A stretch of 64,000 nt of DNA from Allorhizobium sonneratiae (GTDB lineage: Bacteria; Pseudomonadota; Alphaproteobacteria; Rhizobiales; Rhizobiaceae), in NCBI RefSeq assembly GCF_023700755.1, contig NZ_JAMKOJ010000011.1:62001-126000 (forward strand), in the 5' to 3' direction. The notes below the pieces were generated by a model, which saw only the letters and a program-made list of their open reading frames with translations, ran no database searches and was not told where the DNA came from. Positions 1 through 64,000 of the stretch are shown piece by piece. A program made the translations under genes and the position numbers. How positions within the stretch are numbered: position 1 is the stretch's first letter; the number at the start of each line of letters is the position of its first letter.

Positions 1-2
1 CG

Positions 3-434
3 GATTATCCTGATGCGCAGATAAAAGCCGTCATCGAATTGTGTCGGGATTGTGCGGGTCGCTGGCAGATTGCCCCTGAAAAAGTGCTGGCACACTCTGA
101 TATTGCCCCCGGACGCAAGATCGATCCCGGTGAGCATTTCCCATGGTCAAAGTTGTATCAGGCCGGTGTCGGGCACTGGGTCGAGCCAGGCCCCATTACC
201 GGCGGGCGCTTCTTCCAGCGTGGCGATTGCGGCGCGCCGATCGAGGCGGTGCAGTCCATGCTCGGGCTTTATGGCTATGGTCTTGAGGTCACAGGCCAAT
301 TTGACGCGCAGACCGAGACGGTGATCCGCAGTTTTCAGCTGCATTTTCGTCCCGAGCGGGTGGATGGCATCGCCGATGCGTCCACCATCAGCACACTGCA
401 TCGGCTGTTGCAGGCGCTGCCGCGATTTTCCTGA
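3..434 (+). CDS. N-acetylmuramoyl-L-alanine amidase, C-terminal part (5' end outside window)
   Basis: The reading frame is already open at base 3, so the start lies upstream. The visible 143 residues hold the end of an AmpD/AmiD-type amidase_2 domain, including the HSDIAPGRKIDPG motif that carries a zinc-ligand His and the conserved Lys/Asp-Pro-Gly. From about residue 70 follows a peptidoglycan-binding domain of the GxFDAxTxxVIRSFQ type. The enzyme would cleave the amide bond between N-acetylmuramic acid and the stem peptide in cell wall turnover or recycling. The PG-binding domain suggests it acts on polymeric wall or large fragments. Whether there is a signal peptide cannot be seen. The TGA is at 432-434. 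Confidence 0.9.
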   Translation, partial: DYPDAQIKAVIELCRDCAGRWQIAPEKVLAHSDIAPGRKIDPGEHFPWSKLYQAGVGHWVEPGPITGGRFFQRGDCGAPIEAVQSMLGLYGYGLEVTGQFDAQTETVIRSFQLHFRPERVDGIADASTISTLHRLLQALPRFS

Positions 435-696
435 TATTTATGACGGCTGTCTCGCTTTATGCGTGCATTTAAAGATTAAAAATTCACCGATTTTCGCTAT
501 GCCATAGGATTTCCTTATTGGCGGTTTTAAAAGACCTCGCTGAACGGCGGTGCCGATCCTGTTACGAATGGATCTTCCGCTATTGTCAACAGAAACGCGA
601 TGCGTAACGATTTTCTCTGTCAAGGAAAATCGGCTGGATAGACTTTGTCTTTATTTCGGTCTGCATTGCTTCATTGTTCGGAGTTTGACGATCTTC

Positions 697-1239
697 ATGA
701 AATCCCCTCTTTTTGCTGCTGCGGCATGCCTTGCCCTTTCTGTATCCTGCGTTTCTGTGGCCCATGCCGATGATGGACATCATGGCAGAACGCTTTTCAG
801 CCTGTTTGGCGGTGGAAAATCCGATGATGCACCTGCGGCCATTAAGGACAAGGAAGAGGCGAAATTTCCCTATCAGACGCTGATTTCTTCCTATGCCAAG
901 GCCTATGGCGTGCCGGTGAAGCTGGCGCGGGCCGTGGTCAACACCGAAAGCGGCTTCAATGCGAAAGCGCGGGGACGGCATGGGGAAATCGGCCTGATGC
1001 AGATCAAGCCCGCCACGGCGCGGGCCATGGGTTATAAAGGCTCGGTTGCAGGGCTTTACGATCCCGACACCAATCTCAAATACGGAATGAAATATCTGGC
1101 AATCGCCAATCGTCTCGGTGGCGGCGATACCTGTCAGGCGCTTCTGCGCTACAATGCCGGTCATGCCGCAACCCGGATGAACCCCACCTCCCGGGAATAT
1201 TGCGGAGAGGTCATGGCCAAGATTGGCGAAAAGGTGTGA
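697..1239 (+). CDS. Lytic transglycosylase, SLT domain, exported
   Basis: The 180-residue product starts with a signal peptide (basic start, hydrophobic core, A-H-A at about 22-24). The frame stays open upstream to 550, but the signal peptide supports the ATG at 697. The mature part is a family 1 (Slt70-like) lytic transglycosylase domain. The catalytic Glu is E84 in the ESGF motif, followed by GLMQIKP (about 99-105) and the LRYNAG motif near the C-terminus. It would cleave the MurNAc-GlcNAc bond of peptidoglycan in the periplasm, leaving 1,6-anhydro-MurNAc. It is a minimal enzyme with no extra domain. Its neighbour is an amidase, so two wall hydrolases lie side by side, but the 260-base gap suggests separate transcription. 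Confidence 0.88.
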   Translation: MKSPLFAAAACLALSVSCVSVAHADDGHHGRTLFSLFGGGKSDDAPAAIKDKEEAKFPYQTLISSYAKAYGVPVKLARAVVNTESGFNAKARGRHGEIGLMQIKPATARAMGYKGSVAGLYDPDTNLKYGMKYLAIANRLGGGDTCQALLRYNAGHAATRMNPTSREYCGEVMAKIGEKV

Positions 1240-1295
1240 TTCCGGCTTAAAAACAATGTCGCTGCCGCCATGCCTGATGCTATCCATGGTCTGTT

Positions 1296-1339
1296 TTAAA
1301 GCACGTTGCGGCTTATCAGCCTCATGCAACGTGCTTTAA
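1296..1339. repeat. Inverted repeat, 14-bp perfect arms
   Basis: TTAAAGCACGTTGC (1296-1309) pairs exactly with GCAACGTGCTTTAA (1326-1339), with a 16-base loop. It lies 60 bases after the transglycosylase stop and could act as a terminator hairpin, but no T-run follows. Its right arm ends in the TTAA that abuts the MITE-like element. Confidence 0.7.
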
Positions 1340-1503
1340 CAGGCTGCTGAAAAAGGCGGGCCGGGCTGAAAATGGTCTGATGCGGTGATTGAAAAGCACC
1401 CAAAAAGCGTTGCATATGACCTGTATGCGCCGTTTTTTGGCACTTTTACTCCCCAAAACATCCTCATTTTCAACTCCACCTGACTTTTTCAGCCGCCTGT
1501 TAA
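1336..1503. mobile_element. MITE-like element, 160 bp with terminal inverted repeats and TTAA duplication
   Basis: The left end (from 1336) reads TTAACAGGCTGCTGAAAAAG. The reverse complement of the right end (1484-1503) reads TTAACAGGCGGCTGAAAAAG, a 19 of 20 match. If TTAA is the duplicated target, the element is the 160 bp from 1340 to 1499. It has no coding capacity. Termini of the CAGGCTGCTGAAAAA type occur on IS1182/IS5-like transposons, so this is probably a non-autonomous derivative mobilised in trans. The family assignment rests on the termini only. Confidence 0.65.
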
Positions 1504-1580
1504 GTCTTTGTTTTGTCGCATGTCCGTTATCGGTTCATTGAGGACAATGAAACGCGACATGCTTAAAATGGAAGTTGGCC

Positions 1581-2777
1581 ATGGGGGATCAGGTCTTCAA
1601 CTATCTCATCATCGGGCGCGGCATGATGGGGGCTGCGGCGGCGCGGCATCTGGCGGACGCAAGCGATGGCGTGGCGCTGCTCGGGCCGGATGAGCCTGCC
1701 GAAAAGGCCACCCATCAGGGCGTTTTCGGCAGCCATTATGATGAGGCGCGCATCACCCGCACCATCGACCCGGACCCGGTCTGGGCGAAGCTCGCCCATC
1801 GCTCGATCGCCCGTTACGGCGAGATCGAACAGGCAAGCGGCATCCGCTTCTATCATGAGGCCGGATGTCTGATTGTCGGGCCGAAGCCGGTGGATGAGGC
1901 AAGCTATGTGACGAAGGTCGCGCGTGCGGCCTCTGCCCTTGGCGTCAGCACCGAATCCCTGAGCCCAGAGCAGTTGCAGAAACGCTTTGGCTATTTCAGT
2001 TTTGGCAGCGATGCCGCCGGAATTTATGAGGCGCGTCATGCCGGTTACGTCAATCCGCGACGTCTGGTCGAAGCGCAGTCGCTGCTGGTCGAGCGGGCAG
2101 GGGTGCGGCTCATTCGCCAGACGGCGGTAACAGTGCGTGACGAGGGCACGTATGTTGCCGTCGAGACCGACCGGGGCGAGACGCTGCGGGCCCGGAAGGT
2201 GCTGGTGGCCGCTGGCGGTTTTTCCATTGCCGACAGGCTGTTGCCGAAGACACTGGATCTTGCGGTTTATGCCCGCACTGTCGCGTTTTTCGAAATCGCC
2301 GAGGATCAGCTAGCGCATTATCAGGATATGCCATCCCTGATCCACGAGGCAGACGATCCAAAGGATCATATCTATCTTCTGCCGCCGGTGCGTTATCCTG
2401 ACGGTAAGACTTATCTCAAGATCGGCGGTGATCCAGATGATCTCAAGCTGATCACGGAGCCGGATATCCGCGACTGGTTCAGAAGCGGCGGACGGACCGG
2501 CACCCGCGATCACCTCGCGCAAATCATTGGCGATCTCGTGCCGTCGCTTTCGCATGCGCCGCTCTCCATGGCGGCCTGCGTCACCTCTTTCACACCCACT
2601 GGCTATCCAGCCATCGGCTGGAGCGACAGTCCGCGGATCGGGGTTCTCGCCGGTGGCTGCGGGGCTGCGGCCAAAAGCTCGGATGAAATCGGCAGGATGG
2701 GGGCGATGCTGCTCTTGAACGGCTCGATTGCCGATCAGGGCTATGCGGCCGATTTTGCGCCGCGGTTTTTGGGGTAG
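1581..2777 (+). CDS. FAD-dependent amine/amino-acid oxidase (DAO family, sarcosine-oxidase-like)
   Basis: The 398-residue product begins with a Rossmann dinucleotide-binding motif, GRGMMGAAAARH (about residues 12-23). The rest has the layout of the DAO superfamily, with the DEARITR stretch seen in monomeric sarcosine and N-methyltryptophan oxidase-like proteins, and a C-terminal FAD-contacting GGCGAAAKSS segment. It likely oxidises a secondary amine or amino acid to an imine with H2O2 release; the substrate cannot be read from sequence. The ATG at 1581 has GGAAG at a good distance; a TTG two codons upstream (1575) is also in frame. The gene seems monocistronic and is followed within 35 bases by rnpB. 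Confidence 0.8.
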   Translation: MGDQVFNYLIIGRGMMGAAAARHLADASDGVALLGPDEPAEKATHQGVFGSHYDEARITRTIDPDPVWAKLAHRSIARYGEIEQASGIRFYHEAGCLIVGPKPVDEASYVTKVARAASALGVSTESLSPEQLQKRFGYFSFGSDAAGIYEARHAGYVNPRRLVEAQSLLVERAGVRLIRQTAVTVRDEGTYVAVETDRGETLRARKVLVAAGGFSIADRLLPKTLDLAVYARTVAFFEIAEDQLAHYQDMPSLIHEADDPKDHIYLLPPVRYPDGKTYLKIGGDPDDLKLITEPDIRDWFRSGGRTGTRDHLAQIIGDLVPSLSHAPLSMAACVTSFTPTGYPAIGWSDSPRIGVLAGGCGAAAKSSDEIGRMGAMLLLNGSIADQGYAADFAPRFLG

Positions 2778-2809
2778 CAATTGCCCCGCATCTCCGCTAA
2801 TCACCCACC

Positions 2810-3204
2810 ACCAGTCGGCCGGGCAGCCGCGCTTCACCAATGCCGAAAGGCGGTGAGGTGAGGAAAGTCCGGGCTCCACGGAAACACGGTGCCGGATAAC
2901 GTCCGGCGAGGGCGACCTCAGGGACAGTGCCACAGAAATGAAACCGCTCCGGTCCGCCGGGGCAAGGGTGAAAAGGTGGGGTAAGAGCCCACCGCGGACC
3001 TGGCAACAGGGACGGCATGGTAAACCCCGCCGGGAGCAAGACCGAATAGGGATGACGCGGGCCGCGCAAGCGGTTACAGCCGGTTTTCGGGCCAGTCATC
3101 CGGGTGGGTTGCGAGAGGCGGCGCGCAAGCGCCGTCCCAGATGAATGGCTGCCACGTTCCGGGAAACCGGGGCCATACAGAACCCGGCTTATAGGCCGAC
3201 TGGT
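2810..3204 (+). ncRNA. rnpB: RNase P RNA (type A)
   Basis: The ends pair as ACCAGTCGGCC (2810-2820) with GGCCGACTGGT (3194-3204), forming P1. The universally conserved GAGGAAAGTCCGGGCTCCAC lies at about 2857-2876, and the 3' half of P4 (ACAGAA-type, then AGCAAGACCGAATAGGGA) is also present. At about 395 nucleotides it fits the alphaproteobacterial form. This is the catalytic RNA that trims 5' leaders from pre-tRNAs. It lies between the oxidase gene and the dcw promoter region. I see no clear Rho-independent terminator after it. Confidence 0.97.
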
Positions 3205-3729
3205 AATTTCCTTTCAGCATGATGCCGGATGAGGAGAGATTGACTGTCCGCGAAACCGCCCTTTGGCTGTTGCGGCATGTTTTTCTCCCCTGAGTTGCTG
3301 CTATGATGTCAAGGATCACGTCCACTCACGCCTTCGTGGCGTCAGGCCCGTCTTTTCCGTCAGCTGGTTGACAAGTCCCTGAATATATGGGGTTAAAACT
3401 GCTATACGGTGGCCTTTGTGTCGTCTATCAGCTATGCCTGATAAGGCTGATTTAATAACCATTCATTAAACTTAACAGGATATAAACGAAGCATGCCGGA
3501 AAGCGGCTGCTGAACCCGTCCCATTGACGCCCATAATGTCCCATGGTATCCCAAAGCTGCACTGCAACAGGGTCGATTGAGGCCCGAACATGCGAAGTTG
3601 AAAGGCGGTTTAACACCGCTGAAGCCGCGTTGTTTACGGCTTCCGCCTTGCATGGCGAAGTGCGGTTTTATCAGTGGACATGCGGGTATGTGATCCGCGT
3701 TCATCGGAAGGAGGCGGCGGTAAGGCGTT
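3205..3729. other. Control region between rnpB and mraZ (525 bp, no gene)
   Basis: No convincing gene is present. The AT-rich part at 3440-3490 contains three TTAA tetramers (3452, 3466, 3472) and TATAAA at 3481, so the dcw promoter may lie here, although no textbook -35/-10 pair is visible. The MraZ-box repeats follow at 3519-3553. The remaining about 175 bases form a long leader before mraZ. Confidence 0.6.
3519..3553 (-). promoter_or_regulatory. MraZ box: four TGGG(A/C) repeats at 10-bp spacing
   Basis: On the + strand TCCCA, GCCCA, TCCCA and TCCCA start at 3519, 3529, 3539 and 3549, exactly one helical turn apart. On the - strand this reads TGGGA-N5-TGGGA-N5-TGGGC-N5-TGGGA. MraZ is known from E. 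coli work to bind three TGGGN repeats separated by 5 bases in its own promoter. Placement upstream of mraZ therefore makes this the likely autoregulatory operator of the dcw operon. Confidence 0.8.
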
Positions 3730-4164
3730 ATGAACCGCTTCTTGTCCAATGCGACCAACCGGATCGATGCGAAGGGACGGGTTTCCGTGCCGGCGTCGTT
3801 TCGTGCTGTGCTTGCTGGGCGGGAAATTCAGGAGCTTTACTGCATCCAGGATTTTATCTTTCCAGCCATCAGCATCGGCGGTCCGGATCTGCTCGAGCGA
3901 TACGAGCGGCAAATGGTGTCGGCGGACCCGTTTTCGCCGGCAGCGAACGAGATGTCGCTGCTCATTCATGGTGGCGGCGTTTTCATGCGCCTCGACAGCG
4001 AGGGGCGGCTGATGGTCACGGATTTCATCCGCGACTTTACTGGCATTACCTCCGAGGTCACCTTTGTGGGGCGTTCGGATCATTTTCAGGTGTGGCGGCC
4101 CGAAGCGTTTCACGAGGCGCAGATGGCGGCAAGAAAGGGGCTGGCGCGTGTGACCGGCTCCTGA
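3730..4164 (+). CDS. mraZ: Transcriptional regulator MraZ
   Basis: The 144-residue product has the usual MraZ length. It carries two SpoVT/AbrB-like swapped-hairpin domains, seen in [16 protein letters not shown] (about 10-25) and the second-half copy [14 protein letters not shown]. MraZ is an octameric ring-forming DNA-binding protein that represses the dcw operon and genes with TGGGN repeats; such repeats lie about 180 bases upstream here. The ATG at 3730 has a GGAGG-type site at about 3708-3714. rsmH follows after 17 bases, so it is the first gene of the operon. Confidence 0.97.
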
Positions 4165-4181
4165 GGATGCGGAGACACGGA

Positions 4182-5207
4182 ATGGCGACGGATCTTGGCG
4201 GAGGTGTCACTGAAGCCGAAGGCGGACCGGTCCGTCACATTCCGGTTCTTCTCAATGAGGTCGTCGAAGCCCTTGCGCCGCAGCCTGGCAAGATCATCCT
4301 TGATGGCACCTTCGGTGCGGGCGGTTATACCAGGGCTCTGCTTGAGGCGGGCGCCGATGTGATCGCGCTCGACCGCGATCCGACCGCAATTGCCGCTGGC
4401 CAGGCGCTGGTTGGCGCGTTCGGTGGCAGGCTTTCCCTTGTTCACACACAGTTTTCCGCTCTGGCCCATCATGCGCCTGAAGCTGGGCTTGATGGCGTCG
4501 TGCTCGACATCGGCGTTTCCTCCATGCAGATCGACGAGGCCGAACGCGGCTTTTCCTTTCAGAAAAACGGTCCGCTCGATATGCGCATGTCCGGTTCGGG
4601 CGTATCCGCCGCCGATGTGGTCAATCGTGCGAAAGTTGGCGATCTCATCCGTATTTTCGGTTTTCTCGGCGAGGAAAAGCAGGCGGGCCGCATTGCCCGC
4701 GCCATTGAAAAGCGCCGCGTGGAAAAACCGTTCGAGACCACCCGCGATCTGGCCGGAATGATCGAAATCGTGACGCCCCGCAAGGCCAAGGACAAGATTC
4801 ATCCGGCAACGCGGGTGTTTCAGGCGCTGAGAATTTTCGTCAATGATGAACTCGGCGAACTGGTTGAGGCGCTGTTTGCCGCCGAGCAGGCGCTCAAGCC
4901 CGGCGGACGGCTGGTTGTAGTGACCTTTCATTCGCTTGAGGACCGCATCGTCAAGACCTTTTTCTCCGACCGGTCCGGCAAGGCGGCAGGCTCGCGGCAT
5001 ATGCCGATGGTGGCGGACCGTCCGGCGATTTTTACCCCTATCGGCAGGGGCCTGGTAACGGCTGGCGAGACGGAAGCTGAAGCCAATCCGCGCGCCCGTT
5101 CGGCCAAGCTCAGGGCAGGGCTGCGCACTGAGGCAAGAGCGATGAAGCCCGACCGCGCGATCTTCGACCTGCCGGCACTTGCAGACATACAGCGTATGGG
5201 AGCCTGA
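4182..5207 (+). CDS. rsmH: 16S rRNA m4C1402 methyltransferase RsmH (MraW)
   Basis: The 341-residue protein uses S-adenosylmethionine to methylate N4 of C1402 in the ribosomal P site. Visible motifs are the SAM-binding GTFGAGGYT (about 42-50), the acidic LDRDP (63-67), VVLDIGVSS and the conserved [10 protein letters not shown]. The ATG at 4182 is chosen because GGAG lies 7 bases upstream and the N-terminus then matches family length; an ATG at 4167 would add five residues. The reading frame is open far upstream without meaning. The gene lies 17 bases after mraZ and one base before ftsL, as in other dcw clusters. Confidence 0.96.
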
Positions 5208-5208
5208 G

Positions 5209-5586
5209 ATGATCCGGACTTTCGATCTCATTCTGATCGGCATCATGGCGGCATCGGCAACCGTGACCTATCAGATCAAGCATCGCACCGATGAAAAGGT
5301 GAAGGACCTGCATCACATCGAATCCGAGATCAAGCTGGAGAAGGACACGATCGATCTTCTCAATGCTGACTGGGCGCTTCTGACACAGCCCAACCGGCTG
5401 GAAAAGCTGGTGGCGACCTATGGACCGGAGCTGGATCTGCAGCAGACCGATCCAAACCAGCTGGCACGGGAAAATGAGCTTCCGATGCTGAAATCACAAT
5501 TGCCCGTCCCGTCGCCCCTGCCGGAGGTTGCTCAGGGCAGGCCTGCCAAAACCGATTCCATCATCACGGGAGCTGTGAAACGCTGA
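5209..5586 (+). CDS. ftsL: Cell division protein FtsL
   Basis: This is a small bitopic inner-membrane protein of 125 residues. A short cytoplasmic start is followed by a transmembrane segment (about 5-21) and a periplasmic coiled-coil of the leucine-zipper type (about 28-55). FtsL forms a complex with FtsQ and FtsB and activates FtsWI at the septum. Sequence conservation in the family is low, so the call rests on size, topology and position between rsmH and ftsI. The TGA of the preceding gene ends one base before this ATG, and the last base of its own stop is the A of the ftsI ATG, so translation is coupled. Confidence 0.88.
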   Translation: MIRTFDLILIGIMAASATVTYQIKHRTDEKVKDLHHIESEIKLEKDTIDLLNADWALLTQPNRLEKLVATYGPELDLQQTDPNQLARENELPMLKSQLPVPSPLPEVAQGRPAKTDSIITGAVKR

Positions 5587-7334
5587 TGTCTTTCCTCGCC
5601 CGGATGATGCGTCTGAAAAGCAAGGCCCATTTCAATACCGATGCCGGCCAGGGGGCTGGTCTGCGCAATCGCGCCCGCGCCTTCGACGGTGCCAGCAAGC
5701 GCAAGGTCGATATGGCGCGCCGCCGCGTCGGCATGTTGCTGTTCGGCTTTGCCGCCTCCTATACGGTGATCGGCGCGCGTCTTGTTGAATATGGTTATAC
5801 CCATCCTGAAACCACATCGGGCATCCTGCCGCCTGACCGGTTGATGGCGGCAAGACCCGATATTCTTGACCGCAACGGCCAGGTGCTGGCCACCGATATC
5901 CGCACCGTTTCGCTGTTTGCCGAGCCGAACCGGATCGTCGATGCAGACGAGGCGGCAGAAAAACTGGCAACGGTGCTGAGTGATCTCGATGTCAAGGACA
6001 CCTATCGCAAGCTGACGTCGAAATCGCATTTCCAATGGCTGCGACGTCAGCTGACGCCGAAGCAGCAGAGCCAGATCCTGGCGCTCGGCATTCCCGGTAT
6101 CGGCTTCCGTCCGGAAATCCGGCGGTTTTATCCCGGCGGCTCGACGGCGGCCCATATTGTCGGTTTCGTCAATATCGACAATCGTGGCATGGCCGGTATG
6201 GAGAAATATATCGACAATCAGGGCCTGGCCGAACTGGCCGATCTCGGGATGACGTCGAATGCGCCGCTGGAGCCGGTCCGGCTATCGATCGATCTGCGCG
6301 TGCAGAATATTCTGCATGACATCGTCAAGAACGCCATGATTGACTACAAGGCCAAATCCACCGGAGCCGTCGTGCTTGACGTCAATACGGGTGAAGTTAT
6401 TGCCATGGCCTCCTATCCCGATTTCGATCCCAACCACCCGGAGGAAGGCTCGAAGGACGGTTGGCTGAACCGCATGTCGAACGGCACGTTCGAAATGGGA
6501 TCGACGTTCAAATCTTTCACCATCGCCATGGGGCTTGATACTGGCAAGGTCAAGCTGACCGACAGTTTCGATGCGCGCTATCCGATCAGAATCGACGGTT
6601 TCACCATTCATGACGATCACGCGCAGAGCCGTTTTCTGACGGTTCCTGACATTTTCCGCTATTCCTCGAATATCGGCACGGCCAAACTGGCACAAACCGT
6701 CAGCATTGCCGAACACAAGGCATTCCTGACCCGGCTTGGGCTGTTGACCAAGATGAAGACGGAACTGCCCGAAGTGAAAATGCCGTCCCAGCCGCGGGAA
6801 TGGAAACCGATCAACCAGATCACCATCGCCTTTGGCCATGGTATTGCGACAACGCCCTTGCAGACCGCCGTTGCCGGTGCGGCCCTGATGAATGGCGGCA
6901 AGCTGATCGAGCCGACCTTCCTGCCGCGCACGGTGGAGCAGGCTGATGATGTGGCTGAGGCTGTGATCAAGCCATCAACCAGCGCCGATATGCGCTATCT
7001 CTTTGAGTATAATGGGGTTCTCGGCTCCGGTCGGCGTGCTCGCGTTCCCGGTTTCGATGTCGGTGGTAAGACCGGCACCGCTGACAAGGTCGTCAATGGC
7101 CGCTATGACCACAAGCTGAATTTCAACGCTTTTCTGGGCGCTTTTCCCATGAGCAAGCCGCGCTATGTGGTGCTCAGTTTTTGTGATGAGCCCTTGACCG
7201 GTGAAAATGGCGGTACGCTTTCTGCCTATACCGCAGCGCCGATGGTGCGCGATATTATTCGCAGAAGCGCCCCAATTCTTGGTGTAGAACCTGATTTCGG
7301 ACCGGCGGGGAAAGATACACTCGTGTCCTATTGA
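5586..7334 (+). CDS. ftsI: Peptidoglycan D,D-transpeptidase FtsI (penicillin-binding protein 3)
   Basis: The 582-residue class B PBP crosslinks septal peptidoglycan. It has a cytoplasmic tail, one membrane anchor (about 48-68), a pedestal/dimerisation domain and a transpeptidase domain. The three active-site motifs are complete: S306-T-F-K309, S360-S-N362 and K495-T-G497. The ATG at 5586 overlaps the ftsL stop by one base. It would work with FtsW (encoded downstream) as the septal synthase pair. The N-terminal cytoplasmic part is Arg/Lys-rich and longer than in enterobacteria, as is common in rhizobia. Confidence 0.97.
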   Translation: MSFLARMMRLKSKAHFNTDAGQGAGLRNRARAFDGASKRKVDMARRRVGMLLFGFAASYTVIGARLVEYGYTHPETTSGILPPDRLMAARPDILDRNGQVLATDIRTVSLFAEPNRIVDADEAAEKLATVLSDLDVKDTYRKLTSKSHFQWLRRQLTPKQQSQILALGIPGIGFRPEIRRFYPGGSTAAHIVGFVNIDNRGMAGMEKYIDNQGLAELADLGMTSNAPLEPVRLSIDLRVQNILHDIVKNAMIDYKAKSTGAVVLDVNTGEVIAMASYPDFDPNHPEEGSKDGWLNRMSNGTFEMGSTFKSFTIAMGLDTGKVKLTDSFDARYPIRIDGFTIHDDHAQSRFLTVPDIFRYSSNIGTAKLAQTVSIAEHKAFLTRLGLLTKMKTELPEVKMPSQPREWKPINQITIAFGHGIATTPLQTAVAGAALMNGGKLIEPTFLPRTVEQADDVAEAVIKPSTSADMRYLFEYNGVLGSGRRARVPGFDVGGKTGTADKVVNGRYDHKLNFNAFLGAFPMSKPRYVVLSFCDEPLTGENGGTLSAYTAAPMVRDIIRRSAPILGVEPDFGPAGKDTLVSY

Positions 7335-7396
7335 TCATACTGATATGCAGACTCACCGGTAAAACAGGGCCGGTGAGACAAGGGGACAAGTAAACG

Positions 7397-8851
7397 ATGA
7401 AATTGCGCGATCTCGCCAATGGTCTTGTTGAACTGGCTGATAAGCCCGCCGCTTTGGGCGATTTGGTGATTTCAGGCCTGACGGCTGACAGCCGCAAGGC
7501 CGGACCCGGAATGCTGTTTTTCGCACTGTCCGGGGTAAAAGCTGACGGTGCGTCTTTCGTTGCCGATGCCGTGGCGCGTGGCGCTTCAGCCGTTGTGGCG
7601 GGCCAGATGCTTGAGACGGATGTTCCGGTTCTGGTGGTGGATAATCCCCGCCATGTGCTGTCGATGATGGCTGCCCGTTTTTACGGAGCCCAGCCCGAGA
7701 CAATGGTTGCCGTTACCGGCACGGCGGGCAAGACCTCGGTCGCCTCCTTTGTCCGTCAGATCTGGGCCGAGGCAGGGTTTGTCAGCGCTCAGATCGGCAC
7801 GACCGGTGTGATTTCGCCCAAACGCCAGGGCGAGGGTCTGCTGACCACGCCCGATCCTGTGGCGCTGCATGCTCTCCTGGCAGAACTTGCCGCAGAAGGC
7901 GTGACCCACGCCGCCATGGAAGCCTCCAGCCATGGTCTCGACCAGAGCCGCCTCGACGGCGTTCGGCTGAAAGCGGCGGCCTTCACCAATCTTGGCCGCG
8001 ACCATATGGATTATCACCCGACGGTCGAACATTACATGGCCGCCAAGATGCGTCTCTTCGACACGCTTTTGCCGAAAGGTGCGCCTGCCGTGATCTATGC
8101 CGATGACGAATGGTCCGGCGAGGCAATCCGCGTAGCCCGTGCCGCAGGCCATGACGTGCTGACCGTGGGCCGTGCCGGCGATTTTCTGACGCTGAAACGG
8201 GTCGAGCATTTCCGTCACCATCAGATGGCTGAAATTCATCATCAAGGGTCGATCTATGAGGTCGATCTGCCACTGGCCGGGGATTTCCAGATCGCCAATG
8301 CACTGGTTGCCGCAGGGCTGGTGATGGCGACCGGCGTTGCCGCTCCGGTGGCGCTGAAGGCGCTGGAAAGGCTGAAAGGGGCCGCCGGGCGGCTGGAACT
8401 TGTGGCGCAGACGAAGACCGGCGCGCTGGCTTATGTCGATTATGCCCACAAGCCCGATGCGCTGGAAAAGGTGCTGACGGCGGTTCGTCCCTTCACCTCC
8501 GGCCGGATCATCACCGTGTTCGGTTGCGGTGGCGACCGCGACCGGGGCAAGCGGCCGATCATGGGCGAGATTGCCGATCGCCTCGCTGATATCGCGATTG
8601 TCACCGATGATAATCCGCGCTCGGAAGTTGCCGCCGACATCCGGGCCGAAGTCATGGCCGGATGCCCGAAAGGCATTGAAATCGGCGACCGTGCCCAGGC
8701 GATCCGCGCCGCCGTCGCCATGCTTGCCACCGGCGATACGCTGATCGTGGCGGGCAAGGGCCATGAAGAAGGGCAGAAGATCGGCACGGTGGTTCTGCCC
8801 TTTTCCGACCACATCGAAATCCGGAAAGCCATGGAGGAATTCCACCCTTGA
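7397..8851 (+). CDS. murE: UDP-MurNAc-L-Ala-D-Glu:meso-diaminopimelate ligase MurE
   Basis: This is the cytoplasmic ATP-dependent ligase that adds the third residue of the stem peptide (484 residues). The ATP-binding loop TGTAGKTS lies at 107-114. The DNPR motif at 405-408 is the known specificity signature for meso-diaminopimelate rather than lysine, which predicts DAP-type Gram-negative peptidoglycan. A 62-base gap after ftsI holds a small hairpin (CTCACCGG at 7352, CCGGTGAG at 7370) without a T-run. The TGA overlaps the TTG start of murF. Confidence 0.97.
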
Positions 8852-10281
8852 CCTTTCTCTGGACCAGTGACGACATGGTCGCCGCCATGGGCGGACGGCC
8901 TTTGGGGACACTTCCCGCCGGGATCACCGGCATTTCCATTGACAGCCGCACGATCCGGCCCGGCGAAGCCTTCTTCGCTATTAAGGGCGACCGGGTGGAC
9001 GGGCATGATTTTGCCAGCATCGCCGTGGCCAATGGCGCGGCGCTGATGGTGGTCAATGAGGCAAAGCTGCCGGCCCTTGGACGCTTGACCGTGCCGATGA
9101 TCGTGGTGGATGACGTGCTTGCCGCCCTTGGGCGCCTCGCCGTTGCTGCGCGTTCGCGTTCTCGCGCGCGCATCGTTGCCGTGACCGGCTCGGTCGGCAA
9201 GACCACGACCAAGGAAATGCTCCGTCAGGTGCTCGCGCCCTCAGGCGAGGTCCATGCGGCGGTCGCTTCCTTCAACAATCATTGGGGTGTGCCGCTGACA
9301 CTCGCCCGCATGCCGGAAAGCGCTGCCTTCGGCGTCTTCGAAATCGGCATGAACCATGGTGGTGAAATTACGCCGCTGGTGGCCATGGTCAGGCCGCATC
9401 TGGCGATGATCACCACGATTGCGCCGGCCCATCTCGGCAATTTCAACAGCGTCGACGAGATCGCCGCTGCCAAGGCCGAAATTTTCACCGGTGTCGTGCC
9501 GGAAGGCAAGGCGCTGATCAATCGTGACAATCCCTATTTTGAATATCTGGATCGGGCAGCACTTGATGCCGGGGTGCGTGAGGTGCATTCCTTTGGCCAG
9601 CATCCGCGTGCCGAATACCGGCTGGCGGAGTTCGACGGGGCGTCGGAAAGCTCGACCATGTGGGCGGTGATCGAGGGCGTGACCCATGAGGTGACCTTGC
9701 CTGCCCCCGGGCGTCACATTGCCGAAAATGCCGTGGCGGCGCTGGGTGCTGTGCATCTTCTTGGCGGCGATCTCGACGCTGCCATCGAGGCGCTGGCCTA
9801 TCTGCAGCCGGTCAAGGGGCGCGGTGAGCGCCATCGTCGCCGCCTGACCGGTGGCGGCACATTCACTCTGATCGACGAAAGCTACAATGCCAATCCCGCC
9901 TCGATGCGTGCGGCCATTGCCGTTCTCGCCTCCGCCCGGCCGGATGGCGAGGGGCGGCGCATCGCTGTTTTGGGCGACATGCTGGAACTGGGCGAGATGG
10001 CGCAGGAACTGCATGGCGATCTGGCCGGTCCGCTGATGGCTGCGGGGATCGATCACGTCTGGCTGGCCGGTCCGGAGATGGCGGCGCTCAAGGCGCAATT
10101 GCCCGAAACCGTCAGCAGTGTCTGGTTTCCAGACACGGCTGCCCTTGTCGATTTCGCGGTCAACAGTGTTATGGCGGGCGATGTGCTGATGGTAAAATCG
10201 TCTCTCGGGCTCGGTTTCGGCAAGATCGTCGCGGCCCTGCTTGACAAGTATCCGTCATTGGACGACACCCCCCGCCCGTAA
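8848..10281 (+). CDS. murF: UDP-MurNAc-tripeptide:D-Ala-D-Ala ligase MurF
   Basis: It joins the D-Ala-D-Ala made by Ddl to the tripeptide precursor, completing the UDP-MurNAc-pentapeptide in the cytoplasm. The 477-residue protein has the Mur ligase N-terminal, central (TGSVGKTTT at 113-121) and C-terminal domains. The start is taken as the TTG at 8848, overlapping the murE stop as TTGA. This keeps the conserved N-terminal LWT; the next in-frame ATG at 8875 would cut it off. A TTG start plus four-base overlap implies translational coupling to murE. Confidence 0.95.
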
Positions 10282-10338
10282 CCTGATCTTTTGCGGTCCG
10301 ACCTTGCTGCCGGGCCGGTTTTTTTGGAAAGTGCGTTT

Positions 10339-11439
10339 ATGCTCATCTGGCTTGTCGAGCTTGCAAACCACGTACAGTTTTTCAACCTGTTCCGGTACAT
10401 CACTTTCCGGACGGGGGCGGCCATGTTTACGGCGGCGCTCATCGTCTTCCTGTTTGGTCCGGCGATCATTTCCTCTCTCAGAGTGCGTCAGGGGAAAGGT
10501 CAGCCGATCCGGGCGGATGGGCCGCAGACCCATTTCAAAAAGGCCGGTACGCCGACCATGGGCGGATTGATGATTCTGGCGGGCATTGTCGGCTCCTCAC
10601 TGCTCTGGGCCGATCTGTCCAACACCTATGTCGTCGCCACCCTGCTGGTGACACTGGGCTTTGGTGCCATCGGCTTTTACGATGACTATCTCAAAGTGAC
10701 GAAACAATCCGACAAGGGCTTTTCCGGTCGGGCGCGGCTTGGCATCGAATTTCTGATCGCCGGGATTGCTGTCTTCTTCATGATGGAGGCGGCCAAGGTT
10801 TCTGCGCCGCAGGGACCACATCTCGCCACCTCGCTTGCGTTTCCCTTCTTCAAGGACATGTTGCTCAATCTGGGCTATTTCTTTGTGCCTTTCGGCGCCT
10901 TCGTCATTGTCAGCGCTGGCAATGCGGTCAACCTGACGGACGGTCTGGACGGGCTTGCCATCGGCCCGGTCATGGTGGCCTCCGCCGCTTTCGGCCTGAT
11001 CGCCTATCTGGCGGGCAATGCGGTGTTTTCCGGTTATCTGCAGATCAATTTCGTGCCCGGCACGGGTGAGCTTGCCGTCATTCTCGGCGCGGTCATCGGT
11101 GCGGGTCTTGGCTTTTTGTGGTTCAATGCGCCACCTGCGGCGATTTTCATGGGCGATACCGGCTCGCTGGCGCTGGGCGGGCTGATCGGTACGGTGGCGG
11201 TTGCCACCAAGCATGAAATCGTCATGGCGATCATTGGCGGTCTTTTCGTCATGGAAACGCTTTCGGTGATCATTCAGGTCTTCTGGTTCAAGCGCACCGG
11301 CAGGCGCGTTTTCCTGATGGCACCGATCCATCACCATTTTGAAAAAAAGGGCTGGACGGAAAGCCAGGTGGTGATCCGCTTCTGGATCATTGCCATCGGC
11401 CTTGCAATGCTGGGCCTTTCCACCCTGAAACTGCGGTGA
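10339..11439 (+). CDS. mraY: Phospho-MurNAc-pentapeptide translocase MraY
   Basis: This integral membrane enzyme of 366 residues transfers phospho-MurNAc-pentapeptide to undecaprenyl phosphate to give lipid I. About ten transmembrane segments are visible. The catalytic Asp pair is in FYDDYLK (about 113-119), the [10 protein letters not shown] motif lies at 198-207, and the HHHFEKKGW loop is near the C-terminus. The frame is open from 10291, but the ATG at 10339 gives the family N-terminus (MLIWLVEL). It sits between murF and murD as usual. Confidence 0.97.
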
Positions 11440-11446
11440 GGCGGCC

Positions 11447-12856
11447 ATGATCCCGGTCACCACTTTCAAACATCGTCGGGTTGCGCTCTTCGGGCTGGGC
11501 GGTTCGGGCTTTGCCACAGCCAAGGCGCTCGTCGCCGGTGGAGCCGATGTGGTGGTCTGGGACGACAATCCCGACAGTGTCGAAAAAGCCCGTGCACAAG
11601 GCCTGACGGCTGAAGACCTGCGCAAGCTCGACTGGTCGCGTCTTGCCGCGCTGGTGCTGGCGCCCGGTGTGCCACTCACCCACCCAAAGCCGCATTGGTG
11701 CGTCGATCTTGCCCATGCTGCCGGTGTCGAGATCATCGGCGATGTCGAGCTTTTCGTGCGGGAAAGACGCGCGCAGGCACCCTCTGCTCCCTTTATCGCC
11801 ATCACTGGCACCAATGGCAAATCCACGACAACCGCGCTGATTGCCCATATCCTCAAGGCGAGCGGACGTGATGTGCAGCTTGGCGGCAATATCGGCACGG
11901 CGGTGCTGACACTCGATCCGGTGGCGGAAAACCGCTTTTATGTGGTCGAGTGCTCCTCCTTTCAAATCGATCTTGCGCCGACGCTTGATCCCAGTGTCGG
12001 CATATTGCTCAATCTGACGCCTGATCATCTCGATCGTCACGGCACGATGGAGCATTATGCCGGAATCAAGGAACGGCTGGTCGCCGGTAGCCGGATTGCC
12101 ATTGTTGGCGTCGATGATGCCTTCTGCGAACGCATTGCCGAACGGCTTGAGCGTGTGGCGGATAGGGACCGTACCATGCTGCGCCTGTCGAAACGTCAGC
12201 CGCTTGCTGACGGTTTTTACAATCAGAACCATCAGATCTTTCGGGCCGAGGGTGGGGAGGCGCGTCTCATCGCCGATCTTAACGGCATTGCCACGCTGCG
12301 CGGCAGCCACAATGCCCAGAATGCGGCGGCGGCGATTGCGGCCTGCCTTGCCGTGGGGCTGAGCGAAGATGAGGTGAAGGCGGGACTTTCCAGCTTTCCC
12401 GGACTCAAACATCGGATGCAGCCGGTTGGACGGCGCGGCCATGTGGTCTTCGTCAATGACAGCAAGGCGACCAATGCGGAGGCGGCAGCGCCTGCGCTGT
12501 CCAGCTATGAGCGGATTTACTGGATTGCCGGTGGCCTGCCGAAAGAGGGCGGGATCACCGCGCTTGCGCCGCTTTTTCCGCGCATCGCCAAGGCCTATCT
12601 CATCGGTGAAGCGGCATCCGCCTTTGCCGCAACGCTGGGCGCTGCCGTGCCTTTTGAAATTTCCGGTACGCTGGATCAGGCAGTTGCTCATGCAAATGCG
12701 GATGCGAGCGCCGATTCTGATGGCAGGGAGGTTGCGGTGATGCTGTCTCCGGCTTGCGCAAGCTTCGATCAATACAAGAATTTTGAGGCCCGTGGCGACC
12801 GCTTCGTCGCACTTGTCGCCGGGCTCGGTACAGTCGACATGCTGGTTGAGACGTAA
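11447..12856 (+). CDS. murD: UDP-MurNAc-L-alanine:D-glutamate ligase MurD
   Basis: This cytoplasmic ligase of 469 residues adds D-Glu to UDP-MurNAc-L-Ala. The N-terminal Rossmann-like UDP-binding domain (LFGLGGSG, about 14-21) is followed by the ATP-binding GTNGKST motif at 121-127, the ECSSFQ metal/substrate motif and the VNDSKATN motif of the C-terminal domain. The gene starts 7 bases after mraY and is followed 15 bases later by ftsW, so it is part of one transcript. Confidence 0.97.
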
Positions 12857-12871
12857 ACAAGGATTGGCGAT

Positions 12872-14026
12872 ATGGTAAGCCGCGCGGAACGTGGTGCTCT
12901 GGCCGACTGGTTCTGGACCATCGACCGCTTCTTTCTGATCACCTTCATCGTGTTGATGGGGATCGGCTTCATGCTGTCTTTTGCCGCCTCTCCGGCGGTG
13001 GCCGAGCGCATCGGGCTTGACAGTTTTCACTTCGTCAAGCGTCAGGCGCTGTTTACCATTCCATCCATCGCCACCATGATCGGTCTGTCCTTTCTCACGC
13101 CCCGGCAGGTGCGTCGCACGGCGCTGGTGGTGCTTTTAGGCTCGATTGGCCTGATGATCCTGGCGCTGTTTTTCGGACCGGAGGTCAAGGGGGCGCATCG
13201 CTGGATCAATTTCGGCAGCCTGTCGATCCAGCCGTCGGAATTCATGAAGCCGGCCTTTGTTGTCGTCTGCGCCTGGCTCTTTGCCGAACATGTGCGTCAC
13301 CCCGATATTCCGGGCAATTTCTTCGCCATCCTGCTCTATATGGTGGTGGTGGCACTGTTGATGGTGCAGCCGGATTTCGGCCAGACCATTCTGACATCGG
13401 TGGTCTGGGGAGCGATGTTCTTCATGGCCGGTGTGCCGTGGCTGTGGATCATTCTTCTGGTCGTCGGCGGCGGTGTCGGCTCCTATCTCGCTTATTACAC
13501 CATGCCGCACGTGGCGGGCCGTATCGACCGCTTCCTGACGGGGCAGGGTGATACGTTCCAGGTGGATACGGCGCGCGAAGCCATCATCCGTGGCAACTGG
13601 TTCGGTGTCGGGCCGGGCGAGGGCATCATCAAGCGGGTCATTCCCGACGCCCATACCGACTTCATCTTTTCGGTGGCGGCTGAGGAATTCGGCATCATCT
13701 TCTGCATGGCGCTGGTGGCGATTTTTGCGGTTCTGGTGATCCGTGGTCTGCGTCATGCTTATCGTGAAAAAGACGATTTCAACCGCTTTGCCGTTGCCGG
13801 TCTGGTGTTGCAGATCGGGGTGCAGTCGATGATCAATATCGGCGTTAATCTGCAATTGCTGCCCGCCAAGGGCATGACCCTGCCGCTGATTTCCTATGGC
13901 GGTTCGTCCATGGTGGCGATATGCATTACGGCAGGTTTCATTCTGGCCCTGACCCGGCACAGGCCCGAACAGCGCTCGCAGGAGCGGCGGCTGTTCCGGT
14001 CGGCCCAGGGCGTACCGGCGGAGTAG
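12872..14026 (+). CDS. ftsW: Septal peptidoglycan glycosyltransferase FtsW (SEDS family)
   Basis: The 384-residue multi-pass membrane protein polymerises lipid II at the septum in partnership with FtsI. The SEDS layout of about ten transmembrane segments is clear. Conserved stretches include HRWINFG with SIQPSEFMKPAFV in the first half, the acidic extracellular loop region and PLISYGGSS near residue 338. The start ATG at 12872 gives a normal N-terminus. murG begins three bases after its TAG. Confidence 0.96.
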   Translation: MVSRAERGALADWFWTIDRFFLITFIVLMGIGFMLSFAASPAVAERIGLDSFHFVKRQALFTIPSIATMIGLSFLTPRQVRRTALVVLLGSIGLMILALFFGPEVKGAHRWINFGSLSIQPSEFMKPAFVVVCAWLFAEHVRHPDIPGNFFAILLYMVVVALLMVQPDFGQTILTSVVWGAMFFMAGVPWLWIILLVVGGGVGSYLAYYTMPHVAGRIDRFLTGQGDTFQVDTAREAIIRGNWFGVGPGEGIIKRVIPDAHTDFIFSVAAEEFGIIFCMALVAIFAVLVIRGLRHAYREKDDFNRFAVAGLVLQIGVQSMINIGVNLQLLPAKGMTLPLISYGGSSMVAICITAGFILALTRHRPEQRSQERRLFRSAQGVPAE

Positions 14027-14029
14027 AGC

Positions 14030-15115
14030 ATGACCAAGGGGATCATCTGCCTTGCCGCCGGGGGCACCGGCGGCCATCTTTTCCCGGCCGAAGCGCTGGC
14101 GCATGAGCTGAAAGCACGCGGCTACAGTGTGCATCTGATCACTGACAGCCGGGCGGAGCGCTATGCCGGCCAGTTCCCGGCCGATCAGGTGCATGTCGTG
14201 CCGTCAGCCACAATCGGCTCGAAAAATCCCCTGGCCGTTCTGCGGTCTCTGTTGACACTCTGGCGCGGCTATCGCAAGGCCAAGGCGCTGCTTGCCAGTC
14301 TTAAGCCGAAAGCCGTTGTCGGCTTTGGTGGCTATCCCACCCTGCCGCCGCTGATTGCGGCGTGCCATATGGGCCTTGCCACCATGATCCATGAGCAGAA
14401 TGCAGTCATGGGCCGGGCGAACAAGCTGCTTGCCTCAAGGGTCAAGGCGATTGCCGGCGGTTTTCTCAAGAAGGAGGGGCCGTTTGCCGACAAGATTACA
14501 GTGACCGGCAATCCGGTTCGGCCTGCCGTGCTGCAAGCGGCTGAGGCGGGGTATACGGCTTCCGCTGCGGGCGATCCTTTCCGGCTTGTGGTGTTTGGTG
14601 GCAGTCAGGGCGCGAAACATTTTTCCAGCGTGGTGCCGAGTGCCATCTGCCTTTTGGACGATGATCTGCGGGCAAGGCTGACCGTGACCCAGCAGGCCCG
14701 GCCCGAAGATCTTGATCAGGTCAAGGCCTGTTACGGCAAGCTCAAGATTTCTGCCGATGTTTCGCCCTTCTTTTCCGACATGGCCGAGCGTATCGGTGCG
14801 GCGCAGATGGTGATCAGCCGGTCGGGCGCATCGACCGTCTCCGAGCTTTCGGTGATCGGACGTCCCGCCATTCTGGTTCCCTATCCTTTCGCGCTCGACC
14901 ATGATCAGGCCGCCAATGCCGAGGCCATGTCGGCGGAAGGTGGTGGCGTGGTGATCAATCAGGCGGCGCTGACGCCGGAGGCTTTGAGCGCCAAGCTGAA
15001 AGCCTGGATGAGTGCGCCGGACAAGTTGGCCGCCATGGCCAATGCGGCAAAGAAGGCGGGTCATCCGGATGCCGCCCGCTTGCTTGCCGACAAGGTTGAG
15101 GCTATTTCCAGATAA
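14030..15115 (+). CDS. murG: UDP-GlcNAc:lipid I GlcNAc transferase MurG
   Basis: The 361-residue GT28 glycosyltransferase adds GlcNAc to lipid I on the inner face of the cytoplasmic membrane, making lipid II. The G-loop [10 protein letters not shown] is at 11-20. The C-terminal half holds the second G-rich loop ([11 protein letters not shown]), the [11 protein letters not shown] region and the DHDQAANA motif that binds UDP-GlcNAc. It follows ftsW by three bases. A 172-base gap then separates it from murC. Confidence 0.97.
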
Positions 15116-15287
15116 GACAAATGTTCTGCTTCGTCCGATCTGCTGGCGGTGTCGTGGCGGGCAGCTATCCGGTTGACAAGGTGAGGCCGGATGTTTTTAC
15201 AAGGAATTGTTGTGTCGGGGCTTGTTTTATCGCTTGATTATGGCGGATAGGCTGCCCCGGTGGCGGGTTTGTGAAGGGAATGACGAA

Positions 15288-16703
15288 ATGAAAATGCCGC
15301 AAACCATTGGCCTGGTCCATTTCATCGGGATCGGCGGCATCGGCATGAGCGGCATTGCCGAGGTTCTGCACAATCTCGGCTATAAGGTGCAGGGCTCGGA
15401 TCAGGCAGACAGCGCCAATGTGCAGCGTCTGCGCGCCAAGGGCATCGAGGTCTTTGTCGGCCACACACCCGACAATCTGGGCGATGCAGAAGTGGTGGTG
15501 GTGTCCACCGCCATCAAGAAGAACAATCCGGAACTGGTGGCGGCGCGCGAAAAACTGCTGCCGGTGGTGCGCCGCGCCGAAATGCTGGCCGAACTGATGC
15601 GCTTCCGCAATGCGATTGCCATCGGCGGCACCCATGGCAAGACGACCACCACCTCCATGGTGGCGGCGCTGCTTGAGGCAGGCTCGCTCGATCCGACGGT
15701 GATCAATGGCGGTATCATCAATGCCTATGGCACCAATGCCCGCATGGGCGAGGGTGAGTGGATGGTGGTCGAGGCCGACGAATCGGACGGTACCTTCCTG
15801 AAACTGCCTGCCGACGTGGCGATCGTTACCAATATCGATCCCGAACATCTCGATCATTACGGCAGTTTCGATGCCGTGCGTCTCGCCTTCCGGCAGTTTG
15901 TCGAAAATGTTCCCTTTTACGGCTTTGGCGTCATGTGCATCGATCACCCTGAGGTGCAGGCACTGGTCGGTCGCATCGAAGACCGTAAAGTCGTGACCTA
16001 TGGTGAAAACCCGCAGGCCGATGTGCGCTTCTCCAATGTGCGCCTGAACGGTACGCAGTCGGTTTTCGATGTGGAAATCCGCCGCCGCCGCACCGGGCGC
16101 GTGTTCAATTTCAAGGATCTGACGCTGCCCATGCCGGGCCGTCACAATATCTCCAATGCCTGCGCCGCCATTGCCGTTGCCAACCGGCTTGGCATTTCCG
16201 AAGAGGCGATCCGCAAGGGGCTTTCGTCGTTCAGCGGTGTCAAACGGCGGTTCACCCTGACCGGAAGCTGGAACGGCGTGCAGGTGTTCGACGATTACGG
16301 CCATCATCCGGTGGAAATCAAGGCGGTGCTGAAGGCGGCGCGCGAGGCCTGCGCCGGGCGCATCATCGCCGTGCACCAGCCGCACCGCTATTCGCGGCTG
16401 TCCAGCCTGTTCGATGATTTCGCCAATTGCTTCAACGATGCCGACAGTATTCTGATTGCCCCGGTCTATGCGGCGGGGGAAGACCCGGTTGATGGCTATG
16501 ACTCGGAGGCACTGGTATCGCGGATCAAATCCAGCGGTCACCGCGATGCCCGTTATCTCGCCTCGCCCGATCTTTTGCCTGGTCTTGTCTCAGGCATTGC
16601 ACAACCGGGTGACTTTGTGGTCCTCTTGGGGGCTGGAAACATAACACAATGGGCAGCCTCCCTGCCCAGAGAATTGCAAGCACTTTCAGGAAGTGATCGA
16701 TGA
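15288..16703 (+). CDS. murC: UDP-MurNAc:L-alanine ligase MurC
   Basis: This is the first amino-acid-adding ligase of the pathway (471 residues). It has an N-terminal dinucleotide-like [14 protein letters not shown] motif (about 11-24), the ATP loop GGTHGKTTT at 113-121, and the DDYGHHP motif of the C-terminal half. The frame is open back to 15207, but the ATG at 15288 with a GAAGGGA site upstream gives the family start. A weak TTGACA at 15172 in the preceding 172-base gap could be part of an internal promoter; no good -10 is seen. The stop overlaps the murB start as ATGA. Confidence 0.97.
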
Positions 16704-17674
16704 AACAGGTGGACGGGGAAAAGCTGGTTGCGCGTCTTGGCGCGGGCGTGGATGCATTGCGGGGCCGGTTGACGCCGAATGCGCCGATGGACAGGGTCAC
16801 CTGGTTTCAGGCGGGCGGTCTGGCCGAGGTGATGTTTCAGCCGCATGACAAGGACGATCTTGTTGCCTTCCTCAAGCTTTTGCCGGAGGATGTACCGCTG
16901 ACCGTCGTTGGTGTCGGCTCGAACCTGCTGGTGCGTGATGGCGGCATTCCGGGTGCGGTGATCCGCCTGTCCGCCAAGGGTTTTGGCGGTCTCGATCTCG
17001 AAGGCGAAAACCGGATTCGCGCTGGCGCCATCTGCCCGGACAAGCATATCGCCGCCATGGCGATGGACAATAATATCGGCGGTTTTGCCTTTTATTACGG
17101 CATTCCGGGCTCGATCGGCGGCGCAATCCGCATGAATGCCGGTGCCAATGGCGGTGAAACGGCGGCTCGGCTCGTCGAGGTCGAAGCGGTTGACCGGCAG
17201 GGCAATGTCCATATCCTGTCGAAAGCGGATATGGGATACAGCTATCGTCATTCCTCCGCACCGGAAGGGTTGATTTTCATCAGCGGCCTCTTCGAGGGCT
17301 ATGCCGATGAAAAGGCGAAGATCCGCAGCGAAATGGATGCCGTGCGCCAGCATCGTGAAACGGTGCAGCCGGTCAAGGAAAAGACCGGCGGCTCAACCTT
17401 CAAGAACCCGCAGGGCCATTCCGCCTGGGAACTGATTGATGAGGCCGGTGGCCGTGGTTTGATGATTGGCGGGGCACAGATGTCGTCGCTGCATTGCAAT
17501 TTCATGATCAATGCAGGGCACGCCACCGCCTATGATCTCGAATATCTCGGCGAAACCGTGCGCCAGCTCGTGTTTGAAAAGTCCGGCGTCAAGCTGGAAT
17601 GGGAAATCAAGCGTCTTGGCCTGTTCATGCCCGGCCGCGAGGTCCAGCCCTTCATGGGTGTGACCGGAGAATAA
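16700..17674 (+). CDS. murB: UDP-N-acetylenolpyruvoylglucosamine reductase MurB
   Basis: This FAD enzyme of 324 residues reduces enolpyruvyl-UDP-GlcNAc to UDP-MurNAc with NADPH. FAD-binding [12 protein letters not shown] lies at about 71-82, the [12 protein letters not shown] loop follows, and the catalytic Ser is in the GSTFKNP motif. The order in the C-terminal part (ELIDEAG, then [16 protein letters not shown]) fits the short type lacking the E. coli extra loop. It overlaps murC by four bases. It ends the first part of the dcw cluster, before a convergent transporter gene. Confidence 0.97.
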
Positions 17675-17690
17675 CGCGCTTCTTTATCGA

Positions 17691-17730
17691 TGACAGCGCC
17701 GTGCGTTTTATAAAACGCACGGCGCTGTCA
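17691..17730. repeat. Perfect 40-bp palindrome after murB
   Basis: TGACAGCGCCGTGCGTTTTA (17691-17710) is directly followed by its exact reverse complement (17711-17730), with no spacer. It starts 17 bases after the murB stop. No T-run follows, so it is not a typical Rho-independent terminator by itself. It may act as an RNA-end-protecting hairpin or as a dimer protein site. Confidence 0.85.
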
Positions 17731-17758
17731 ATCTCACCCGATTGAAGGAATGATGCAG

Positions 17759-17797
17759 TAAAAACGCCGCCAGTGGAATCACTTGGCGGCGTTTTTT
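17759..17797. terminator. Bidirectional terminator between murB and the MHS transporter
   Basis: AAAACGCCGCC-AGTG and CACTTGGCGGCGTTTT form a strong stem with one bulged base around the loop GAAT. T-runs exist on both strands (GTTTTTTG on the + strand, a shorter run on the - strand), so it can end both convergent transcripts. Confidence 0.85.
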
Positions 17798-17857
17798 GTT
17801 GTTCAAATCTGGTTGAGCCGTGTGAATTCTGCGCCCGAAAAGCCGGGCGCAGCAAGA

Positions 17858-19162
17858 TCAAACTTCTTCTTTGCCAGACGCCAGAATGCAGACCAGCGTG
17901 ATCACGGCGGCAAGGCCAAGATAAAATCCGACGTAAGCAATGCCGTAATTGGTTTGCAGCCATGTGGCGATATAGGGCGCAAGCGAGGCCCCGACGATGC
18001 CGGCGAAGTTGAAGGTCAGCGAGGCGCCGGTATAGCGCACATTGGTCGGGAAAGGTGCGGCAAGGGCAGCCCCGATCAGCGCATAGGTCATGCCCATCAG
18101 CGCCATCGCGCCCGACGCGAAGATGGCAACCCCTATCTCGCCGCCAGACAGCAGATGCGGCAGCAGGAAGGAGAAAAGCGCAATCGCTGCGGTGATGATG
18201 ATCAGCGATAAGCGGCGACCGACCCGGTCACCGATCTTGCCGGTGATCGGAATGAAGATGCCGAAGACGACAGCGCTGACGATCTGGATTTCCAGAGCGT
18301 CGAGGAACGGCATTTTCAGCACCTTGACGTTATAGGACAGAAGCCAGGCCGTACTGATGTAGAACAGCACGAAGGTGACGAGCGCCACGAAGGTGCCGAG
18401 AAACAGGCTGCGCTTGTAGCGGCTGAAAATTTCCGCCACCGGCACGGCGACCCGCTCCTGTGCTTCCAGCGCCTTTTTGAAGGCAGGCGTTTCCGAAATG
18501 GAAAACCGCACCCACAAGCCGATGACGATCAGAATGCTGGAGGCAAGGAACGGCACGCGCCAGCCCCAGGAGATCAGCGCATCCTTGGACATGAATTGCA
18601 GCAGCAGCCAGAACAGGCCCGACGACAGGAAAAGACCAACCGGCGCGCCAAGCTGTGGGAACATGGCATACCAGTTGCGCTTGCCCTCCGGCGCATTTTC
18701 CGTGGCCAGCAGCACCGCACCGCCCCATTCGCCGCCAAGACCGAAACCCTGACCGAAACGGCACAGCGCCAACAGCAGCGGCGCCATGACACCAATCTGG
18801 CTGTAGCTCGGCAGAAGGCCGATCACGACGGTGGAAATGCCCATGGTCAAAAGGGCTGCCACCAGCGTAACCTTGCGACCGACGCGGTCGCCGAAATGGC
18901 CGAACACCACAGCGCCCATCGGACGGGCGAAAAAGGCGATGGAAAAGGTGGCAAAGGAGGCCAGAAGCGCCGTCATCGGGTCACTGTTGGGGAAAAACAG
19001 TGCCGGGAAGATCAGCACGGCGGCTGTGGCGTAAACATAGAAATCGAAGAATTCGATGGTGGTGCCGACCAGGCTGGCCGTCAGAACACGTGCCGGCGAA
19101 TTGACTGCGGCAGGCGCTGACGGGCCAAGGGACGGCGATACATCAGGCATCGCATTTGTCAT
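17858..19162 (-). CDS. MHS-family (ShiA/ProP-like) MFS transporter
   Basis: The 434-residue protein has 12 predicted transmembrane segments and both copies of the MFS loop 2/3 signature (FGHFGDRVGRKVTL in the first half, GKIGDRVGRRLSL in the second). The N-terminal GTTIEFFDFYVYATAAVLIFP is typical of the metabolite:H+ symporter family, which carries organic acids, shikimate, proline/betaine or dicarboxylates. The substrate is not predictable. The ATG at 19162 is preferred over a TTG four codons upstream. It lies convergent to murB inside an otherwise colinear dcw cluster, and is functionally unrelated to it. Confidence 0.9.
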   Translation of the reverse strand: MTNAMPDVSPSLGPSAPAAVNSPARVLTASLVGTTIEFFDFYVYATAAVLIFPALFFPNSDPMTALLASFATFSIAFFARPMGAVVFGHFGDRVGRKVTLVAALLTMGISTVVIGLLPSYSQIGVMAPLLLALCRFGQGFGLGGEWGGAVLLATENAPEGKRNWYAMFPQLGAPVGLFLSSGLFWLLLQFMSKDALISWGWRVPFLASSILIVIGLWVRFSISETPAFKKALEAQERVAVPVAEIFSRYKRSLFLGTFVALVTFVLFYISTAWLLSYNVKVLKMPFLDALEIQIVSAVVFGIFIPITGKIGDRVGRRLSLIIITAAIALFSFLLPHLLSGGEIGVAIFASGAMALMGMTYALIGAALAAPFPTNVRYTGASLTFNFAGIVGASLAPYIATWLQTNYGIAYVGFYLGLAAVITLVCILASGKEEV

Positions 19163-19238
19163 CACAGGACCCAATTTTGAGGAATGTGTCTTTTCCGTGG
19201 AAAATTAGCGATGTCCTCTAAAGCAATAACCGGGATTG

Positions 19239-19253
19239 TTAAAGCCCTCTTAA
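19239..19253. promoter_or_regulatory. CtrA-type site TTAA-N7-TTAA upstream of ddl
   Basis: TTAA at 19239-19242 and TTAA at 19250-19253 are separated by exactly 7 bases, the consensus for full CtrA sites in alphaproteobacteria. Further TTAACC half-sites lie at 19315 and 19336, plus TTAA at 19342. The region separates the divergent transporter and the ddl-ftsQAZ block, and cell-cycle control of ftsQAZ by CtrA is known from Caulobacter. Binding here is inferred. Confidence 0.5.
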
Positions 19254-19440
19254 CGCAATTTTATAACGGTGAGGGTTGGCTGATGCACGATGGGGGCGAA
19301 AATTCTGGCGGAGGTTAACCAAAGTAAACGGTTCATTAACCTTAATGCTCTTTTATCACTCCATGTTAGGCAGTCCGCGCGAATCGTGCCGCAAGGCAAG
19401 GGCAAGCTGATCTGTCTGTTTGGTGTCTGTGGGTGCGTAA

Positions 19441-20367
19441 ATGGCGAAAAAGCATGTTGCCGTTCTGCTGGGTGGATTTTCTTCGGAGAGGCCTGTCAGC
19501 CTGTCTTCGGGAAACGCCTGTGCGGCGGCGCTGGAAGAGGCTGGCTATCGGGTGACGCGGGTGGATGTGTCGCGCAATCTTGCCGGCGTTCTGGCTGAGC
19601 TTCGCCCGGATGTCGCCTTCAATGCGCTGCATGGCCCTTTTGGTGAGGATGGCACGGTTCAGGGTATTCTCGAATATCTGGAAATTCCCTATACCCATTC
19701 CGGCGTTCTGGCTTCTGCTCTCGCCATGGATAAGGCGCAGGCGAAGATTGTTGCTGCCGCTGCTGGCATTCCGGTTGCTGCCGGTTTCGCCATGTCCCGT
19801 TTCGAGATCGGCAATCGACATCCGATCGAGCCGCCTTATGTGGTCAAGCCGCTGCGGGAGGGGTCGAGCTTCGGCATCGTCATCGTGCGCGAAGGGCAGT
19901 CGCATCCGCCGCAGATCATCGGTTCGGCCGACTGGCGCTATGGCGATACTGTCATGGTGGAAAAATACGTTGCCGGGCGCGAGTTGACCTGCGGCGTGAT
20001 GAACGGCAAGGCGCTTGGCGTCACTGAAATCATCGCCAAGGCCGGGAGTTTCTACGATTACGATTCAAAATATGCTGCAGGCGGGTCCGAGCATATTATT
20101 CCGGCACAGATTTCACCAAATATTTACCAAAAAATACAAGACTTGGCGGTCAGGGCCCATGAAGCGATGGGGTGCCGAGGGGTGAGTCGCTCCGATTTTC
20201 GTTTCGACGACCGCATTTCCGAGGATGGTGAGCTGATCTGGCTGGAGATCAATACGCAACCGGGCATGACGCCGACATCGCTGGTGCCGGAAATGGCCGC
20301 TCACGCAGGAATTTCCTTCGGTGAGCTTGTCAGCTTTATGGTGGAGGAAGCCTCGTGCACGCGTTGA
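19441..20367 (+). CDS. ddl: D-alanine-D-alanine ligase
   Basis: This cytoplasmic ATP-grasp enzyme of 308 residues joins two D-Ala for MurF. The N-terminal [11 protein letters not shown] motif, the ATP-grasp lid region, and the metal-binding end ([21 protein letters not shown]) are all present. The DdlB type within dcw clusters is expected at this position. The ribosome-binding site of the ATG at 19441 is weak. The 3' end overlaps the GTG start of ftsQ by 13 bases. Confidence 0.96.
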
Positions 20368-21293
20368 GCGCCAGAAAATCGAGAGTTCTGCGTCCGGTTT
20401 CGGGCGGCGTGAGCCGTCTCGAGGATGGCGCCCTGGTGCTGCCGCGCTCCGGTCGCCGCCTGCTGCGGTTTGCCGTTGCGCTTTGCACCGGCAAGGTGGA
20501 GCTGCCGCGTCATATCGGCAAGCTGTCTTTCCTGGCCTATTGCGCCTTTGTTGGTGGTCATGCGATCGCGTGGGGCGGCTATTGGCCGAATGTCAAGGAA
20601 TATGTCACGACCACGGCCGGTTTCGCGCTCGACAATGTCAAGCTCTCCGGCAATGTGCATACCTCCGAGATCGATGTGCTGCAGGCGCTGAACCTTGATG
20701 GTGTCACGTCTCTTGTCTCGCTGAATGTCGATGCGGCGCAAAAGAAGATCGAGGCTCTGCCCTGGGTGGAGAAGGTTGAAGTTCGCAAGGTTTATCCGCA
20801 CACGATCAATGTGATGATCAAGGAGCGTCAGGCCTATGGCATCTGGCAGCATGGCGATGAACTGTCGCTGATCGAAGCCGATGGAACGGTGATTGCGCCT
20901 CTGCGTGACAGCAAGTTTGCCACGCTGCCGCTGTTTGTCGGTCGCGATGCGGAAACGGCGGCGCAGGATATCGAGAAGGATTTCGCCCCCTGGCCTGAAT
21001 TCAAGGACCGGATCAAGGCGTTCGTACGGGTCGGTAGTCGTCGCTGGGATGTCTATCTCAAGAATGGTGTGGTGGTGAAACTGCCGGAAGACAATGTTGA
21101 AACGGCGCTGGCGCGTCTGAAGCGGATGGAGAGCGATCAGCAATTGCTGGAGCGCGATATTGCCGCTGTCGATCTGCGCCTGCCGGACCGTATGGCGATA
21201 CAGTTGACGCCGGAGGCGCTGGCGCGCCGGCAAAAAGCGGTCGCTGCCCGCACCAAGGCTCTCGCCAAGGCGGTGAAGGAGGATGTGATATGA
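20355..21293 (+). CDS. ftsQ: Cell division protein FtsQ
   Basis: This bitopic divisome protein of 312 residues has a basic cytoplasmic N-terminus, one transmembrane segment (about 60-76), a POTRA domain (about 90-165, containing the [13 protein letters not shown] and [14 protein letters not shown] stretches) and a beta domain. FtsQ scaffolds FtsL/FtsB and controls FtsWI. The GTG at 20355 is used because GGAGGAAG lies 7 bases upstream; it overlaps ddl. The stop overlaps the ftsA start by four bases (ATGA). Confidence 0.93.
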
Positions 21294-22612
21294 GCGTCTT
21301 CGGTTCCGCCGGTCTGCCGCGTATGAGGCCCCTGTCGCATAAACGCAGCCATGTCGTCTCCGTACTCGATATCGGCTCGACCAAGATCGTCTGCATGATC
21401 GGACGGCTGACGCCGCGTCGCGAAACGGACGTGCTTCCGGGCCGCACCCATAATGTCGAGATCATTGGCATCGGCCATCAGCGTTCGCGCGGCATCAAAT
21501 CCGGCGTGATCACCGATGTCGAGGCGGTGGAGAGCGTGGTGCGTCTGGCGGTTGATGCCGCCGAGCGCATGGCGGGGCTGACTGTCGACAGCCTGATCGT
21601 CAATGTTTCGGCTGGCCGGATCAATTCCGATGTCTATACCGGGTCGATCGATCTCGGCGGACAGGAAGTGCAGGGCGGTGATCTGCGCCGGGTGATTGCG
21701 GCCGCCGGCCAGCAGTCCCAGCGCAGCGAAAGGGTGCTGTTGCATTCGCTGGCCACCGGTTATGCACTGGATGGAGAGCGCGGCATTCGCGATCCGCTCG
21801 GCATGTATGGCGATCAGTTGAGCGTCGACATGCATGTGGTGACGGCAGAGCGCCCTGCGCTGAAAAATCTGGAAATGTGCATCAATCGCGCGCATCTGAC
21901 GGTGGAGGCGCTGGTTGCCACTCCTTACGCCAGCGGTCTGGCCGCTCTGGTGGATGATGAGGTCGAGCTGGGCTGCGCAGCTATCGACATGGGCGGCGGC
22001 ACGACGACGATTTCGGTTTTCGCTGAGGGCAAGCTTATTCATACCGATGCCATCGGCATCGGCGGTCATCATGTGACCACCGACCTTGCGCGCGGCCTGT
22101 CCACCCGCATCGAAGATGCCGAACGGCTGAAAGTGGTGCATGGATCGGCCTTTTCCGACGGGTCGGATGAGCGTGACGTTGTGGCAATTCCGCCGATTGG
22201 CGAGGATGATCGCGATTTGCCGACGCAAGTGCCACGTTCCCTGCTGACGCGAATCATTCAAGCGCGTATTGAAGAGACTCTGGAGATGATTCGGGACCGT
22301 ATCCGTGCGTCTGGCTTCAGCCCTGTGGTTGGCAAGCGCGTGGTGCTGACCGGCGGTGCCAGCCAGCTGACCGGGTTGCCGGAAGTGGCGCGGCGGATGC
22401 TGGCCCGAAATGTCAGGATCGGACGCCCCATGGGGGTTTCCGGCCTGCCTGTTGCGGCCAAGGGGCCTGCCTTCTCTACGGCTGCCGGATTGATGATTTA
22501 TCCGCAGGTCGCCGATCAGGAGATCGCCGTGAGCCAGGGGAAACTGTTTTCCTTCGGCTCCGGAAACAGCCGCATGATGCGCATGGGACAATGGTTGAAA
22601 GAGAGTTTTTGA
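21290..22612 (+). CDS. ftsA: Cell division protein FtsA
   Basis: This actin-like ATPase of 440 residues tethers FtsZ to the membrane and recruits later divisome proteins. The phosphate 1 motif is VLDIGSTKIVCMIG (about 25-38). The second phosphate motif IDMGGGTTTISVF and the adenosine motif VVLTGGASQLTGLPE are present. The last residues hold a basic amphipathic tail (SGNSRMMRMGQWLKESF) expected to bind the membrane. AAGGAGG precedes the ATG. A 101-base gap leads to ftsZ, leaving room for an ftsZ-specific promoter. Confidence 0.97.
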   Translation: MSVFGSAGLPRMRPLSHKRSHVVSVLDIGSTKIVCMIGRLTPRRETDVLPGRTHNVEIIGIGHQRSRGIKSGVITDVEAVESVVRLAVDAAERMAGLTVDSLIVNVSAGRINSDVYTGSIDLGGQEVQGGDLRRVIAAAGQQSQRSERVLLHSLATGYALDGERGIRDPLGMYGDQLSVDMHVVTAERPALKNLEMCINRAHLTVEALVATPYASGLAALVDDEVELGCAAIDMGGGTTTISVFAEGKLIHTDAIGIGGHHVTTDLARGLSTRIEDAERLKVVHGSAFSDGSDERDVVAIPPIGEDDRDLPTQVPRSLLTRIIQARIEETLEMIRDRIRASGFSPVVGKRVVLTGGASQLTGLPEVARRMLARNVRIGRPMGVSGLPVAAKGPAFSTAAGLMIYPQVADQEIAVSQGKLFSFGSGNSRMMRMGQWLKESF

Positions 22613-22713
22613 CGAACGGGCACCGGGCGATCACTGAAGGATTCGTCAGTGCCGCGAACGCAACAGAACATGGCCGGCTTGGCGATGCGGCCGGGGAAAG
22701 AAGGAACAGGTAA

Positions 22714-24471
22714 ATGACCATCAATCTGAGCAAGCCAGACATCACCGAGCTGAAGCCGCGCATCACCGTTTTCGGCGTTGGCGGCGGTGGCGGCAATGCC
22801 GTCAACAACATGATCACCGCAGGCCTCCAGGGTGTCGAATTCGTCGTCGCCAACACGGATGCCCAGGCGCTGACCATGGCCAAGGCTGACCGCATCATCC
22901 AGCTCGGAGCCAATATCACCGAGGGTCTGGGCGCAGGCTCGCAGCCGGAAGTCGGACGCGCCGCCGCCGAGGAATGCATCGACGAGATCGTCGATCATCT
23001 GAACGGCACACATATGTGCTTTGTCACCGCCGGCATGGGCGGCGGCACCGGCACGGGCGCGGCACCGGTCGTGGCCCAGGCAGCCCGCAACAAGGGCATT
23101 CTGACTGTCGGCGTCGTCACCAAGCCTTTCCATTTCGAAGGCGGTCGCCGCATGCGTCTGGCCGAAGCTGGCATCGAGCAGTTGCAGAAGTCGGTGGATA
23201 CGCTGATCGTCATTCCGAACCAGAACCTGTTCCGGATCGCCAATGACAAGACCACCTTCGCCGACGCTTTCGCCATGGCCGACCAGGTGCTCTATTCGGG
23301 TGTTGCCTGCATCACCGACCTGATGGTCAAGGAAGGTCTGATCAATCTCGACTTCGCCGACGTCCGCTCTGTCATGCGTGAAATGGGTCGTGCGATGATG
23401 GGTACCGGCGAGGCTTCGGGTCCGGGCCGCGCCATGCAGGCCGCAGAAGCTGCGATTGCCAACCCGCTGCTCGACGAAACCTCGATGAAGGGTGCGCAGG
23501 GCCTGTTGATCTCCATCACCGGCGGTCGTGACCTGACGCTCTTTGAAGTGGACGAAGCCGCAACCCGTATCCGCGAGGAAGTCGATCCGGACGCCAACAT
23601 CATCCTCGGCGCAACCTTCGACGAAGCGCTGGAAGGCCTGATCCGCGTGTCGGTCGTCGCCACCGGCATCGACCGCGCTGCCCATGCGCTGGAAGCCCGT
23701 GGTGCAGAGATGCGTACGATGTCGAAGCCGCTCGTGCGTCCGTCTGCTGCCGTCGCGCCGGCTGCCGCTCCGGTTTCTGCACCTCAGCCGCAGCCTGCCG
23801 CCGCTGTTGCCCAGCCGCAGCCTGCACCGGCTGCCGCTCCGGTTGCGCCGCGCCCTGTGATCGATCCGGTTGCTGAGCAGATCCGCAACGCTGAAGCCGA
23901 AATGGAACGCGAACTGGAAATCGCCGTTGCCCGCCACGCCGCCATGGCTCAGCAGGCTGCCGCATCGGCCCAGCCTGCTGCAGCACCGGCTCCGGTTGCA
24001 ACGGAAGATTTCCGTCCGCAGAGCAAGCTGTTTTCCTCCATGCCATCGGCTGAACAGCCTGCGCCGCGCGTTGCACCGCGTCAGGAACCGGTCACGCCGG
24101 TTCTGCGTCAGCCTGAACAGACCCGGATGCCGCGCGTCGAAGACTTCCCGCCGGTGGTCAAGGCCGAGATGGAACATCGCACACAGCCTGCTGCTGCCCA
24201 GCAGGCCGCCGATGAGCGTGGACCGATGGGGCTTCTGCGTCGCCTGACCTCCTCACTCGGTCGCCAGGAAGACCAGCCCGCCGACATGACCGCTCAGGCT
24301 CCGGCCGCACCGTCTGCTCAGCGTCGTCCGATGTCGCCGGAGGCAAGCCTTTATGCGCCGCGCCGGGGCAATCTCGACGATCAGGGCCGTCAGGTGCCGC
24401 AGGCGCGCAGCATGGCTCATGATGACGACCAGCTCGAAATTCCGGCCTTCCTGCGCCGCCAATCGAACTGA
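22714..24471 (+). CDS. ftsZ: Cell division protein FtsZ, long-linker form
   Basis: This tubulin-like GTPase of 585 residues polymerises into the Z ring. The GTPase core holds the tubulin signature GGGTGTG (109-115) and the T7-loop NLDFAD (211-216) that completes the active site of the next subunit. After about residue 320 comes a roughly 250-residue linker rich in Ala, Pro and Gln. The protein ends in the conserved tail peptide [10 protein letters not shown], which binds FtsA and other partners. Long linkers are typical of Rhizobiales and much longer than the about 50 residues of E. coli. Confidence 0.98.
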
Positions 24472-24490
24472 TCGGTTTCAGTCTATCGCG

Positions 24491-24524
24491 TTAACCATTC
24501 CCCGGGCCGCAAGGTCCGGGGAAT
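24491..24524 (+). other. Hairpin after ftsZ overlapping a TTAACCAT motif
   Basis: ATTCCCCGG (24497-24505) pairs with CCGGGGAAT (24516-24524). No T-run follows, so it is a weak terminator at best. The TTAACCAT at 24491-24498 is a CtrA half-site-like octamer; it lies 265 bases upstream of lpxC. Confidence 0.35.
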
Positions 24525-24756
24525 CTGTTCAAAACGATTGTAATAAATGCGGTGCTGTCCACAGTTTTCTTGAATTTTTTCAAGTGTATGGCTTCGTAAC
24601 AATCGGAAAGAAACATTGATTTGGATTGTCGGCGTTCAAACCGTATATCCCTTACAACAAATGATATGTGCGGCTTGCGCGACAAGACAGTTGAGTCTGA
24701 AAGACGCGCCGCTCCGGCCCTCGGGACCGGTCTGTAAGGGAAAGGACGACGCGACC

Positions 24757-25713
24757 ATGGCAATCGGCTTGTTGAGCTTCCAGACGACAATTGCTCAACC
24801 TGTGACCCTGAAGGGGATCGGCGTTCATTCCGGCCAGCCGGTGACGATGAGCTTCCTGCCGTCCGAAGCCGATAGCGGCATTGTTTTCCAGCGCCAGCAT
24901 AAGGATGGAACCGTCACGGAACTGAAGGCGGTGTCTTCGCAGGTTGGCAATACCGATCTCAGCACCGTTCTCGGCTTCTCGCCCGCTCACTGGGTGGCAA
25001 CCGTCGAGCATGTGATGGCGGCGATCTATTCGCTTGGTCTCGATAATCTGACTGTTGAGGTCGACGGTCCTGAAACCCCTGTCATGGATGGTTCGTCCGC
25101 CGTTTATATTGATGCGATCGAACAGGCCGGCATCGTCAATCTTGGCGTGAAGCGTCGCTATATCCGTGTGCTGAAGCCGGTTCGGATCGAGCATGGCGCT
25201 TCCTGGGCCGAGTTCAGGCCCTATGACGGCACCCGCTTTGCTGTGGAAATCGATTTCGACTGCCCGCTGATCGGTCGACAGTCCTGGGAAGGCGATCTGA
25301 CGCCGGAAACCTTCAAGACGGAATTGTCGCGCGCCCGCACCTTCGGCTTCATGCGCGATGTCGAGCGGCTCTGGGCTGCCGGTCTGGCGCTGGGCTCCTC
25401 GCTGGAAAATTCGGTGGTCATTTCCGATAATGATACGGTGGTGAATGTCGAAGGCCTGCGCTATGTGGATGAGTTCGTGCGCCACAAGACGCTGGATGCC
25501 GTGGGCGATCTGGCGCTGGCCGGGGCGCAGTTCATCGGCAGCTACCGGTCCTATCGCGGTGGTCACAAGGTCAATGCCATGGCGCTGAAGGCGCTGCTCT
25601 CGGACCCGATGGCCTATGAAGTGGTGGAAGCCCCCGGCGCGCGCAAGGCGCAGGCCCGGGCACGGGAATTCGTCGCCGTCAATGTGCCAGGCTTCGCGCC
25701 CTGGTCGGCATGA
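24757..25713 (+). CDS. lpxC: UDP-3-O-acyl-N-acetylglucosamine deacetylase LpxC
   Basis: This zinc enzyme of 318 residues catalyses the first committed step of lipid A synthesis. The zinc-ligand His of TVEHVMAAI is seen in the first half, and the second and third ligands in the HKTLDAVGDLALAG motif, with the general-base Glu of the DGPETPVMDGSS region. The ATG at 24757 gives the family N-terminus; the frame stays open further upstream to 24616. A terminator follows 13 bases after the stop. LpxC next to ftsZ is the common proteobacterial order. Confidence 0.97.
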   Translation: MAIGLLSFQTTIAQPVTLKGIGVHSGQPVTMSFLPSEADSGIVFQRQHKDGTVTELKAVSSQVGNTDLSTVLGFSPAHWVATVEHVMAAIYSLGLDNLTVEVDGPETPVMDGSSAVYIDAIEQAGIVNLGVKRRYIRVLKPVRIEHGASWAEFRPYDGTRFAVEIDFDCPLIGRQSWEGDLTPETFKTELSRARTFGFMRDVERLWAAGLALGSSLENSVVISDNDTVVNVEGLRYVDEFVRHKTLDAVGDLALAGAQFIGSYRSYRGGHKVNAMALKALLSDPMAYEVVEAPGARKAQARAREFVAVNVPGFAPWSA

Positions 25714-25725
25714 GGACATATGTTT

Positions 25726-25758
25726 AAAACGGCGCTCCAAGGCGCCGTTTTTATTTTA
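25726..25758 (+). terminator. Rho-independent terminator of lpxC
   Basis: AAAACGGCGC (25726-25735) pairs with GCGCCGTTTT (25742-25751) around the loop TCCAAG, followed by a T-rich run. It closes the ddl-lpxC block. Confidence 0.9.
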
Positions 25759-25845
25759 TTTTGCCTTTTCTTTGTTCGATTGATGGCCTGCTGTTCAACG
25801 GTCGTAACACATCGTTTCAGTCGTTTTTTCTTTTCAGTGTTGTCT

Positions 25846-26444
25846 ATGGCGCGGGAAACCGTCAATGCGCTGGTGATGGGTGTCGTTCAGGCCGGGATCG
25901 CCATACGTGAACATCTTTCTAGAGTGAAGATCGATCATCTGGTGCTGGAGCGGGCGCGGATCGCTGAAAGCTGGTGCACACAAAGATGAGACAGTCTGGT
26001 GACCAATGGTCCGGCCCTGCTTTTCCTGGAGATTCGCAGTGTTTCGTCGGCAGGGCGGATGTTGCGACCTATTTCGAATCTTCTGCCGGAATGATCCATG
26101 CGCCTATACTCTGCGGCGTCGTTGTGTTGTCGGTGTCAGGTGTTTCCGGTTGTCGGCTGTTTCATGAAAAGACCTCACAGGCGCACCTTGAGGTTGGGAG
26201 GGTCGTGGTGGCAGCCGGTCTCTTTCAAAAGCCGGTGGTGCTGGCGCATGACCTCTCATCAACCGGCATCAAGCCGATGTATTCCAGCGCCTATCGCAAT
26301 CCTGAAACCCTGCGGAAAGGGGTGGTGCTGGCCGTGGGGGGCTCCGGTGTCCAGATTGCCGATGAGAGCAATTGCTCCGGTCGCTGTGCCTTTTTTCAAG
26401 AGCGACGGATTGATTCTGTTTTGGCGCCATTCTTTCGGGGCTGA
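25846..26444 (+). pseudogene. Remnant of a flavin-containing monooxygenase (CzcO/TrkA-like)
   Basis: From the ATG at 25846 the frame encodes a degraded FAD motif followed by GIAIREHLSRVKIDHLVLER, which matches the start of CzcO-type NAD(P)/FAD monooxygenases (VGxGQAG, HLSxxGIDHxVLER). A TGA at 25987-25989 stands where the family has Trp (ERW-S-QRWDSL). The continuation DSLVTNGPA is in the same frame, but from about 26020 the similarity moves to another frame (FPGDSQCFVGRADVATYFE, then VVVAAGLFQKPVV and SSAYRNPETL-GVVLAVGGSGVQIADE). It stops after roughly half the usual length. A nonsense change, a frameshift and a C-terminal loss make it a pseudogene. Confidence 0.8.
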
Positions 26445-26472
26445 TTCTTTAGGGCAGGTGTGGTGATGTCCG

Positions 26473-26643
26473 CTAGTGGATTGAATTTGACATTTGATGC
26501 GCATTTGCGGCGCCCTCTGAGATCAAATGTCAAATTCTTAAAAATCTAATAGAAACATATAGATAGATAGTGGTCTTTATGATCATAACATTTGCACTCA
26601 ACGGTGCAGCAATCGGTGGCAAATGTTATGATCAGACCACTAG
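26473..26643. repeat. 171-bp nested inverted-repeat element
   Basis: CTAGTGG (26473) and CCACTAG (26637-26643) bound the element. Inside are two palindromes. GAATTTGACATTTGAT (26483-26498) pairs perfectly with 26522-26537. The 28-base arm at 26568-26595 pairs with the 24-base arm at 26619-26642 with only a small internal gap. The two outer ends are themselves similar (18 of 24 bases in the CTAGTGG...ACATTTG pattern). It lies between a pseudogene and bamD, codes for nothing, and could be a small mobile repeat or a compound operator. Confidence 0.7.
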
Positions 26644-26811
26644 ATTGGGCTCAAACTTTGCGGTGGTTTATAAAAATGGCTTTTTCCTGAAGGCTTCGCC
26701 ACAAAAATGCGTTAAATCATCAGCATTGCGTTGTCCTGATCTTGGCTTTATGGCTAAAACGCCTACAACAGGCGATGACCTCATAGCGCCGCTGAAACCG
26801 GGAACTGTCGT

Positions 26812-27687
26812 ATGCGTGATGTGAATTCTTCCATGCTCTCTCGAACAACACGGGCGCTTGCCGTTTGTCTTGCCCTGACGGCAACGGCGGGTCTCGTTTC
26901 GGCCTGTAGCACCGATAAGGATATCGACATCACCAAGCTGAAAGCGGAAACCGATCCGCCTCAGCAGCTTTATGATCAGGGTCTCGCCAATATCAAGGCG
27001 GGTCATATGGCGGAGGCTGCGCGCAAGTTCGATGCGGTCGATCGGGAAAATCCCTTCTCCGACTGGTCGCAGAAGGCGCTGGTAATGAGCACCTTCGTCA
27101 AATATCGCATGGGCAGCTATACCGACGCAATCGCTACCGGCAATCGCTATATGGCGCTTTATCCGGAAAGCAAGGATGCCGCTTACGTGCAGTATCTGAT
27201 CGGTCTCTCCGACTGGCGTCAGATTCCGTCGGTGACACAAGATCAGACCTTCTCCACCCGCACCATTGATGCGATGACCAAGGTGGTGAAGAATTACCCG
27301 AATTCCGAATATGTCTCGGATGCGCAGGCGAAGATCCGCTTTGCCCGCGACCAGCTGGCCGGCAAGGAGATGCAGGTTGGCCGCTATTATCTGGAGCGCA
27401 AGGAATATCTGGCCGCCATCCAGCGTTTCCGCACTGTTGTCGAGCAATATTCCAACACCAATCAGATCGAAGAGGCGCTGGCCCGTCTGGTTGAGGCCTA
27501 TTATGCACTTGGCGTCGTGTCCGAAGCCCAGACGGCGGCTGCTGTGCTTGGTCACAACTACCCCGACAGCAAATGGTATGCCGACAGCTACAAGCTCCTG
27601 AAAAGCAAGGGCGTTGCGCCGCAGGAAAATACCGAATCCTGGATTTCCAAGGCGGGCAAGAAACTGCTTCTCGGCAGCAATTCGTAA
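26812..27687 (+). CDS. bamD: Outer membrane protein assembly factor BamD (ComL)
   Basis: This 291-residue lipoprotein has a signal peptide ending in the lipobox VSAC with Cys32 as the lipidation site. The mature part has tetratricopeptide-like helices ([30 protein letters not shown] and later copies), the BamD/YfiO fold. BamD is the essential partner of BamA in inserting beta-barrel proteins into the outer membrane. The ATG at 26812 is used; another at 26833 would shorten the signal peptide. recN follows after 44 bases, as is common in alphaproteobacteria. Confidence 0.95.
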
Positions 27688-27731
27688 GCGATGCGGCAAC
27701 AGCCCGGTCTTGTTGAAGAGATGTGAACCCC

Positions 27732-29402
27732 ATGCTGGTCCAGCTTTCGATCCGTGACATTGTCTTGATCGAGCGGCTTGACCTTGGCTTTTCCGCTGGC
27801 CTGTCGGTTCTGACGGGCGAGACCGGGGCCGGCAAGTCGATCCTGCTCGACAGTCTGTCGCTGGCGCTTGGTGGGCGCGGCGATGGCGGTCTTGTGCGCC
27901 ATGGCGAGGACAAGGGGCAGGTGACGGCCGTGTTTGATGTGCCGCTTCACCATCCTGCCCGGGCGCTGCTGAAGGAAAACGGCGTCGATGACGATGGCGA
28001 CCTGATTTTCCGCCGGGTTCAGTCCGCCGATGGCCGCACCCGCGCCTATGTCAACGACCAGCCGGTCAGCGTGCAGCTGATGCGTCAGGCCGGTCAGCAT
28101 CTCGTCGAAATTCACGGACAGCATGATGATCGCGCTCTGGTTGATACGGCGGCCCATCGGCTGTTGCTCGATGCCTTTGCCGGCTTGAGCGATGAGGCCA
28201 TGGCGCTTGGCGAGCTTTACCGGCGCTGGCGCGAGGCCGAACGGTCTTTCAAGACGCACAAGGCCAAGGTTGAGGCTGCCGCGCGCGAGGCCGATTATCT
28301 GCGCGCCTGTGTTGAGGAGCTGGAAGCGCTTCAGCCCGCCGATGGCGAGGAGGAGGATCTGGCCGAACGCCGCGCCCGGATGCAGAAGGCCGAGCGCATT
28401 GCCGGAGACATTGCCGAAGCGTCGGAATTCCTCAACGGTCAGGCAAGCCCCGTGCCGATGATCGCCTCGCTGATGCGGCGGCTGGAACGCAAAAGCGGTG
28501 AAGCGCCGGGCCTGCTTGAAGACACGGTCACCTTGCTCGGCACCGCGCTCGATACGCTCTCCAGCGCCCAGATGGAGGTGGAAGCCGCACTGCGCCGCAC
28601 AGAATTCGATCCGCGCGAACTGGAGCGGGTGGAAGAGCGGTTGTTTGCGCTGCGCGCCGCCAGCCGCAAATATGCTGTTGCCGTTGCTGATCTTCCGGCA
28701 CTTGCGGTCAAGATGATCGCCGATCTGGCAGATCTCGATGCTGGTGAGGAAAAGCTCGGGCGACTGGAAAAGGCGGTTCAAGAGACAAAGGCGCTTTACG
28801 ATGCCGCAGCCCGGTCGCTGTCGGCCAAACGCCTTCAGGCCGCAACGGCGCTGGCCGAGGCGGTGATGGCGGAACTGCCGGCGCTGAAGCTGGAGCGCGC
28901 CCGCTTCATGGTCGAGGTGACGAGCGATGCGAGCAATGCCAGCGCCGACGGCATCGATCTTGTCGAATTTCATGTGCAGACCAATCCGGGCACAAGGCCG
29001 GGACCGATCATGAAAGTGGCCTCCGGCGGGGAATTGTCTCGCTTTCTGCTGGCGCTGAAGGTCGCGCTGGCCGATCGCGGTTCGGCCCCGACGCTGGTAT
29101 TCGATGAAATCGACACGGGTGTCGGTGGCGCGGTGGCCGATGCCATTGGCCAGCGGTTGAAGCGGCTGTCGGAACGGGTGCAGGTTCTCTCCGTCACCCA
29201 TGCGCCGCAGGTGGCGGCGCGGGCGGCAACCCATCTTTTGATTTCCAAAGGGCCTGCCGAAAAGGCGGCGGACAAGATTGCCACCCGCGTTGCCGAAATC
29301 GGCCCCGACCATCGCCGCGAGGAAATCGCCCGCATGCTGGCTGGTGCCTCCGTGACGGATGAGGCGCGGGCGGCGGCAGCGAAACTTCTGGCTGGCCATT
29401 GA
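27732..29402 (+). CDS. recN: DNA repair protein RecN
   Basis: This SMC-like ATPase of 556 residues helps join broken ends during double-strand break repair. The Walker A GETGAGKS is at 29-36. A central coiled-coil rich in Ala, Glu and Arg follows, then the ABC signature VASGGELSRFLLALK and Walker B TLVFDEIDTGVGG, and the D-loop/His switch VLSVTHAPQVAA. The family N-terminus (MLVQLSIRDIVLI) supports the ATG at 27732 over a GTG three codons upstream (27723). No LexA box was clearly seen in the short gap after bamD. Confidence 0.95.
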   Translation: MLVQLSIRDIVLIERLDLGFSAGLSVLTGETGAGKSILLDSLSLALGGRGDGGLVRHGEDKGQVTAVFDVPLHHPARALLKENGVDDDGDLIFRRVQSADGRTRAYVNDQPVSVQLMRQAGQHLVEIHGQHDDRALVDTAAHRLLLDAFAGLSDEAMALGELYRRWREAERSFKTHKAKVEAAAREADYLRACVEELEALQPADGEEEDLAERRARMQKAERIAGDIAEASEFLNGQASPVPMIASLMRRLERKSGEAPGLLEDTVTLLGTALDTLSSAQMEVEAALRRTEFDPRELERVEERLFALRAASRKYAVAVADLPALAVKMIADLADLDAGEEKLGRLEKAVQETKALYDAAARSLSAKRLQAATALAEAVMAELPALKLERARFMVEVTSDASNASADGIDLVEFHVQTNPGTRPGPIMKVASGGELSRFLLALKVALADRGSAPTLVFDEIDTGVGGAVADAIGQRLKRLSERVQVLSVTHAPQVAARAATHLLISKGPAEKAADKIATRVAEIGPDHRREEIARMLAGASVTDEARAAAAKLLAGH

Positions 29403-29566
29403 TCTTTTGCCGCATCCTCCCAATCTTGATGAGTGTCAACGGGATGAGGGTGGATGGTAAAAGCTGTTTTCAAGACAATAGGGTGTTTTGCGGGTGTGAA
29501 TGACGGTGGCGCGCAGCAGGGTCTCAGCCAGACGGCTTTTTATGCCGCATTCTTTTGTCCGCGCCC

Positions 29567-31015
29567 ATGATTTATTTTCTTGACCATTACTGGCCGCATA
29601 TTCTGGCTGTGTTGTCGACGGTGATGGGCGTTGTCGCCGCCATTCACGCCACCATGACCAAGCGGGATGTCCGCGCGGCCATCGGCTGGGTCGGGGTGAT
29701 CATCCTTTCGCCCATACTTGGTGCGGTGATCTATGCCGTGGCCGGGGTCAATCGAATCCGCCGCGCTTCCTTCATTGCCCGGCGGTCTTTGCGTCACGGC
29801 CATGTGGCGGAGATGTTGCAGCATTATGATGTCGGGTCCGATGCGGTGGAAAACCGCTTTGGCGGGCGGATGGGGGCGCTCTGCCATCTGGGCGAACGGG
29901 TCACCCGCCATGCTTTGAGTTCCGGCAACCGCATCATGCCGCTGACCTCAGGCGATGAGGCCTATGCCGCCATGGAAAAGGCGATTGATGAGGCCAGCCA
30001 CAGCATCTTGATGGAGACCTATATTTTCGATCGGGATGAGGCGGGTCTCCGTCTTGCAGGGCGTCTGATTGCCGCGCGCAAACGCGGGGTCGAGGTCAGG
30101 GTGCTGATCGATGCGGTCGGCGCACGCTATAGCGTTCCGAGCATTGTCGGGGATCTGGTCGCCGGAGGCATCGATGTGGCCGCCTTCAACGGCAAGGTCA
30201 TTTCCGGTCTGCGGTTGCCCTACGCCAATCTGCGTACTCACCGGAAAATTCTGGTGGTCGATGGCGCCATCGCCTTTATGGGCGGCATGAATATCCGCAA
30301 GGATTTTACCGGGCCGGATGCGGCGCGTGACACGCATTTCCGCGTGACAGGGCCGGTGGTGTCTGATCTTTTCGTCGTGGCGGCGGATGACTGGCATTTT
30401 GAAACCGGAGAAGCTTTGCAGGGTGAGGCCTGGCGTGTGCATCTCTCCGCCGGAGAGCCGGGCCATGCGCCTTTTTCCCGCGTCGTCGTTTCCGGGCCGG
30501 ATGCGCATCTGGAAAGCAATCACCGGATGCTGACCGGGGCCTTTTCTGTGGCGGAGCGCTCCATTCGCATCATGTCGCCTTATTTTCTGCCCGATCCGAT
30601 TTTTCTGGCAGCCCTTGCCACGGCGGCAAGGCGCGGCGTGGCGGTGGAGATCGTCATTCCGTCTGAAAACAATCTCGCCATCGTCAACCACGCCATGCAG
30701 GCGCAGTTTCCGCAAATTCTGCGCGATGGCTGCCGTATCTTTCGCTCAAAGGGCCGTTTCGACCATTCCAAACTGCTGGTGGTGGATGACAAATGGTGTT
30801 TCGTCGGCTCGTCCAATCTCGATTCGCGCTCGTTGCGGCTGAATTTCGAAATCGATCTTGAAGTCTATGACGAGGATTTTGCCGGCTTCGTTGCAGGCCG
30901 CATGGATGCGCGCAAGCAGGATGCAGAGGAGGTGACGCTGGAAAGCCTGCACCACAAACCGTTCTGGCTCAAGCTTATGCAGCGGGTTTTGTGGCTGGCG
31001 TCGCCTTATCTCTAA
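29567..31015 (+). CDS. cls: Cardiolipin synthase (phospholipase D family)
   Basis: The 482-residue membrane enzyme has two N-terminal transmembrane segments (about 10-28 and 38-60) and two PLD domains with intact HKD motifs: H225-R-K227 with D232, and the HSKLLVVDD motif near residue 400 followed by GSSNLDSRS. It condenses two phosphatidylglycerol molecules to cardiolipin and glycerol. The ATG at 29567 is chosen; a TTG four codons upstream is also in frame. The gene is flanked by intergenic repeats and seems transcribed alone. Confidence 0.9.
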   Translation: MIYFLDHYWPHILAVLSTVMGVVAAIHATMTKRDVRAAIGWVGVIILSPILGAVIYAVAGVNRIRRASFIARRSLRHGHVAEMLQHYDVGSDAVENRFGGRMGALCHLGERVTRHALSSGNRIMPLTSGDEAYAAMEKAIDEASHSILMETYIFDRDEAGLRLAGRLIAARKRGVEVRVLIDAVGARYSVPSIVGDLVAGGIDVAAFNGKVISGLRLPYANLRTHRKILVVDGAIAFMGGMNIRKDFTGPDAARDTHFRVTGPVVSDLFVVAADDWHFETGEALQGEAWRVHLSAGEPGHAPFSRVVVSGPDAHLESNHRMLTGAFSVAERSIRIMSPYFLPDPIFLAALATAARRGVAVEIVIPSENNLAIVNHAMQAQFPQILRDGCRIFRSKGRFDHSKLLVVDDKWCFVGSSNLDSRSLRLNFEIDLEVYDEDFAGFVAGRMDARKQDAEEVTLESLHHKPFWLKLMQRVLWLASPYL

Positions 31016-31016
31016 A

Positions 31017-31114
31017 GCATCGGCCGAAAAGTGGGGACCGGTTTTCGGAAAAACCGATGCGGAAACAAAATCTTAGAGCATCGTGCCGATTCCGATTTTC
31101 GGCACGATGCTCTA
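31017..31114. repeat. Rhizobial mosaic palindromic repeat, copy 1
   Basis: Two hairpins lie side by side. The first is GCATCGG (31017-31023) with CCGATGC (31054-31060), with inner arms CCGAAAA/TTTTCGG. The second is a perfect 16-bp inverted repeat at 31074-31114 (TAGAGCATCGTGCCGA and complement). The first half shares the gaaaagtgg...gcggaaacaaa pattern with the copies at 31975 and 60541. Position between two genes and composite build fit RIME-type elements. Confidence 0.75.
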
Positions 31115-31148
31115 GACTTTTGAGATAGCTCTTTTATTTCTTGTTCGG

Positions 31149-34263
<3,115 letters not shown>

Positions 34264-34373
34264 AATTTCTTTGTGTTGCATATTGACAATCATTTCTAAA
34301 AGAACAAATTAAGAACAAATGAAGCAAATAATCATTTTAGCTTGTTTAGCTAAATTGCATAAGGAGATTTTTT

Positions 34374-34604
34374 GTGTTTGATGAGAATTTTTTCGCCACC
34401 TTGATAGAAAGCGGTCGAATCGCAAGTGTAAAATTCAGGGCCATTTCAAATTGGAGGGGTTCCAATGAGTATTTTTCGCAATGGGATATATATGTTGAAA
34501 ATTTAAATGAAAATATTTTTGTTTTAGCTCGTGATATAGCTAAAATATTGGGTCGCAATTCTTTCCGGATATTTGATCGGCAAAGTAATGTGAAATTATA
34601 TTGA
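34374..34604 (+). CDS. AT-rich orphan small protein, 76 aa
   Basis: I do not recognise this protein. It starts at GTG with AAGGAG 7 bases upstream (34361-34366), a strong start signal. The product is mixed alpha/beta in character (FFATLIESGRIASVKFRAISNW, then a Leu/Asn-rich middle), without signal peptide or membrane segment. Base composition is strikingly AT-rich compared with all neighbours, as is the 110-base stretch before it. This suggests recent horizontal acquisition or a remnant. It lies alone between ligA and a convergent gene. Confidence 0.5.
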   Translation: MFDENFFATLIESGRIASVKFRAISNWRGSNEYFSQWDIYVENLNENIFVLARDIAKILGRNSFRIFDRQSNVKLY

Positions 34605-34613
34605 TTTATAATT

Positions 34614-35024
34614 TCACGGATTGAACATGTTCATCGCGTTCAGCCGCAAAGAGCGACCGCGTGGATCGGTGGTGAAATCCAGCCTGCCCTTGAAGGTGCC
34701 CTTTGACGATACGTCTGTGACGGTGACTTCCGACGCTTCTACCGGCTGGCCACGCTGCATCAGCACGCCGCGCACATCGACGGTTCGAATCGGATCATCG
34801 GTACGGTTGCGGCCCTCGAACAGAACCTGCCAGCCATGGGCGCGGCGCTCCACACCCACTTCATGTACGCTCAGCCGTGAGGGGGCGATTGACCGGGTAA
34901 AACCAATATAGAGCAGGGCGCCAAGAATAGCCGCCGCCGCCATCAACACCAGCCTGACCGGTCGCCATGTGCTTGTTTCGTCACAGATCGGCTGCGTCTG
35001 CATATCGTTCTTGACCCCGATCAT
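34614..35024 (-). CDS. Membrane-anchored hypothetical protein, TIGR02588-like
   Basis: The 136-residue product has a cytoplasmic start, one transmembrane segment (about 25-44) and an exported domain of beta character (LSVHEVGVERRAHGWQVLFEGRNRTDDP..., ending in KGRLDFTTDPRG). This layout resembles the TIGR02588 family of rhizobia, whose function is unknown; the match is by eye. It ends ten bases from the convergent AT-rich small gene. Paired inverted repeats lie in its upstream region at 35068-35160. Confidence 0.65.
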   Translation of the reverse strand: MIGVKNDMQTQPICDETSTWRPVRLVLMAAAAILGALLYIGFTRSIAPSRLSVHEVGVERRAHGWQVLFEGRNRTDDPIRTVDVRGVLMQRGQPVEASEVTVTDVSSKGTFKGRLDFTTDPRGRSLRLNAMNMFNP

Positions 35025-35067
35025 GCCATGATCCGTCCGGTTATCTCAGCAAATCCTGCTGCTGCAA

Positions 35068-35166
35068 TGCCTCTTATCCGATTGCCGGATATGAGGCAAA
35101 ACACTTCCCGTGGTGTGTGATCATTTTGGCCGAGAGCGATGCCGCAATCACACACCGAAGGGAATG
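35068..35166. repeat. Two inverted repeats upstream of the TIGR02588-like gene
   Basis: GCCTCTTATCCG (35069-35080) faces CGGATATGAGGC (35086-35097) with one central mismatch. Next, a longer imperfect dyad pairs ACTTCCC...GTGTGTGAT with ATCACACAC...GGGAA around 35103-35163. They lie between the start of the - strand gene and the 3' end of the helicase gene, and may act as operator or transcript-end structures. Confidence 0.5.
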
Positions 35167-35273
35167 TCTTGTTCCGCGTGTCCTGTCTCTTTTGCATGGT
35201 AGCAGTTGAGCAGACAAAATGGCTGGAATCATGGCGCGTAATTTCATGAAACCTTTTTTATCTCACGATGACG

Positions 35274-37232
35274 TTAGCGGTCGTCTTTTTTGCCTTTGCT
35301 AGGCTTGCGTGATGGGGGGCTGCGGTCCTGCTTCCTATCGCGCCAGTCAGGTTTAGACTGGCCGCTTTTTTGTGATTTCGGCAGGCCCCAGACATCGGCA
35401 TCCATCCCGGTGAGAGAGGCATCCTTGCCTGCGGCTTTTGGGCTGCCCTTATAAGGTTTTTTGCTGCCTTCATTGCTGCGGGCAGAAAAATCGCCCTGAC
35501 GGTCCCGGTCACGCGGCCTGTCATAATCACGCTTTTCATGATCACGCTTGCCGTAATCGCGGGGTTTGCGCTCCCGAGGCGGGGCGGAAAGGTCCGGCGC
35601 GCCAGGCAGCGGCTGGACCCGGATGCCTTTTTCCAGCACCTTGTTCGGGCCGAGAGCACTCAGAAAACGCTCGGCGTCATTTTCAGCGATTTCGACGAAG
35701 GTTTCTTCCGGCTGCATGCGGATGGCGCCAATTGCGTGGCGGGTCATATCGCCATGGCGGCACAGCATCGGGATCAACCAGCGCGGCTCGGCATTCTGCT
35801 TGCGCCCGACCGAAAGCGAGAACCAGCGACTCGGACCGAAGGGGCCACGGCTCTCGCCGCTGGACCGCGGACCGGCCTCATCGCTACGCTCGCGACGCGG
35901 GCGTTTGTCAGCTTCCAGTGAAATTTCGATCAGGTCTTCAGGGGCTGAGCGGCTGGCGCGATAATTGCGGATGAAGGCCGCGGCCAGTTTTTCCGCGCCA
36001 TGTGCCTCGATCAACCGCGCCACCATGTCGCTTTCGTCGTCATGTGCGGCCTCGGCAAAGACGGCGTCGTTCAGCAGACGCTCATCATCGCGGGCAAGAA
36101 CAGCGTCGGCGCTGGGCGGCAGTGCCCATTCGGCCTTGAGATGGGCATCACCCAGAAGACGTTCGGCCTTGCGGCGCTGGTTGAGCGGTACGATCAGGGC
36201 GGAGACACCCTTGTTGCCGGCACGACCGGTGCGGCCTGAGCGGTGCAGCAGGGTTTCGCCATTGCTTGGCAGATCGGCATGGATGACCAGTTCGAGGCCC
36301 GGCAGGTCGATGCCGCGGGCGGCGACATCGGTGGCGATGCACACTCGGGCGCGACCGTCGCGCATGGCCTGAAGCGCATGGGTGCGTTCGTTCTGCGACA
36401 ATTCGCCCGACAGCGCCACGACCGAGAAGCCGCGATTGTGCAGCCGTGCTGTCAGGTGATTGACGTTGGCTCGGGTGGAGCAGAACACGATGGCGTTGCG
36501 CGCTTCATAATAGCGCAGCACATTGATGATCGCATGTTCCTTGTCAGAGGGCGAAACCAGCATGGCGCGGTAATCGATATCGCCGTGCTGCTTCTTTTCG
36601 GTGATGGTTTCGATGCGCTTTGCATCGCGCTGATAGCTTTTGGCGAGATCCGCAATGGCGCGCGGCACGGTGGCGGAAAACAAAAGCGTGCGGCGCTCGT
36701 CCGGGGAGTTTTCCAGAATGAATTCCAGATCGTCACGGAAACCGAGATCGAGCATCTCGTCGGCCTCGTCGAGAACCACGGCGGCTATGCCGGACAGATC
36801 GAGCGCTCCGCGGGTGATGTGGTCGCGCAGGCGGCCCGGCGTGCCGACAACGATATGGGCGCCGCGTTCCAGCGCCCGGCGTTCGGTGCGAATATCCATG
36901 CCGCCGACACAGGAAGCGATGACGGCGCCCGTGAGTTCATAAAGCCATTCCAGCTCGCGCATGACCTGCAGGGCCAGTTCGCGCGTTGGGGCAATGACCA
37001 GGGCCTTGGGGGCGGCGGCACGGGCAAAGCGCTCGGCCTCATGAAGCAGGGTTGGCGCCATGGCGAGACCAAAGGCCACCGTCTTGCCGGAGCCGGTCTG
37101 GGCAGATACCAGCGCATCGCGCCCGGCAAGCTCGTCATCCAGCATGGCCTGCTGCACGGGGGTGAGGGTGGTATAGCCACGTTTGCGCAAGGCCTCGGCA
37201 ATGGCCGGGACGATGCGGTCTAAATCCGTCAT
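35274..37232 (-). CDS. DEAD-box RNA helicase with DbpA-type RNA-binding domain
   Basis: The 652-residue protein has the full helicase core: Q-motif region TPVQQAML, motif I AQTGSGKT (44-51), APTREL, DEAD (155-158), SAT near residue 190, and motif VI HRSGRTGRAG. After it comes a domain matching the DbpA RNA-binding fold (about 480-560, RWLIPMLCRHGD...FVEIAENDA), and a charged Arg/Lys/Gly/Asp tail. DbpA-domain helicases act in 50S ribosome assembly; the longer rhizobial form may also act in cold adaptation. The ATG at 37232 is chosen; an in-frame extension to 37319 would add residues unlike the family. Confidence 0.93.
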   Translation of the reverse strand: MTDLDRIVPAIAEALRKRGYTTLTPVQQAMLDDELAGRDALVSAQTGSGKTVAFGLAMAPTLLHEAERFARAAAPKALVIAPTRELALQVMRELEWLYELTGAVIASCVGGMDIRTERRALERGAHIVVGTPGRLRDHITRGALDLSGIAAVVLDEADEMLDLGFRDDLEFILENSPDERRTLLFSATVPRAIADLAKSYQRDAKRIETITEKKQHGDIDYRAMLVSPSDKEHAIINVLRYYEARNAIVFCSTRANVNHLTARLHNRGFSVVALSGELSQNERTHALQAMRDGRARVCIATDVAARGIDLPGLELVIHADLPSNGETLLHRSGRTGRAGNKGVSALIVPLNQRRKAERLLGDAHLKAEWALPPSADAVLARDDERLLNDAVFAEAAHDDESDMVARLIEAHGAEKLAAAFIRNYRASRSAPEDLIEISLEADKRPRRERSDEAGPRSSGESRGPFGPSRWFSLSVGRKQNAEPRWLIPMLCRHGDMTRHAIGAIRMQPEETFVEIAENDAERFLSALGPNKVLEKGIRVQPLPGAPDLSAPPRERKPRDYGKRDHEKRDYDRPRDRDRQGDFSARSNEGSKKPYKGSPKAAGKDASLTGMDADVWGLPKSQKSGQSKPDWRDRKQDRSPPSRKPSKGKKDDR

Positions 37233-37360
37233 CGATTCGTCTTTCAAAGTGAAATGAAGGCGCCGGAAGGCGCAAGGTCCGCATTGTCGCGGAAGATTTG
37301 CGCCGTTCCTATAAGGCAAAGCCGAAAAAGTACAGGGGGGAGGCCGATATTTCCTGAAAT

Positions 37361-37909
37361 TCAGGGTTTTTCCGGTTTGAACCGCGCCATGGTCAAGGCA
37401 TCGACGAAACGTCCCTGCCGGAAGGCAAAGTCCTTGAACAGGCCTTCCTGGACGAAGCCCAGACTGCGATAAAGTGAGATGGCGGCATCATTATCGGTAT
37501 AGACGGTCAGTTCCAGCCGGCGAAGGTTGAGCCAATCATCGGCGGCGGCGATCAGTTCGCAAAGCAGCACGCGCCCGATGCCGCGACGGGTATAAGCGTC
37601 ATGCACGCCCATGCCGAGCGATGCGGCATGGCTGCGGCGGCCCTGAAAACCGGTCAGTCCGGCATGGCCGACAATGATCCCGTCAAGGAGGGCAACCAGA
37701 GCCAGCGTATTCGGTGCCGGATTTTCGATATAGCTGCGCACATCGCGCACGGATGGGTAGGGCAGACGCAGCGTACCGAAGCGAAAGCCCGGCAGGCTCT
37801 GCATGTCGGCAATGGCCTCTGCGTCTTCAAGCCGCTGGCGGCGCACGGTCAAACCGTCCGGCCATGCAACAGTCGGGTTCAGGCGGGCAATGGCGGCAGG
37901 ATCAGGCAT
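37361..37909 (-). CDS. GNAT-family N-acetyltransferase
   Basis: The 182-residue protein has the GNAT fold. Motif A, with the acetyl-CoA pyrophosphate loop RRGIGRVL, is in GMGVHDAYTRRGIGRVLLCEL. The C-terminal YRSLGFVQEGLFKDFAF matches the RimJ/RimL-like subgroup, which acetylates protein N-termini or small amines. The substrate is unknown. The ATG at 37909 is favoured because GAAGAG and TTAGAG lie before it; an ATG at 37933 has no visible ribosome-binding site. It probably runs with the helicase gene region but is transcribed away from creA. Confidence 0.85.
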   Translation of the reverse strand: MPDPAAIARLNPTVAWPDGLTVRRQRLEDAEAIADMQSLPGFRFGTLRLPYPSVRDVRSYIENPAPNTLALVALLDGIIVGHAGLTGFQGRRSHAASLGMGVHDAYTRRGIGRVLLCELIAAADDWLNLRRLELTVYTDNDAAISLYRSLGFVQEGLFKDFAFRQGRFVDALTMARFKPEKP

Positions 37910-38222
37910 GTCTCTAACTCTTCGTTTGGCCATGAAGAGCAGGAGCGTTCGACAAACCCTGCTCGCTCTGGCAGGGTTCGGGGTAATGACCGGTCAGATA
38001 CGATCCATGACACGAACATCCCCGATCCCTGCAGGATCGGTGGTGAGCGTGGTTGTCATGACATGGGCAAGCATTGCGATCATGGTGTGAGGATGGCCCG
38101 CGGTCGTGCCTGTGTCAATTCCTGTCCGCTTTTTTGTCGTTGCGCCTCTATTGCGACAGGCTTGTCTCTTGCAAGCCTCTGTATGCATCTTATCTCAACC
38201 GTGAAGCGTGAAGGAGAGTGAC
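37910..38222. other. Divergent promoter region between the acetyltransferase and creA (313 bp)
   Basis: No gene is seen. A small dyad, CCGATCC-CTGCA-GGATCGG, lies at about 38026-38044 and could be an operator. Otherwise I see nothing specific. Confidence 0.4.
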
Positions 38223-38714
38223 ATGAAAAGGCTGGGTCTTGCGGTTCTTGCTGCAGTTTTGATTGCCCTGACGGGTTCGGCACCAGGCCGCGCCACCGAA
38301 ATCGGCCGCGTTGGTGTGGACTGGGTCGGCAATGACATCGTTATCGAGGCGCTCACCGATCCCAAGGTCAAGGGGGTGACCTGTCATGTGACCTATTTCG
38401 ACCGCTCGATCATCGACCGGTTGCACAAGGGCAACTGGTTCGAGGACCCTTCCAACAATTCTATTGCCTGCCGTCAGACCGGGCCGATCGAGATCGGCGA
38501 TATCGATCTTGGCAAATCCGGCGAAGAGGTCTTTCGTCAGGGCCGCTCGCTGATCTGGAAGACGCTGGTTGTCAACCGCATTTACGACAAGGAGAACAAC
38601 ACGCTCGTCTATCTGGCCCATTCGCGCCAGGTGACCAATGGTTCGGCAAAAATGTCGATTTCAACCGTACCGCTTTTCAATCAGCCGGTTGTCTGGCAAA
38701 AGGGCAAGCCGTAA
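38223..38714 (+). CDS. creA: CreA family exported protein
   Basis: The 163-residue protein has a clear signal peptide (MKRLGLAVLAAVLIALTGS..., cleavage near A-R-A-T). The mature part shows the CreA family pattern: IGRVGVDWVGNDIVIEAL, DPKVKGVTCHVTYFD and a C-terminal STVPLFNQP. CreA is widespread in proteobacteria; its molecular function is not established. The ATG at 38223 has AAGGAG; a GTG at 38208 is in frame but lies within the ribosome-binding region. Confidence 0.9.
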   Translation: MKRLGLAVLAAVLIALTGSAPGRATEIGRVGVDWVGNDIVIEALTDPKVKGVTCHVTYFDRSIIDRLHKGNWFEDPSNNSIACRQTGPIEIGDIDLGKSGEEVFRQGRSLIWKTLVVNRIYDKENNTLVYLAHSRQVTNGSAKMSISTVPLFNQPVVWQKGKP

Positions 38715-38798
38715 GGTTGTACCAATCAAGGAGGATAACGGTACGCTTGAAGCATGTCGCGATTGCAAGTCTTCACATGGCGTTTCTTTAAAGCATTG

Positions 38799-38825
38799 CC
38801 CCAAGAAAAACGCTTGGGGGTTTTC
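38799..38825 (+). terminator. Rho-independent terminator after creA
   Basis: CCCCAAG (38799-38805) pairs with CTTGGGG (38813-38819) around AAAAACG, followed by GTTTTCG. It closes the creA transcript. Confidence 0.75.
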
Positions 38826-38905
38826 GTTAAGGGAATACTGAAACTCTCTTTAAATATTCGATAATATTAAAATTCACAACATTCCGGACACGGGAATCCA
38901 GTTCA

Positions 38906-39736
38906 TTGGCAGATCTAAGATTATTTGACGATGCAATCGACCTGGCCATAAAGGGCGACAGGAAAATGGCAGTGTCTATGATTGAACAGATTGACGCGGA
39001 CGTCTATTTCAAGAATGCCCATGTCAAGATTGCGCAATCCATTCCCGATATTTCAATGTTGAAACGAAAGCTTGTCATCGACACGGGCGAGAACGTCATT
39101 GTCAGCGACAAAGGTGTGACAGGCACAACGGTCATCGTGTTTGCAGGCATATTGCATCGAGTCATGTGCAGCTATGAGTGTCTGGATGCTTATTTGGCCT
39201 ATCACGGCCATTCAGCCATCTATCTGCGAGACAGGCCGCGCAACTTTTACATTCCGGGACTTGCTCCGCTGGCTCCCGACTATCCAGGGACCATTCAGGC
39301 TCTCAAGAGCATATTGGAACAGCTTGAGACGAAGACCCTTCTTTGTTTAGGAACATCTGTGGGCGGGTTTGCCTCCATAAGGTACGGGGTTGCTCTGCAG
39401 GCAAAGAGGGTTGTTGCCATTTCGCCAATCGTAAATATCAATGCGGATTTCAGAGAAAGCATTGGTGATCAACGTTTTGAGCCGGTCATCAAGCGAAACC
39501 AGCAGAATTTCGCGCCGCATCTTCTGAATGTCGCCAATGATGTGAATGACCGGGCATTTGAGACCGATATCGAAGTGTGGTTCGGCGGGGATATGCATCT
39601 TGATGCTCATAATGCGCATCTTCTCAAACCGTCTGCCAGGCTCAGTCTTTTTCCTGTTACCGGTCTCAGCGATCATAATTCCTTGTCACATTTTATCGTC
39701 AGCGGTCATATCCATCGGTTTTTATGGCGCCCCTGA
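38906..39736 (+). CDS. Alpha/beta-hydrolase-like protein, orphan
   Basis: I do not recognise the family. The 276-residue product has a predicted helical N-terminus and then an alpha/beta-hydrolase-like core. The nucleophile elbow would be G149-T-S151-V-G-G in LLCLGTSVGGFASIRYG. A His in GLSDHNSLSHF (near 259) and Asp residues in FGGDMHLDAH could complete a triad. No signal peptide is seen. The TTG at 38906 is uncertain; an ATG at 38966 is the next good candidate. Base composition is more AT-rich than in flanking genes, suggesting acquisition. Similar orphan hydrolases occur near surface polysaccharide genes, but no such genes are here. Confidence 0.6.
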   Translation: MADLRLFDDAIDLAIKGDRKMAVSMIEQIDADVYFKNAHVKIAQSIPDISMLKRKLVIDTGENVIVSDKGVTGTTVIVFAGILHRVMCSYECLDAYLAYHGHSAIYLRDRPRNFYIPGLAPLAPDYPGTIQALKSILEQLETKTLLCLGTSVGGFASIRYGVALQAKRVVAISPIVNINADFRESIGDQRFEPVIKRNQQNFAPHLLNVANDVNDRAFETDIEVWFGGDMHLDAHNAHLLKPSARLSLFPVTGLSDHNSLSHFIVSGHIHRFLWRP

Positions 39737-40359
39737 ACTGCGCTGGCTCACCACCGAGGGCAATTGCTCTAGCAGGACCGCTCACGCTTCCTTGAGAACA
39801 AGGAAAAGCACCATGCAGTGCAGACTATGCTTTTTGATGTCTTTTCCCAAAAAAAGTCAGCGATATCACCCTTTAAATGTATGGTTTCTTGCGGCGCTGG
39901 TCTTTCTTGCGCAATGAAGCTGTTGCATGATGCACTGGCATGTCGGGGGGCTAATTAATGGTCATGTACCGGACCGGCATGAATTTGAGGTGAGCAGATT
40001 TCTTCTCCTGAGAAATCGAGGTAACCGTTCGAAGCCACCCGAACGGTTTCCCTCACCCAAACGACATCAGGTTTTCACTGATATGTCTGCCCGACCGGTT
40101 CCTTTCATGAGCAACTGTGGAGCTATTGCTTTTTCGTGCACTGAGAGTGCTTTCATGTGTATGCCTGTCATGCCAGCAAACCGCCACGCATGATGCTGTA
40201 ACGCATTATCCCGCAAACGCAGAAAACCTGCCGGTTCGGGGCCATCACATCCGAACCGGTCAGGTTTTTTAAAATCTTGAACGCGGCAGGGCCGGCAAAA
40301 GGATTTCCCTAATAGCGGCTTCTGAAGAATGCGTCCTGCCTTTAGCGTTCTTGCCTGTC
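39737..40359. other. Long intergenic region without a supported gene (623 bp)
   Basis: No frame here has protein-like composition or a good start. A hairpin AACCGTTCG (40023-40031)/CGAACGGTT (40040-40048) and a strong terminator at 40225-40271 are the only structures seen. It separates the hydrolase-like gene from the convergent cheW gene. Confidence 0.5.
40225..40271 (+). terminator. Rho-independent terminator
   Basis: AACCTG-CCGGTTCGG pairs with CCGAACCGGTCAGGTT with one bulge, followed by TTTTTT. On the - strand a shorter T-run exists, so it may also end cheW. Confidence 0.8.
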
Positions 40360-40824
40360 TCAGGCGGCGTTTGCCAGTTCGTCGGCAATGACTGTGTCGA
40401 GATTGAGGAAGCAGACCATGGATTTTTCCAGAGCCACGATGCCACGGCAGAAGGCGCGCTGAGCTTCAGGAATGATTTCCGGTGCCGGCTGCAGGTCTTC
40501 TGAACGGATGGTCATCATATCGGAGACCTGTTCGACCAGCAGGCCGACCAGCTTGCCGGCGATATCCGTGACGATGATGGCGGAGCGTTCCGAAGGCTCG
40601 GTCATGCTCATGCCCAGGCGGCAGGCCATATCGATGACCGGGATCACCGCGCCGCGCAGGTTGATCAGGCCAAGAACATATTGTGGCGTGTGCGGCATGG
40701 GCGTCACTGGTGCCCAACCGCGAATTTCGCGAATGGCCATGATGTCGATACAGAATTCCTGATCGCCAAGGTGGAAGGAGACGATTTCGAGATAGGCTCC
40801 GGATTGCTTGATGGCATTGCTCAT
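40360..40824 (-). CDS. cheW: Chemotaxis coupling protein CheW
   Basis: The 154-residue protein is a single CheW domain linking receptors to the CheA kinase. The family pattern is clear: VSFHLGDQEFCIDIMAIREIRG, then PHTPQYVLGLINLRGAVIPVIDMACRLG and VGLLVEQVSDMMTI. It follows the mcp gene on the same strand by three bases, so receptor and coupler are co-transcribed. This looks like an accessory pair outside the main che operon. Confidence 0.95.
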   Translation of the reverse strand: MSNAIKQSGAYLEIVSFHLGDQEFCIDIMAIREIRGWAPVTPMPHTPQYVLGLINLRGAVIPVIDMACRLGMSMTEPSERSAIIVTDIAGKLVGLLVEQVSDMMTIRSEDLQPAPEIIPEAQRAFCRGIVALEKSMVCFLNLDTVIADELANAA

Positions 40825-40827
40825 GGT

Positions 40828-42867
40828 TTAGAACTCTTCCCACTGATCGGTTGACTTGCTGGCGGCAGCACTTGCGACGCTGCCGTTGGAAAATGCACCC
40901 GCAACCTTGCCAAGGAGCTGTCGTGCGGGGGACTGCTTTGCCTTATGCTGTTCACTCGCCACGCTTGGTCGACCCGCTGCCGGTTTGATCGTTACCGGTC
41001 TGACCGAAACGGGTTGTACAAATGTGCCTGCCTGATGCTGACCGGCAATATCCCCTACGGGGCCTTTACCAATCCTGAACTGGGCAACGAGCCGGGCGAG
41101 ATTTTCGGAATCGCTTGCCAGCGTATGGCTTGCCGCATTGGTTTCCTCGACCATGGCAGCATTTTGCTGCGTCACCTGATCCATTTGCCCAACGGCCGAA
41201 TTGATTTCGCTCAGTCCAATTGATTGTTCGCGCGCAGACGTTACGATCGACTTAACGTGGTCATTTATTCTCAGGACATCGTCACCGATTCTGTTCAGAG
41301 CATCGCCTGCTGCGGTGACGAGGTCGACACCGGTACGCACTTCGTCATTGGATTTGCCGACCAGTTGCTTGATGTTGCGTGCTGCATCTGCCGCACGTCC
41401 GGCCAGCGCCCGCACTTCCTGGGCGACGACGGCAAAACCCTTGCCGGCGTCGCCGGCGCGGGCGGCCTCGACACCGGCATTCAGCGCCAGAAGATTGGTC
41501 TGGAAAGCGATTTCATCGATGACATTGATGATCTTGCCGATCTCGCCGGTGGCACCCTGAATGCGCTCCATGGCGGCCATGGCGTCGGAGACTACAGCGC
41601 CAGATTCCTCGGCATAATTCTTGGCATTTTCCACCATATGGCCCGCTTCTTCGGCGCGGGTCGTGGTGCTGCGGACATTTTCGGTGATCTGCGAGAGCGC
41701 CGCCGAGGTTTCCTCAAGTGAGGCTGCCTGCTGTTCGGTGCGCCGGGCCAGATCGTCCGCTGCCGAGCGCATCTGGTTGGCATTGGCCTGGATGGAGCTG
41801 GAATTGGCGGAAATTTCCAGCATCACATTGCGCAAGCGGGCCGTGACCTGATTGAAATCGCTGCGCAGCCGTTCCAGCTCTTCGGGGAAGGTCGCGTCAA
41901 TCGTGGCTTCCAGATTGCCTTCGGCCAGCAGGTTGAGGCCTTTTCCAAGCGCATCGACCGCCTGTTTCATCCGCTCACGTTCGCCAAGCGTTGTGGCTTC
42001 CCGGTCACGCACGTCCTGTTCACGCAGCTTGCGATCGGTTTCAGCTTTTTCTTCAAGCGCCCGCTTGTCCAGTACCGCCATGCGGAACACATCGGCAGAG
42101 CGGGCGATGTCGCCGATTTCATCGCCGCGCTCAAGCCCGAGGATCGGTTCTTCATAATGGCCGTCGATGATCGATTTCATGCTGGCGCGGACATTGGCAA
42201 TGCCGCGGGCAATCGATTTGGCATGGATGAACTGCAGGCTGCCGACCACGGCAAAGGCAATCAGGCCGACCAGAATCTGCATGGTAATCACGCTGCCGGA
42301 GGCGGCTTTTGCCTCATTCACCTTTGCTTCCACAAGATCACCAGCCTTTACGGCCAGGGCTGAAAGCGTTTCCTTCAGCTTTGCACCGGATTGGTCGATG
42401 ACATTGTCGATACTGTCATAATCGATCTCAGGCGCACTGGTCTCGACCAGCTTTTTCAAGTTGACCCCGATTTCCTGTCTGAGCTTTTGTACATCCGTAT
42501 CATATCCGGCCATATCGGCGCTCATGCCGACGGCAGCGGCGACCTCTTTGACAACGCCCGCATTGCGTTCCAGTTCTTCGCCGCGCGTGTCGATGATTTT
42601 TTGCCGTTCCGGACTGATTTTCATCTCTTTCCGGTCTATGATCACGTCCATTGCCGCCAGTGTCAGATCGATATTGGCTAGGCGTAGCTCATTGATGGTT
42701 TCTACCTTGTCTTTCAGCGTCATGGCGCTGTTGAGGGCGGTTTCAAGCACACGGCCCTTGTAGGTGCCAATCGCAAGCATGGCGGCGATTGCAATGATGG
42801 CGGCCACGCCAAGGGTCATGAGACGCTGGCTGACCGAAAGGCCACGGCCTGAAATTTCTTCGTTCAT
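40828..42867 (-). CDS. Methyl-accepting chemotaxis protein with C-terminal CheR-docking pentapeptide
   Basis: The 679-residue receptor has a transmembrane segment at about 17-36, a periplasmic four-helix-type sensor domain, a second transmembrane segment (about 192-212), a HAMP domain ([24 protein letters not shown]...), and a long cytoplasmic coiled-coil with the MCP signalling tip ([32 protein letters not shown]). After the coil come about 80 flexible residues ending in QWEEF. That matches the xWxxF pentapeptide used by CheR/CheB to dock. The ATG at 42867 has GGGGAAA upstream. It heads an operon with cheW. The ligand is unknown. Confidence 0.95.
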
Positions 42868-43193
42868 TTCGTTTCCCCGTCTCGAATGCAACCCGACCCT
42901 CTGTCTTGCCGCTTGCGCGCGGATGCTCTTCAGGACCTTTTGCACAGGCTATAAAAAGGTTTTCTGTTGCCGTTTGGCGCGCTGGATCACATTGAACAGC
43001 ATCAGTTAAACTTCCACTAATATTATTCAAGATAAGTAATATACCGTATCCCTTATGAATCATGGGTTTGGATTTCTCTTCCGCTTTTGCGGATCGTTCC
43101 GGCGGCTGCTTTGTATGGCTGGCGTTTTCCCGTTTCCATGATGTGGCTGCGGCTGTAAGGTTGCCATCAGGATTGAAGATCAGGAGATGCACA
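42868..43193. other. Divergent promoter region between mcp and the Sco1/SenC gene (326 bp)
   Basis: No gene is supported. The stretch at 43010-43050 is AT-rich (ACTAATATTATTC...TAATATACC) and is the likely promoter area, but no clear -35/-10 assignment can be made for either direction. Confidence 0.4.
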
Positions 43194-43793
43194 ATGAAAC
43201 CTGTGCGGGTGGCGCTTTGGGTCTGTGTGACGGTATTGGCCGCAATCGTTGCGTTTCTGGTCGTAGAAATCGGCCAGTCCCGTCAGCAGGTGGCGGAGGC
43301 GGCCTATGGTGTTCCGTTTACGCTGGTGGATCAGCATGGCAAGGCAGTGAGCGAAGCGGTGATGCGTGGCAAGCCGACAGTGCTCTTCTTCGGCTATACC
43401 CATTGTCCCGATGTCTGCCCCACCACGCTGTTCGAACTGGATGGCTGGCTGAAAAAAGTGGATCCCAAGGGCGGCCATCTCAATGCCTTTTTCGTCACCG
43501 TGGACCCGGAACGCGACACGCCCGATGTGCTCAACCGCTATGTGTCGAATGTGTCGGACCGTATTACCGGTCTAAGCGGTGCGCCCGACAAGGTGATGGC
43601 CATGGTCAAGGGCTTTCATATCTATGCGAAGAAAGTCCCCGTCGATGCCAATGATCCGACGGGCGATTACACCATGGATCATACAGCCTCCGTTTTCCTG
43701 CTCGACAGTCAGGGCCGGTTCAAGGGCACGATTTCTTACGGCGAAGACCCGGATGTGGCGGTGAAAAAGCTGGAGCGGCTTATAGCCGGGTGA
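43194..43793 (+). CDS. Sco1/SenC/PrrC family copper chaperone
   Basis: The 199-residue protein has one N-terminal transmembrane anchor (about 7-25) and a thioredoxin-like domain in the periplasm. The copper-binding Cys pair is C71-P-D-V-C75, and the third ligand is the His of MDHTASVF. Sco proteins deliver copper to the CuA site of cytochrome c oxidase or act as a thiol oxidoreductase. AGGAG precedes the ATG at 43194. prmA follows after about 80 bases. Confidence 0.93.
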   Translation: MKPVRVALWVCVTVLAAIVAFLVVEIGQSRQQVAEAAYGVPFTLVDQHGKAVSEAVMRGKPTVLFFGYTHCPDVCPTTLFELDGWLKKVDPKGGHLNAFFVTVDPERDTPDVLNRYVSNVSDRITGLSGAPDKVMAMVKGFHIYAKKVPVDANDPTGDYTMDHTASVFLLDSQGRFKGTISYGEDPDVAVKKLERLIAG

Positions 43794-43871
43794 GCGCCGC
43801 CGGGTTGCCAGACGCGGTCTGCCATTGTACGAGCAGGCGACTGCTTCCATTTGCAACAGGACGGTAAAACC

Positions 43872-44744
43872 GTGAGTGAAATCCGCCTTTTCGTCACCAC
43901 CACCGAAGACAATGCCACCCGGATTCTCGACCTGATGAGCCTGGCCTTCGATGAGGAAGAATATGCCATCGCCACAACGGAAGTAGATGAGAAGAACAAT
44001 CTCTGGCAGGCGAGCGTCTACATGATGGCCGAGGAAGAGGACGACGTGGCGAGCCGCGTCGGCGCGTTGCTGGCAGCGGAATTTCCCGATCTCTCTCTGG
44101 AGCGTGAAGTCGTTCCCGATGTTGACTGGATCGCCAAATCGCTGGAAGGGCTGAAGCCTGTCAGGGCAGGGCGGTTTCTGGTGCATGGCTCGCATGACCG
44201 TGACAAGGTGCGCCCCCATGATCTTGCCATCGAGATCGATGCCGGTCAGGCCTTTGGCACCGGCCATCACGGCACGACGGCGGGTTGCCTGGAAATGATC
44301 GCCTCCGTCATGCGGGCACAGCCCGTGCGCAATGCGCTGGACCTTGGCACCGGCAGCGGCGTGCTGGCCATTGCCATCAGCAAGCTTTCTCATGTTCCGG
44401 TTCTGGCAACAGATATCGATCCGGTTGCCATTCGCGTGGCTGAAGAAAATGGCATCGTCAACGGCGTGCCGAACGATATTGCGTTCCGCACAGCGCCCGG
44501 TTTTCATTCAACCGCATTTTCTGAGTTTGGTCCCTTCGATCTGATCGTTGCCAATATTCTGGCGCGGCCGCTGATGAAAATGGCGCCGCAACTGGTGCGA
44601 CATCTTGCACCCGGTGGTTCTGTCATCCTGTCCGGCATTCTGGCCGAGCAGCGCTGGAAGGTGATCGCAGCCTATAACAATGCCGGGCTGAAGCATGTGC
44701 GCACGCTCTGGCGCAATGGCTGGGTGACGATCCATCTGCGGTAA
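43872..44744 (+). CDS. prmA: Ribosomal protein L11 methyltransferase PrmA
   Basis: The 290-residue SAM-dependent enzyme trimethylates lysines and the N-terminus of ribosomal protein L11. The N-terminal substrate-recognition domain is followed by a linker and the methyltransferase domain with motif I ALDLGTGSGVLAIA, the FGTGHHGTT loop and the DLIVANILARPL motif. The GTG at 43872 is preferred, with AGGACGG upstream; a TTG at 43851 is in frame. It lies 78 bases after the Sco gene and is closed by a terminator. Confidence 0.93.
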   Translation: MSEIRLFVTTTEDNATRILDLMSLAFDEEEYAIATTEVDEKNNLWQASVYMMAEEEDDVASRVGALLAAEFPDLSLEREVVPDVDWIAKSLEGLKPVRAGRFLVHGSHDRDKVRPHDLAIEIDAGQAFGTGHHGTTAGCLEMIASVMRAQPVRNALDLGTGSGVLAIAISKLSHVPVLATDIDPVAIRVAEENGIVNGVPNDIAFRTAPGFHSTAFSEFGPFDLIVANILARPLMKMAPQLVRHLAPGGSVILSGILAEQRWKVIAAYNNAGLKHVRTLWRNGWVTIHLR

Positions 44745-44799
44745 GTCGATCTTTTGCGTTGCAGCATTGCGTATGTTGCATAGAGCGATAGACGAAAAA

Positions 44800-44836
44800 G
44801 CAAAGGCGGCATCCGGGGATGCCGCCTTTGCTTTAA
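44800..44836 (+). terminator. Rho-independent terminator of prmA
   Basis: GCAAAGGCGGCAT (44800-44812) pairs perfectly with ATGCCGCCTTTGC (44819-44831), loop CCGGGG, followed by TTTAAGG. The pairing also works on the - strand, where the 53-aa small ORF ends 65 bases away. Confidence 0.85.
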
Positions 44837-44900
44837 GGATCAGGTTTCCCTGATCACCCGCGAACGCTTGGGAGGATCGCTCAAGCGGGTTTAAACTTTA

Positions 44901-45062
44901 TCAGAGGCTTGCGCGCATGGAGATATTGCGCACCGTGCCGGGACGGCCTTCGCCGATCATGTCACGGGCGATGGAGGCGGCGCCGATCAGGCCATTGCGT
45001 CCAATCTGGCGGCCAAGCGGCATGGCGCGGGTCGGAGCGGTGGTGCGGGTCGGGCTGGTCAT
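44901..45062 (-). CDS. Candidate 53-aa small protein
   Basis: On the - strand an ATG (45062) with GAGAG upstream opens a 53-codon frame rich in Arg, Gly, Ala and Thr (MTSPTRTTAPTRAMPLGRQ ... RNISMRASL). I do not recognise it. It is basic, has no signal peptide or membrane segment, and uses GC-rich third positions like the neighbouring genes. A convergent terminator at 44800-44836 could end it. It could also be a fortuitous frame. Its upstream region reaches the aminopeptidase gene region. Confidence 0.45.
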   Translation of the reverse strand: MTSPTRTTAPTRAMPLGRQIGRNGLIGAASIARDMIGEGRPGTVRNISMRASL

Positions 45063-45332
45063 CGGTCTCTCATTCTGTGAATACGTGCTTTGTTGCGATG
45101 CATATAATCGATTGAGACCCTCTAAAACAGGGGGTGTGCCAGATAGGAGCTATGCATGATACGCATGGTTTTTTAATATGACTGTCGTCTTGTGGCCAAA
45201 AAAACGTCACAATGCCTTTGCTGTGGCGACGCGAGGCAAGGATTTTAGCAAAGCCTGTGCCTTGCATCGCCGCCTGTCTCATTCAGTCCATGATATCTGG
45301 TTATGTGGAGCCGCGCCATGCGCTGGCTCTCA

Positions 45333-45380
45333 TGCAGAATTGTAAGCTCAAAGCGATTCCGGTTTGAACAATTATGCAGT
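45333..45380. repeat. Palindromic repeat related to the one at 55857-55904
   Basis: The stretch TGCAGAATTG...CTCAAAGCG-ATTC-CGGTTTGAAC-AATTATGCAG has the same build as 55857-55904: outer TGCAgAATT arms, inner arms ending in CG, and a central ATTC. It lies about 70 bases upstream of the aminopeptidase start. Confidence 0.6.
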
Positions 45381-45447
45381 AGGGTCGGCGCTCATCAGTG
45401 CCACCCATCAAGCGCCACCTATCAAGCGAATCACACGAGCAGGAATC

Positions 45448-47286
45448 ATGTTTCAAACCTTTGACGTCAAATCGACCCCGCAATTCGGTCGGGAGCGGGT
45501 CTCCGCCTTGCGTGCCCGTTTCGGAACCCTCGGCATTGACGGTTTTCTCATTCCGCGCGCCGATGAATATCAGGGGGAATATGTTCCCGCCTCAGCTGAG
45601 CGACTTTCATGGCTGACCGGCTTTACCGGCTCGGCGGGTGAGGTGCTGGTGACGGAACGTGAGGCTGTGGTCTTCGTCGACGGGCGTTATGTGACGCAGG
45701 TGCGCGAGCAGATCGATCTCGATGTCTTCACGCCCGGCGATCTGATCGGCGAACCGCCGGCGAAATGGCTTGCCACCCATGCAAAAAAGGGTTTCCGCCT
45801 CGGCATAGACGGCTGGATGCATACGGTGTCGCAGGTGGCACGGCTGGAAAAGGCACTGTCTGCGCTGGGCGGAACACTGGTTTTCGTGACTGAAAACCCG
45901 CTCGATGCCATCTGGAGCGATCGTCCCGCAGCGCCGCTTGGTGCTGTCACCATTCAGCCGATCTCGGCGGCCGGGGTCGAATCATCGGAAAAAATCGCCA
46001 AAATCGCCGAGGATCTGGCGGGCAAGGATATTGCCGCCGTGGTGATCACCGATCCGTCCTCGGTCGCCTGGATTTTCAATATTCGCGGCAATGATGTGCC
46101 GCATACGCCGCATCCCCTGTCGCGGGCGATTATTTATAGCGATGGCAAGGCAGAGATTTTCCTCGACAAGCGCAAGACCAGTCTTGAGGTTGAGGCCTAT
46201 CTAGGCGAACTGGCCAAGCAATGGGAGCCGGATGCGTTTGTCACTCGTCTCACTGTTCTGGCCAAAGCCGGAAGCCGGGTACTGGTCGATCCCGATCTGG
46301 CGCCTTCGGCACTGGTCATGCTGCTGACCACGCAAGGGGCTCATGTGGTTAATGGTGACGATCCGGCCAAGCTGGGCCGGGCGGTGAAGAATATCGTCGA
46401 GTTGAACGGGTCGGCGGCCGCCCATGTGCAGGATGGTGTCGCGGTTGTGGAGTTTCTGACCTGGCTGGACCGCCAGCCTGCGGGCAGCATCAGTGAAATC
46501 GGTGCGACGAAAGCGCTGGAAGCGGCGCGTGCCAAGGTTGGCGAGCGCATGCAGAACCCGCTCAAGGATATTTCCTTCGACACCATTGCCGGTGCCGGTG
46601 ACCATGCCGCCATCATGCATTACCGGGTGACGGAAGAAAGCGACCGCCCGATCAAGGCGGGCGAAATGTTCCTGATCGATTCGGGCGCGCAATATCAGAA
46701 TGGCACCACCGATATCACCCGCACCATTGCCATCGGCGCGGTGCCGGAGGAGCAGAAGCGGTTTTTCACGTTGGCGCTGAAAGGGATGATTGCCATCAGC
46801 ATGGCGCGCTTTCCGAAGGGCACGCGCGGCTGCGATCTCGATCCGCTGGCGCGTATTGCGCTGTGGAAGGCGGGTGCGGATTTTGCCCATGGCACCGGCC
46901 ATGGCGTTGGCTCCTATCTTTCGGTGCATGAGGGGCCGCAGCGGATTTCGCGGGTTTCGACGCAGGAGCTGCTGCCGGGCATGATCCTCTCCAACGAGCC
47001 CGGCTATTATCGCCCCGGCCATTTCGGCATCCGCATCGAAAATCTCGTCTATGTCCGCGATCTGGAGCCGGTCGAGGGCGGCGATCAGGAGATGATGAGC
47101 TTCGAGACGCTGACCTATGTGCCGATTGACAGCTATCTCATCGTCGAAGACCTGCTGACGCGGGAGGAATTGCGCTGGCTCGACGCGTATCACGCCCGCA
47201 CGCGCGAACTTCTCCTGCCTTTGATGGAGGACGAGGCGGCACGTGCCTGGCTGATCCGGGCGACGGAGCCGCTTTCTCGGAGCTGA
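45448..47286 (+). CDS. Aminopeptidase P family protein (Xaa-Pro aminopeptidase, M24B)
   Basis: The 612-residue protein has two creatinase-like N-terminal domains and a C-terminal M24 metalloprotease domain with dinuclear metal ligands: Asp in LIDSGAQY and in GTTDITRT, His in GTGHGVGSYL, Glu in LSNEPGYY, and Glu in FETLTYVP. The three-domain length matches eukaryotic-like XPNPEP1 and its bacterial homologues rather than short PepP (about 440). It removes N-terminal residues before proline. The ATG at 45448 is used; the frame is open to 45364, through a palindromic repeat that is unlikely to be coding. Confidence 0.92.
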   Translation: MFQTFDVKSTPQFGRERVSALRARFGTLGIDGFLIPRADEYQGEYVPASAERLSWLTGFTGSAGEVLVTEREAVVFVDGRYVTQVREQIDLDVFTPGDLIGEPPAKWLATHAKKGFRLGIDGWMHTVSQVARLEKALSALGGTLVFVTENPLDAIWSDRPAAPLGAVTIQPISAAGVESSEKIAKIAEDLAGKDIAAVVITDPSSVAWIFNIRGNDVPHTPHPLSRAIIYSDGKAEIFLDKRKTSLEVEAYLGELAKQWEPDAFVTRLTVLAKAGSRVLVDPDLAPSALVMLLTTQGAHVVNGDDPAKLGRAVKNIVELNGSAAAHVQDGVAVVEFLTWLDRQPAGSISEIGATKALEAARAKVGERMQNPLKDISFDTIAGAGDHAAIMHYRVTEESDRPIKAGEMFLIDSGAQYQNGTTDITRTIAIGAVPEEQKRFFTLALKGMIAISMARFPKGTRGCDLDPLARIALWKAGADFAHGTGHGVGSYLSVHEGPQRISRVSTQELLPGMILSNEPGYYRPGHFGIRIENLVYVRDLEPVEGGDQEMMSFETLTYVPIDSYLIVEDLLTREELRWLDAYHARTRELLLPLMEDEAARAWLIRATEPLSRS

Positions 47287-47287
47287 T

Positions 47288-47590
47288 TCATATAAAGTGG
47301 CGCAGCAGCACGGCTGCGCCCCAGCCGGTCAGCAGCATGGGAATGAGCGAAAAGCGCAGGCCCATGACAAGCCCCAGCGCCATGGCGATCTTCACCTCCG
47401 CGCCGCCCGCATAGAATGCGGGCGCAACCAGCGTGGTCAGCACCGCAGCGGGCACGGCGTTCAGGGCGGCATCCACCCGCGGCGGCAGGTTTTTCAGGCG
47501 GCTGACGACGAGATGGCCGCCCGAGCGCGTCATATAGGTGGCAAAGGCTGCGGCCAGAATGATCGCCAGCATAGAGGGGTCGAGGCTCAT
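47288..47590 (-). CDS. azlD: AzlD family branched-chain amino acid export subunit
   Basis: This 100-residue membrane protein has three to four hydrophobic segments and the AzlD pattern (AIILAAAFATYMTRSGG, LPPRVDAALNAVPAAVLTTLVAP). With AzlC it forms the AzlCD/BrnFE type exporter for branched-chain amino acids or analogues. It overlaps the azlC stop by four bases and is its translational partner. It ends two bases from the convergent aminopeptidase gene, with no terminator between them. Confidence 0.92.
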   Translation of the reverse strand: MSLDPSMLAIILAAAFATYMTRSGGHLVVSRLKNLPPRVDAALNAVPAAVLTTLVAPAFYAGGAEVKIAMALGLVMGLRFSLIPMLLTGWGAAVLLRHFI

Positions 47591-48297
47591 TCGGCAGGCT
47601 CCGCAACAAGAGGTAGGGTGTCGGGTTTTCGCGGCGGCAGGATGGCGGCGGTGATCACACCCGCCAGTGCGCCGAGGCTGACATGCCAGGGCGAGCCGAC
47701 CATGTGCATGGCAATCACCGAGGCCACAGCACTGACGGCAACGACGATGAGAAAATTCGGGCGGCGGCGAAAGCCGAGCACGCTGCCCATGAAATAGACC
47801 GGCAAGAGCACATCAAGCCCCACCGCCTGCGGGTCCTTGATCAGATTGCTGAACAGCGCCCCCAGCGTGGTAAAGCCGACCCAGGGAATATAAATGGTCA
47901 GGGCAAAACCCATATACCAGGCAAAACTGACCTTTTTGCCGCGTTCATCCCGCTTGATCGCTTCGGCAAATTGCGGATCGGTCATGAAGAAGAAGGCAAT
48001 GCCCTTCTGCCAGCCGCTGAGAGAGCGGAAGGCCGGACCGATGGCCGCCGAATAGAGAATATGGCGAAAATTCACCGCAAAGACTGAGAGCACGATCAAC
48101 CAGGCGGGAACCTCGTGGCCGAAGAGATCGACCCCGACCAACTGGCTCGCGCCGGCAAAAATCGTGGCGCTCATCACCGTCGCCTCAACGATACTCTGGC
48201 CATGGGACGCTGCCACTGCGCCGAAGAGCGCGGCAAAGGGAAGGGTTGAAAGCGTAATGGCGAGGCTATCGCGCACGCCATCCTTGAAGTCACTCAT
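47587..48297 (-). CDS. azlC: AzlC family branched-chain amino acid export subunit
   Basis: This 236-residue integral membrane protein of the LIV-E family starts DFKDGVRDSLAITLSTLPFAALFG. It has the conserved early-helix MSATIFAGASQLVGVDLFG stretch and about six to eight transmembrane segments. It would export branched-chain amino acids together with the downstream AzlD (overlap four bases). No regulator gene lies beside it; the 140 bases upstream are shared with the divergent DUF2164 gene. Confidence 0.93.
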   Translation of the reverse strand: MSDFKDGVRDSLAITLSTLPFAALFGAVAASHGQSIVEATVMSATIFAGASQLVGVDLFGHEVPAWLIVLSVFAVNFRHILYSAAIGPAFRSLSGWQKGIAFFFMTDPQFAEAIKRDERGKKVSFAWYMGFALTIYIPWVGFTTLGALFSNLIKDPQAVGLDVLLPVYFMGSVLGFRRRPNFLIVVAVSAVASVIAMHMVGSPWHVSLGALAGVITAAILPPRKPDTLPLVAEPAE

Positions 48298-48437
48298 GGC
48301 AGGGTCCTGTGGATATATCAGTCTTGCCTTATGTCAAAAACGACCAGGCATCAAACCAATAAGCTTGATCCAATGATTTCATCCGGTGAAATATCAGCTT
48401 CTGGGTGAGGGGGTCTTGAAGGAAAGGAACGGCGGCG

Positions 48438-48686
48438 ATGACAGCATTTGATTTTTCAAGGCCAGAGATGGCGCGGTTGCTTGCGGATGTGCAGGCGCAT
48501 CTTCTGGCGGAACATGATCTTGAGCTTGGCCGCTTCGAGGCAGAGAGCCTGTTGCAGTTCATGGCCGGGAAACTGGCGGCACTCTATTACAATCGTGGTC
48601 TTCACGATGCGCAGGCTCTTTTGGCAGAGCAGATCGAAAGGTTTAACGACGCTCTCTATCTGCTTGAAAAGCCGGTGGCGCTGTAA
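48438..48686 (+). CDS. DUF2164 family protein
   Basis: The 82-residue protein fits DUF2164: LADVQAHLLAEHDLELGRFEAESLLQFMAGKLAALYYNRGLHDA is the family core with the YYN motif. It is cytoplasmic and all-helical; function is unknown. It is expressed away from azlC and converges with panB, whose end lies 10 bases away. Confidence 0.85.
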   Translation: MTAFDFSRPEMARLLADVQAHLLAEHDLELGRFEAESLLQFMAGKLAALYYNRGLHDAQALLAEQIERFNDALYLLEKPVAL

Positions 48687-48695
48687 GTTTCAGCG

Positions 48696-49517
48696 TTACT
48701 TTTTCACCTGAAACACGTGTTCCGGCCCCGGAAACTGCCGTGTCCTGACCTCATCGGCATAGGTTGCCACCGCCTGTGAGACATCGCCTGCCAGATTGGC
48801 ATAGCGTTTGACGAAGCGCGGCTTGAAATCGTTGAACAGGCCGAGCATGTCGTCGCAGACGAGGATTTGCCCGTCGCAGGCGCCGGACGCGCCGATGCCG
48901 ATGGTCGGGCAGGCGAGGGTGGCGGTGATGTCGCGCGCCAGCGGCTCGACCGTGCCTTCGATGACCACGGCAAAGGCACCGGCTTCGCCAATGGCCTTGG
49001 CATCGCGGCGGATTTTATCGGCTTCTGCCGCATCATGGCCCTTGGAGCGATAGCCGCCCGCCGTGTTGACCTGCTGCGGCATCAGCCCGACATGGCCGAG
49101 CACCGGCACGCCGCGCGCCACGAGAAAGGCAACCGTCTCGGCCATTTCCGCCCCGCCTTCGAGCTTTATGCCATCGCAGCCGGTGTCTTGCAGGATGCGG
49201 GCGGCATTGCGAAAGGCCTGTTCCTTCGATTCCTGATAGGAGCCAAAAGGCATGTCGACGATGACGCAGGCCCGGCTTGCTCCCCGCATGACCGCCTGTC
49301 CATGGGCAATCATCATCTCCATGGTGACGCTGAGCGTGCTCTCCAGCCCGTAAAGCACCATGCCGAGACTGTCACCGACCAGAAGCAGATCGCAATGGGC
49401 ATCGAGAAGCCGTGCCATCGGCGTGGTATAGGCGGTCAGCGACACGATGGGCTGCTTGCCTTTCAGGCTTGAGATATCGGCGGTGGAGAGGCGTTTCTGT
49501 CGGGTGGGGGCGCTCAT
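48696..49517 (-). CDS. panB: 3-methyl-2-oxobutanoate hydroxymethyltransferase PanB
   Basis: The 273-residue TIM-barrel enzyme makes ketopantoate from alpha-ketoisovalerate and 5,10-methylene-THF, the first step to pantothenate. Family motifs are [28 protein letters not shown] with the metal-binding Asp, DMPFGSY, IKLEGG and [17 protein letters not shown]. It starts four bases before the panC stop (overlap ATGA), so panC-panB form one operon in that order. Confidence 0.96.
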
Positions 49518-50386
49518 TCGGCGGCCTCCTGACGGGATGCTTCAAGACGGATGACGCGGTTGTCGAGGAGCTTTGTCTCGCCGAGCCGGACATAGAGCAG
49601 CACGAGAAAATCCTCCTGCAAATGCTTGAGCGGCATCAGGCTTTGCGGATGGCGCACCGCAACGATCTCTGGTCTGGCAAGCGGTTCGGTGGCGATGGAG
49701 GCTGAAAGCCGCGCTTCCATCTCGGCGGGATCGTTGAGACCGGACTGTGCCAGCCTTTCCGCCTCGTCCAGCGCGCGGGGTAGAATGGTTGCGGCGCGGC
49801 GCTCATCTGCAGTGAGATAGACATTGCGCGACGAGCAGGCCAGACCATCGGCCTCGCGCACGGTGGCGACCGGCACGATGCGCACCGGCTGGGCAAGATC
49901 TTCGACCATGCGCCGGATGATGGCGACCTGTTGATAGTCTTTTTCGCCAAAATAGGCGGCATCCGGCTGGACGATGTTGAAAAGCTTGGTCACCACGGTT
50001 GCGACACCGGCAAAATGGCCGGGACGGGCAGCCCCTTCCAGCTCTGCGCCAAGGCTCGCCACATCGACTACCGTTTCCATCGGGCGCGGATACATCTCCT
50101 CAACCTCGGGGGCGAAGAGAAAATCGACACCTGCCTGTTCAAGCAACGCGCTGTCGCGGGCAAGATCGCGCGGATAGCGGGCGAGGTCCTCGTTTTTGCC
50201 GAATTGCAGCGGATTGACGAAAATCGACACGACGGACACATCGTTTTCGCTGCGGGCTTTGTTGACCAGCGCCAGATGGCCCTGATGCAGATAGCCCATG
50301 GTGGGAACGAAACCGACGGAGGCGCCGGTCATGCGCTTTTCCCGCAGCCGCGCGCGCAAGGCGGCGATTGTTGTCAGGGTTTCCAT
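49514..50386 (-). CDS. panC: Pantothenate synthetase PanC (pantoate-beta-alanine ligase)
   Basis: The 290-residue enzyme joins pantoate and beta-alanine with ATP. The nucleotidyltransferase motif HQGH is in [14 protein letters not shown], followed by [22 protein letters not shown], and the KMSKS-like ACSSRNVYL. It heads the panCB operon. Its ATG at 50386 lies 70 bases upstream of pncA's 3' end, which runs in the same direction. Confidence 0.96.
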
Positions 50387-50453
50387 ATCAGTGCCTCCAT
50401 CCTCAATTACGCAAGGGACATAAAGACTGAAGGCCGGGAAATCAATCTCATCA

Positions 50454-51083
50454 TCAGGAGGAGAGAATGGTGTCGCTGGTAATCGGCACCACGCCTGCCG
50501 CCGTCATCTCGGCAATGGCAGCGGCAACCGTTTGCGGATCGATGCCCCGGCAGCCATCCGTGATCAGCCGCACGCTGACGCCGGGCAAGAGGTTGCGCGC
50601 ATCAAGGGCGGAAAATTTCACGCAAAAATCCGTGGCAAGGCCCATGATATCGAGTTCACGCACGCCCTTGTCCTTCAGCCAGCGGTCAAGCCCGGTCAGC
50701 GCATTCTTGTCATTGTCGCGAAAGGCCGAATAGCTGTCGATGGCGGGATCTTCACCCTTGCGCTGGACGAAATCGATCAGGCTCACGGCAAGATCGGGAT
50801 GAAACTCGGCGTCTTGCGTGCCCTGGATGCAATGATCCGGCCACATCATCTGCGGCTTGCCCGAAAGCTCGCCAAGCTCGAACACCTTGCGGCCCGGATG
50901 CTGCGAGGCAAAGCTGCCGTGATTGTCAGGATGCCAGTCCTGCGAGGCGATGATCACATCATAATGGCCGCTTTTCATCAGCCGGTTGGCCACCGGCACC
51001 ACCTGATCGCCTTCCGCCACCGGCAGATGGCCGCCGGGGCAAAACCCGTTCTGGAGATCGATGATCAGCAGCGCCTTGGTCAT
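50454..51083 (-). CDS. pncA: Nicotinamidase PncA
   Basis: The 209-residue cysteine hydrolase converts nicotinamide to nicotinate for NAD salvage. The catalytic Asp is in [13 protein letters not shown] (D9), the metal site in [12 protein letters not shown], and the catalytic Cys in [13 protein letters not shown] near residue 150. The WPDHCIQGT motif is typical of nicotinamidase over other isochorismatase-like proteins. The ATG at 51083 has AGGAAAGG upstream; the frame is open to 51260 without family residues. It precedes panC on the same strand; the two act in separate cofactor pathways. Confidence 0.95.
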
Positions 51084-51181
51084 GATATGCCTTTCCTTTT
51101 TCATGCAGGCCTTTTTCATGCAGGGAAGATGGCAAGATGTGCGGCAGGGTTCAAGGGGGGACGTCGTTTCGAATTCGATAC

Positions 51182-51212
51182 TTGACCTCAACTTGGCTTG
51201 AGGTTTTATGGT
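51182..51212 (+). promoter_or_regulatory. SoxR-like operator in a 19-bp-spacer promoter
   Basis: TTGACC (-35, 51182-51187) and TATGGT (-10, 51207-51212) are separated by exactly 19 bases. Within the spacer lies the dyad CCTCAACTTGGCTTGAGG (51186-51203), with outer half-sites ACCTCAA and TTGAGGT. SoxR and other MerR-family activators act on promoters with a 19-bp spacer and a centred dyad; the known SoxR box is CCTCAAGTTAACTTGAGG. The match is 15 of 18 positions. A start site about 51219 would leave a 24-base leader before the VOC gene. Confidence 0.75.
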
Positions 51213-51242
51213 TTCAGTCCTTCTGATTGTAAAAGGACATTG

Positions 51243-51632
51243 ATGATGGATATCAATCAAATCACGCTGGAGGCCGCCGATTTCGATGCGTCGCTGGCAT
51301 TTTACCAGAGGCTTGGATTGACGCTGATCGTGCTGAGCGAAGGCCGCTATGCGCGCTTTGAGCTGCCCTCCGGATCAACCACCCTCTCGATCCATCGCGC
51401 CGATACGCCGGTGATCAGTCATGCGGTTCTCTATTTCGAGGTCGAGGATGTGGATCGTCACTGTGAGGCGCTGAAGGCGCGGGGCATTCTCTTTGATACG
51501 GAGCCTCGGGATGAAAGCTGGCTCTGGCGTGAAGCCCGGTTTTCCGATCCGTCCGGCAACCGCCTTTGTCTTTATCATGCCGGTTCGAACCGGCGTTTTC
51601 CGCCCTGGCGTTTACCGCAGGCGAAAGAGTGA
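51243..51632 (+). CDS. VOC family protein (glyoxalase/dioxygenase fold), SoxR-type promoter
   Basis: The 129-residue protein is a two-module vicinal-oxygen-chelate domain: NQITLEAADFDASLAFYQRLGLT at the start and DVDRHCEALKARGI with SDPSGNRLCLYHAG at the end. Such proteins include glyoxalase I, fosfomycin or bleomycin resistance proteins and extradiol dioxygenases; the small size and lack of clear metal ligand set leave the reaction open. The start is the ATG at 51243 (AAGGAC upstream). Its promoter carries a SoxR-like box, suggesting induction by redox-cycling compounds. Confidence 0.88.
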   Translation: MMDINQITLEAADFDASLAFYQRLGLTLIVLSEGRYARFELPSGSTTLSIHRADTPVISHAVLYFEVEDVDRHCEALKARGILFDTEPRDESWLWREARFSDPSGNRLCLYHAGSNRRFPPWRLPQAKE

Positions 51633-51661
51633 GAAGGCCGGTTTCCCGGCCTTCTTCATGG

Positions 51662-52615
51662 TTATGCCCGTATTTCCTGTCGCTGAAAACTGACATAGGC
51701 GATGGTGTAGATGACGATCATCGCGGCAATCAGCCCGCACAGTTCCGGCCAGATCAACAGGGCACTCTGGCCGAAGGGCAGTGGTGCGCCCATCAGCGCC
51801 CCCTGCAACTGGCTGAGGAAGACGAGACCGAAGGTGCGGGTTTGCGGATTGAGCAGCGCCTGAATGATTTCCTGATAAAGCGTTGCCGGTGAAATCCGGG
51901 CGATATCCTGGCCGATGGCTGCCTGATGCACCATGGTCATCGGATTATAGGGATCGACCGGGGCAATCGCCGAGGCGACCAGCGGCGCGATCATGCCCCA
52001 GAACAGCGTCAGCACCAGCCACAGGGTGAGCGCGGCGAGCGCCGAGGTTGCAGGGGCGCGAAACAGCGTGGAAAACAGCATGGATACCGCCAGCCACACG
52101 CCTGCGTAAAACAGCGAGGCGAGCAGGAAGGCCAGTCCGCGCAGCACTTCCTCGGTGGATGGCGGAAGCCCCATGGTCAGGATGCCCATGCCGGTCACCA
52201 GCAGCCACAGCGTCAGCAGGCAGATGCCGATGACGAGCAGCCCACCGAGGAATTTTCCCGCCAGCAGCGCGTCGCGATAGATCGGCTGGGAGAGAATGCG
52301 GCTCATGGTGCGGCGGTTATATTCGCCGTTGATCGCATCGAAGCCCAGCGCAATGCCGATCAGCGGCAGAAGAAAGCCGAGAAAGGCAACGAAAGAGGGC
52401 AGCGGATCGCGTGCCGTGGTGAACAGTCTGAGAAACAGGAAAGGGTCCTGTCCGACCGTATCCTTGATCTGGCCGATGGCGCCATAAACCGAGCCGAGCG
52501 CGGTCAGAAGCACCAGCAGCATCACCAGATGCATGCGGGAACTGACCATATGATCGGCGGATTCCTTCAGCGCCACGGTTGACAAGCCTGTGAATGGAGA
52601 GCCTTCACGCCGCAT
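51662..52615 (-). CDS. ABC-2 type transporter permease
   Basis: The 317-residue protein has six predicted transmembrane segments and the ABC-2/NosY-like pattern ([37 protein letters not shown]), where the NGE-RRTM... segment is the coupling-helix region before the second hairpin. The ATG at 52615 is used and overlaps the ATPase gene by 11 bases; the frame is open to 52651. It is the last gene of the NEW3-ATPase-permease operon. The substrate is unknown. Confidence 0.9.
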
Positions 52616-53543
52616 GATGCACCTGTTCGAAATACCGGACATAGACTTCATCGAGGCTGGAGCGGTCCATCGACATCTGTTTCAATGCCCCGCCCGCCCT
52701 GACGATGGCTTCGGCCACCGCTGAGCGCACATCATGGGAGGCGTCGATGCGGATCAGCCCCGAGCCGGACGGTGTGACCTGACTGACACCTTCCACACGG
52801 GCGGCAATCTCCAGGGCATTGCAGCCATCGGCCTCGAGCTGGATGATATAGGAGCCGCCGAGCACTTGACCCGCCAGCTCATCCACCCGCCCGACCAGCG
52901 CCGCCTTGCCGGCATTGAACAGCGCCACCCGCGAGCAGATGGCCTGCACCATGCCGAGCAGATGCGAGGACAGCACGATGGTCATGCCTTCGCGGGCAAG
53001 CTTCTGGATCAGTTCCAGCAGTTCCTGCGTCGATTGCGGATCGAGACCGGAGGTTGGTTCGTCCAGAATTGCCAGTTCGCATTGCTTGACCAGAAGATCG
53101 GCAATGCCGAGACGCTGGCGCATGCCGCGCGAAAAGGTGGAGACGCGCTTGTTGCGGCTGGCGGTGAGCCGCACGGTTTCCAGAGCCTTGTCGATGCGCT
53201 TTTGCGCCTCGGGCCGGGCAATGCCGGCAAGCCTTGCGGTGTAAGAGAGGTTTTCCCGCGCTGTCATGCCGTCATAAAAGCCGACGGCATCCGGCAGATA
53301 GCCGACGCGCTTCTTAACCGCCAGCGGGTTGCGCAGCGGGTCTTCGCCCAGCACTTTGACACTGCCGCCGGTGGGTTCGGTCAGGCCGAGCAGCAGCAGG
53401 ATGGTGGTGGTTTTTCCCGCCCCGTTCGGTCCCAGCAGGCCGAAAACCTCGCCCTGCCTGATGGTCAGATCAAGCCCGTCCACGGCGGGAAACTTGCCGT
53501 AGCGCTTGGTCAAGCCCTTGGTTTCGATCACGATCTCTGTCAT
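52605..53543 (-). CDS. ABC transporter ATP-binding protein (CcmA/NatA type)
   Basis: The 312-residue ATPase has Walker [10 protein letters not shown] (38-46), the signature [13 protein letters not shown], Walker [14 protein letters not shown] and the switch His in [10 protein letters not shown]-terminal region of about 100 residues after the ATPase core follows the pattern of DrrA/NatA-like subunits. It pairs with the permease that overlaps its 3' end by 11 bases and starts four bases inside the NEW3 gene end. Confidence 0.94.
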
Positions 53544-54721
53544 CGACGGCCATACCTTGTCACGGCAAAGGCCAGAACCACGACAGCCGCGCCAATGATG
53601 CCGAGACCGGCTGCACCCCAGAGGGTGGAAGTGGTGACGGTGATGCGGAACTGCTGGCTGTCGGACAGACCATCGCCATTGGCGCGGACATTGACCATGT
53701 AATCGCCGGCAATCGCCTTGTTGGACGGGGTCATGGCAACAGAGACGGTCTGTTTCGCGCCGGGCATGATTTCATCGATCTTGGCGGGATTGGCCGTTAG
53801 CGTCCAGCCCGAGGGGCCATCGGCGGACACGCTGATCCCATGCGCCGGGGCGGTGCCGGTATTGGTGACGGTGAATTTGAAGCTCTTTTCCTTGCCGGCC
53901 TCGGCGCTGCCGGAAAGCCGCTCATCGGCGGCATCAAGCGACAGGCCCGGCTGACCGGTAATGTCCAGCACAACCTGGGTATTGCCCTGGACCTTGGGGT
54001 CTTGCGCGCCGATTGTCACCGGATACTTGCCCGCCGCCACGTCTTCCGGCGGCTTGACCGTGACCTTGACCGTCTTGGTCTCGCCGGGCTTGAGCGGCAG
54101 GCTGGTCAGTTGTTGCGAGCCATATTGCTCGGTGAAGCTGGCGGAAAAGCCGGGCGGCGTCTGGCTGATCAGGTTGACCGTATTGGCGCGGGTGCTGTCA
54201 TTGTGGATGGCGATGTCATAGCTGAAGCTGGATTTGGGCGTGCCGCGCAAGGCGGGGAGGGTGGAGGACAGCGTCAGCTTTTCCGGTTTGGCCGCAGCAA
54301 GCGTGACGTCAAGCGGCAGGGACAGCGTCTGATTGGTGCTGGTATTGCCAACGAGCGTGAATTTGTAATCGCCGGGTTTGGCATCCTTGGCCGGGGTGAT
54401 CTTCAGATCCATGTCGCGGAACTGGTTCGGACCAGCCATGGCCGCCGTTACCGGCTTGCCGCTGCCCAGAAGCTGCCAGGACCAGCCGGCGGGCAGGCCA
54501 TGCACGTCGAAATTCACCCGCTCGGGTGGCGCATTCTTGTTTGTCAGTTCAACCGACAGCGTGGCTTCCTGACCGATATTTTCGGTGAGCGCCGGATAAT
54601 CCGTGGTCAGCCAGAGGCCGGTGAGGTTCGCGCCGGTATCAGCGGCAAAGGCCGGAAACGCAGACAGAACGAGACCGCCGGCGAGAAGAAGCGCCGGGGA
54701 CAGGCGAGACGGAGAAACCAT
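53540..54721 (-). CDS. Exported NEW3-domain protein with C-terminal membrane anchor
   Basis: The 393-residue protein has a signal peptide (about 1-26, ending AFA-A), then several beta-sandwich repeats of the NEW3/NPCBM-associated type ([17 protein letters not shown]-like, [45 protein letters not shown]), and a transmembrane segment at about 370-388 with a short basic tail. It heads an operon with an ABC-2 ATPase and permease, overlapping the ATPase gene by four bases. The Ig-like repeats probably sit in the periplasm, perhaps binding or presenting the transported substrate. Function is inferred from context. Confidence 0.85.
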
Positions 54722-55319
54722 GCATCACTCCCGAATTATGACATTATTCCGTTGTTTTGAAGGCAGGCCCCGCGACCGGAGGACTGCGGCGTGCATGAGA
54801 AAAATGGTGAGAAAACGCGACATAAATCGGACAAAATTTGCTTGAAACGCCCATCTCTCAGGCTTTTGAATGAGGTTGAGCCGGGGTGATGGGTAGGAAT
54901 TTCTGCACTTGATGCAAATGTGCAGTCTCTTTGAAGCCGTATTCCTGACGTTTTTAGCCCACGTACATGCGCCTTGATCCGCGCTTTTGTCGAGCCTTCC
55001 CCGGTCTCACTCGCGAACCGTTATGCGGTGATCCTGAATGGTGTTTTGCTGGATATCAAAATCCCTGCGCTCAATGATCTGAAGCGCAAAAGACTGAAGC
55101 TCATCACAGGCCGTGCCATTTCTGTGATCATGACGAAGACCTGCGGCTACAGCGTCTGTCGCTCGGCAAAACTCTGGTTTTTCAGGCTGAAAAGGCGGTT
55201 CGGAAACCGGCTCCTTTCTCCTTATGGAACAAATCCCGGAAAATTGTCTTGTTGCTGCAAACCAAACCTTAACCATGAGGGAGGTAAAAAACGAATCAGG
55301 TTAACAGAGGATGGTTCGT
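54722..55319. other. Intergenic region, NEW3 operon to DUF6074 gene (598 bp)
   Basis: No frame here looks coding. A small dyad CTGCAC (54903-54908)/GTGCAG (54920-54925) and a CtrA half-site-like TTAACCAT (55269-55276) followed by GGTTAAC at about 55297 are visible. The last part is probably the promoter of the DUF6074 gene. Confidence 0.45.
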
Positions 55320-55601
55320 ATGAGTAAAGTTGCAGTTCAGTCCCAGTCCGCTCCGTCCTCGATTGCGATTTTCCCTCTGGCCAGCCGTCGCGGGCTGGTG
55401 CGCCAGTCCGCCATCGAACTCGACCGGCTGAATGGCGAGGACGCCAATATCTTCTGGCGCAAGACATGCAAGGCGCTCGGCGCCGAACTTCTCGATCTCG
55501 GCTGCCCGGCAGAGCAGATGCGTGAGGAAATTCTGCAGTTTCAGAATTCCGTGCAGATGGAACTGATGTGGATGCATCACAACAAGGAACGGCGTGGCTG
55601 A
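55320..55601 (+). CDS. DUF6074 family protein
   Basis: The 93-residue protein matches the small Rhizobiales DUF6074 family: FPLASRRGLVRQSAIELDRLNGEDANIFWRKTCKALGAELLDLGC followed by a helical end (REEILQFQNSVQMEL). It is cytoplasmic and of unknown function. The ATG at 55320 is chosen because GAGG lies about 10 bases upstream; the ATG at 55311 would leave no spacing. A TTAACCAT motif lies 44 bases upstream. It overlaps the start of a broken oxidoreductase gene. Confidence 0.85.
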   Translation: MSKVAVQSQSAPSSIAIFPLASRRGLVRQSAIELDRLNGEDANIFWRKTCKALGAELLDLGCPAEQMREEILQFQNSVQMELMWMHHNKERRG

Positions 55602-56634
55602 GCCGCGCGCTCCTCTATCGCCAGTTCGGTCCGCCCGGGAGGGTGTTGCAGCTTGAACTCACAGAGCTGCCACCTTTGGTGCACAATGTCATGCGGGTTC
55701 GGATGCTGGCGTCTGGCATCAATCCTTCCGATCTTATCCCGATCACCGGCGCTTACGGACACCGTATTACGCCGCCGATGATGGCCGGTTATGAGGGCGT
55801 TACAGCGCCGTGCGCCAAATATGGCGCACAAAGGTCGCTGTAACACTTTTAATCTGCTGCATAATTTTCACCTTAAATCGATTCCGATTTAAGGAATTAT
55901 GCAGTAGCATCGTGGTGGTTAGCCCTGCAAGCCATCATCACCTGCTGGGACGCGCTGTTCTTCCCCTGAAGTCTGTGGGAACGTGGCAGGATATCGTCGA
56001 TTGCGATCCTGCCTGGGCTATACCCGTTCCCGATGGTCTTGCCGATCATCTGGCCGCCCGGGCCTATATCAATCCTTTGGCTGCGCATTTGATGTTGAGC
56101 CGCTGGCCGGTCGCAGGCCAGATCGTCATGCTGACTGCTGCGACTTCGACCTGCGCCGGCCTGCTTGCAAGGTGGGGGCAGGCGGCGCACAGGATTTACG
56201 GCGTCTGCCGGACGCGGTCACAGTTTCAGCATGTTGCAGATCATGGCATGGTGCCGATCCTCAACGAGGATCGGCAGGCCGTGCTTGGCGCAGCCAGAAA
56301 AGCCGATCTGGTTTTCGATGCTGTCGGCGGCGATCTGGCAGGTGCCATCCTCTCCGTCATGCGGGCACAAGCGCAAATGGTCTCCTACGGGCTTCTGTCA
56401 TCACAACCGATTGTGGCCACCGATATGACCAGGCTTCGCCGTTTTCACATTCGCGATCATTTTGCCACCCTGACGCCGGACATCTGGCAGGGCTGGTTTC
56501 AGGAGATATGGGCAAAACTGACTGAAGACCACCTCCCACCGGTGCGCCGTTTTGCCTTGGCGGACTGGAAGGCGGCGCTTGATTTTTTCAACCAGCCGCA
56601 GCGTTTGGAAAAGCCGATCCTGATGATGGGATAG
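55568..56634 (+). pseudogene. Zinc-independent alcohol dehydrogenase-like (MDR) gene broken by a palindromic repeat insertion
   Basis: The first part (from about 55600) encodes RALLYRQFGPPGRVLQLELTELPP... GINPSDLIPITGAYG...PPMMAGYEGV, the N-terminus of a quinone-reductase-like MDR enzyme. A repeat of about 110 bp (55799-55908) follows; it brings a stop and moves the frame. Coding resumes at about 55909 as VVVSPASHHHLLGRAVLPLKSVGTWQDIV and runs through the nucleotide-binding part (ADLVFDAVGGDLAG) to a normal C-terminus at 56634. The downstream half is otherwise intact, so the insertion is probably recent. The start is uncertain (ATG 55568 overlaps the DUF6074 gene). Confidence 0.85.
55799..55904. 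repeat. Composite palindromic element inside a gene
   Basis: It consists of two hairpins. The first pairs GTTACAGCG (55799-55807) with CGCTGTAAC (55836-55844) and GTGCGCCA (55810) with TGGCGCAC (55822). The second pairs CTGCATAATT (55857-55866) with AATTATGCAG (55895-55904) and CCTTAAATCG (55871-55880) with CGATTTAAGG (55885-55894). The second half is related to 45333-45380. The mosaic build fits rhizobial intergenic elements (RIME-type), but here it has landed inside an open reading frame. Confidence 0.85.
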
Positions 56635-56640
56635 ATTTGC

Positions 56641-59112
56641 TCAAATCCGCTCGACAAATCCGTCCAGCACGCGCTTTTGCCCGGCGCGGTCGAAGTCGAT
56701 GGTCAGCTTGTTGCCTTCGACGCCAGCGACATTGCCATTGCCGAACTTGATATGGAAAACGCGGTCACCGACGGCAAATTTCGAGGGCTCGGCAGTGGCC
56801 GATTTTGCCACCAGTTCGCCCTCGATCATCCGCCCGCGTGGACCGCTTTCGCCATAGCCGATGCGCTCCACCGCGTGGCCGGAGCGGCTGCCCCAATTGT
56901 CGCGGGTGGCATCGCTTTTGTTCTGCTGTGCCCGTTTCCAGCCCGGTGTCGCATAGGAATTGGCAAAAGGATCGGCCTTGTCGAAACGCGACTGGCCGTA
57001 GCCGCCGCGTCCATAGCCGCCATAGCTGGTCTCGACTTCCGCCACCTCGACATGGGAGGGCGGCAGCTCATCGAGAAAGCGCGATGGCATGGTCGATTGC
57101 CAGAGCCCGTGAATGCGCCGGTTGGAGACGAACCAGATGTGGCAGCGGCGTTTGGCGCGGGTGATGCCGACATAGGCCAGCCGCCGCTCTTCCTCCAGCC
57201 CCGCACGTCCGCCCTCATCCAGTGAGCGCTGATGCGGAAACAGGCCTTCCTCCCAGCCGGGCAGAAACACCGTCTCGAATTCCAGCCCTTTGGCCGAATG
57301 CAGCGTCATGATCGAGATGGCGTCGAGGTCTTCATTCTGCTCGGCATCCATCACCAGCGACACATGTTCGAGAAAGCCGCGCAGGCTCTCGAAGGCTTCC
57401 ATCGAGCGGATCAGTTCCTTCAGGTTTTCCAGGCGCCCGGGCGCTTCCGCCGATTTGTCGTTCTGCCACATGGCGGTATAGCCGCTCTCATCGAGAATCT
57501 GTTCGGCCAGTTGCGTATGCGGCGTGTTGTCCAACAGGCCCTGCCAGCGGCGGAAATCCGCCACCACATCGAACAGCGCCTTGCGTGCGCGAGGCTTCAG
57601 CTCGTCGGTTTCCATGATGTCGGCGGCCGCCGCCAGCATGGGAATGTCGCGGGCACGGGCATAATCATGCAGTGCGCGCACCGTGGTGTCGCCCAGTCCC
57701 CGTTTCGGCGTGTTGATAATCCGCTCGAAGGCGAGATCGTCGGCCGGCTGGCACACAAGCCGCAGATAGGCCATGGCATCGCGGATTTCCAGCCGCTCGT
57801 AAAAGCGCGGGCCGCCGATGACCCGGTAATTCAGCCCGAGTGTGACGAAACGGTCTTCAAATTCGCGCATCTGGAAGGAGGCGCGCACCAGAATGGCCAT
57901 ATCATTCAGCTTGTGGCTCTTGCGCTGAATCTGTTCGATTTCCTCGCCGACGGCGCGGGCTTCCTCTTCCGAATCCCAGGCGGCGTGAACGACCACTTTT
58001 TCATCGTCCGGATCGGTACGATCGGTAAAGAGCGTTTTGCCGAGACGCCCCTCATTATGAGAAATCAGATGACCGGCTGCGCCGAGAATATGTTCGGTCG
58101 AGCGATAATTGCGCTCCAGCTTGATCACCTTCGCGCCGGGAAAATCCTTCTCGAAGCGGAGGATATTGTCCACCTCCGCGCCGCGCCAGCCATAGATCGA
58201 CTGGTCATCATCGCCGACGCAGCAGAGATTGACCTGGCTTGCGCCAGAGGGGGAGGCCGGTCGCTGCGCCAGAAGCCGGAGCCACATATATTGGGCGGTG
58301 TTGGTGTCCTGATACTCATCGACCAGAATATAACGGAAGCGCTGGTGATAATCCTTCAGCACATCCGGATGGGCGCGGAAAATGCGGATCGGATGCAGGA
58401 GAAGGTCGCCGAAATCGCAGGCGTTCAGACTTTTCAGCCGGTTCTGATAGGCGGCGTAAAGCTCGCGGCCCTTGCCATTGGCAAAGGCGCGGGCATCGCC
58501 TTCCGGGATCTGCGCCGGATCGAGACCCTTGTTCTTCCATCCGTCGATCATGGCGGCAAACTGCTTGGCCGGCCAGCGCTTGTCGTCAATGCCTTCGGCC
58601 TGAATGATCTGCTTGATCAGCCTGACCACATCGTCCGTATCGAGAATGGTGAAATCCGAGGTCAGTCCGGCCAGTTCCGCGTGACGGCGCAGAAGCTTGA
58701 CGCCGATGGAGTGGAAGGTGCCGAGCCAGGGCATGCCCTCCACCGCGCCACCGACGAGATGGCCGATACGCTCCTTCATTTCGCGCGCTGCCTTGTTGGT
58801 GAAGGTGACGGCCAGGATCTGGCTGGGAAAGGCGCGGCCACTGGCCAGAATATGGGCAATGCGCGTCGTCAGCACCCTGGTCTTGCCGGTGCCGGCGCCT
58901 GCGAGAACCAGAACGGGGCCATCCAGCGTTTCCACCGCCTCGCGCTGCTCGGGATTGAGGCCGGAGAGAAAATCGGGCTCACGGGCCCGGTCACGCGCAG
59001 CCATGGCGCGCGCGGCAATGCCGCCTGTCTGCGCCGGGCGCTCAGGGCTTGTGGGTTTGCGCTGGGCGGGCTCCTCATCAAAGAAGGGAATATCGTCGAA
59101 TCCATGGGTCAT
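56641..59112 (-). CDS. uvrD: ATP-dependent DNA helicase UvrD/PcrA
   Basis: This superfamily 1A 3'-5' helicase of 823 residues acts in nucleotide excision and mismatch repair. Walker A AGAGTGKT is at 71-78; then come LAVTFTNKAAREMKER, Walker B FRYILVDEYQDTN, GDDDQSIYGWRGA, and motif VI VGITRAKRRCHI. A Gly/Tyr/Arg-rich linker leads to a C-terminal Tudor-like domain (FAVGDRVFHIKFGNGNVAGVEG) that in PcrA/UvrD binds RNA polymerase. It ends six bases after the pseudogene on the opposite strand. Confidence 0.96.
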   Translation of the reverse strand: MTHGFDDIPFFDEEPAQRKPTSPERPAQTGGIAARAMAARDRAREPDFLSGLNPEQREAVETLDGPVLVLAGAGTGKTRVLTTRIAHILASGRAFPSQILAVTFTNKAAREMKERIGHLVGGAVEGMPWLGTFHSIGVKLLRRHAELAGLTSDFTILDTDDVVRLIKQIIQAEGIDDKRWPAKQFAAMIDGWKNKGLDPAQIPEGDARAFANGKGRELYAAYQNRLKSLNACDFGDLLLHPIRIFRAHPDVLKDYHQRFRYILVDEYQDTNTAQYMWLRLLAQRPASPSGASQVNLCCVGDDDQSIYGWRGAEVDNILRFEKDFPGAKVIKLERNYRSTEHILGAAGHLISHNEGRLGKTLFTDRTDPDDEKVVVHAAWDSEEEARAVGEEIEQIQRKSHKLNDMAILVRASFQMREFEDRFVTLGLNYRVIGGPRFYERLEIRDAMAYLRLVCQPADDLAFERIINTPKRGLGDTTVRALHDYARARDIPMLAAAADIMETDELKPRARKALFDVVADFRRWQGLLDNTPHTQLAEQILDESGYTAMWQNDKSAEAPGRLENLKELIRSMEAFESLRGFLEHVSLVMDAEQNEDLDAISIMTLHSAKGLEFETVFLPGWEEGLFPHQRSLDEGGRAGLEEERRLAYVGITRAKRRCHIWFVSNRRIHGLWQSTMPSRFLDELPPSHVEVAEVETSYGGYGRGGYGQSRFDKADPFANSYATPGWKRAQQNKSDATRDNWGSRSGHAVERIGYGESGPRGRMIEGELVAKSATAEPSKFAVGDRVFHIKFGNGNVAGVEGNKLTIDFDRAGQKRVLDGFVERI

Positions 59113-59425
59113 GGCGCCAATCTACTTATTTTCGCTGGAAAGGCCAGAGATAATGTTCTTGTTTCATTCTCTCTCGGTCGTAGCGGCAACCGTGCAATGC
59201 CACGATAAGCTGTGGTAAAGTTTGCCTGTAGCCCATGTATTCTTTTGGGAAACAGTCATCCCGCTGTCGTGTTTTTCTGCCAGTTTCGGGCGTAAGGCGG
59301 GTTGGGAATGCATTGTCACATTCGATTGTCACAAAAGCTTCGTGAAAGAGGCTTAGTTGCCTTGGTTGTGTCACCTACATGCCGATCCGGCCTAATCTTT
59401 CGTGACGAAAATAGGGACTAGTGCA
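59113..59425. other. Divergent promoter region between uvrD and pstS (313 bp)
   Basis: It holds the PHO-box candidate at 59253-59270 and, further on, two TGTCAC copies at 59314 and 59327 that are 13 bases apart, not the 11 expected in a Pho box. No small gene is seen. Confidence 0.5.
59253..59270 (+). promoter_or_regulatory. PHO box candidate upstream of pstS
   Basis: CAGTCAT-CCCG-CTGTCGT fits the 7-4-7 architecture (CTGTCAT-N4-CTGTCAT) with one mismatch in each half. PhoB binds such sites as a dimer, and pst genes are classic targets. It lies about 155 bases upstream of the pstS start. Confidence 0.55.
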
Positions 59426-60478
59426 ATGACCTTCTTCAAGACAATCGCGATGAGCGCAACGGTTGCCGCTTTCAGCATGGGTTTTGCTGGCGCAAGCTTT
59501 GCTGCTGATATTTCCGGTGCAGGTTCGAGTTTCATCTACCCGGTCTTCTCCAAGTGGGGCGAAGCCTATAAGAAGAGCACGGGCGTTGCTCTGAACTATC
59601 AGTCCATCGGTTCCGGCGGCGGTATCAAGCAGGTTGAAGCCAAGACCGTGACCTTTGGCGCCAGCGACAAGCCGCTGAGCGACGAAGAGCTGGAAAAGAA
59701 CGGCCTGACCCAGTTCCCGATGATCATGGGCGGCATTGTTCCCATGTACAACATCGAAGGTGTCAAGCCGGGTGAACTGGTTCTCGACGGCAAGACCATC
59801 GAGAAGATCTACATGGGTCAGATCACCAAGTGGAACGACAAGGAAATCCAGGACCTCAACAAGGGTATCAAGCTGCCCGACCAGCCGATCGTTGTTGTTC
59901 ACCGCGCTGACGGTTCCGGCACCACCTTCAACTTCACCAACTATCTGAGCAAGATCTCGCCGGAATGGCAGTCGAAGATTGGTTCCGACACCGCTGTCGA
60001 ATGGCCTGTCGGCGTTGGCGCCAAGGGTTCTGAAGGCGTTGCCAACACGGTCAAGCAGACCGCTGGCGCCATCGGCTACAACGAATATGCTTACGTGATC
60101 CAGAACAAGCTCGGCTATGCCAAGATGAAGAACGAAGCCGGCAAGGTTGTTGAGCCGTCGCTCGAAACCTTTGCATCTGCCGCTTCCAATGCTGACTGGG
60201 CGCATGCCAAGAACTTCAACCTGATCATCACCAATCAGCCGGGCGACAAGAGCTGGCCGATCGCTGCTTCGACCTGGGTTCTGATCCACAAGAACCCTGA
60301 TGATGTGGCGGCTGCCGAAGGTGCTCTGAAGTTCTTCTCCTGGGCTTACAAGAATGGCGGAAGCGAAGCCAAGGAACTGCAGTATGTTGCAATTCCGAAG
60401 AACGTCGTTTCGCTGATCGAAAAGTCCTGGAGCGAAACCATCAAGCACGATGGCAAGCCGGTTTTCGTCGCGAAGTAA
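59426..60478 (+). CDS. pstS: Phosphate ABC transporter substrate-binding protein PstS
   Basis: This 350-residue periplasmic protein has a signal peptide with cleavage after about A26 (ASFA-AD). The mature start [16 protein letters not shown] and the phosphate-binding [12 protein letters not shown] are standard. The ATG at 59426 gives the proper signal peptide; the frame extends upstream to 59402. Its codon usage is more biased than in neighbouring genes (many GCC/ATC/AAG), in line with high expression. A hairpin with T-run follows, so more PstS than transporter may be made. Confidence 0.97.
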
Positions 60479-60495
60479 TTCAGCTTAAGGCCTTG

Positions 60496-60528
60496 TGGCA
60501 GCGGGTGTGAAACCCGCTGCCAGTTTTT
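60496..60528 (+). terminator. Terminator/attenuator between pstS and pstC
   Basis: TGGCAGCGGGT (60496-60506) pairs perfectly with ACCCGCTGCCA (60512-60522), loop GTGAA, followed by GTTTTTG. It would end most pstS transcripts and leave the rest of the operon at lower level. Confidence 0.85.
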
Positions 60529-60540
60529 GAAGTTTGTCTG

Positions 60541-60636
60541 AGGAAAAGTGGAAACCCATTTTCCAGATCAGGACAAGCGGAAACAAAGAAGTTGAGAGCC
60601 TGTCTGGTTCAATCTAAACCTGATCAAGGCTAAAGA
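60541..60636 (+). repeat. Rhizobial mosaic repeat, copy 3
   Basis: Starting AGGAAAAGTGG and passing through AAGCGGAAACAAAG and GAGAGCCTGTCTGGTTC, it aligns with the reverse complement of 31975-32062 over nearly its full length and with 31017-31080 in its first half. It sits in the gap between pstS and pstC. Confidence 0.7.
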
Positions 60637-60738
60637 GGGGTCTGCAGGCTGTTTCCACATAATTGGGAGACCCTGCTCTTTGCTGTCGGCGCGGTTTCGT
60701 TTTATGACGCCGCGACAGTTCCGGGAGACAATCCGTCC

Positions 60739-61716
60739 ATGACAATCAGCGAGCAGTCCATGTCCGCCCACGATCGCCCCGAAGTGTTGTCCGCGGCGAA
60801 GCGGCAGCGGCTTCAGGACGCCATTTTCATCAGAACGACCTGGTTGTGCGCCATGCTGGTCATGGTGGTGCTGTTTGGTGTCTTTCTCTCTCTTCTGTGG
60901 CAGTCTCTTCCGGCCTGGCGCGCGCTCGGCATCGAGTTCATCTGGTCTGAGCGCTGGAGCCCGGCAAAGGATATTTACGGTGCTGCCGCGCCGATCTACG
61001 GCACGCTGGTCACATCGGTGATCGCGCTGATTATCGGTGTTCCGCTCAGCTTTGGCATTGCGATCTTTCTGACCGAGCTTTGCCCCATTCCTTTGCGCCG
61101 CCCGATTGGTGTGGCCATTGAGCTTCTCGCCGGCATTCCCAGCATCATTTACGGTCTCTGGGGCTTTTTCGTTCTGGCGCCGATCATGCAAACGAAAGTG
61201 CAGCCTTTTCTGATCGCGACCCTCGGCCATGTTCCTGGTCTGGAGGTGCTGTTCGACGGCGCGCCTTATGGTATTGGCATGTTGACGGCAGGCCTGGTTC
61301 TGGCGATCATGATCCTGCCGTTCATCACCTCGATCACCCGCGACGTGTTCACCACGGTTCCGGTGCTCCTGCGTGAATCGGCCTATGGCATGGGCATGAC
61401 AACCTGGGAAGTCGTGTTCTACATCATCATACCCTATACGCGCCGCGGTCTGATCGGCGGTGTGATGTTGGGGTTGGGACGTGCGCTTGGCGAAACCATG
61501 GCGGTCACCTTCGTTATTGGCAACTCGCACCGCATTGCGGCATCGCTTCTGGCTCCGGCCACGACGATTTCGGCAACGATCGCCAATGAGTTCAGTGAGG
61601 CGACGTCCGGTATGTACACATCGAGCCTTGTTGCTCTGGGTCTGATCCTGTTCTTCATCACCTTCGGCGTTCTCGCCCTGGCGAAGTGGGTCATCGGTCG
61701 CAGCGAACGGTTCTGA
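60739..61716 (+). CDS. pstC: Phosphate ABC transporter permease PstC
   Basis: The 325-residue inner-membrane permease has six or seven transmembrane segments and the binding-protein-dependent transport signature. The conserved [20 protein letters not shown] is in the first half, and the EAA loop is in [41 protein letters not shown]. It partners with PstA. The gene follows pstS after 260 bases that hold a terminator and a repeat. pstA starts 10 bases later. Confidence 0.96.
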
Positions 61717-61726
61717 GGAGAGTTTC

Positions 61727-62575
61727 ATGTCGATCATTACACGTCGATATATTGTCAACCGGATCGCTATGGTTCTGTCGGTCTTTTCGGCTGCGCTTGG
61801 AATTTTCGTGCTGGCCGCCATTCTCTGGGAATTGCTGTATCAGGGCCTTTCGGCGATGAAACCCTCGCTGTTCCTTGAGATGACGCCGCCGCCGGGTTCG
61901 GCTGGCGGTCTGGCCAACGCCATTTACGGCTCCTTCATGATGACGATGCTGGCCACGATCGTGGCAACACCCATCGGGATCATGGCGGGAACCTATCTGG
62001 CTGAATATGGCCGTGGCACCAAGCTTGGTGCGGTGGCGATCTTCATCAACGATATCCTGCTGGCCGCACCGTCGATCATCATCGGCCTGTTCATCTATAC
62101 GCTGCTTGTCGTGCCCTTCCAGCATTTCTCCGGTTACGCCGGGGCGGCCGCCCTTGGTCTCATCGCCATTCCGGTCGTCAACCGCACGACGCAGGATATG
62201 CTGGCGCTGGTGCCGGATGCCATGCGTGAAGCGGCAGCCGCCCTTGGTGCGCCGCGGTGGAAGGTGATGACGACCGTGATCTGGCGCAGCGCCCGCAGCG
62301 GGATGCTGACCGGCATTCTGCTGGCCATTGCCCGCATCAGCGGCGAAACGGCGCCCTTGCTGTTCACCGCACTCAACAACCAGTATTGGACCTCGGATCT
62401 GAGCAAGCCGATTTCCAACCTGCCGGTTGTGATTTTCCAATTCGCCATGAGCCCTTATGAAGACTGGCAGAGCCTTGCCTGGGGTGGCGCACTTCTCATC
62501 ACGCTTACGATCCTGCTGCTGAACATACTTGCACGCAGTCTGACTTCGGCGTCACTCTTCTCCAAGGAGGACTAG
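61727..62575 (+). CDS. pstA: Phosphate ABC transporter permease PstA
   Basis: The 282-residue permease has six transmembrane segments. The EAA-type loop is in [50 protein letters not shown]. With PstC it forms the channel for phosphate. GAGGAG precedes the ATG at 61727. Its TAG ends one base before the pstB start. Confidence 0.96.
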
Positions 62576-62576
62576 G

Positions 62577-63413
62577 ATGAACATGTTGGGTTCCGGAATT
62601 GATGCTGAAAGCAATAATGCCTCAGCGCAGGCTTTCAATCCTTCCGATATCGGGCGGCCGGTGAAGCTTGAAACCAAAAACCTCTGCTTCCATTACCAGA
62701 ACGGTCATCAGGTGCTGAAAAGCGTGAACCTGACGCTGCGTGACAAGACTGTCACGGCCTTCATCGGTCCGTCGGGTTGCGGCAAGTCCACGCTGCTGCG
62801 CATCTTCAACCGTATGTATGACCTTTATCCCGGTCAGCGGGCCGAAGGGGAAGTGCTGCTGGATGGCCGCAATATTCTCACATCTTCGGAAGACCTGAAC
62901 CGTCTTCGCGCCAAGGTTGGCATGGTGTTTCAGAAACCGACGCCGTTTCCGATGTCGATTTATGAAAATATCGCTTTCGGCATCCGGCTTTCGGAAAAAC
63001 TGTCGAAGTCGGAGATGAACGACCGGGTTGAGGCCGCACTTCGCGAAGCGGCTTTGTGGAACGAGGTCAAGGACAAGCTGCATCAGAGTGGTCTTGGCCT
63101 GTCCGGCGGTCAGCAGCAACGTTTGTGTATTGCCCGCGCCATTGCGGTGAAACCTTCGGTTCTGCTGCTGGATGAGCCGACCTCGGCGCTTGACCCGATC
63201 TCGACCAGCAAGGTCGAGGAACTCACCGAAAGCCTGCGCTCGCAATATTGCATTGCTATCGTCACGCATAACCTGCATCAGGCAGCGCGCATATCGCAAT
63301 ATACGGCTTTCATGTATCTCGGCGAGATGGTCGAATTCGACACGACGGAAAAAATCTTCAGCGCGCCGAAGAACCAGAAGACCAGCGATTATGTGACCGG
63401 CCGTTTCGGCTGA
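62577..63413 (+). CDS. pstB: Phosphate ABC transporter ATPase PstB
   Basis: The 278-residue ATPase powers phosphate import. Walker [10 protein letters not shown] is at 64-72, the Q-loop in [18 protein letters not shown], the signature [14 protein letters not shown], Walker [14 protein letters not shown], and the switch His in IVTHNLHQA. An ATG two codons later (62583) is an alternative start. It is the last pst gene; the usual phoU and phoB are not next to it. Confidence 0.97.
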
Positions 63414-63438
63414 ACCAGTGTTGATCTGAATTATGGAG

Positions 63439-63466
63439 CGGCGAGGCATGTCCTCGCCGTTTTTGT
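63439..63466 (+). terminator. Rho-independent terminator of the pst operon
   Basis: CGGCGAGG (63439-63446) pairs with CCTCGCCG (63452-63459), loop CATGT, followed by TTTTTG. Confidence 0.9.
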
Positions 63467-63584
63467 TTCAGGCGTTGCGATCCTTTGCCGCAGATCCATT
63501 TGTGCCCTCTGCACGCATGGCGAGATGAAAAAGCCCGTTGTATAAGCGTCGTCGAACTCGACGCGCTTGATACCGGAGGATGAG

Positions 63585-64000
63585 ATGAGCAGGAAAGATG
63601 TGATTGCAGGGTCACGCAATGAAGAGGGCATTCCGCGTGCTGTCGAGCAGTTGAAACAGCGCTTCGGCGAGCGATGCCAGACCGGTCAGTCTTTCCGTGA
63701 ACAGCATGCCCACACCACCACCTATCTGCCGTCGCAATTGCCCGATGCCGTTGTGTTCGTGGAAACCAGCGCCGAGGTGCAGGCCGTGGTGCAGATCTGC
63801 GCCGAGCACAAGGTGCCGATGGTGGCGTTTGGCACCGGCTCATCGCTGGAAGGACAGGTCAATGCCGCCAATGGCGGTATTTCCATTGATTTCAGCCGGA
63901 TGGACAAGGTTCTTGCCGTCAATGTCGAGGATCTTGACTGTACGGTAGAACCGGGAGTAACCCGCGAGGCACTCAATACTTATCTGCGCGATACAGGCCT
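63585..64000 (+). CDS. FAD-linked oxidase, D-lactate dehydrogenase/GlcD-like, N-terminal part (3' end outside window)
   Basis: From the ATG at 63585 (GGAGGATG just upstream) the frame is open to the window end, giving 138 complete codons. The pattern is the FAD-binding_4 domain of the PCMH type: TTYLPSQLPDAVVFVETSAEVQAVVQICAEHKVPMVAFGTGSSLEGQV is the signature with the FAD-pyrophosphate loop GTGSSLEG, followed by ISIDFSRMDKVLAVN and CTVEPGVTREAL. The closest type is cytochrome-linked D-lactate dehydrogenase or glycolate oxidase subunit GlcD. It follows the pst terminator and is a separate transcript. Confidence 0.88.
   Translation, partial: MSRKDVIAGSRNEEGIPRAVEQLKQRFGERCQTGQSFREQHAHTTTYLPSQLPDAVVFVETSAEVQAVVQICAEHKVPMVAFGTGSSLEGQVNAANGGISIDFSRMDKVLAVNVEDLDCTVEPGVTREALNTYLRDTG

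What the first reader, a model, noticed from the sequence alone, without database searches (positions are those of the whole stretch)
3519..3553. Four-repeat MraZ operator in opposite-strand reading, 180 bases before mraZ
The + strand shows (T/G)CCCA at 3519, 3529, 3539 and 3549, four units in strict 10-bp register. The published E. coli MraZ site has three TGGGN units with 5-base spacers. Here there is a fourth, near-perfect unit, and TGGG reads on the strand opposite to mraZ. The long leader (about 175 bases) between box and mraZ is also unusual and could hold a second control layer.
Basis: partly seen in the sequence, partly recalled or inferred. Interest (0 to 1): 0.6.

Follow-up and report, generated by a model that had tools for sequence, protein, structure and literature searches.

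The report
MraZ operator built into dcw promoter
The four short repeats are most likely the site through which the division-gene regulator MraZ controls its own operon; in the related bacteria sampled, the site runs opposite to the E. coli one and overlaps what looks like the promoter itself.

Summary
Observation confirmed: CCCA at 3520, 3530, 3540, 3550 (TGGG x4 on the minus strand) in exact 10-bp register, the only exact array in the 4.55-Mb genome (about 0.0004 expected). Comparison marks it as the MraZ operator: the 80 closest named relatives all keep four units, this polarity, 195-213 bases before mraZ. Blind search of 150 order genomes gave 26 arrays; 22 lie directly upstream of mraZ, all with this polarity. 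The composite motif is in 115 of 171 family genomes with MraZ and 0 of 28 without. Four units, polarity and distance are thus normal here.

The published S. meliloti start (170-nt leader) falls 8 bases past this -10. In other classes of the phylum the array mostly has mraZ's polarity (16 of 28 loci significant, none opposite). A second control layer is more likely upstream: a conserved CtrA-type motif (3456-3469). The leader is largely unconserved. No binding was tested. New variant of a known kind.

The parts
2811..3207 (+). rnpB, RNase P RNA class A; upstream neighbour
   Evidence: Rfam RF00010, 301.4 bits
3456..3469 (+). CtrA-type motif TAA-N7-TTAA
   Evidence: Exact TAA-N7-TTAA 64-67 bases before the box start in 70 of 80 named loci; with one mismatch to TTAA-N7-TTAA a hit there in 79 of 80. 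S. meliloti mraZ is listed with a CtrA motif (PMC3616915 passage; PMC4414408 passage)
3481..3486 (+). TATAAA, -10-like element of a proposed distal CtrA-dependent promoter (inferred start near 3493)
   Evidence: TAT-n-AA present in 71-73 of 73 distinct rows per column, rows chosen for having the CtrA-type motif; promoter function is inference
3520..3553 (-). MraZ operator: four TGGG units in 10-bp register
   Evidence: four exact units in 80 of 80 named loci
3524..3529 (+). -35 element TTGACG of the mraZ promoter, filling the first spacer of the operator
   Evidence: TTGAC in 80 of 80; 17 or 18 bases from TA in 42 of 60 other alpha loci; promoter function inferred
3544..3552 (+). extended -10 (TGn, 3544-3546) and -10 hexamer TATCCC (3547-3552), over the third spacer and fourth unit
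   Evidence: TGnTA in 80 of 80 and TAT in 79 of 80; mapped on S. meliloti Ak57 the published 170-nt start is 8 bases past the hexamer
3559..3560 (+). predicted transcription start, about 170 nt before mraZ
   Evidence: By position from the S. meliloti start; not measured here
3570..3585 (+). small hairpin near the 5' end of the leader RNA (4 pairs in the window, one of them G-U)
   Evidence: Five-pair model at alignment columns 50-54/63-67, i.e. 3569-3586: 82.5% of cells paired against at most 54.1% in slid controls, covariation 0.250 against at most 0.117; the outermost pair is unpaired in 39 of 64 rows, the window among them
3730..4164 (+). mraZ
   Evidence: NF001477, PF02381
4182..5207 (+). 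rsmH (mraW), next gene of the dcw cluster
   Evidence: PF01795, 315.8 bits

Best explanation
The repeats are the MraZ operator of the dcw operon, superimposed on the operon's core promoter. The -35 (TTGACG) fills the spacer between the first and second units, and the extended -10 (TGGTATCCC) fills the third spacer and covers most of the fourth unit. An MraZ ring bound along one face of the helix across the four TGGG motifs would cover both hexamers and shut out RNA polymerase: negative autoregulation of mraZ, rsmH and the genes behind them. Shown: the repeats, their conservation, their polarity, their link to mraZ, and their coincidence with promoter-like letters. Inferred: MraZ binding, repression, and the start site in this organism.
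For: A single exact array in this genome, directly before mraZ. 80 of 80 named loci (the best 80 kept of 580) keep four exact units. Composite motif in 115 of 171 family genomes with MraZ, 0 of 28 without, reversed control 0. CCCATGNTATCCCA in 61 order genomes: 22 of 40 with MraZ, 1 of 21 without; 23 of 24 places directly upstream of mraZ in one orientation, the window's included. The other invariant letters are TTGAC and TGnTA with a 17-base spacer in 80 of 80. Among 42 of 60 other alpha loci that fit the rule, 34 have spacer 17 and 8 have 18; in those 8 the best array (13-16 of 16 letters) is offset by 11 or 21 bases, so TTGAC is out of register by one, as a -35 may be and a repeat unit may not. 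The outer unit is often degenerate while TTGAC stays. Published S. meliloti start, 170 nt before mraZ, is 8 bases past this -10. MraZ represses its own operon in E. coli through MraZ boxes (as told in PMC8475190) and binds a four-repeat fragment in Burkholderia (PMC7761207).
Against: No binding, footprint or expression data for this organism. TATCCC is a poor -10: a sigma-70 consensus scan of 3200-3760 found no promoter. The S. meliloti start comes from one sentence about a figure in PMC5089854, whose authors called its role in mraZ expression speculative and placed it inside a predicted terminator; I mapped it on another strain. 56 of 171 family genomes with MraZ lack the exact composite motif, and 18 of 60 other alpha loci did not fit the promoter rule; these were not all examined for variants. 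The 80 named loci are close relatives (MraZ 73-91% identical), so their uniformity is partly shared descent. A conserved site could serve activation as well as repression.
Confidence: 0.86

Rival explanations
1. The four GGG runs with 7-base loops act as a G-quadruplex in the promoter rather than as a protein site.
For: The minus strand fits G3N7G3N7G3N7G3; a functional G-quadruplex is reported at the S. aureus mraZ promoter (PMC11796246, abstract and passages).
Against: Of 52 alpha loci with a strong array (56 scored) 24 fit the quadruplex motif and 28 do not, while the 10-bp register persists; spacer letters are constrained as promoter hexamers.
Confidence: 0.04
2. The conserved block is simply a promoter and the repeats belong to another regulator, not MraZ.
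For: No binding was shown; CenR was found at the R. sphaeroides mraZ promoter by ChIP-seq without its motif (PMC9275681 passage) and CtrA motifs are predicted at S. meliloti mraZ (PMC3616915 passage).
Against: TGGG units at 10-bp period match the E. coli box; the composite motif is absent from all 28 family genomes without a MraZ match.
Confidence: 0.06
3. The repeats are an MraZ site but the main mraZ promoter is elsewhere (for example the CtrA-linked element at 3456-3486), so MraZ acts as a roadblock only.
For: Conserved TAT-n-AA downstream of the CtrA-type motif; mraZ is among 27 agrobacterial genes of which at least one ortholog has a secondary start (PMC10469942 passage).
Against: TTGAC-17-TGnTA is invariant in the 80 named loci and recurs in other alpha families, and it fits the S. 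meliloti start. The upstream -10-like element is also well conserved in Rhizobiaceae; it was not tested beyond them.
Confidence: 0.08

Closest known systems
E. coli MraZ box (Eraso et al. 2014; paper not held; seen through citing papers and the MG1655 sequence)
   Same: TGGG direct repeats at 10-bp period just before mraZ; three exact units in MG1655
   Different: In E. coli TGGG reads on the strand of mraZ and the array ends 19 bases before the ATG; here it reads on the other strand, has four exact units, ends 176 bases upstream and spans the -35 and -10
Burkholderia cenocepacia dcw operator (PMC7761207, section 8 read)
   Same: Four repeats at 10-bp period; MraZ binds the fragment that holds them, by gel shift
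   Different: Described as downstream of the -10 and overlapping the start site; here over the -35 and -10
Mollicute MraZ site (AAAGTG[T/G] with 3-base spacers; passages of PMC8475190, and PMC5282649)
   Same: 10-bp direct-repeat register; bound by MraZ
   Different: Different unit sequence
Rhodobacter UpsM leader (PMC5089854, passages and section 8)
   Same: Alphaproteobacterial dcw operon with a long 5' leader
   Different: UpsM ends at a strong terminator and makes an sRNA; no terminator-like site found here, no Rfam match

Membership tests
MraZ operator (MraZ box) | Direct repeats of TGGG(N) with 10-bp period | tested here: met
   Four exact units
MraZ operator (MraZ box) | Located in the mraZ/dcw promoter region | tested here: met
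   210 to 177 bases before mraZ, over promoter-like hexamers
MraZ operator (MraZ box) | Occurs with an mraZ gene | tested here: met
   Composite motif in 115 of 171 family genomes with MraZ, 0 of 28 without (8 of the 28 identified as the handles missing's list)
MraZ operator (MraZ box) | Bound by MraZ | not testable with these tools
   Needs gel shift or footprint
MraZ operator (MraZ box) | Same polarity as mraZ, as in E. coli | tested here: not met
   Opposite. I found no statement that polarity defines the family, and opposite is the usual state in the alpha loci sampled
UpsM-type sRNA leader | Strong intrinsic terminator between promoter and mraZ | tested here: not met
   0 terminator-like sites in 3200-3760
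CtrA-regulated promoter | TAA-N7-TTAA motif at a conserved place upstream | tested here: met
   3456-3469; exact at the fixed place in 70 of 80 named loci
CtrA-regulated promoter | CtrA binding and CtrA-dependent transcription | not testable with these tools
   Literature mixed: PMC3616915 and PMC4414408 list mraZ with a CtrA motif; PMC10469942 names possible CtrA sites at two other genes of its cell-cycle set, not at mraZ; mraZ, dcw and SMc01857 gave no hit in the main text of PMC4433202; supplements could not be read

The most novel reading that the evidence does not exclude
Alphaproteobacteria as a class carry the MraZ operator turned round and fused with the dcw core promoter, so that the 10-bp repeat period and the 17-base promoter spacer are locked together; in Rhizobiaceae a CtrA-dependent distal promoter feeds through it, so that one MraZ ring both occludes the proximal promoter and blocks the cell-cycle-driven one, making MraZ a gate on CtrA input to the division genes. 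(Probability lowered from 0.35 to 0.30 on re-reading, where the agrobacterial start-site paper names no CtrA site at mraZ.)
Probability: 0.3. Interest if true: 0.55.

Novelty: new variant of a known kind. Interest (0 to 1): 0.42.

Why it matters
MraZ heads a widely conserved operon, and the operator is described, in what I could read, for only a few lineages. A reversed operator polarity with fusion to the promoter, recurring across the alpha families sampled, would say that the MraZ site need not face the gene one way. It gives a precise 34-bp target for binding and structural tests in Alphaproteobacteria and puts MraZ and possibly CtrA on one control region, which makes their interplay testable. 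The capped listings (searches found nothing) and the passages I opened show no description of this alpha operator; the key E. coli and mollicute papers were not held, so earlier mention cannot be excluded.

Tried and rejected
Leader as a riboswitch or sRNA: no Rfam match in 3208-3800, no terminator-like site, fold of 3560-3745 not exceptional (z -1.48, 19 of 200 shuffles as stable), poor sequence conservation.

G-quadruplex: rejected as the conserved feature.

Further MraZ targets in this genome: none with three or four exact units; weaker sites were not searched.

A second CtrA site at 3472-3486: it fits only with one mismatch, and my stricter pattern for it was ill-chosen and matched 0 of 80, so I do not claim it.

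Polarity tallies rest on the loci returned by three searches (30 each, where 40, 62 and 51 genomes matched), best matches first, and on 100 mononucleotide shuffles per locus. Nine loci (6 alpha, 3 other) had no reference point under my motif rule and were left out of the polarity call.

Exceptions: four-unit hits not beside mraZ in three order genomes (L005, L009, L012/L026), which by eye look like low-complexity or short tandem repeats; one CCCATGNTATCCCA hit (L251) had no mraZ or rsmH match in its 1.9-kb locus.

Full report
What is there. The + strand reads TCCCATTGACGCCCATAATGTCCCATGGTATCCCA at 3519-3553: four CCCA units at 3520, 3530, 3540 and 3550, i.e. four perfect TGGG on the minus strand, ending 176 bases before the mraZ ATG (3730). 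The exact four-unit pattern occurs once in the 4.55-Mb genome and its reversed control not at all; the exact three-unit pattern also occurs only here. From the window's TGGG frequency about 0.0004 four-unit arrays are expected per genome. The protein at 3730-4164 is MraZ (NF001477); rsmH, a small ORF without a Pfam match and an FtsI-type transpeptidase follow. The closest named relatives by MraZ are Agrobacterium vitis and two Allorhizobium species, 90-91%. The locus of the one same-genus genome drawn (L057) is identical to Allorhizobium undicola (L088) over 85 aligned promoter columns. So the window is Rhizobiaceae, probably Allorhizobium.

Conservation. The 80 named loci are the best 80 that the tool kept of 580, MraZ 73-91% identical; nearly all are labelled Rhizobiaceae or Rhizobiales, one is a MAG labelled Arenimonas. 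All 80 have four exact units in the same polarity, starting 195-213 bases before mraZ. A blind search for the four-unit pattern in 150 genomes of the order found 26 places in 25 genomes, reversed control 0; 22 places (22 genomes, the window's included) lie directly upstream of mraZ, every one with TGGG opposite to the gene; the other 4 (3 genomes) had no MraZ match in their locus. The half-site CCCATGNTATCCCA in 61 order genomes gave 24 places in 23 genomes, 23 directly upstream of mraZ in one orientation, one elsewhere; its reversed control hit in 1 of 61. Set, that is 22 of 40 genomes with MraZ and 1 of 21 without. In the family, TTGACNCCCANNNNNNCCCATGNTATCCCA is in 115 of 199 genomes, reversed control 0. 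Comparing handles, all 115 have MraZ (115 of 171), and none of the 28 genomes without a MraZ match has the motif; 8 of those 28 are not named and were identified as the handles missing from its list. Whether each of the 115 sites lies beside mraZ was not checked one by one, and the 56 genomes with MraZ but no exact motif were not examined individually.

What the extra letters are. Besides the units, the letters invariant in the 80 loci are the T before the first unit, TTGAC (3524-3528) and TGnTA (3544-3548), with TAT in 79: a -35 element and an extended -10, spacer 17 in 80 of 80. In 60 more alpha loci (28 from the order search, 30 from the class search, 2 from the phylum search) 42 fit the rule TTGAC, 16-19 bases, TA plus repeat letters: spacer 17 in 34 and 18 in 8, none at 16 or 19; 18 did not fit. 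In the 8 with spacer 18 the best array (13-16 of 16 letters) is offset by 11 or 21 bases from TTGAC instead of a multiple of ten, and in many loci the outer unit is degenerate while TTGAC remains. That separates two constraints on the same DNA: repeats for MraZ, hexamers for polymerase. In one search, 38 of 57 loci (of 62; 5 had no reference motif) had TTGAC in register with at least 12 of 16 unit letters, against 0 in 200 shuffled sets; 6 loci had no TTGAC at all. An independent check: PMC5089854 (section 8 read) reports a 170-nt mraZ 5' UTR in S. meliloti; in S. meliloti Ak57 (a record filed as plasmid pSymB) the box is also at -210, and -170 falls 8 bases after the -10 hexamer. Against this: the authors call that start's role speculative and place it in a predicted terminator, and a plain sigma-70 scan found no promoter at 3200-3760, since TATCCC is a weak -10.

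Polarity across the phylum. With one scoring rule (best three units on either strand, 100 shuffles), of 62 alpha loci (window included) 51 are significantly opposite to mraZ, 2 opposite but not significant, 2 same but not significant, 1 tied, 6 without a reference point. Of 28 loci from other classes of the phylum 16 are significantly on mraZ's strand, 5 same but not significant, 2 tied with strong arrays on both strands, 2 tied and weak, 3 without a reference point; none is significantly opposite. E. coli MG1655 has three exact units on mraZ's strand. So opposite polarity looks like a class-level state. Units (3 of 4 letters or better) among the 51 alphas: 3 in 7, 4 in 21, 5 in 17, 6 in 6 (the outer ones may include chance matches). 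Four units are ordinary, and a four-repeat MraZ site is published for Burkholderia.

How it most likely works. MraZ is told to be an autorepressor acting through MraZ boxes in E. coli (PMC8475190 passage; the original paper is not held). It is described as an octameric toroid (PMC7761207 passage). Four motifs about one turn apart lie on one face of the helix, so a ring bound there would cover -35 to -10 and exclude polymerase. In Burkholderia, and per the same paper in E. coli, the box lies downstream of the -10. Binding and repression here are inferred.

The leader and a second layer. The 170-nt leader is not conserved in sequence (window and 22 of the 80 loci aligned) apart from a short hairpin near its start and letters close to the ATG; it has no Rfam match, no terminator-like site and no exceptional fold. 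The hairpin model (3569-3586) was counted on 69 rows, 64 distinct: the window, L057 and 67 of the 80 loci, 13 near-duplicates dropped by eye. 82.5% of cells pair against at most 54.1% for slid controls, and covariation is 0.250 against at most 0.117; but 52 of 500 shuffles match its number of doubly changed pairs, and the outermost pair fails in 39 rows, the window among them. Upstream of the box a block at 3456-3486 is conserved: TAA-N7-TTAA, CTTAAC and TAT-n-AA. The first resembles the S. meliloti CtrA consensus given in PMC3616915 (TAA-N7-TTAAC), and that paper and PMC4414408 list mraZ among genes with CtrA motifs (passages). Against: PMC10469942 names CtrA sites at two other genes of its cell-cycle set, not at mraZ, and the S. 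meliloti CtrA paper's main text does not name mraZ. A distal CtrA-dependent promoter starting near 3493 is plausible; mraZ is among 27 agrobacterial genes of which at least one ortholog has a secondary start (PMC10469942 passage). In 6 of the 42 alpha promoters TTAA lies exactly seven bases before TTGAC, against 0-2 at any other offset, suggesting that CtrA and MraZ sites can meet on one promoter.

Verdict. Observation right, regulator probably right, peculiarity claims mostly wrong: this looks like the standard alphaproteobacterial MraZ operator. What I have not found in print is its fusion with the core promoter and the class-wide polarity. The MraZ structures found (1n0e, 9qlg, 9qlr, 9sx6) could not be tied to a paper, so I do not know whether any holds DNA.

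Noticed in passing
window 3456-3487: CtrA-type motif followed by a conserved -10-like TATAAA, a candidate distal promoter of the dcw operon.
   Followed up: partly
window 3570-3585: Short hairpin with covariation right after the predicted mraZ start, in an otherwise largely unconserved leader.
   Followed up: partly
L033, L038, L040, L041, L043, L045 (order loci): TTAA exactly seven bases before the TTGAC of the MraZ promoter, so a CtrA-like site overlaps the -35.
   Followed up: no
L223 and L224 upstream of mraZ: Two non-alpha loci carry strong TGGG arrays on both strands, perhaps one for a divergent gene.
   Followed up: no
28 of 199 family genomes: No MraZ match in 28 Rhizobiaceae genomes, some small (1-2 Mb) and some full-sized (3-5.5 Mb); all 28 lack the composite operator motif too.
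   Followed up: partly
L109: A MAG labelled Arenimonas sp. carries a Rhizobiaceae-type mraZ (82% identical) and operator, probably a mislabelled or mixed bin.
   Followed up: no
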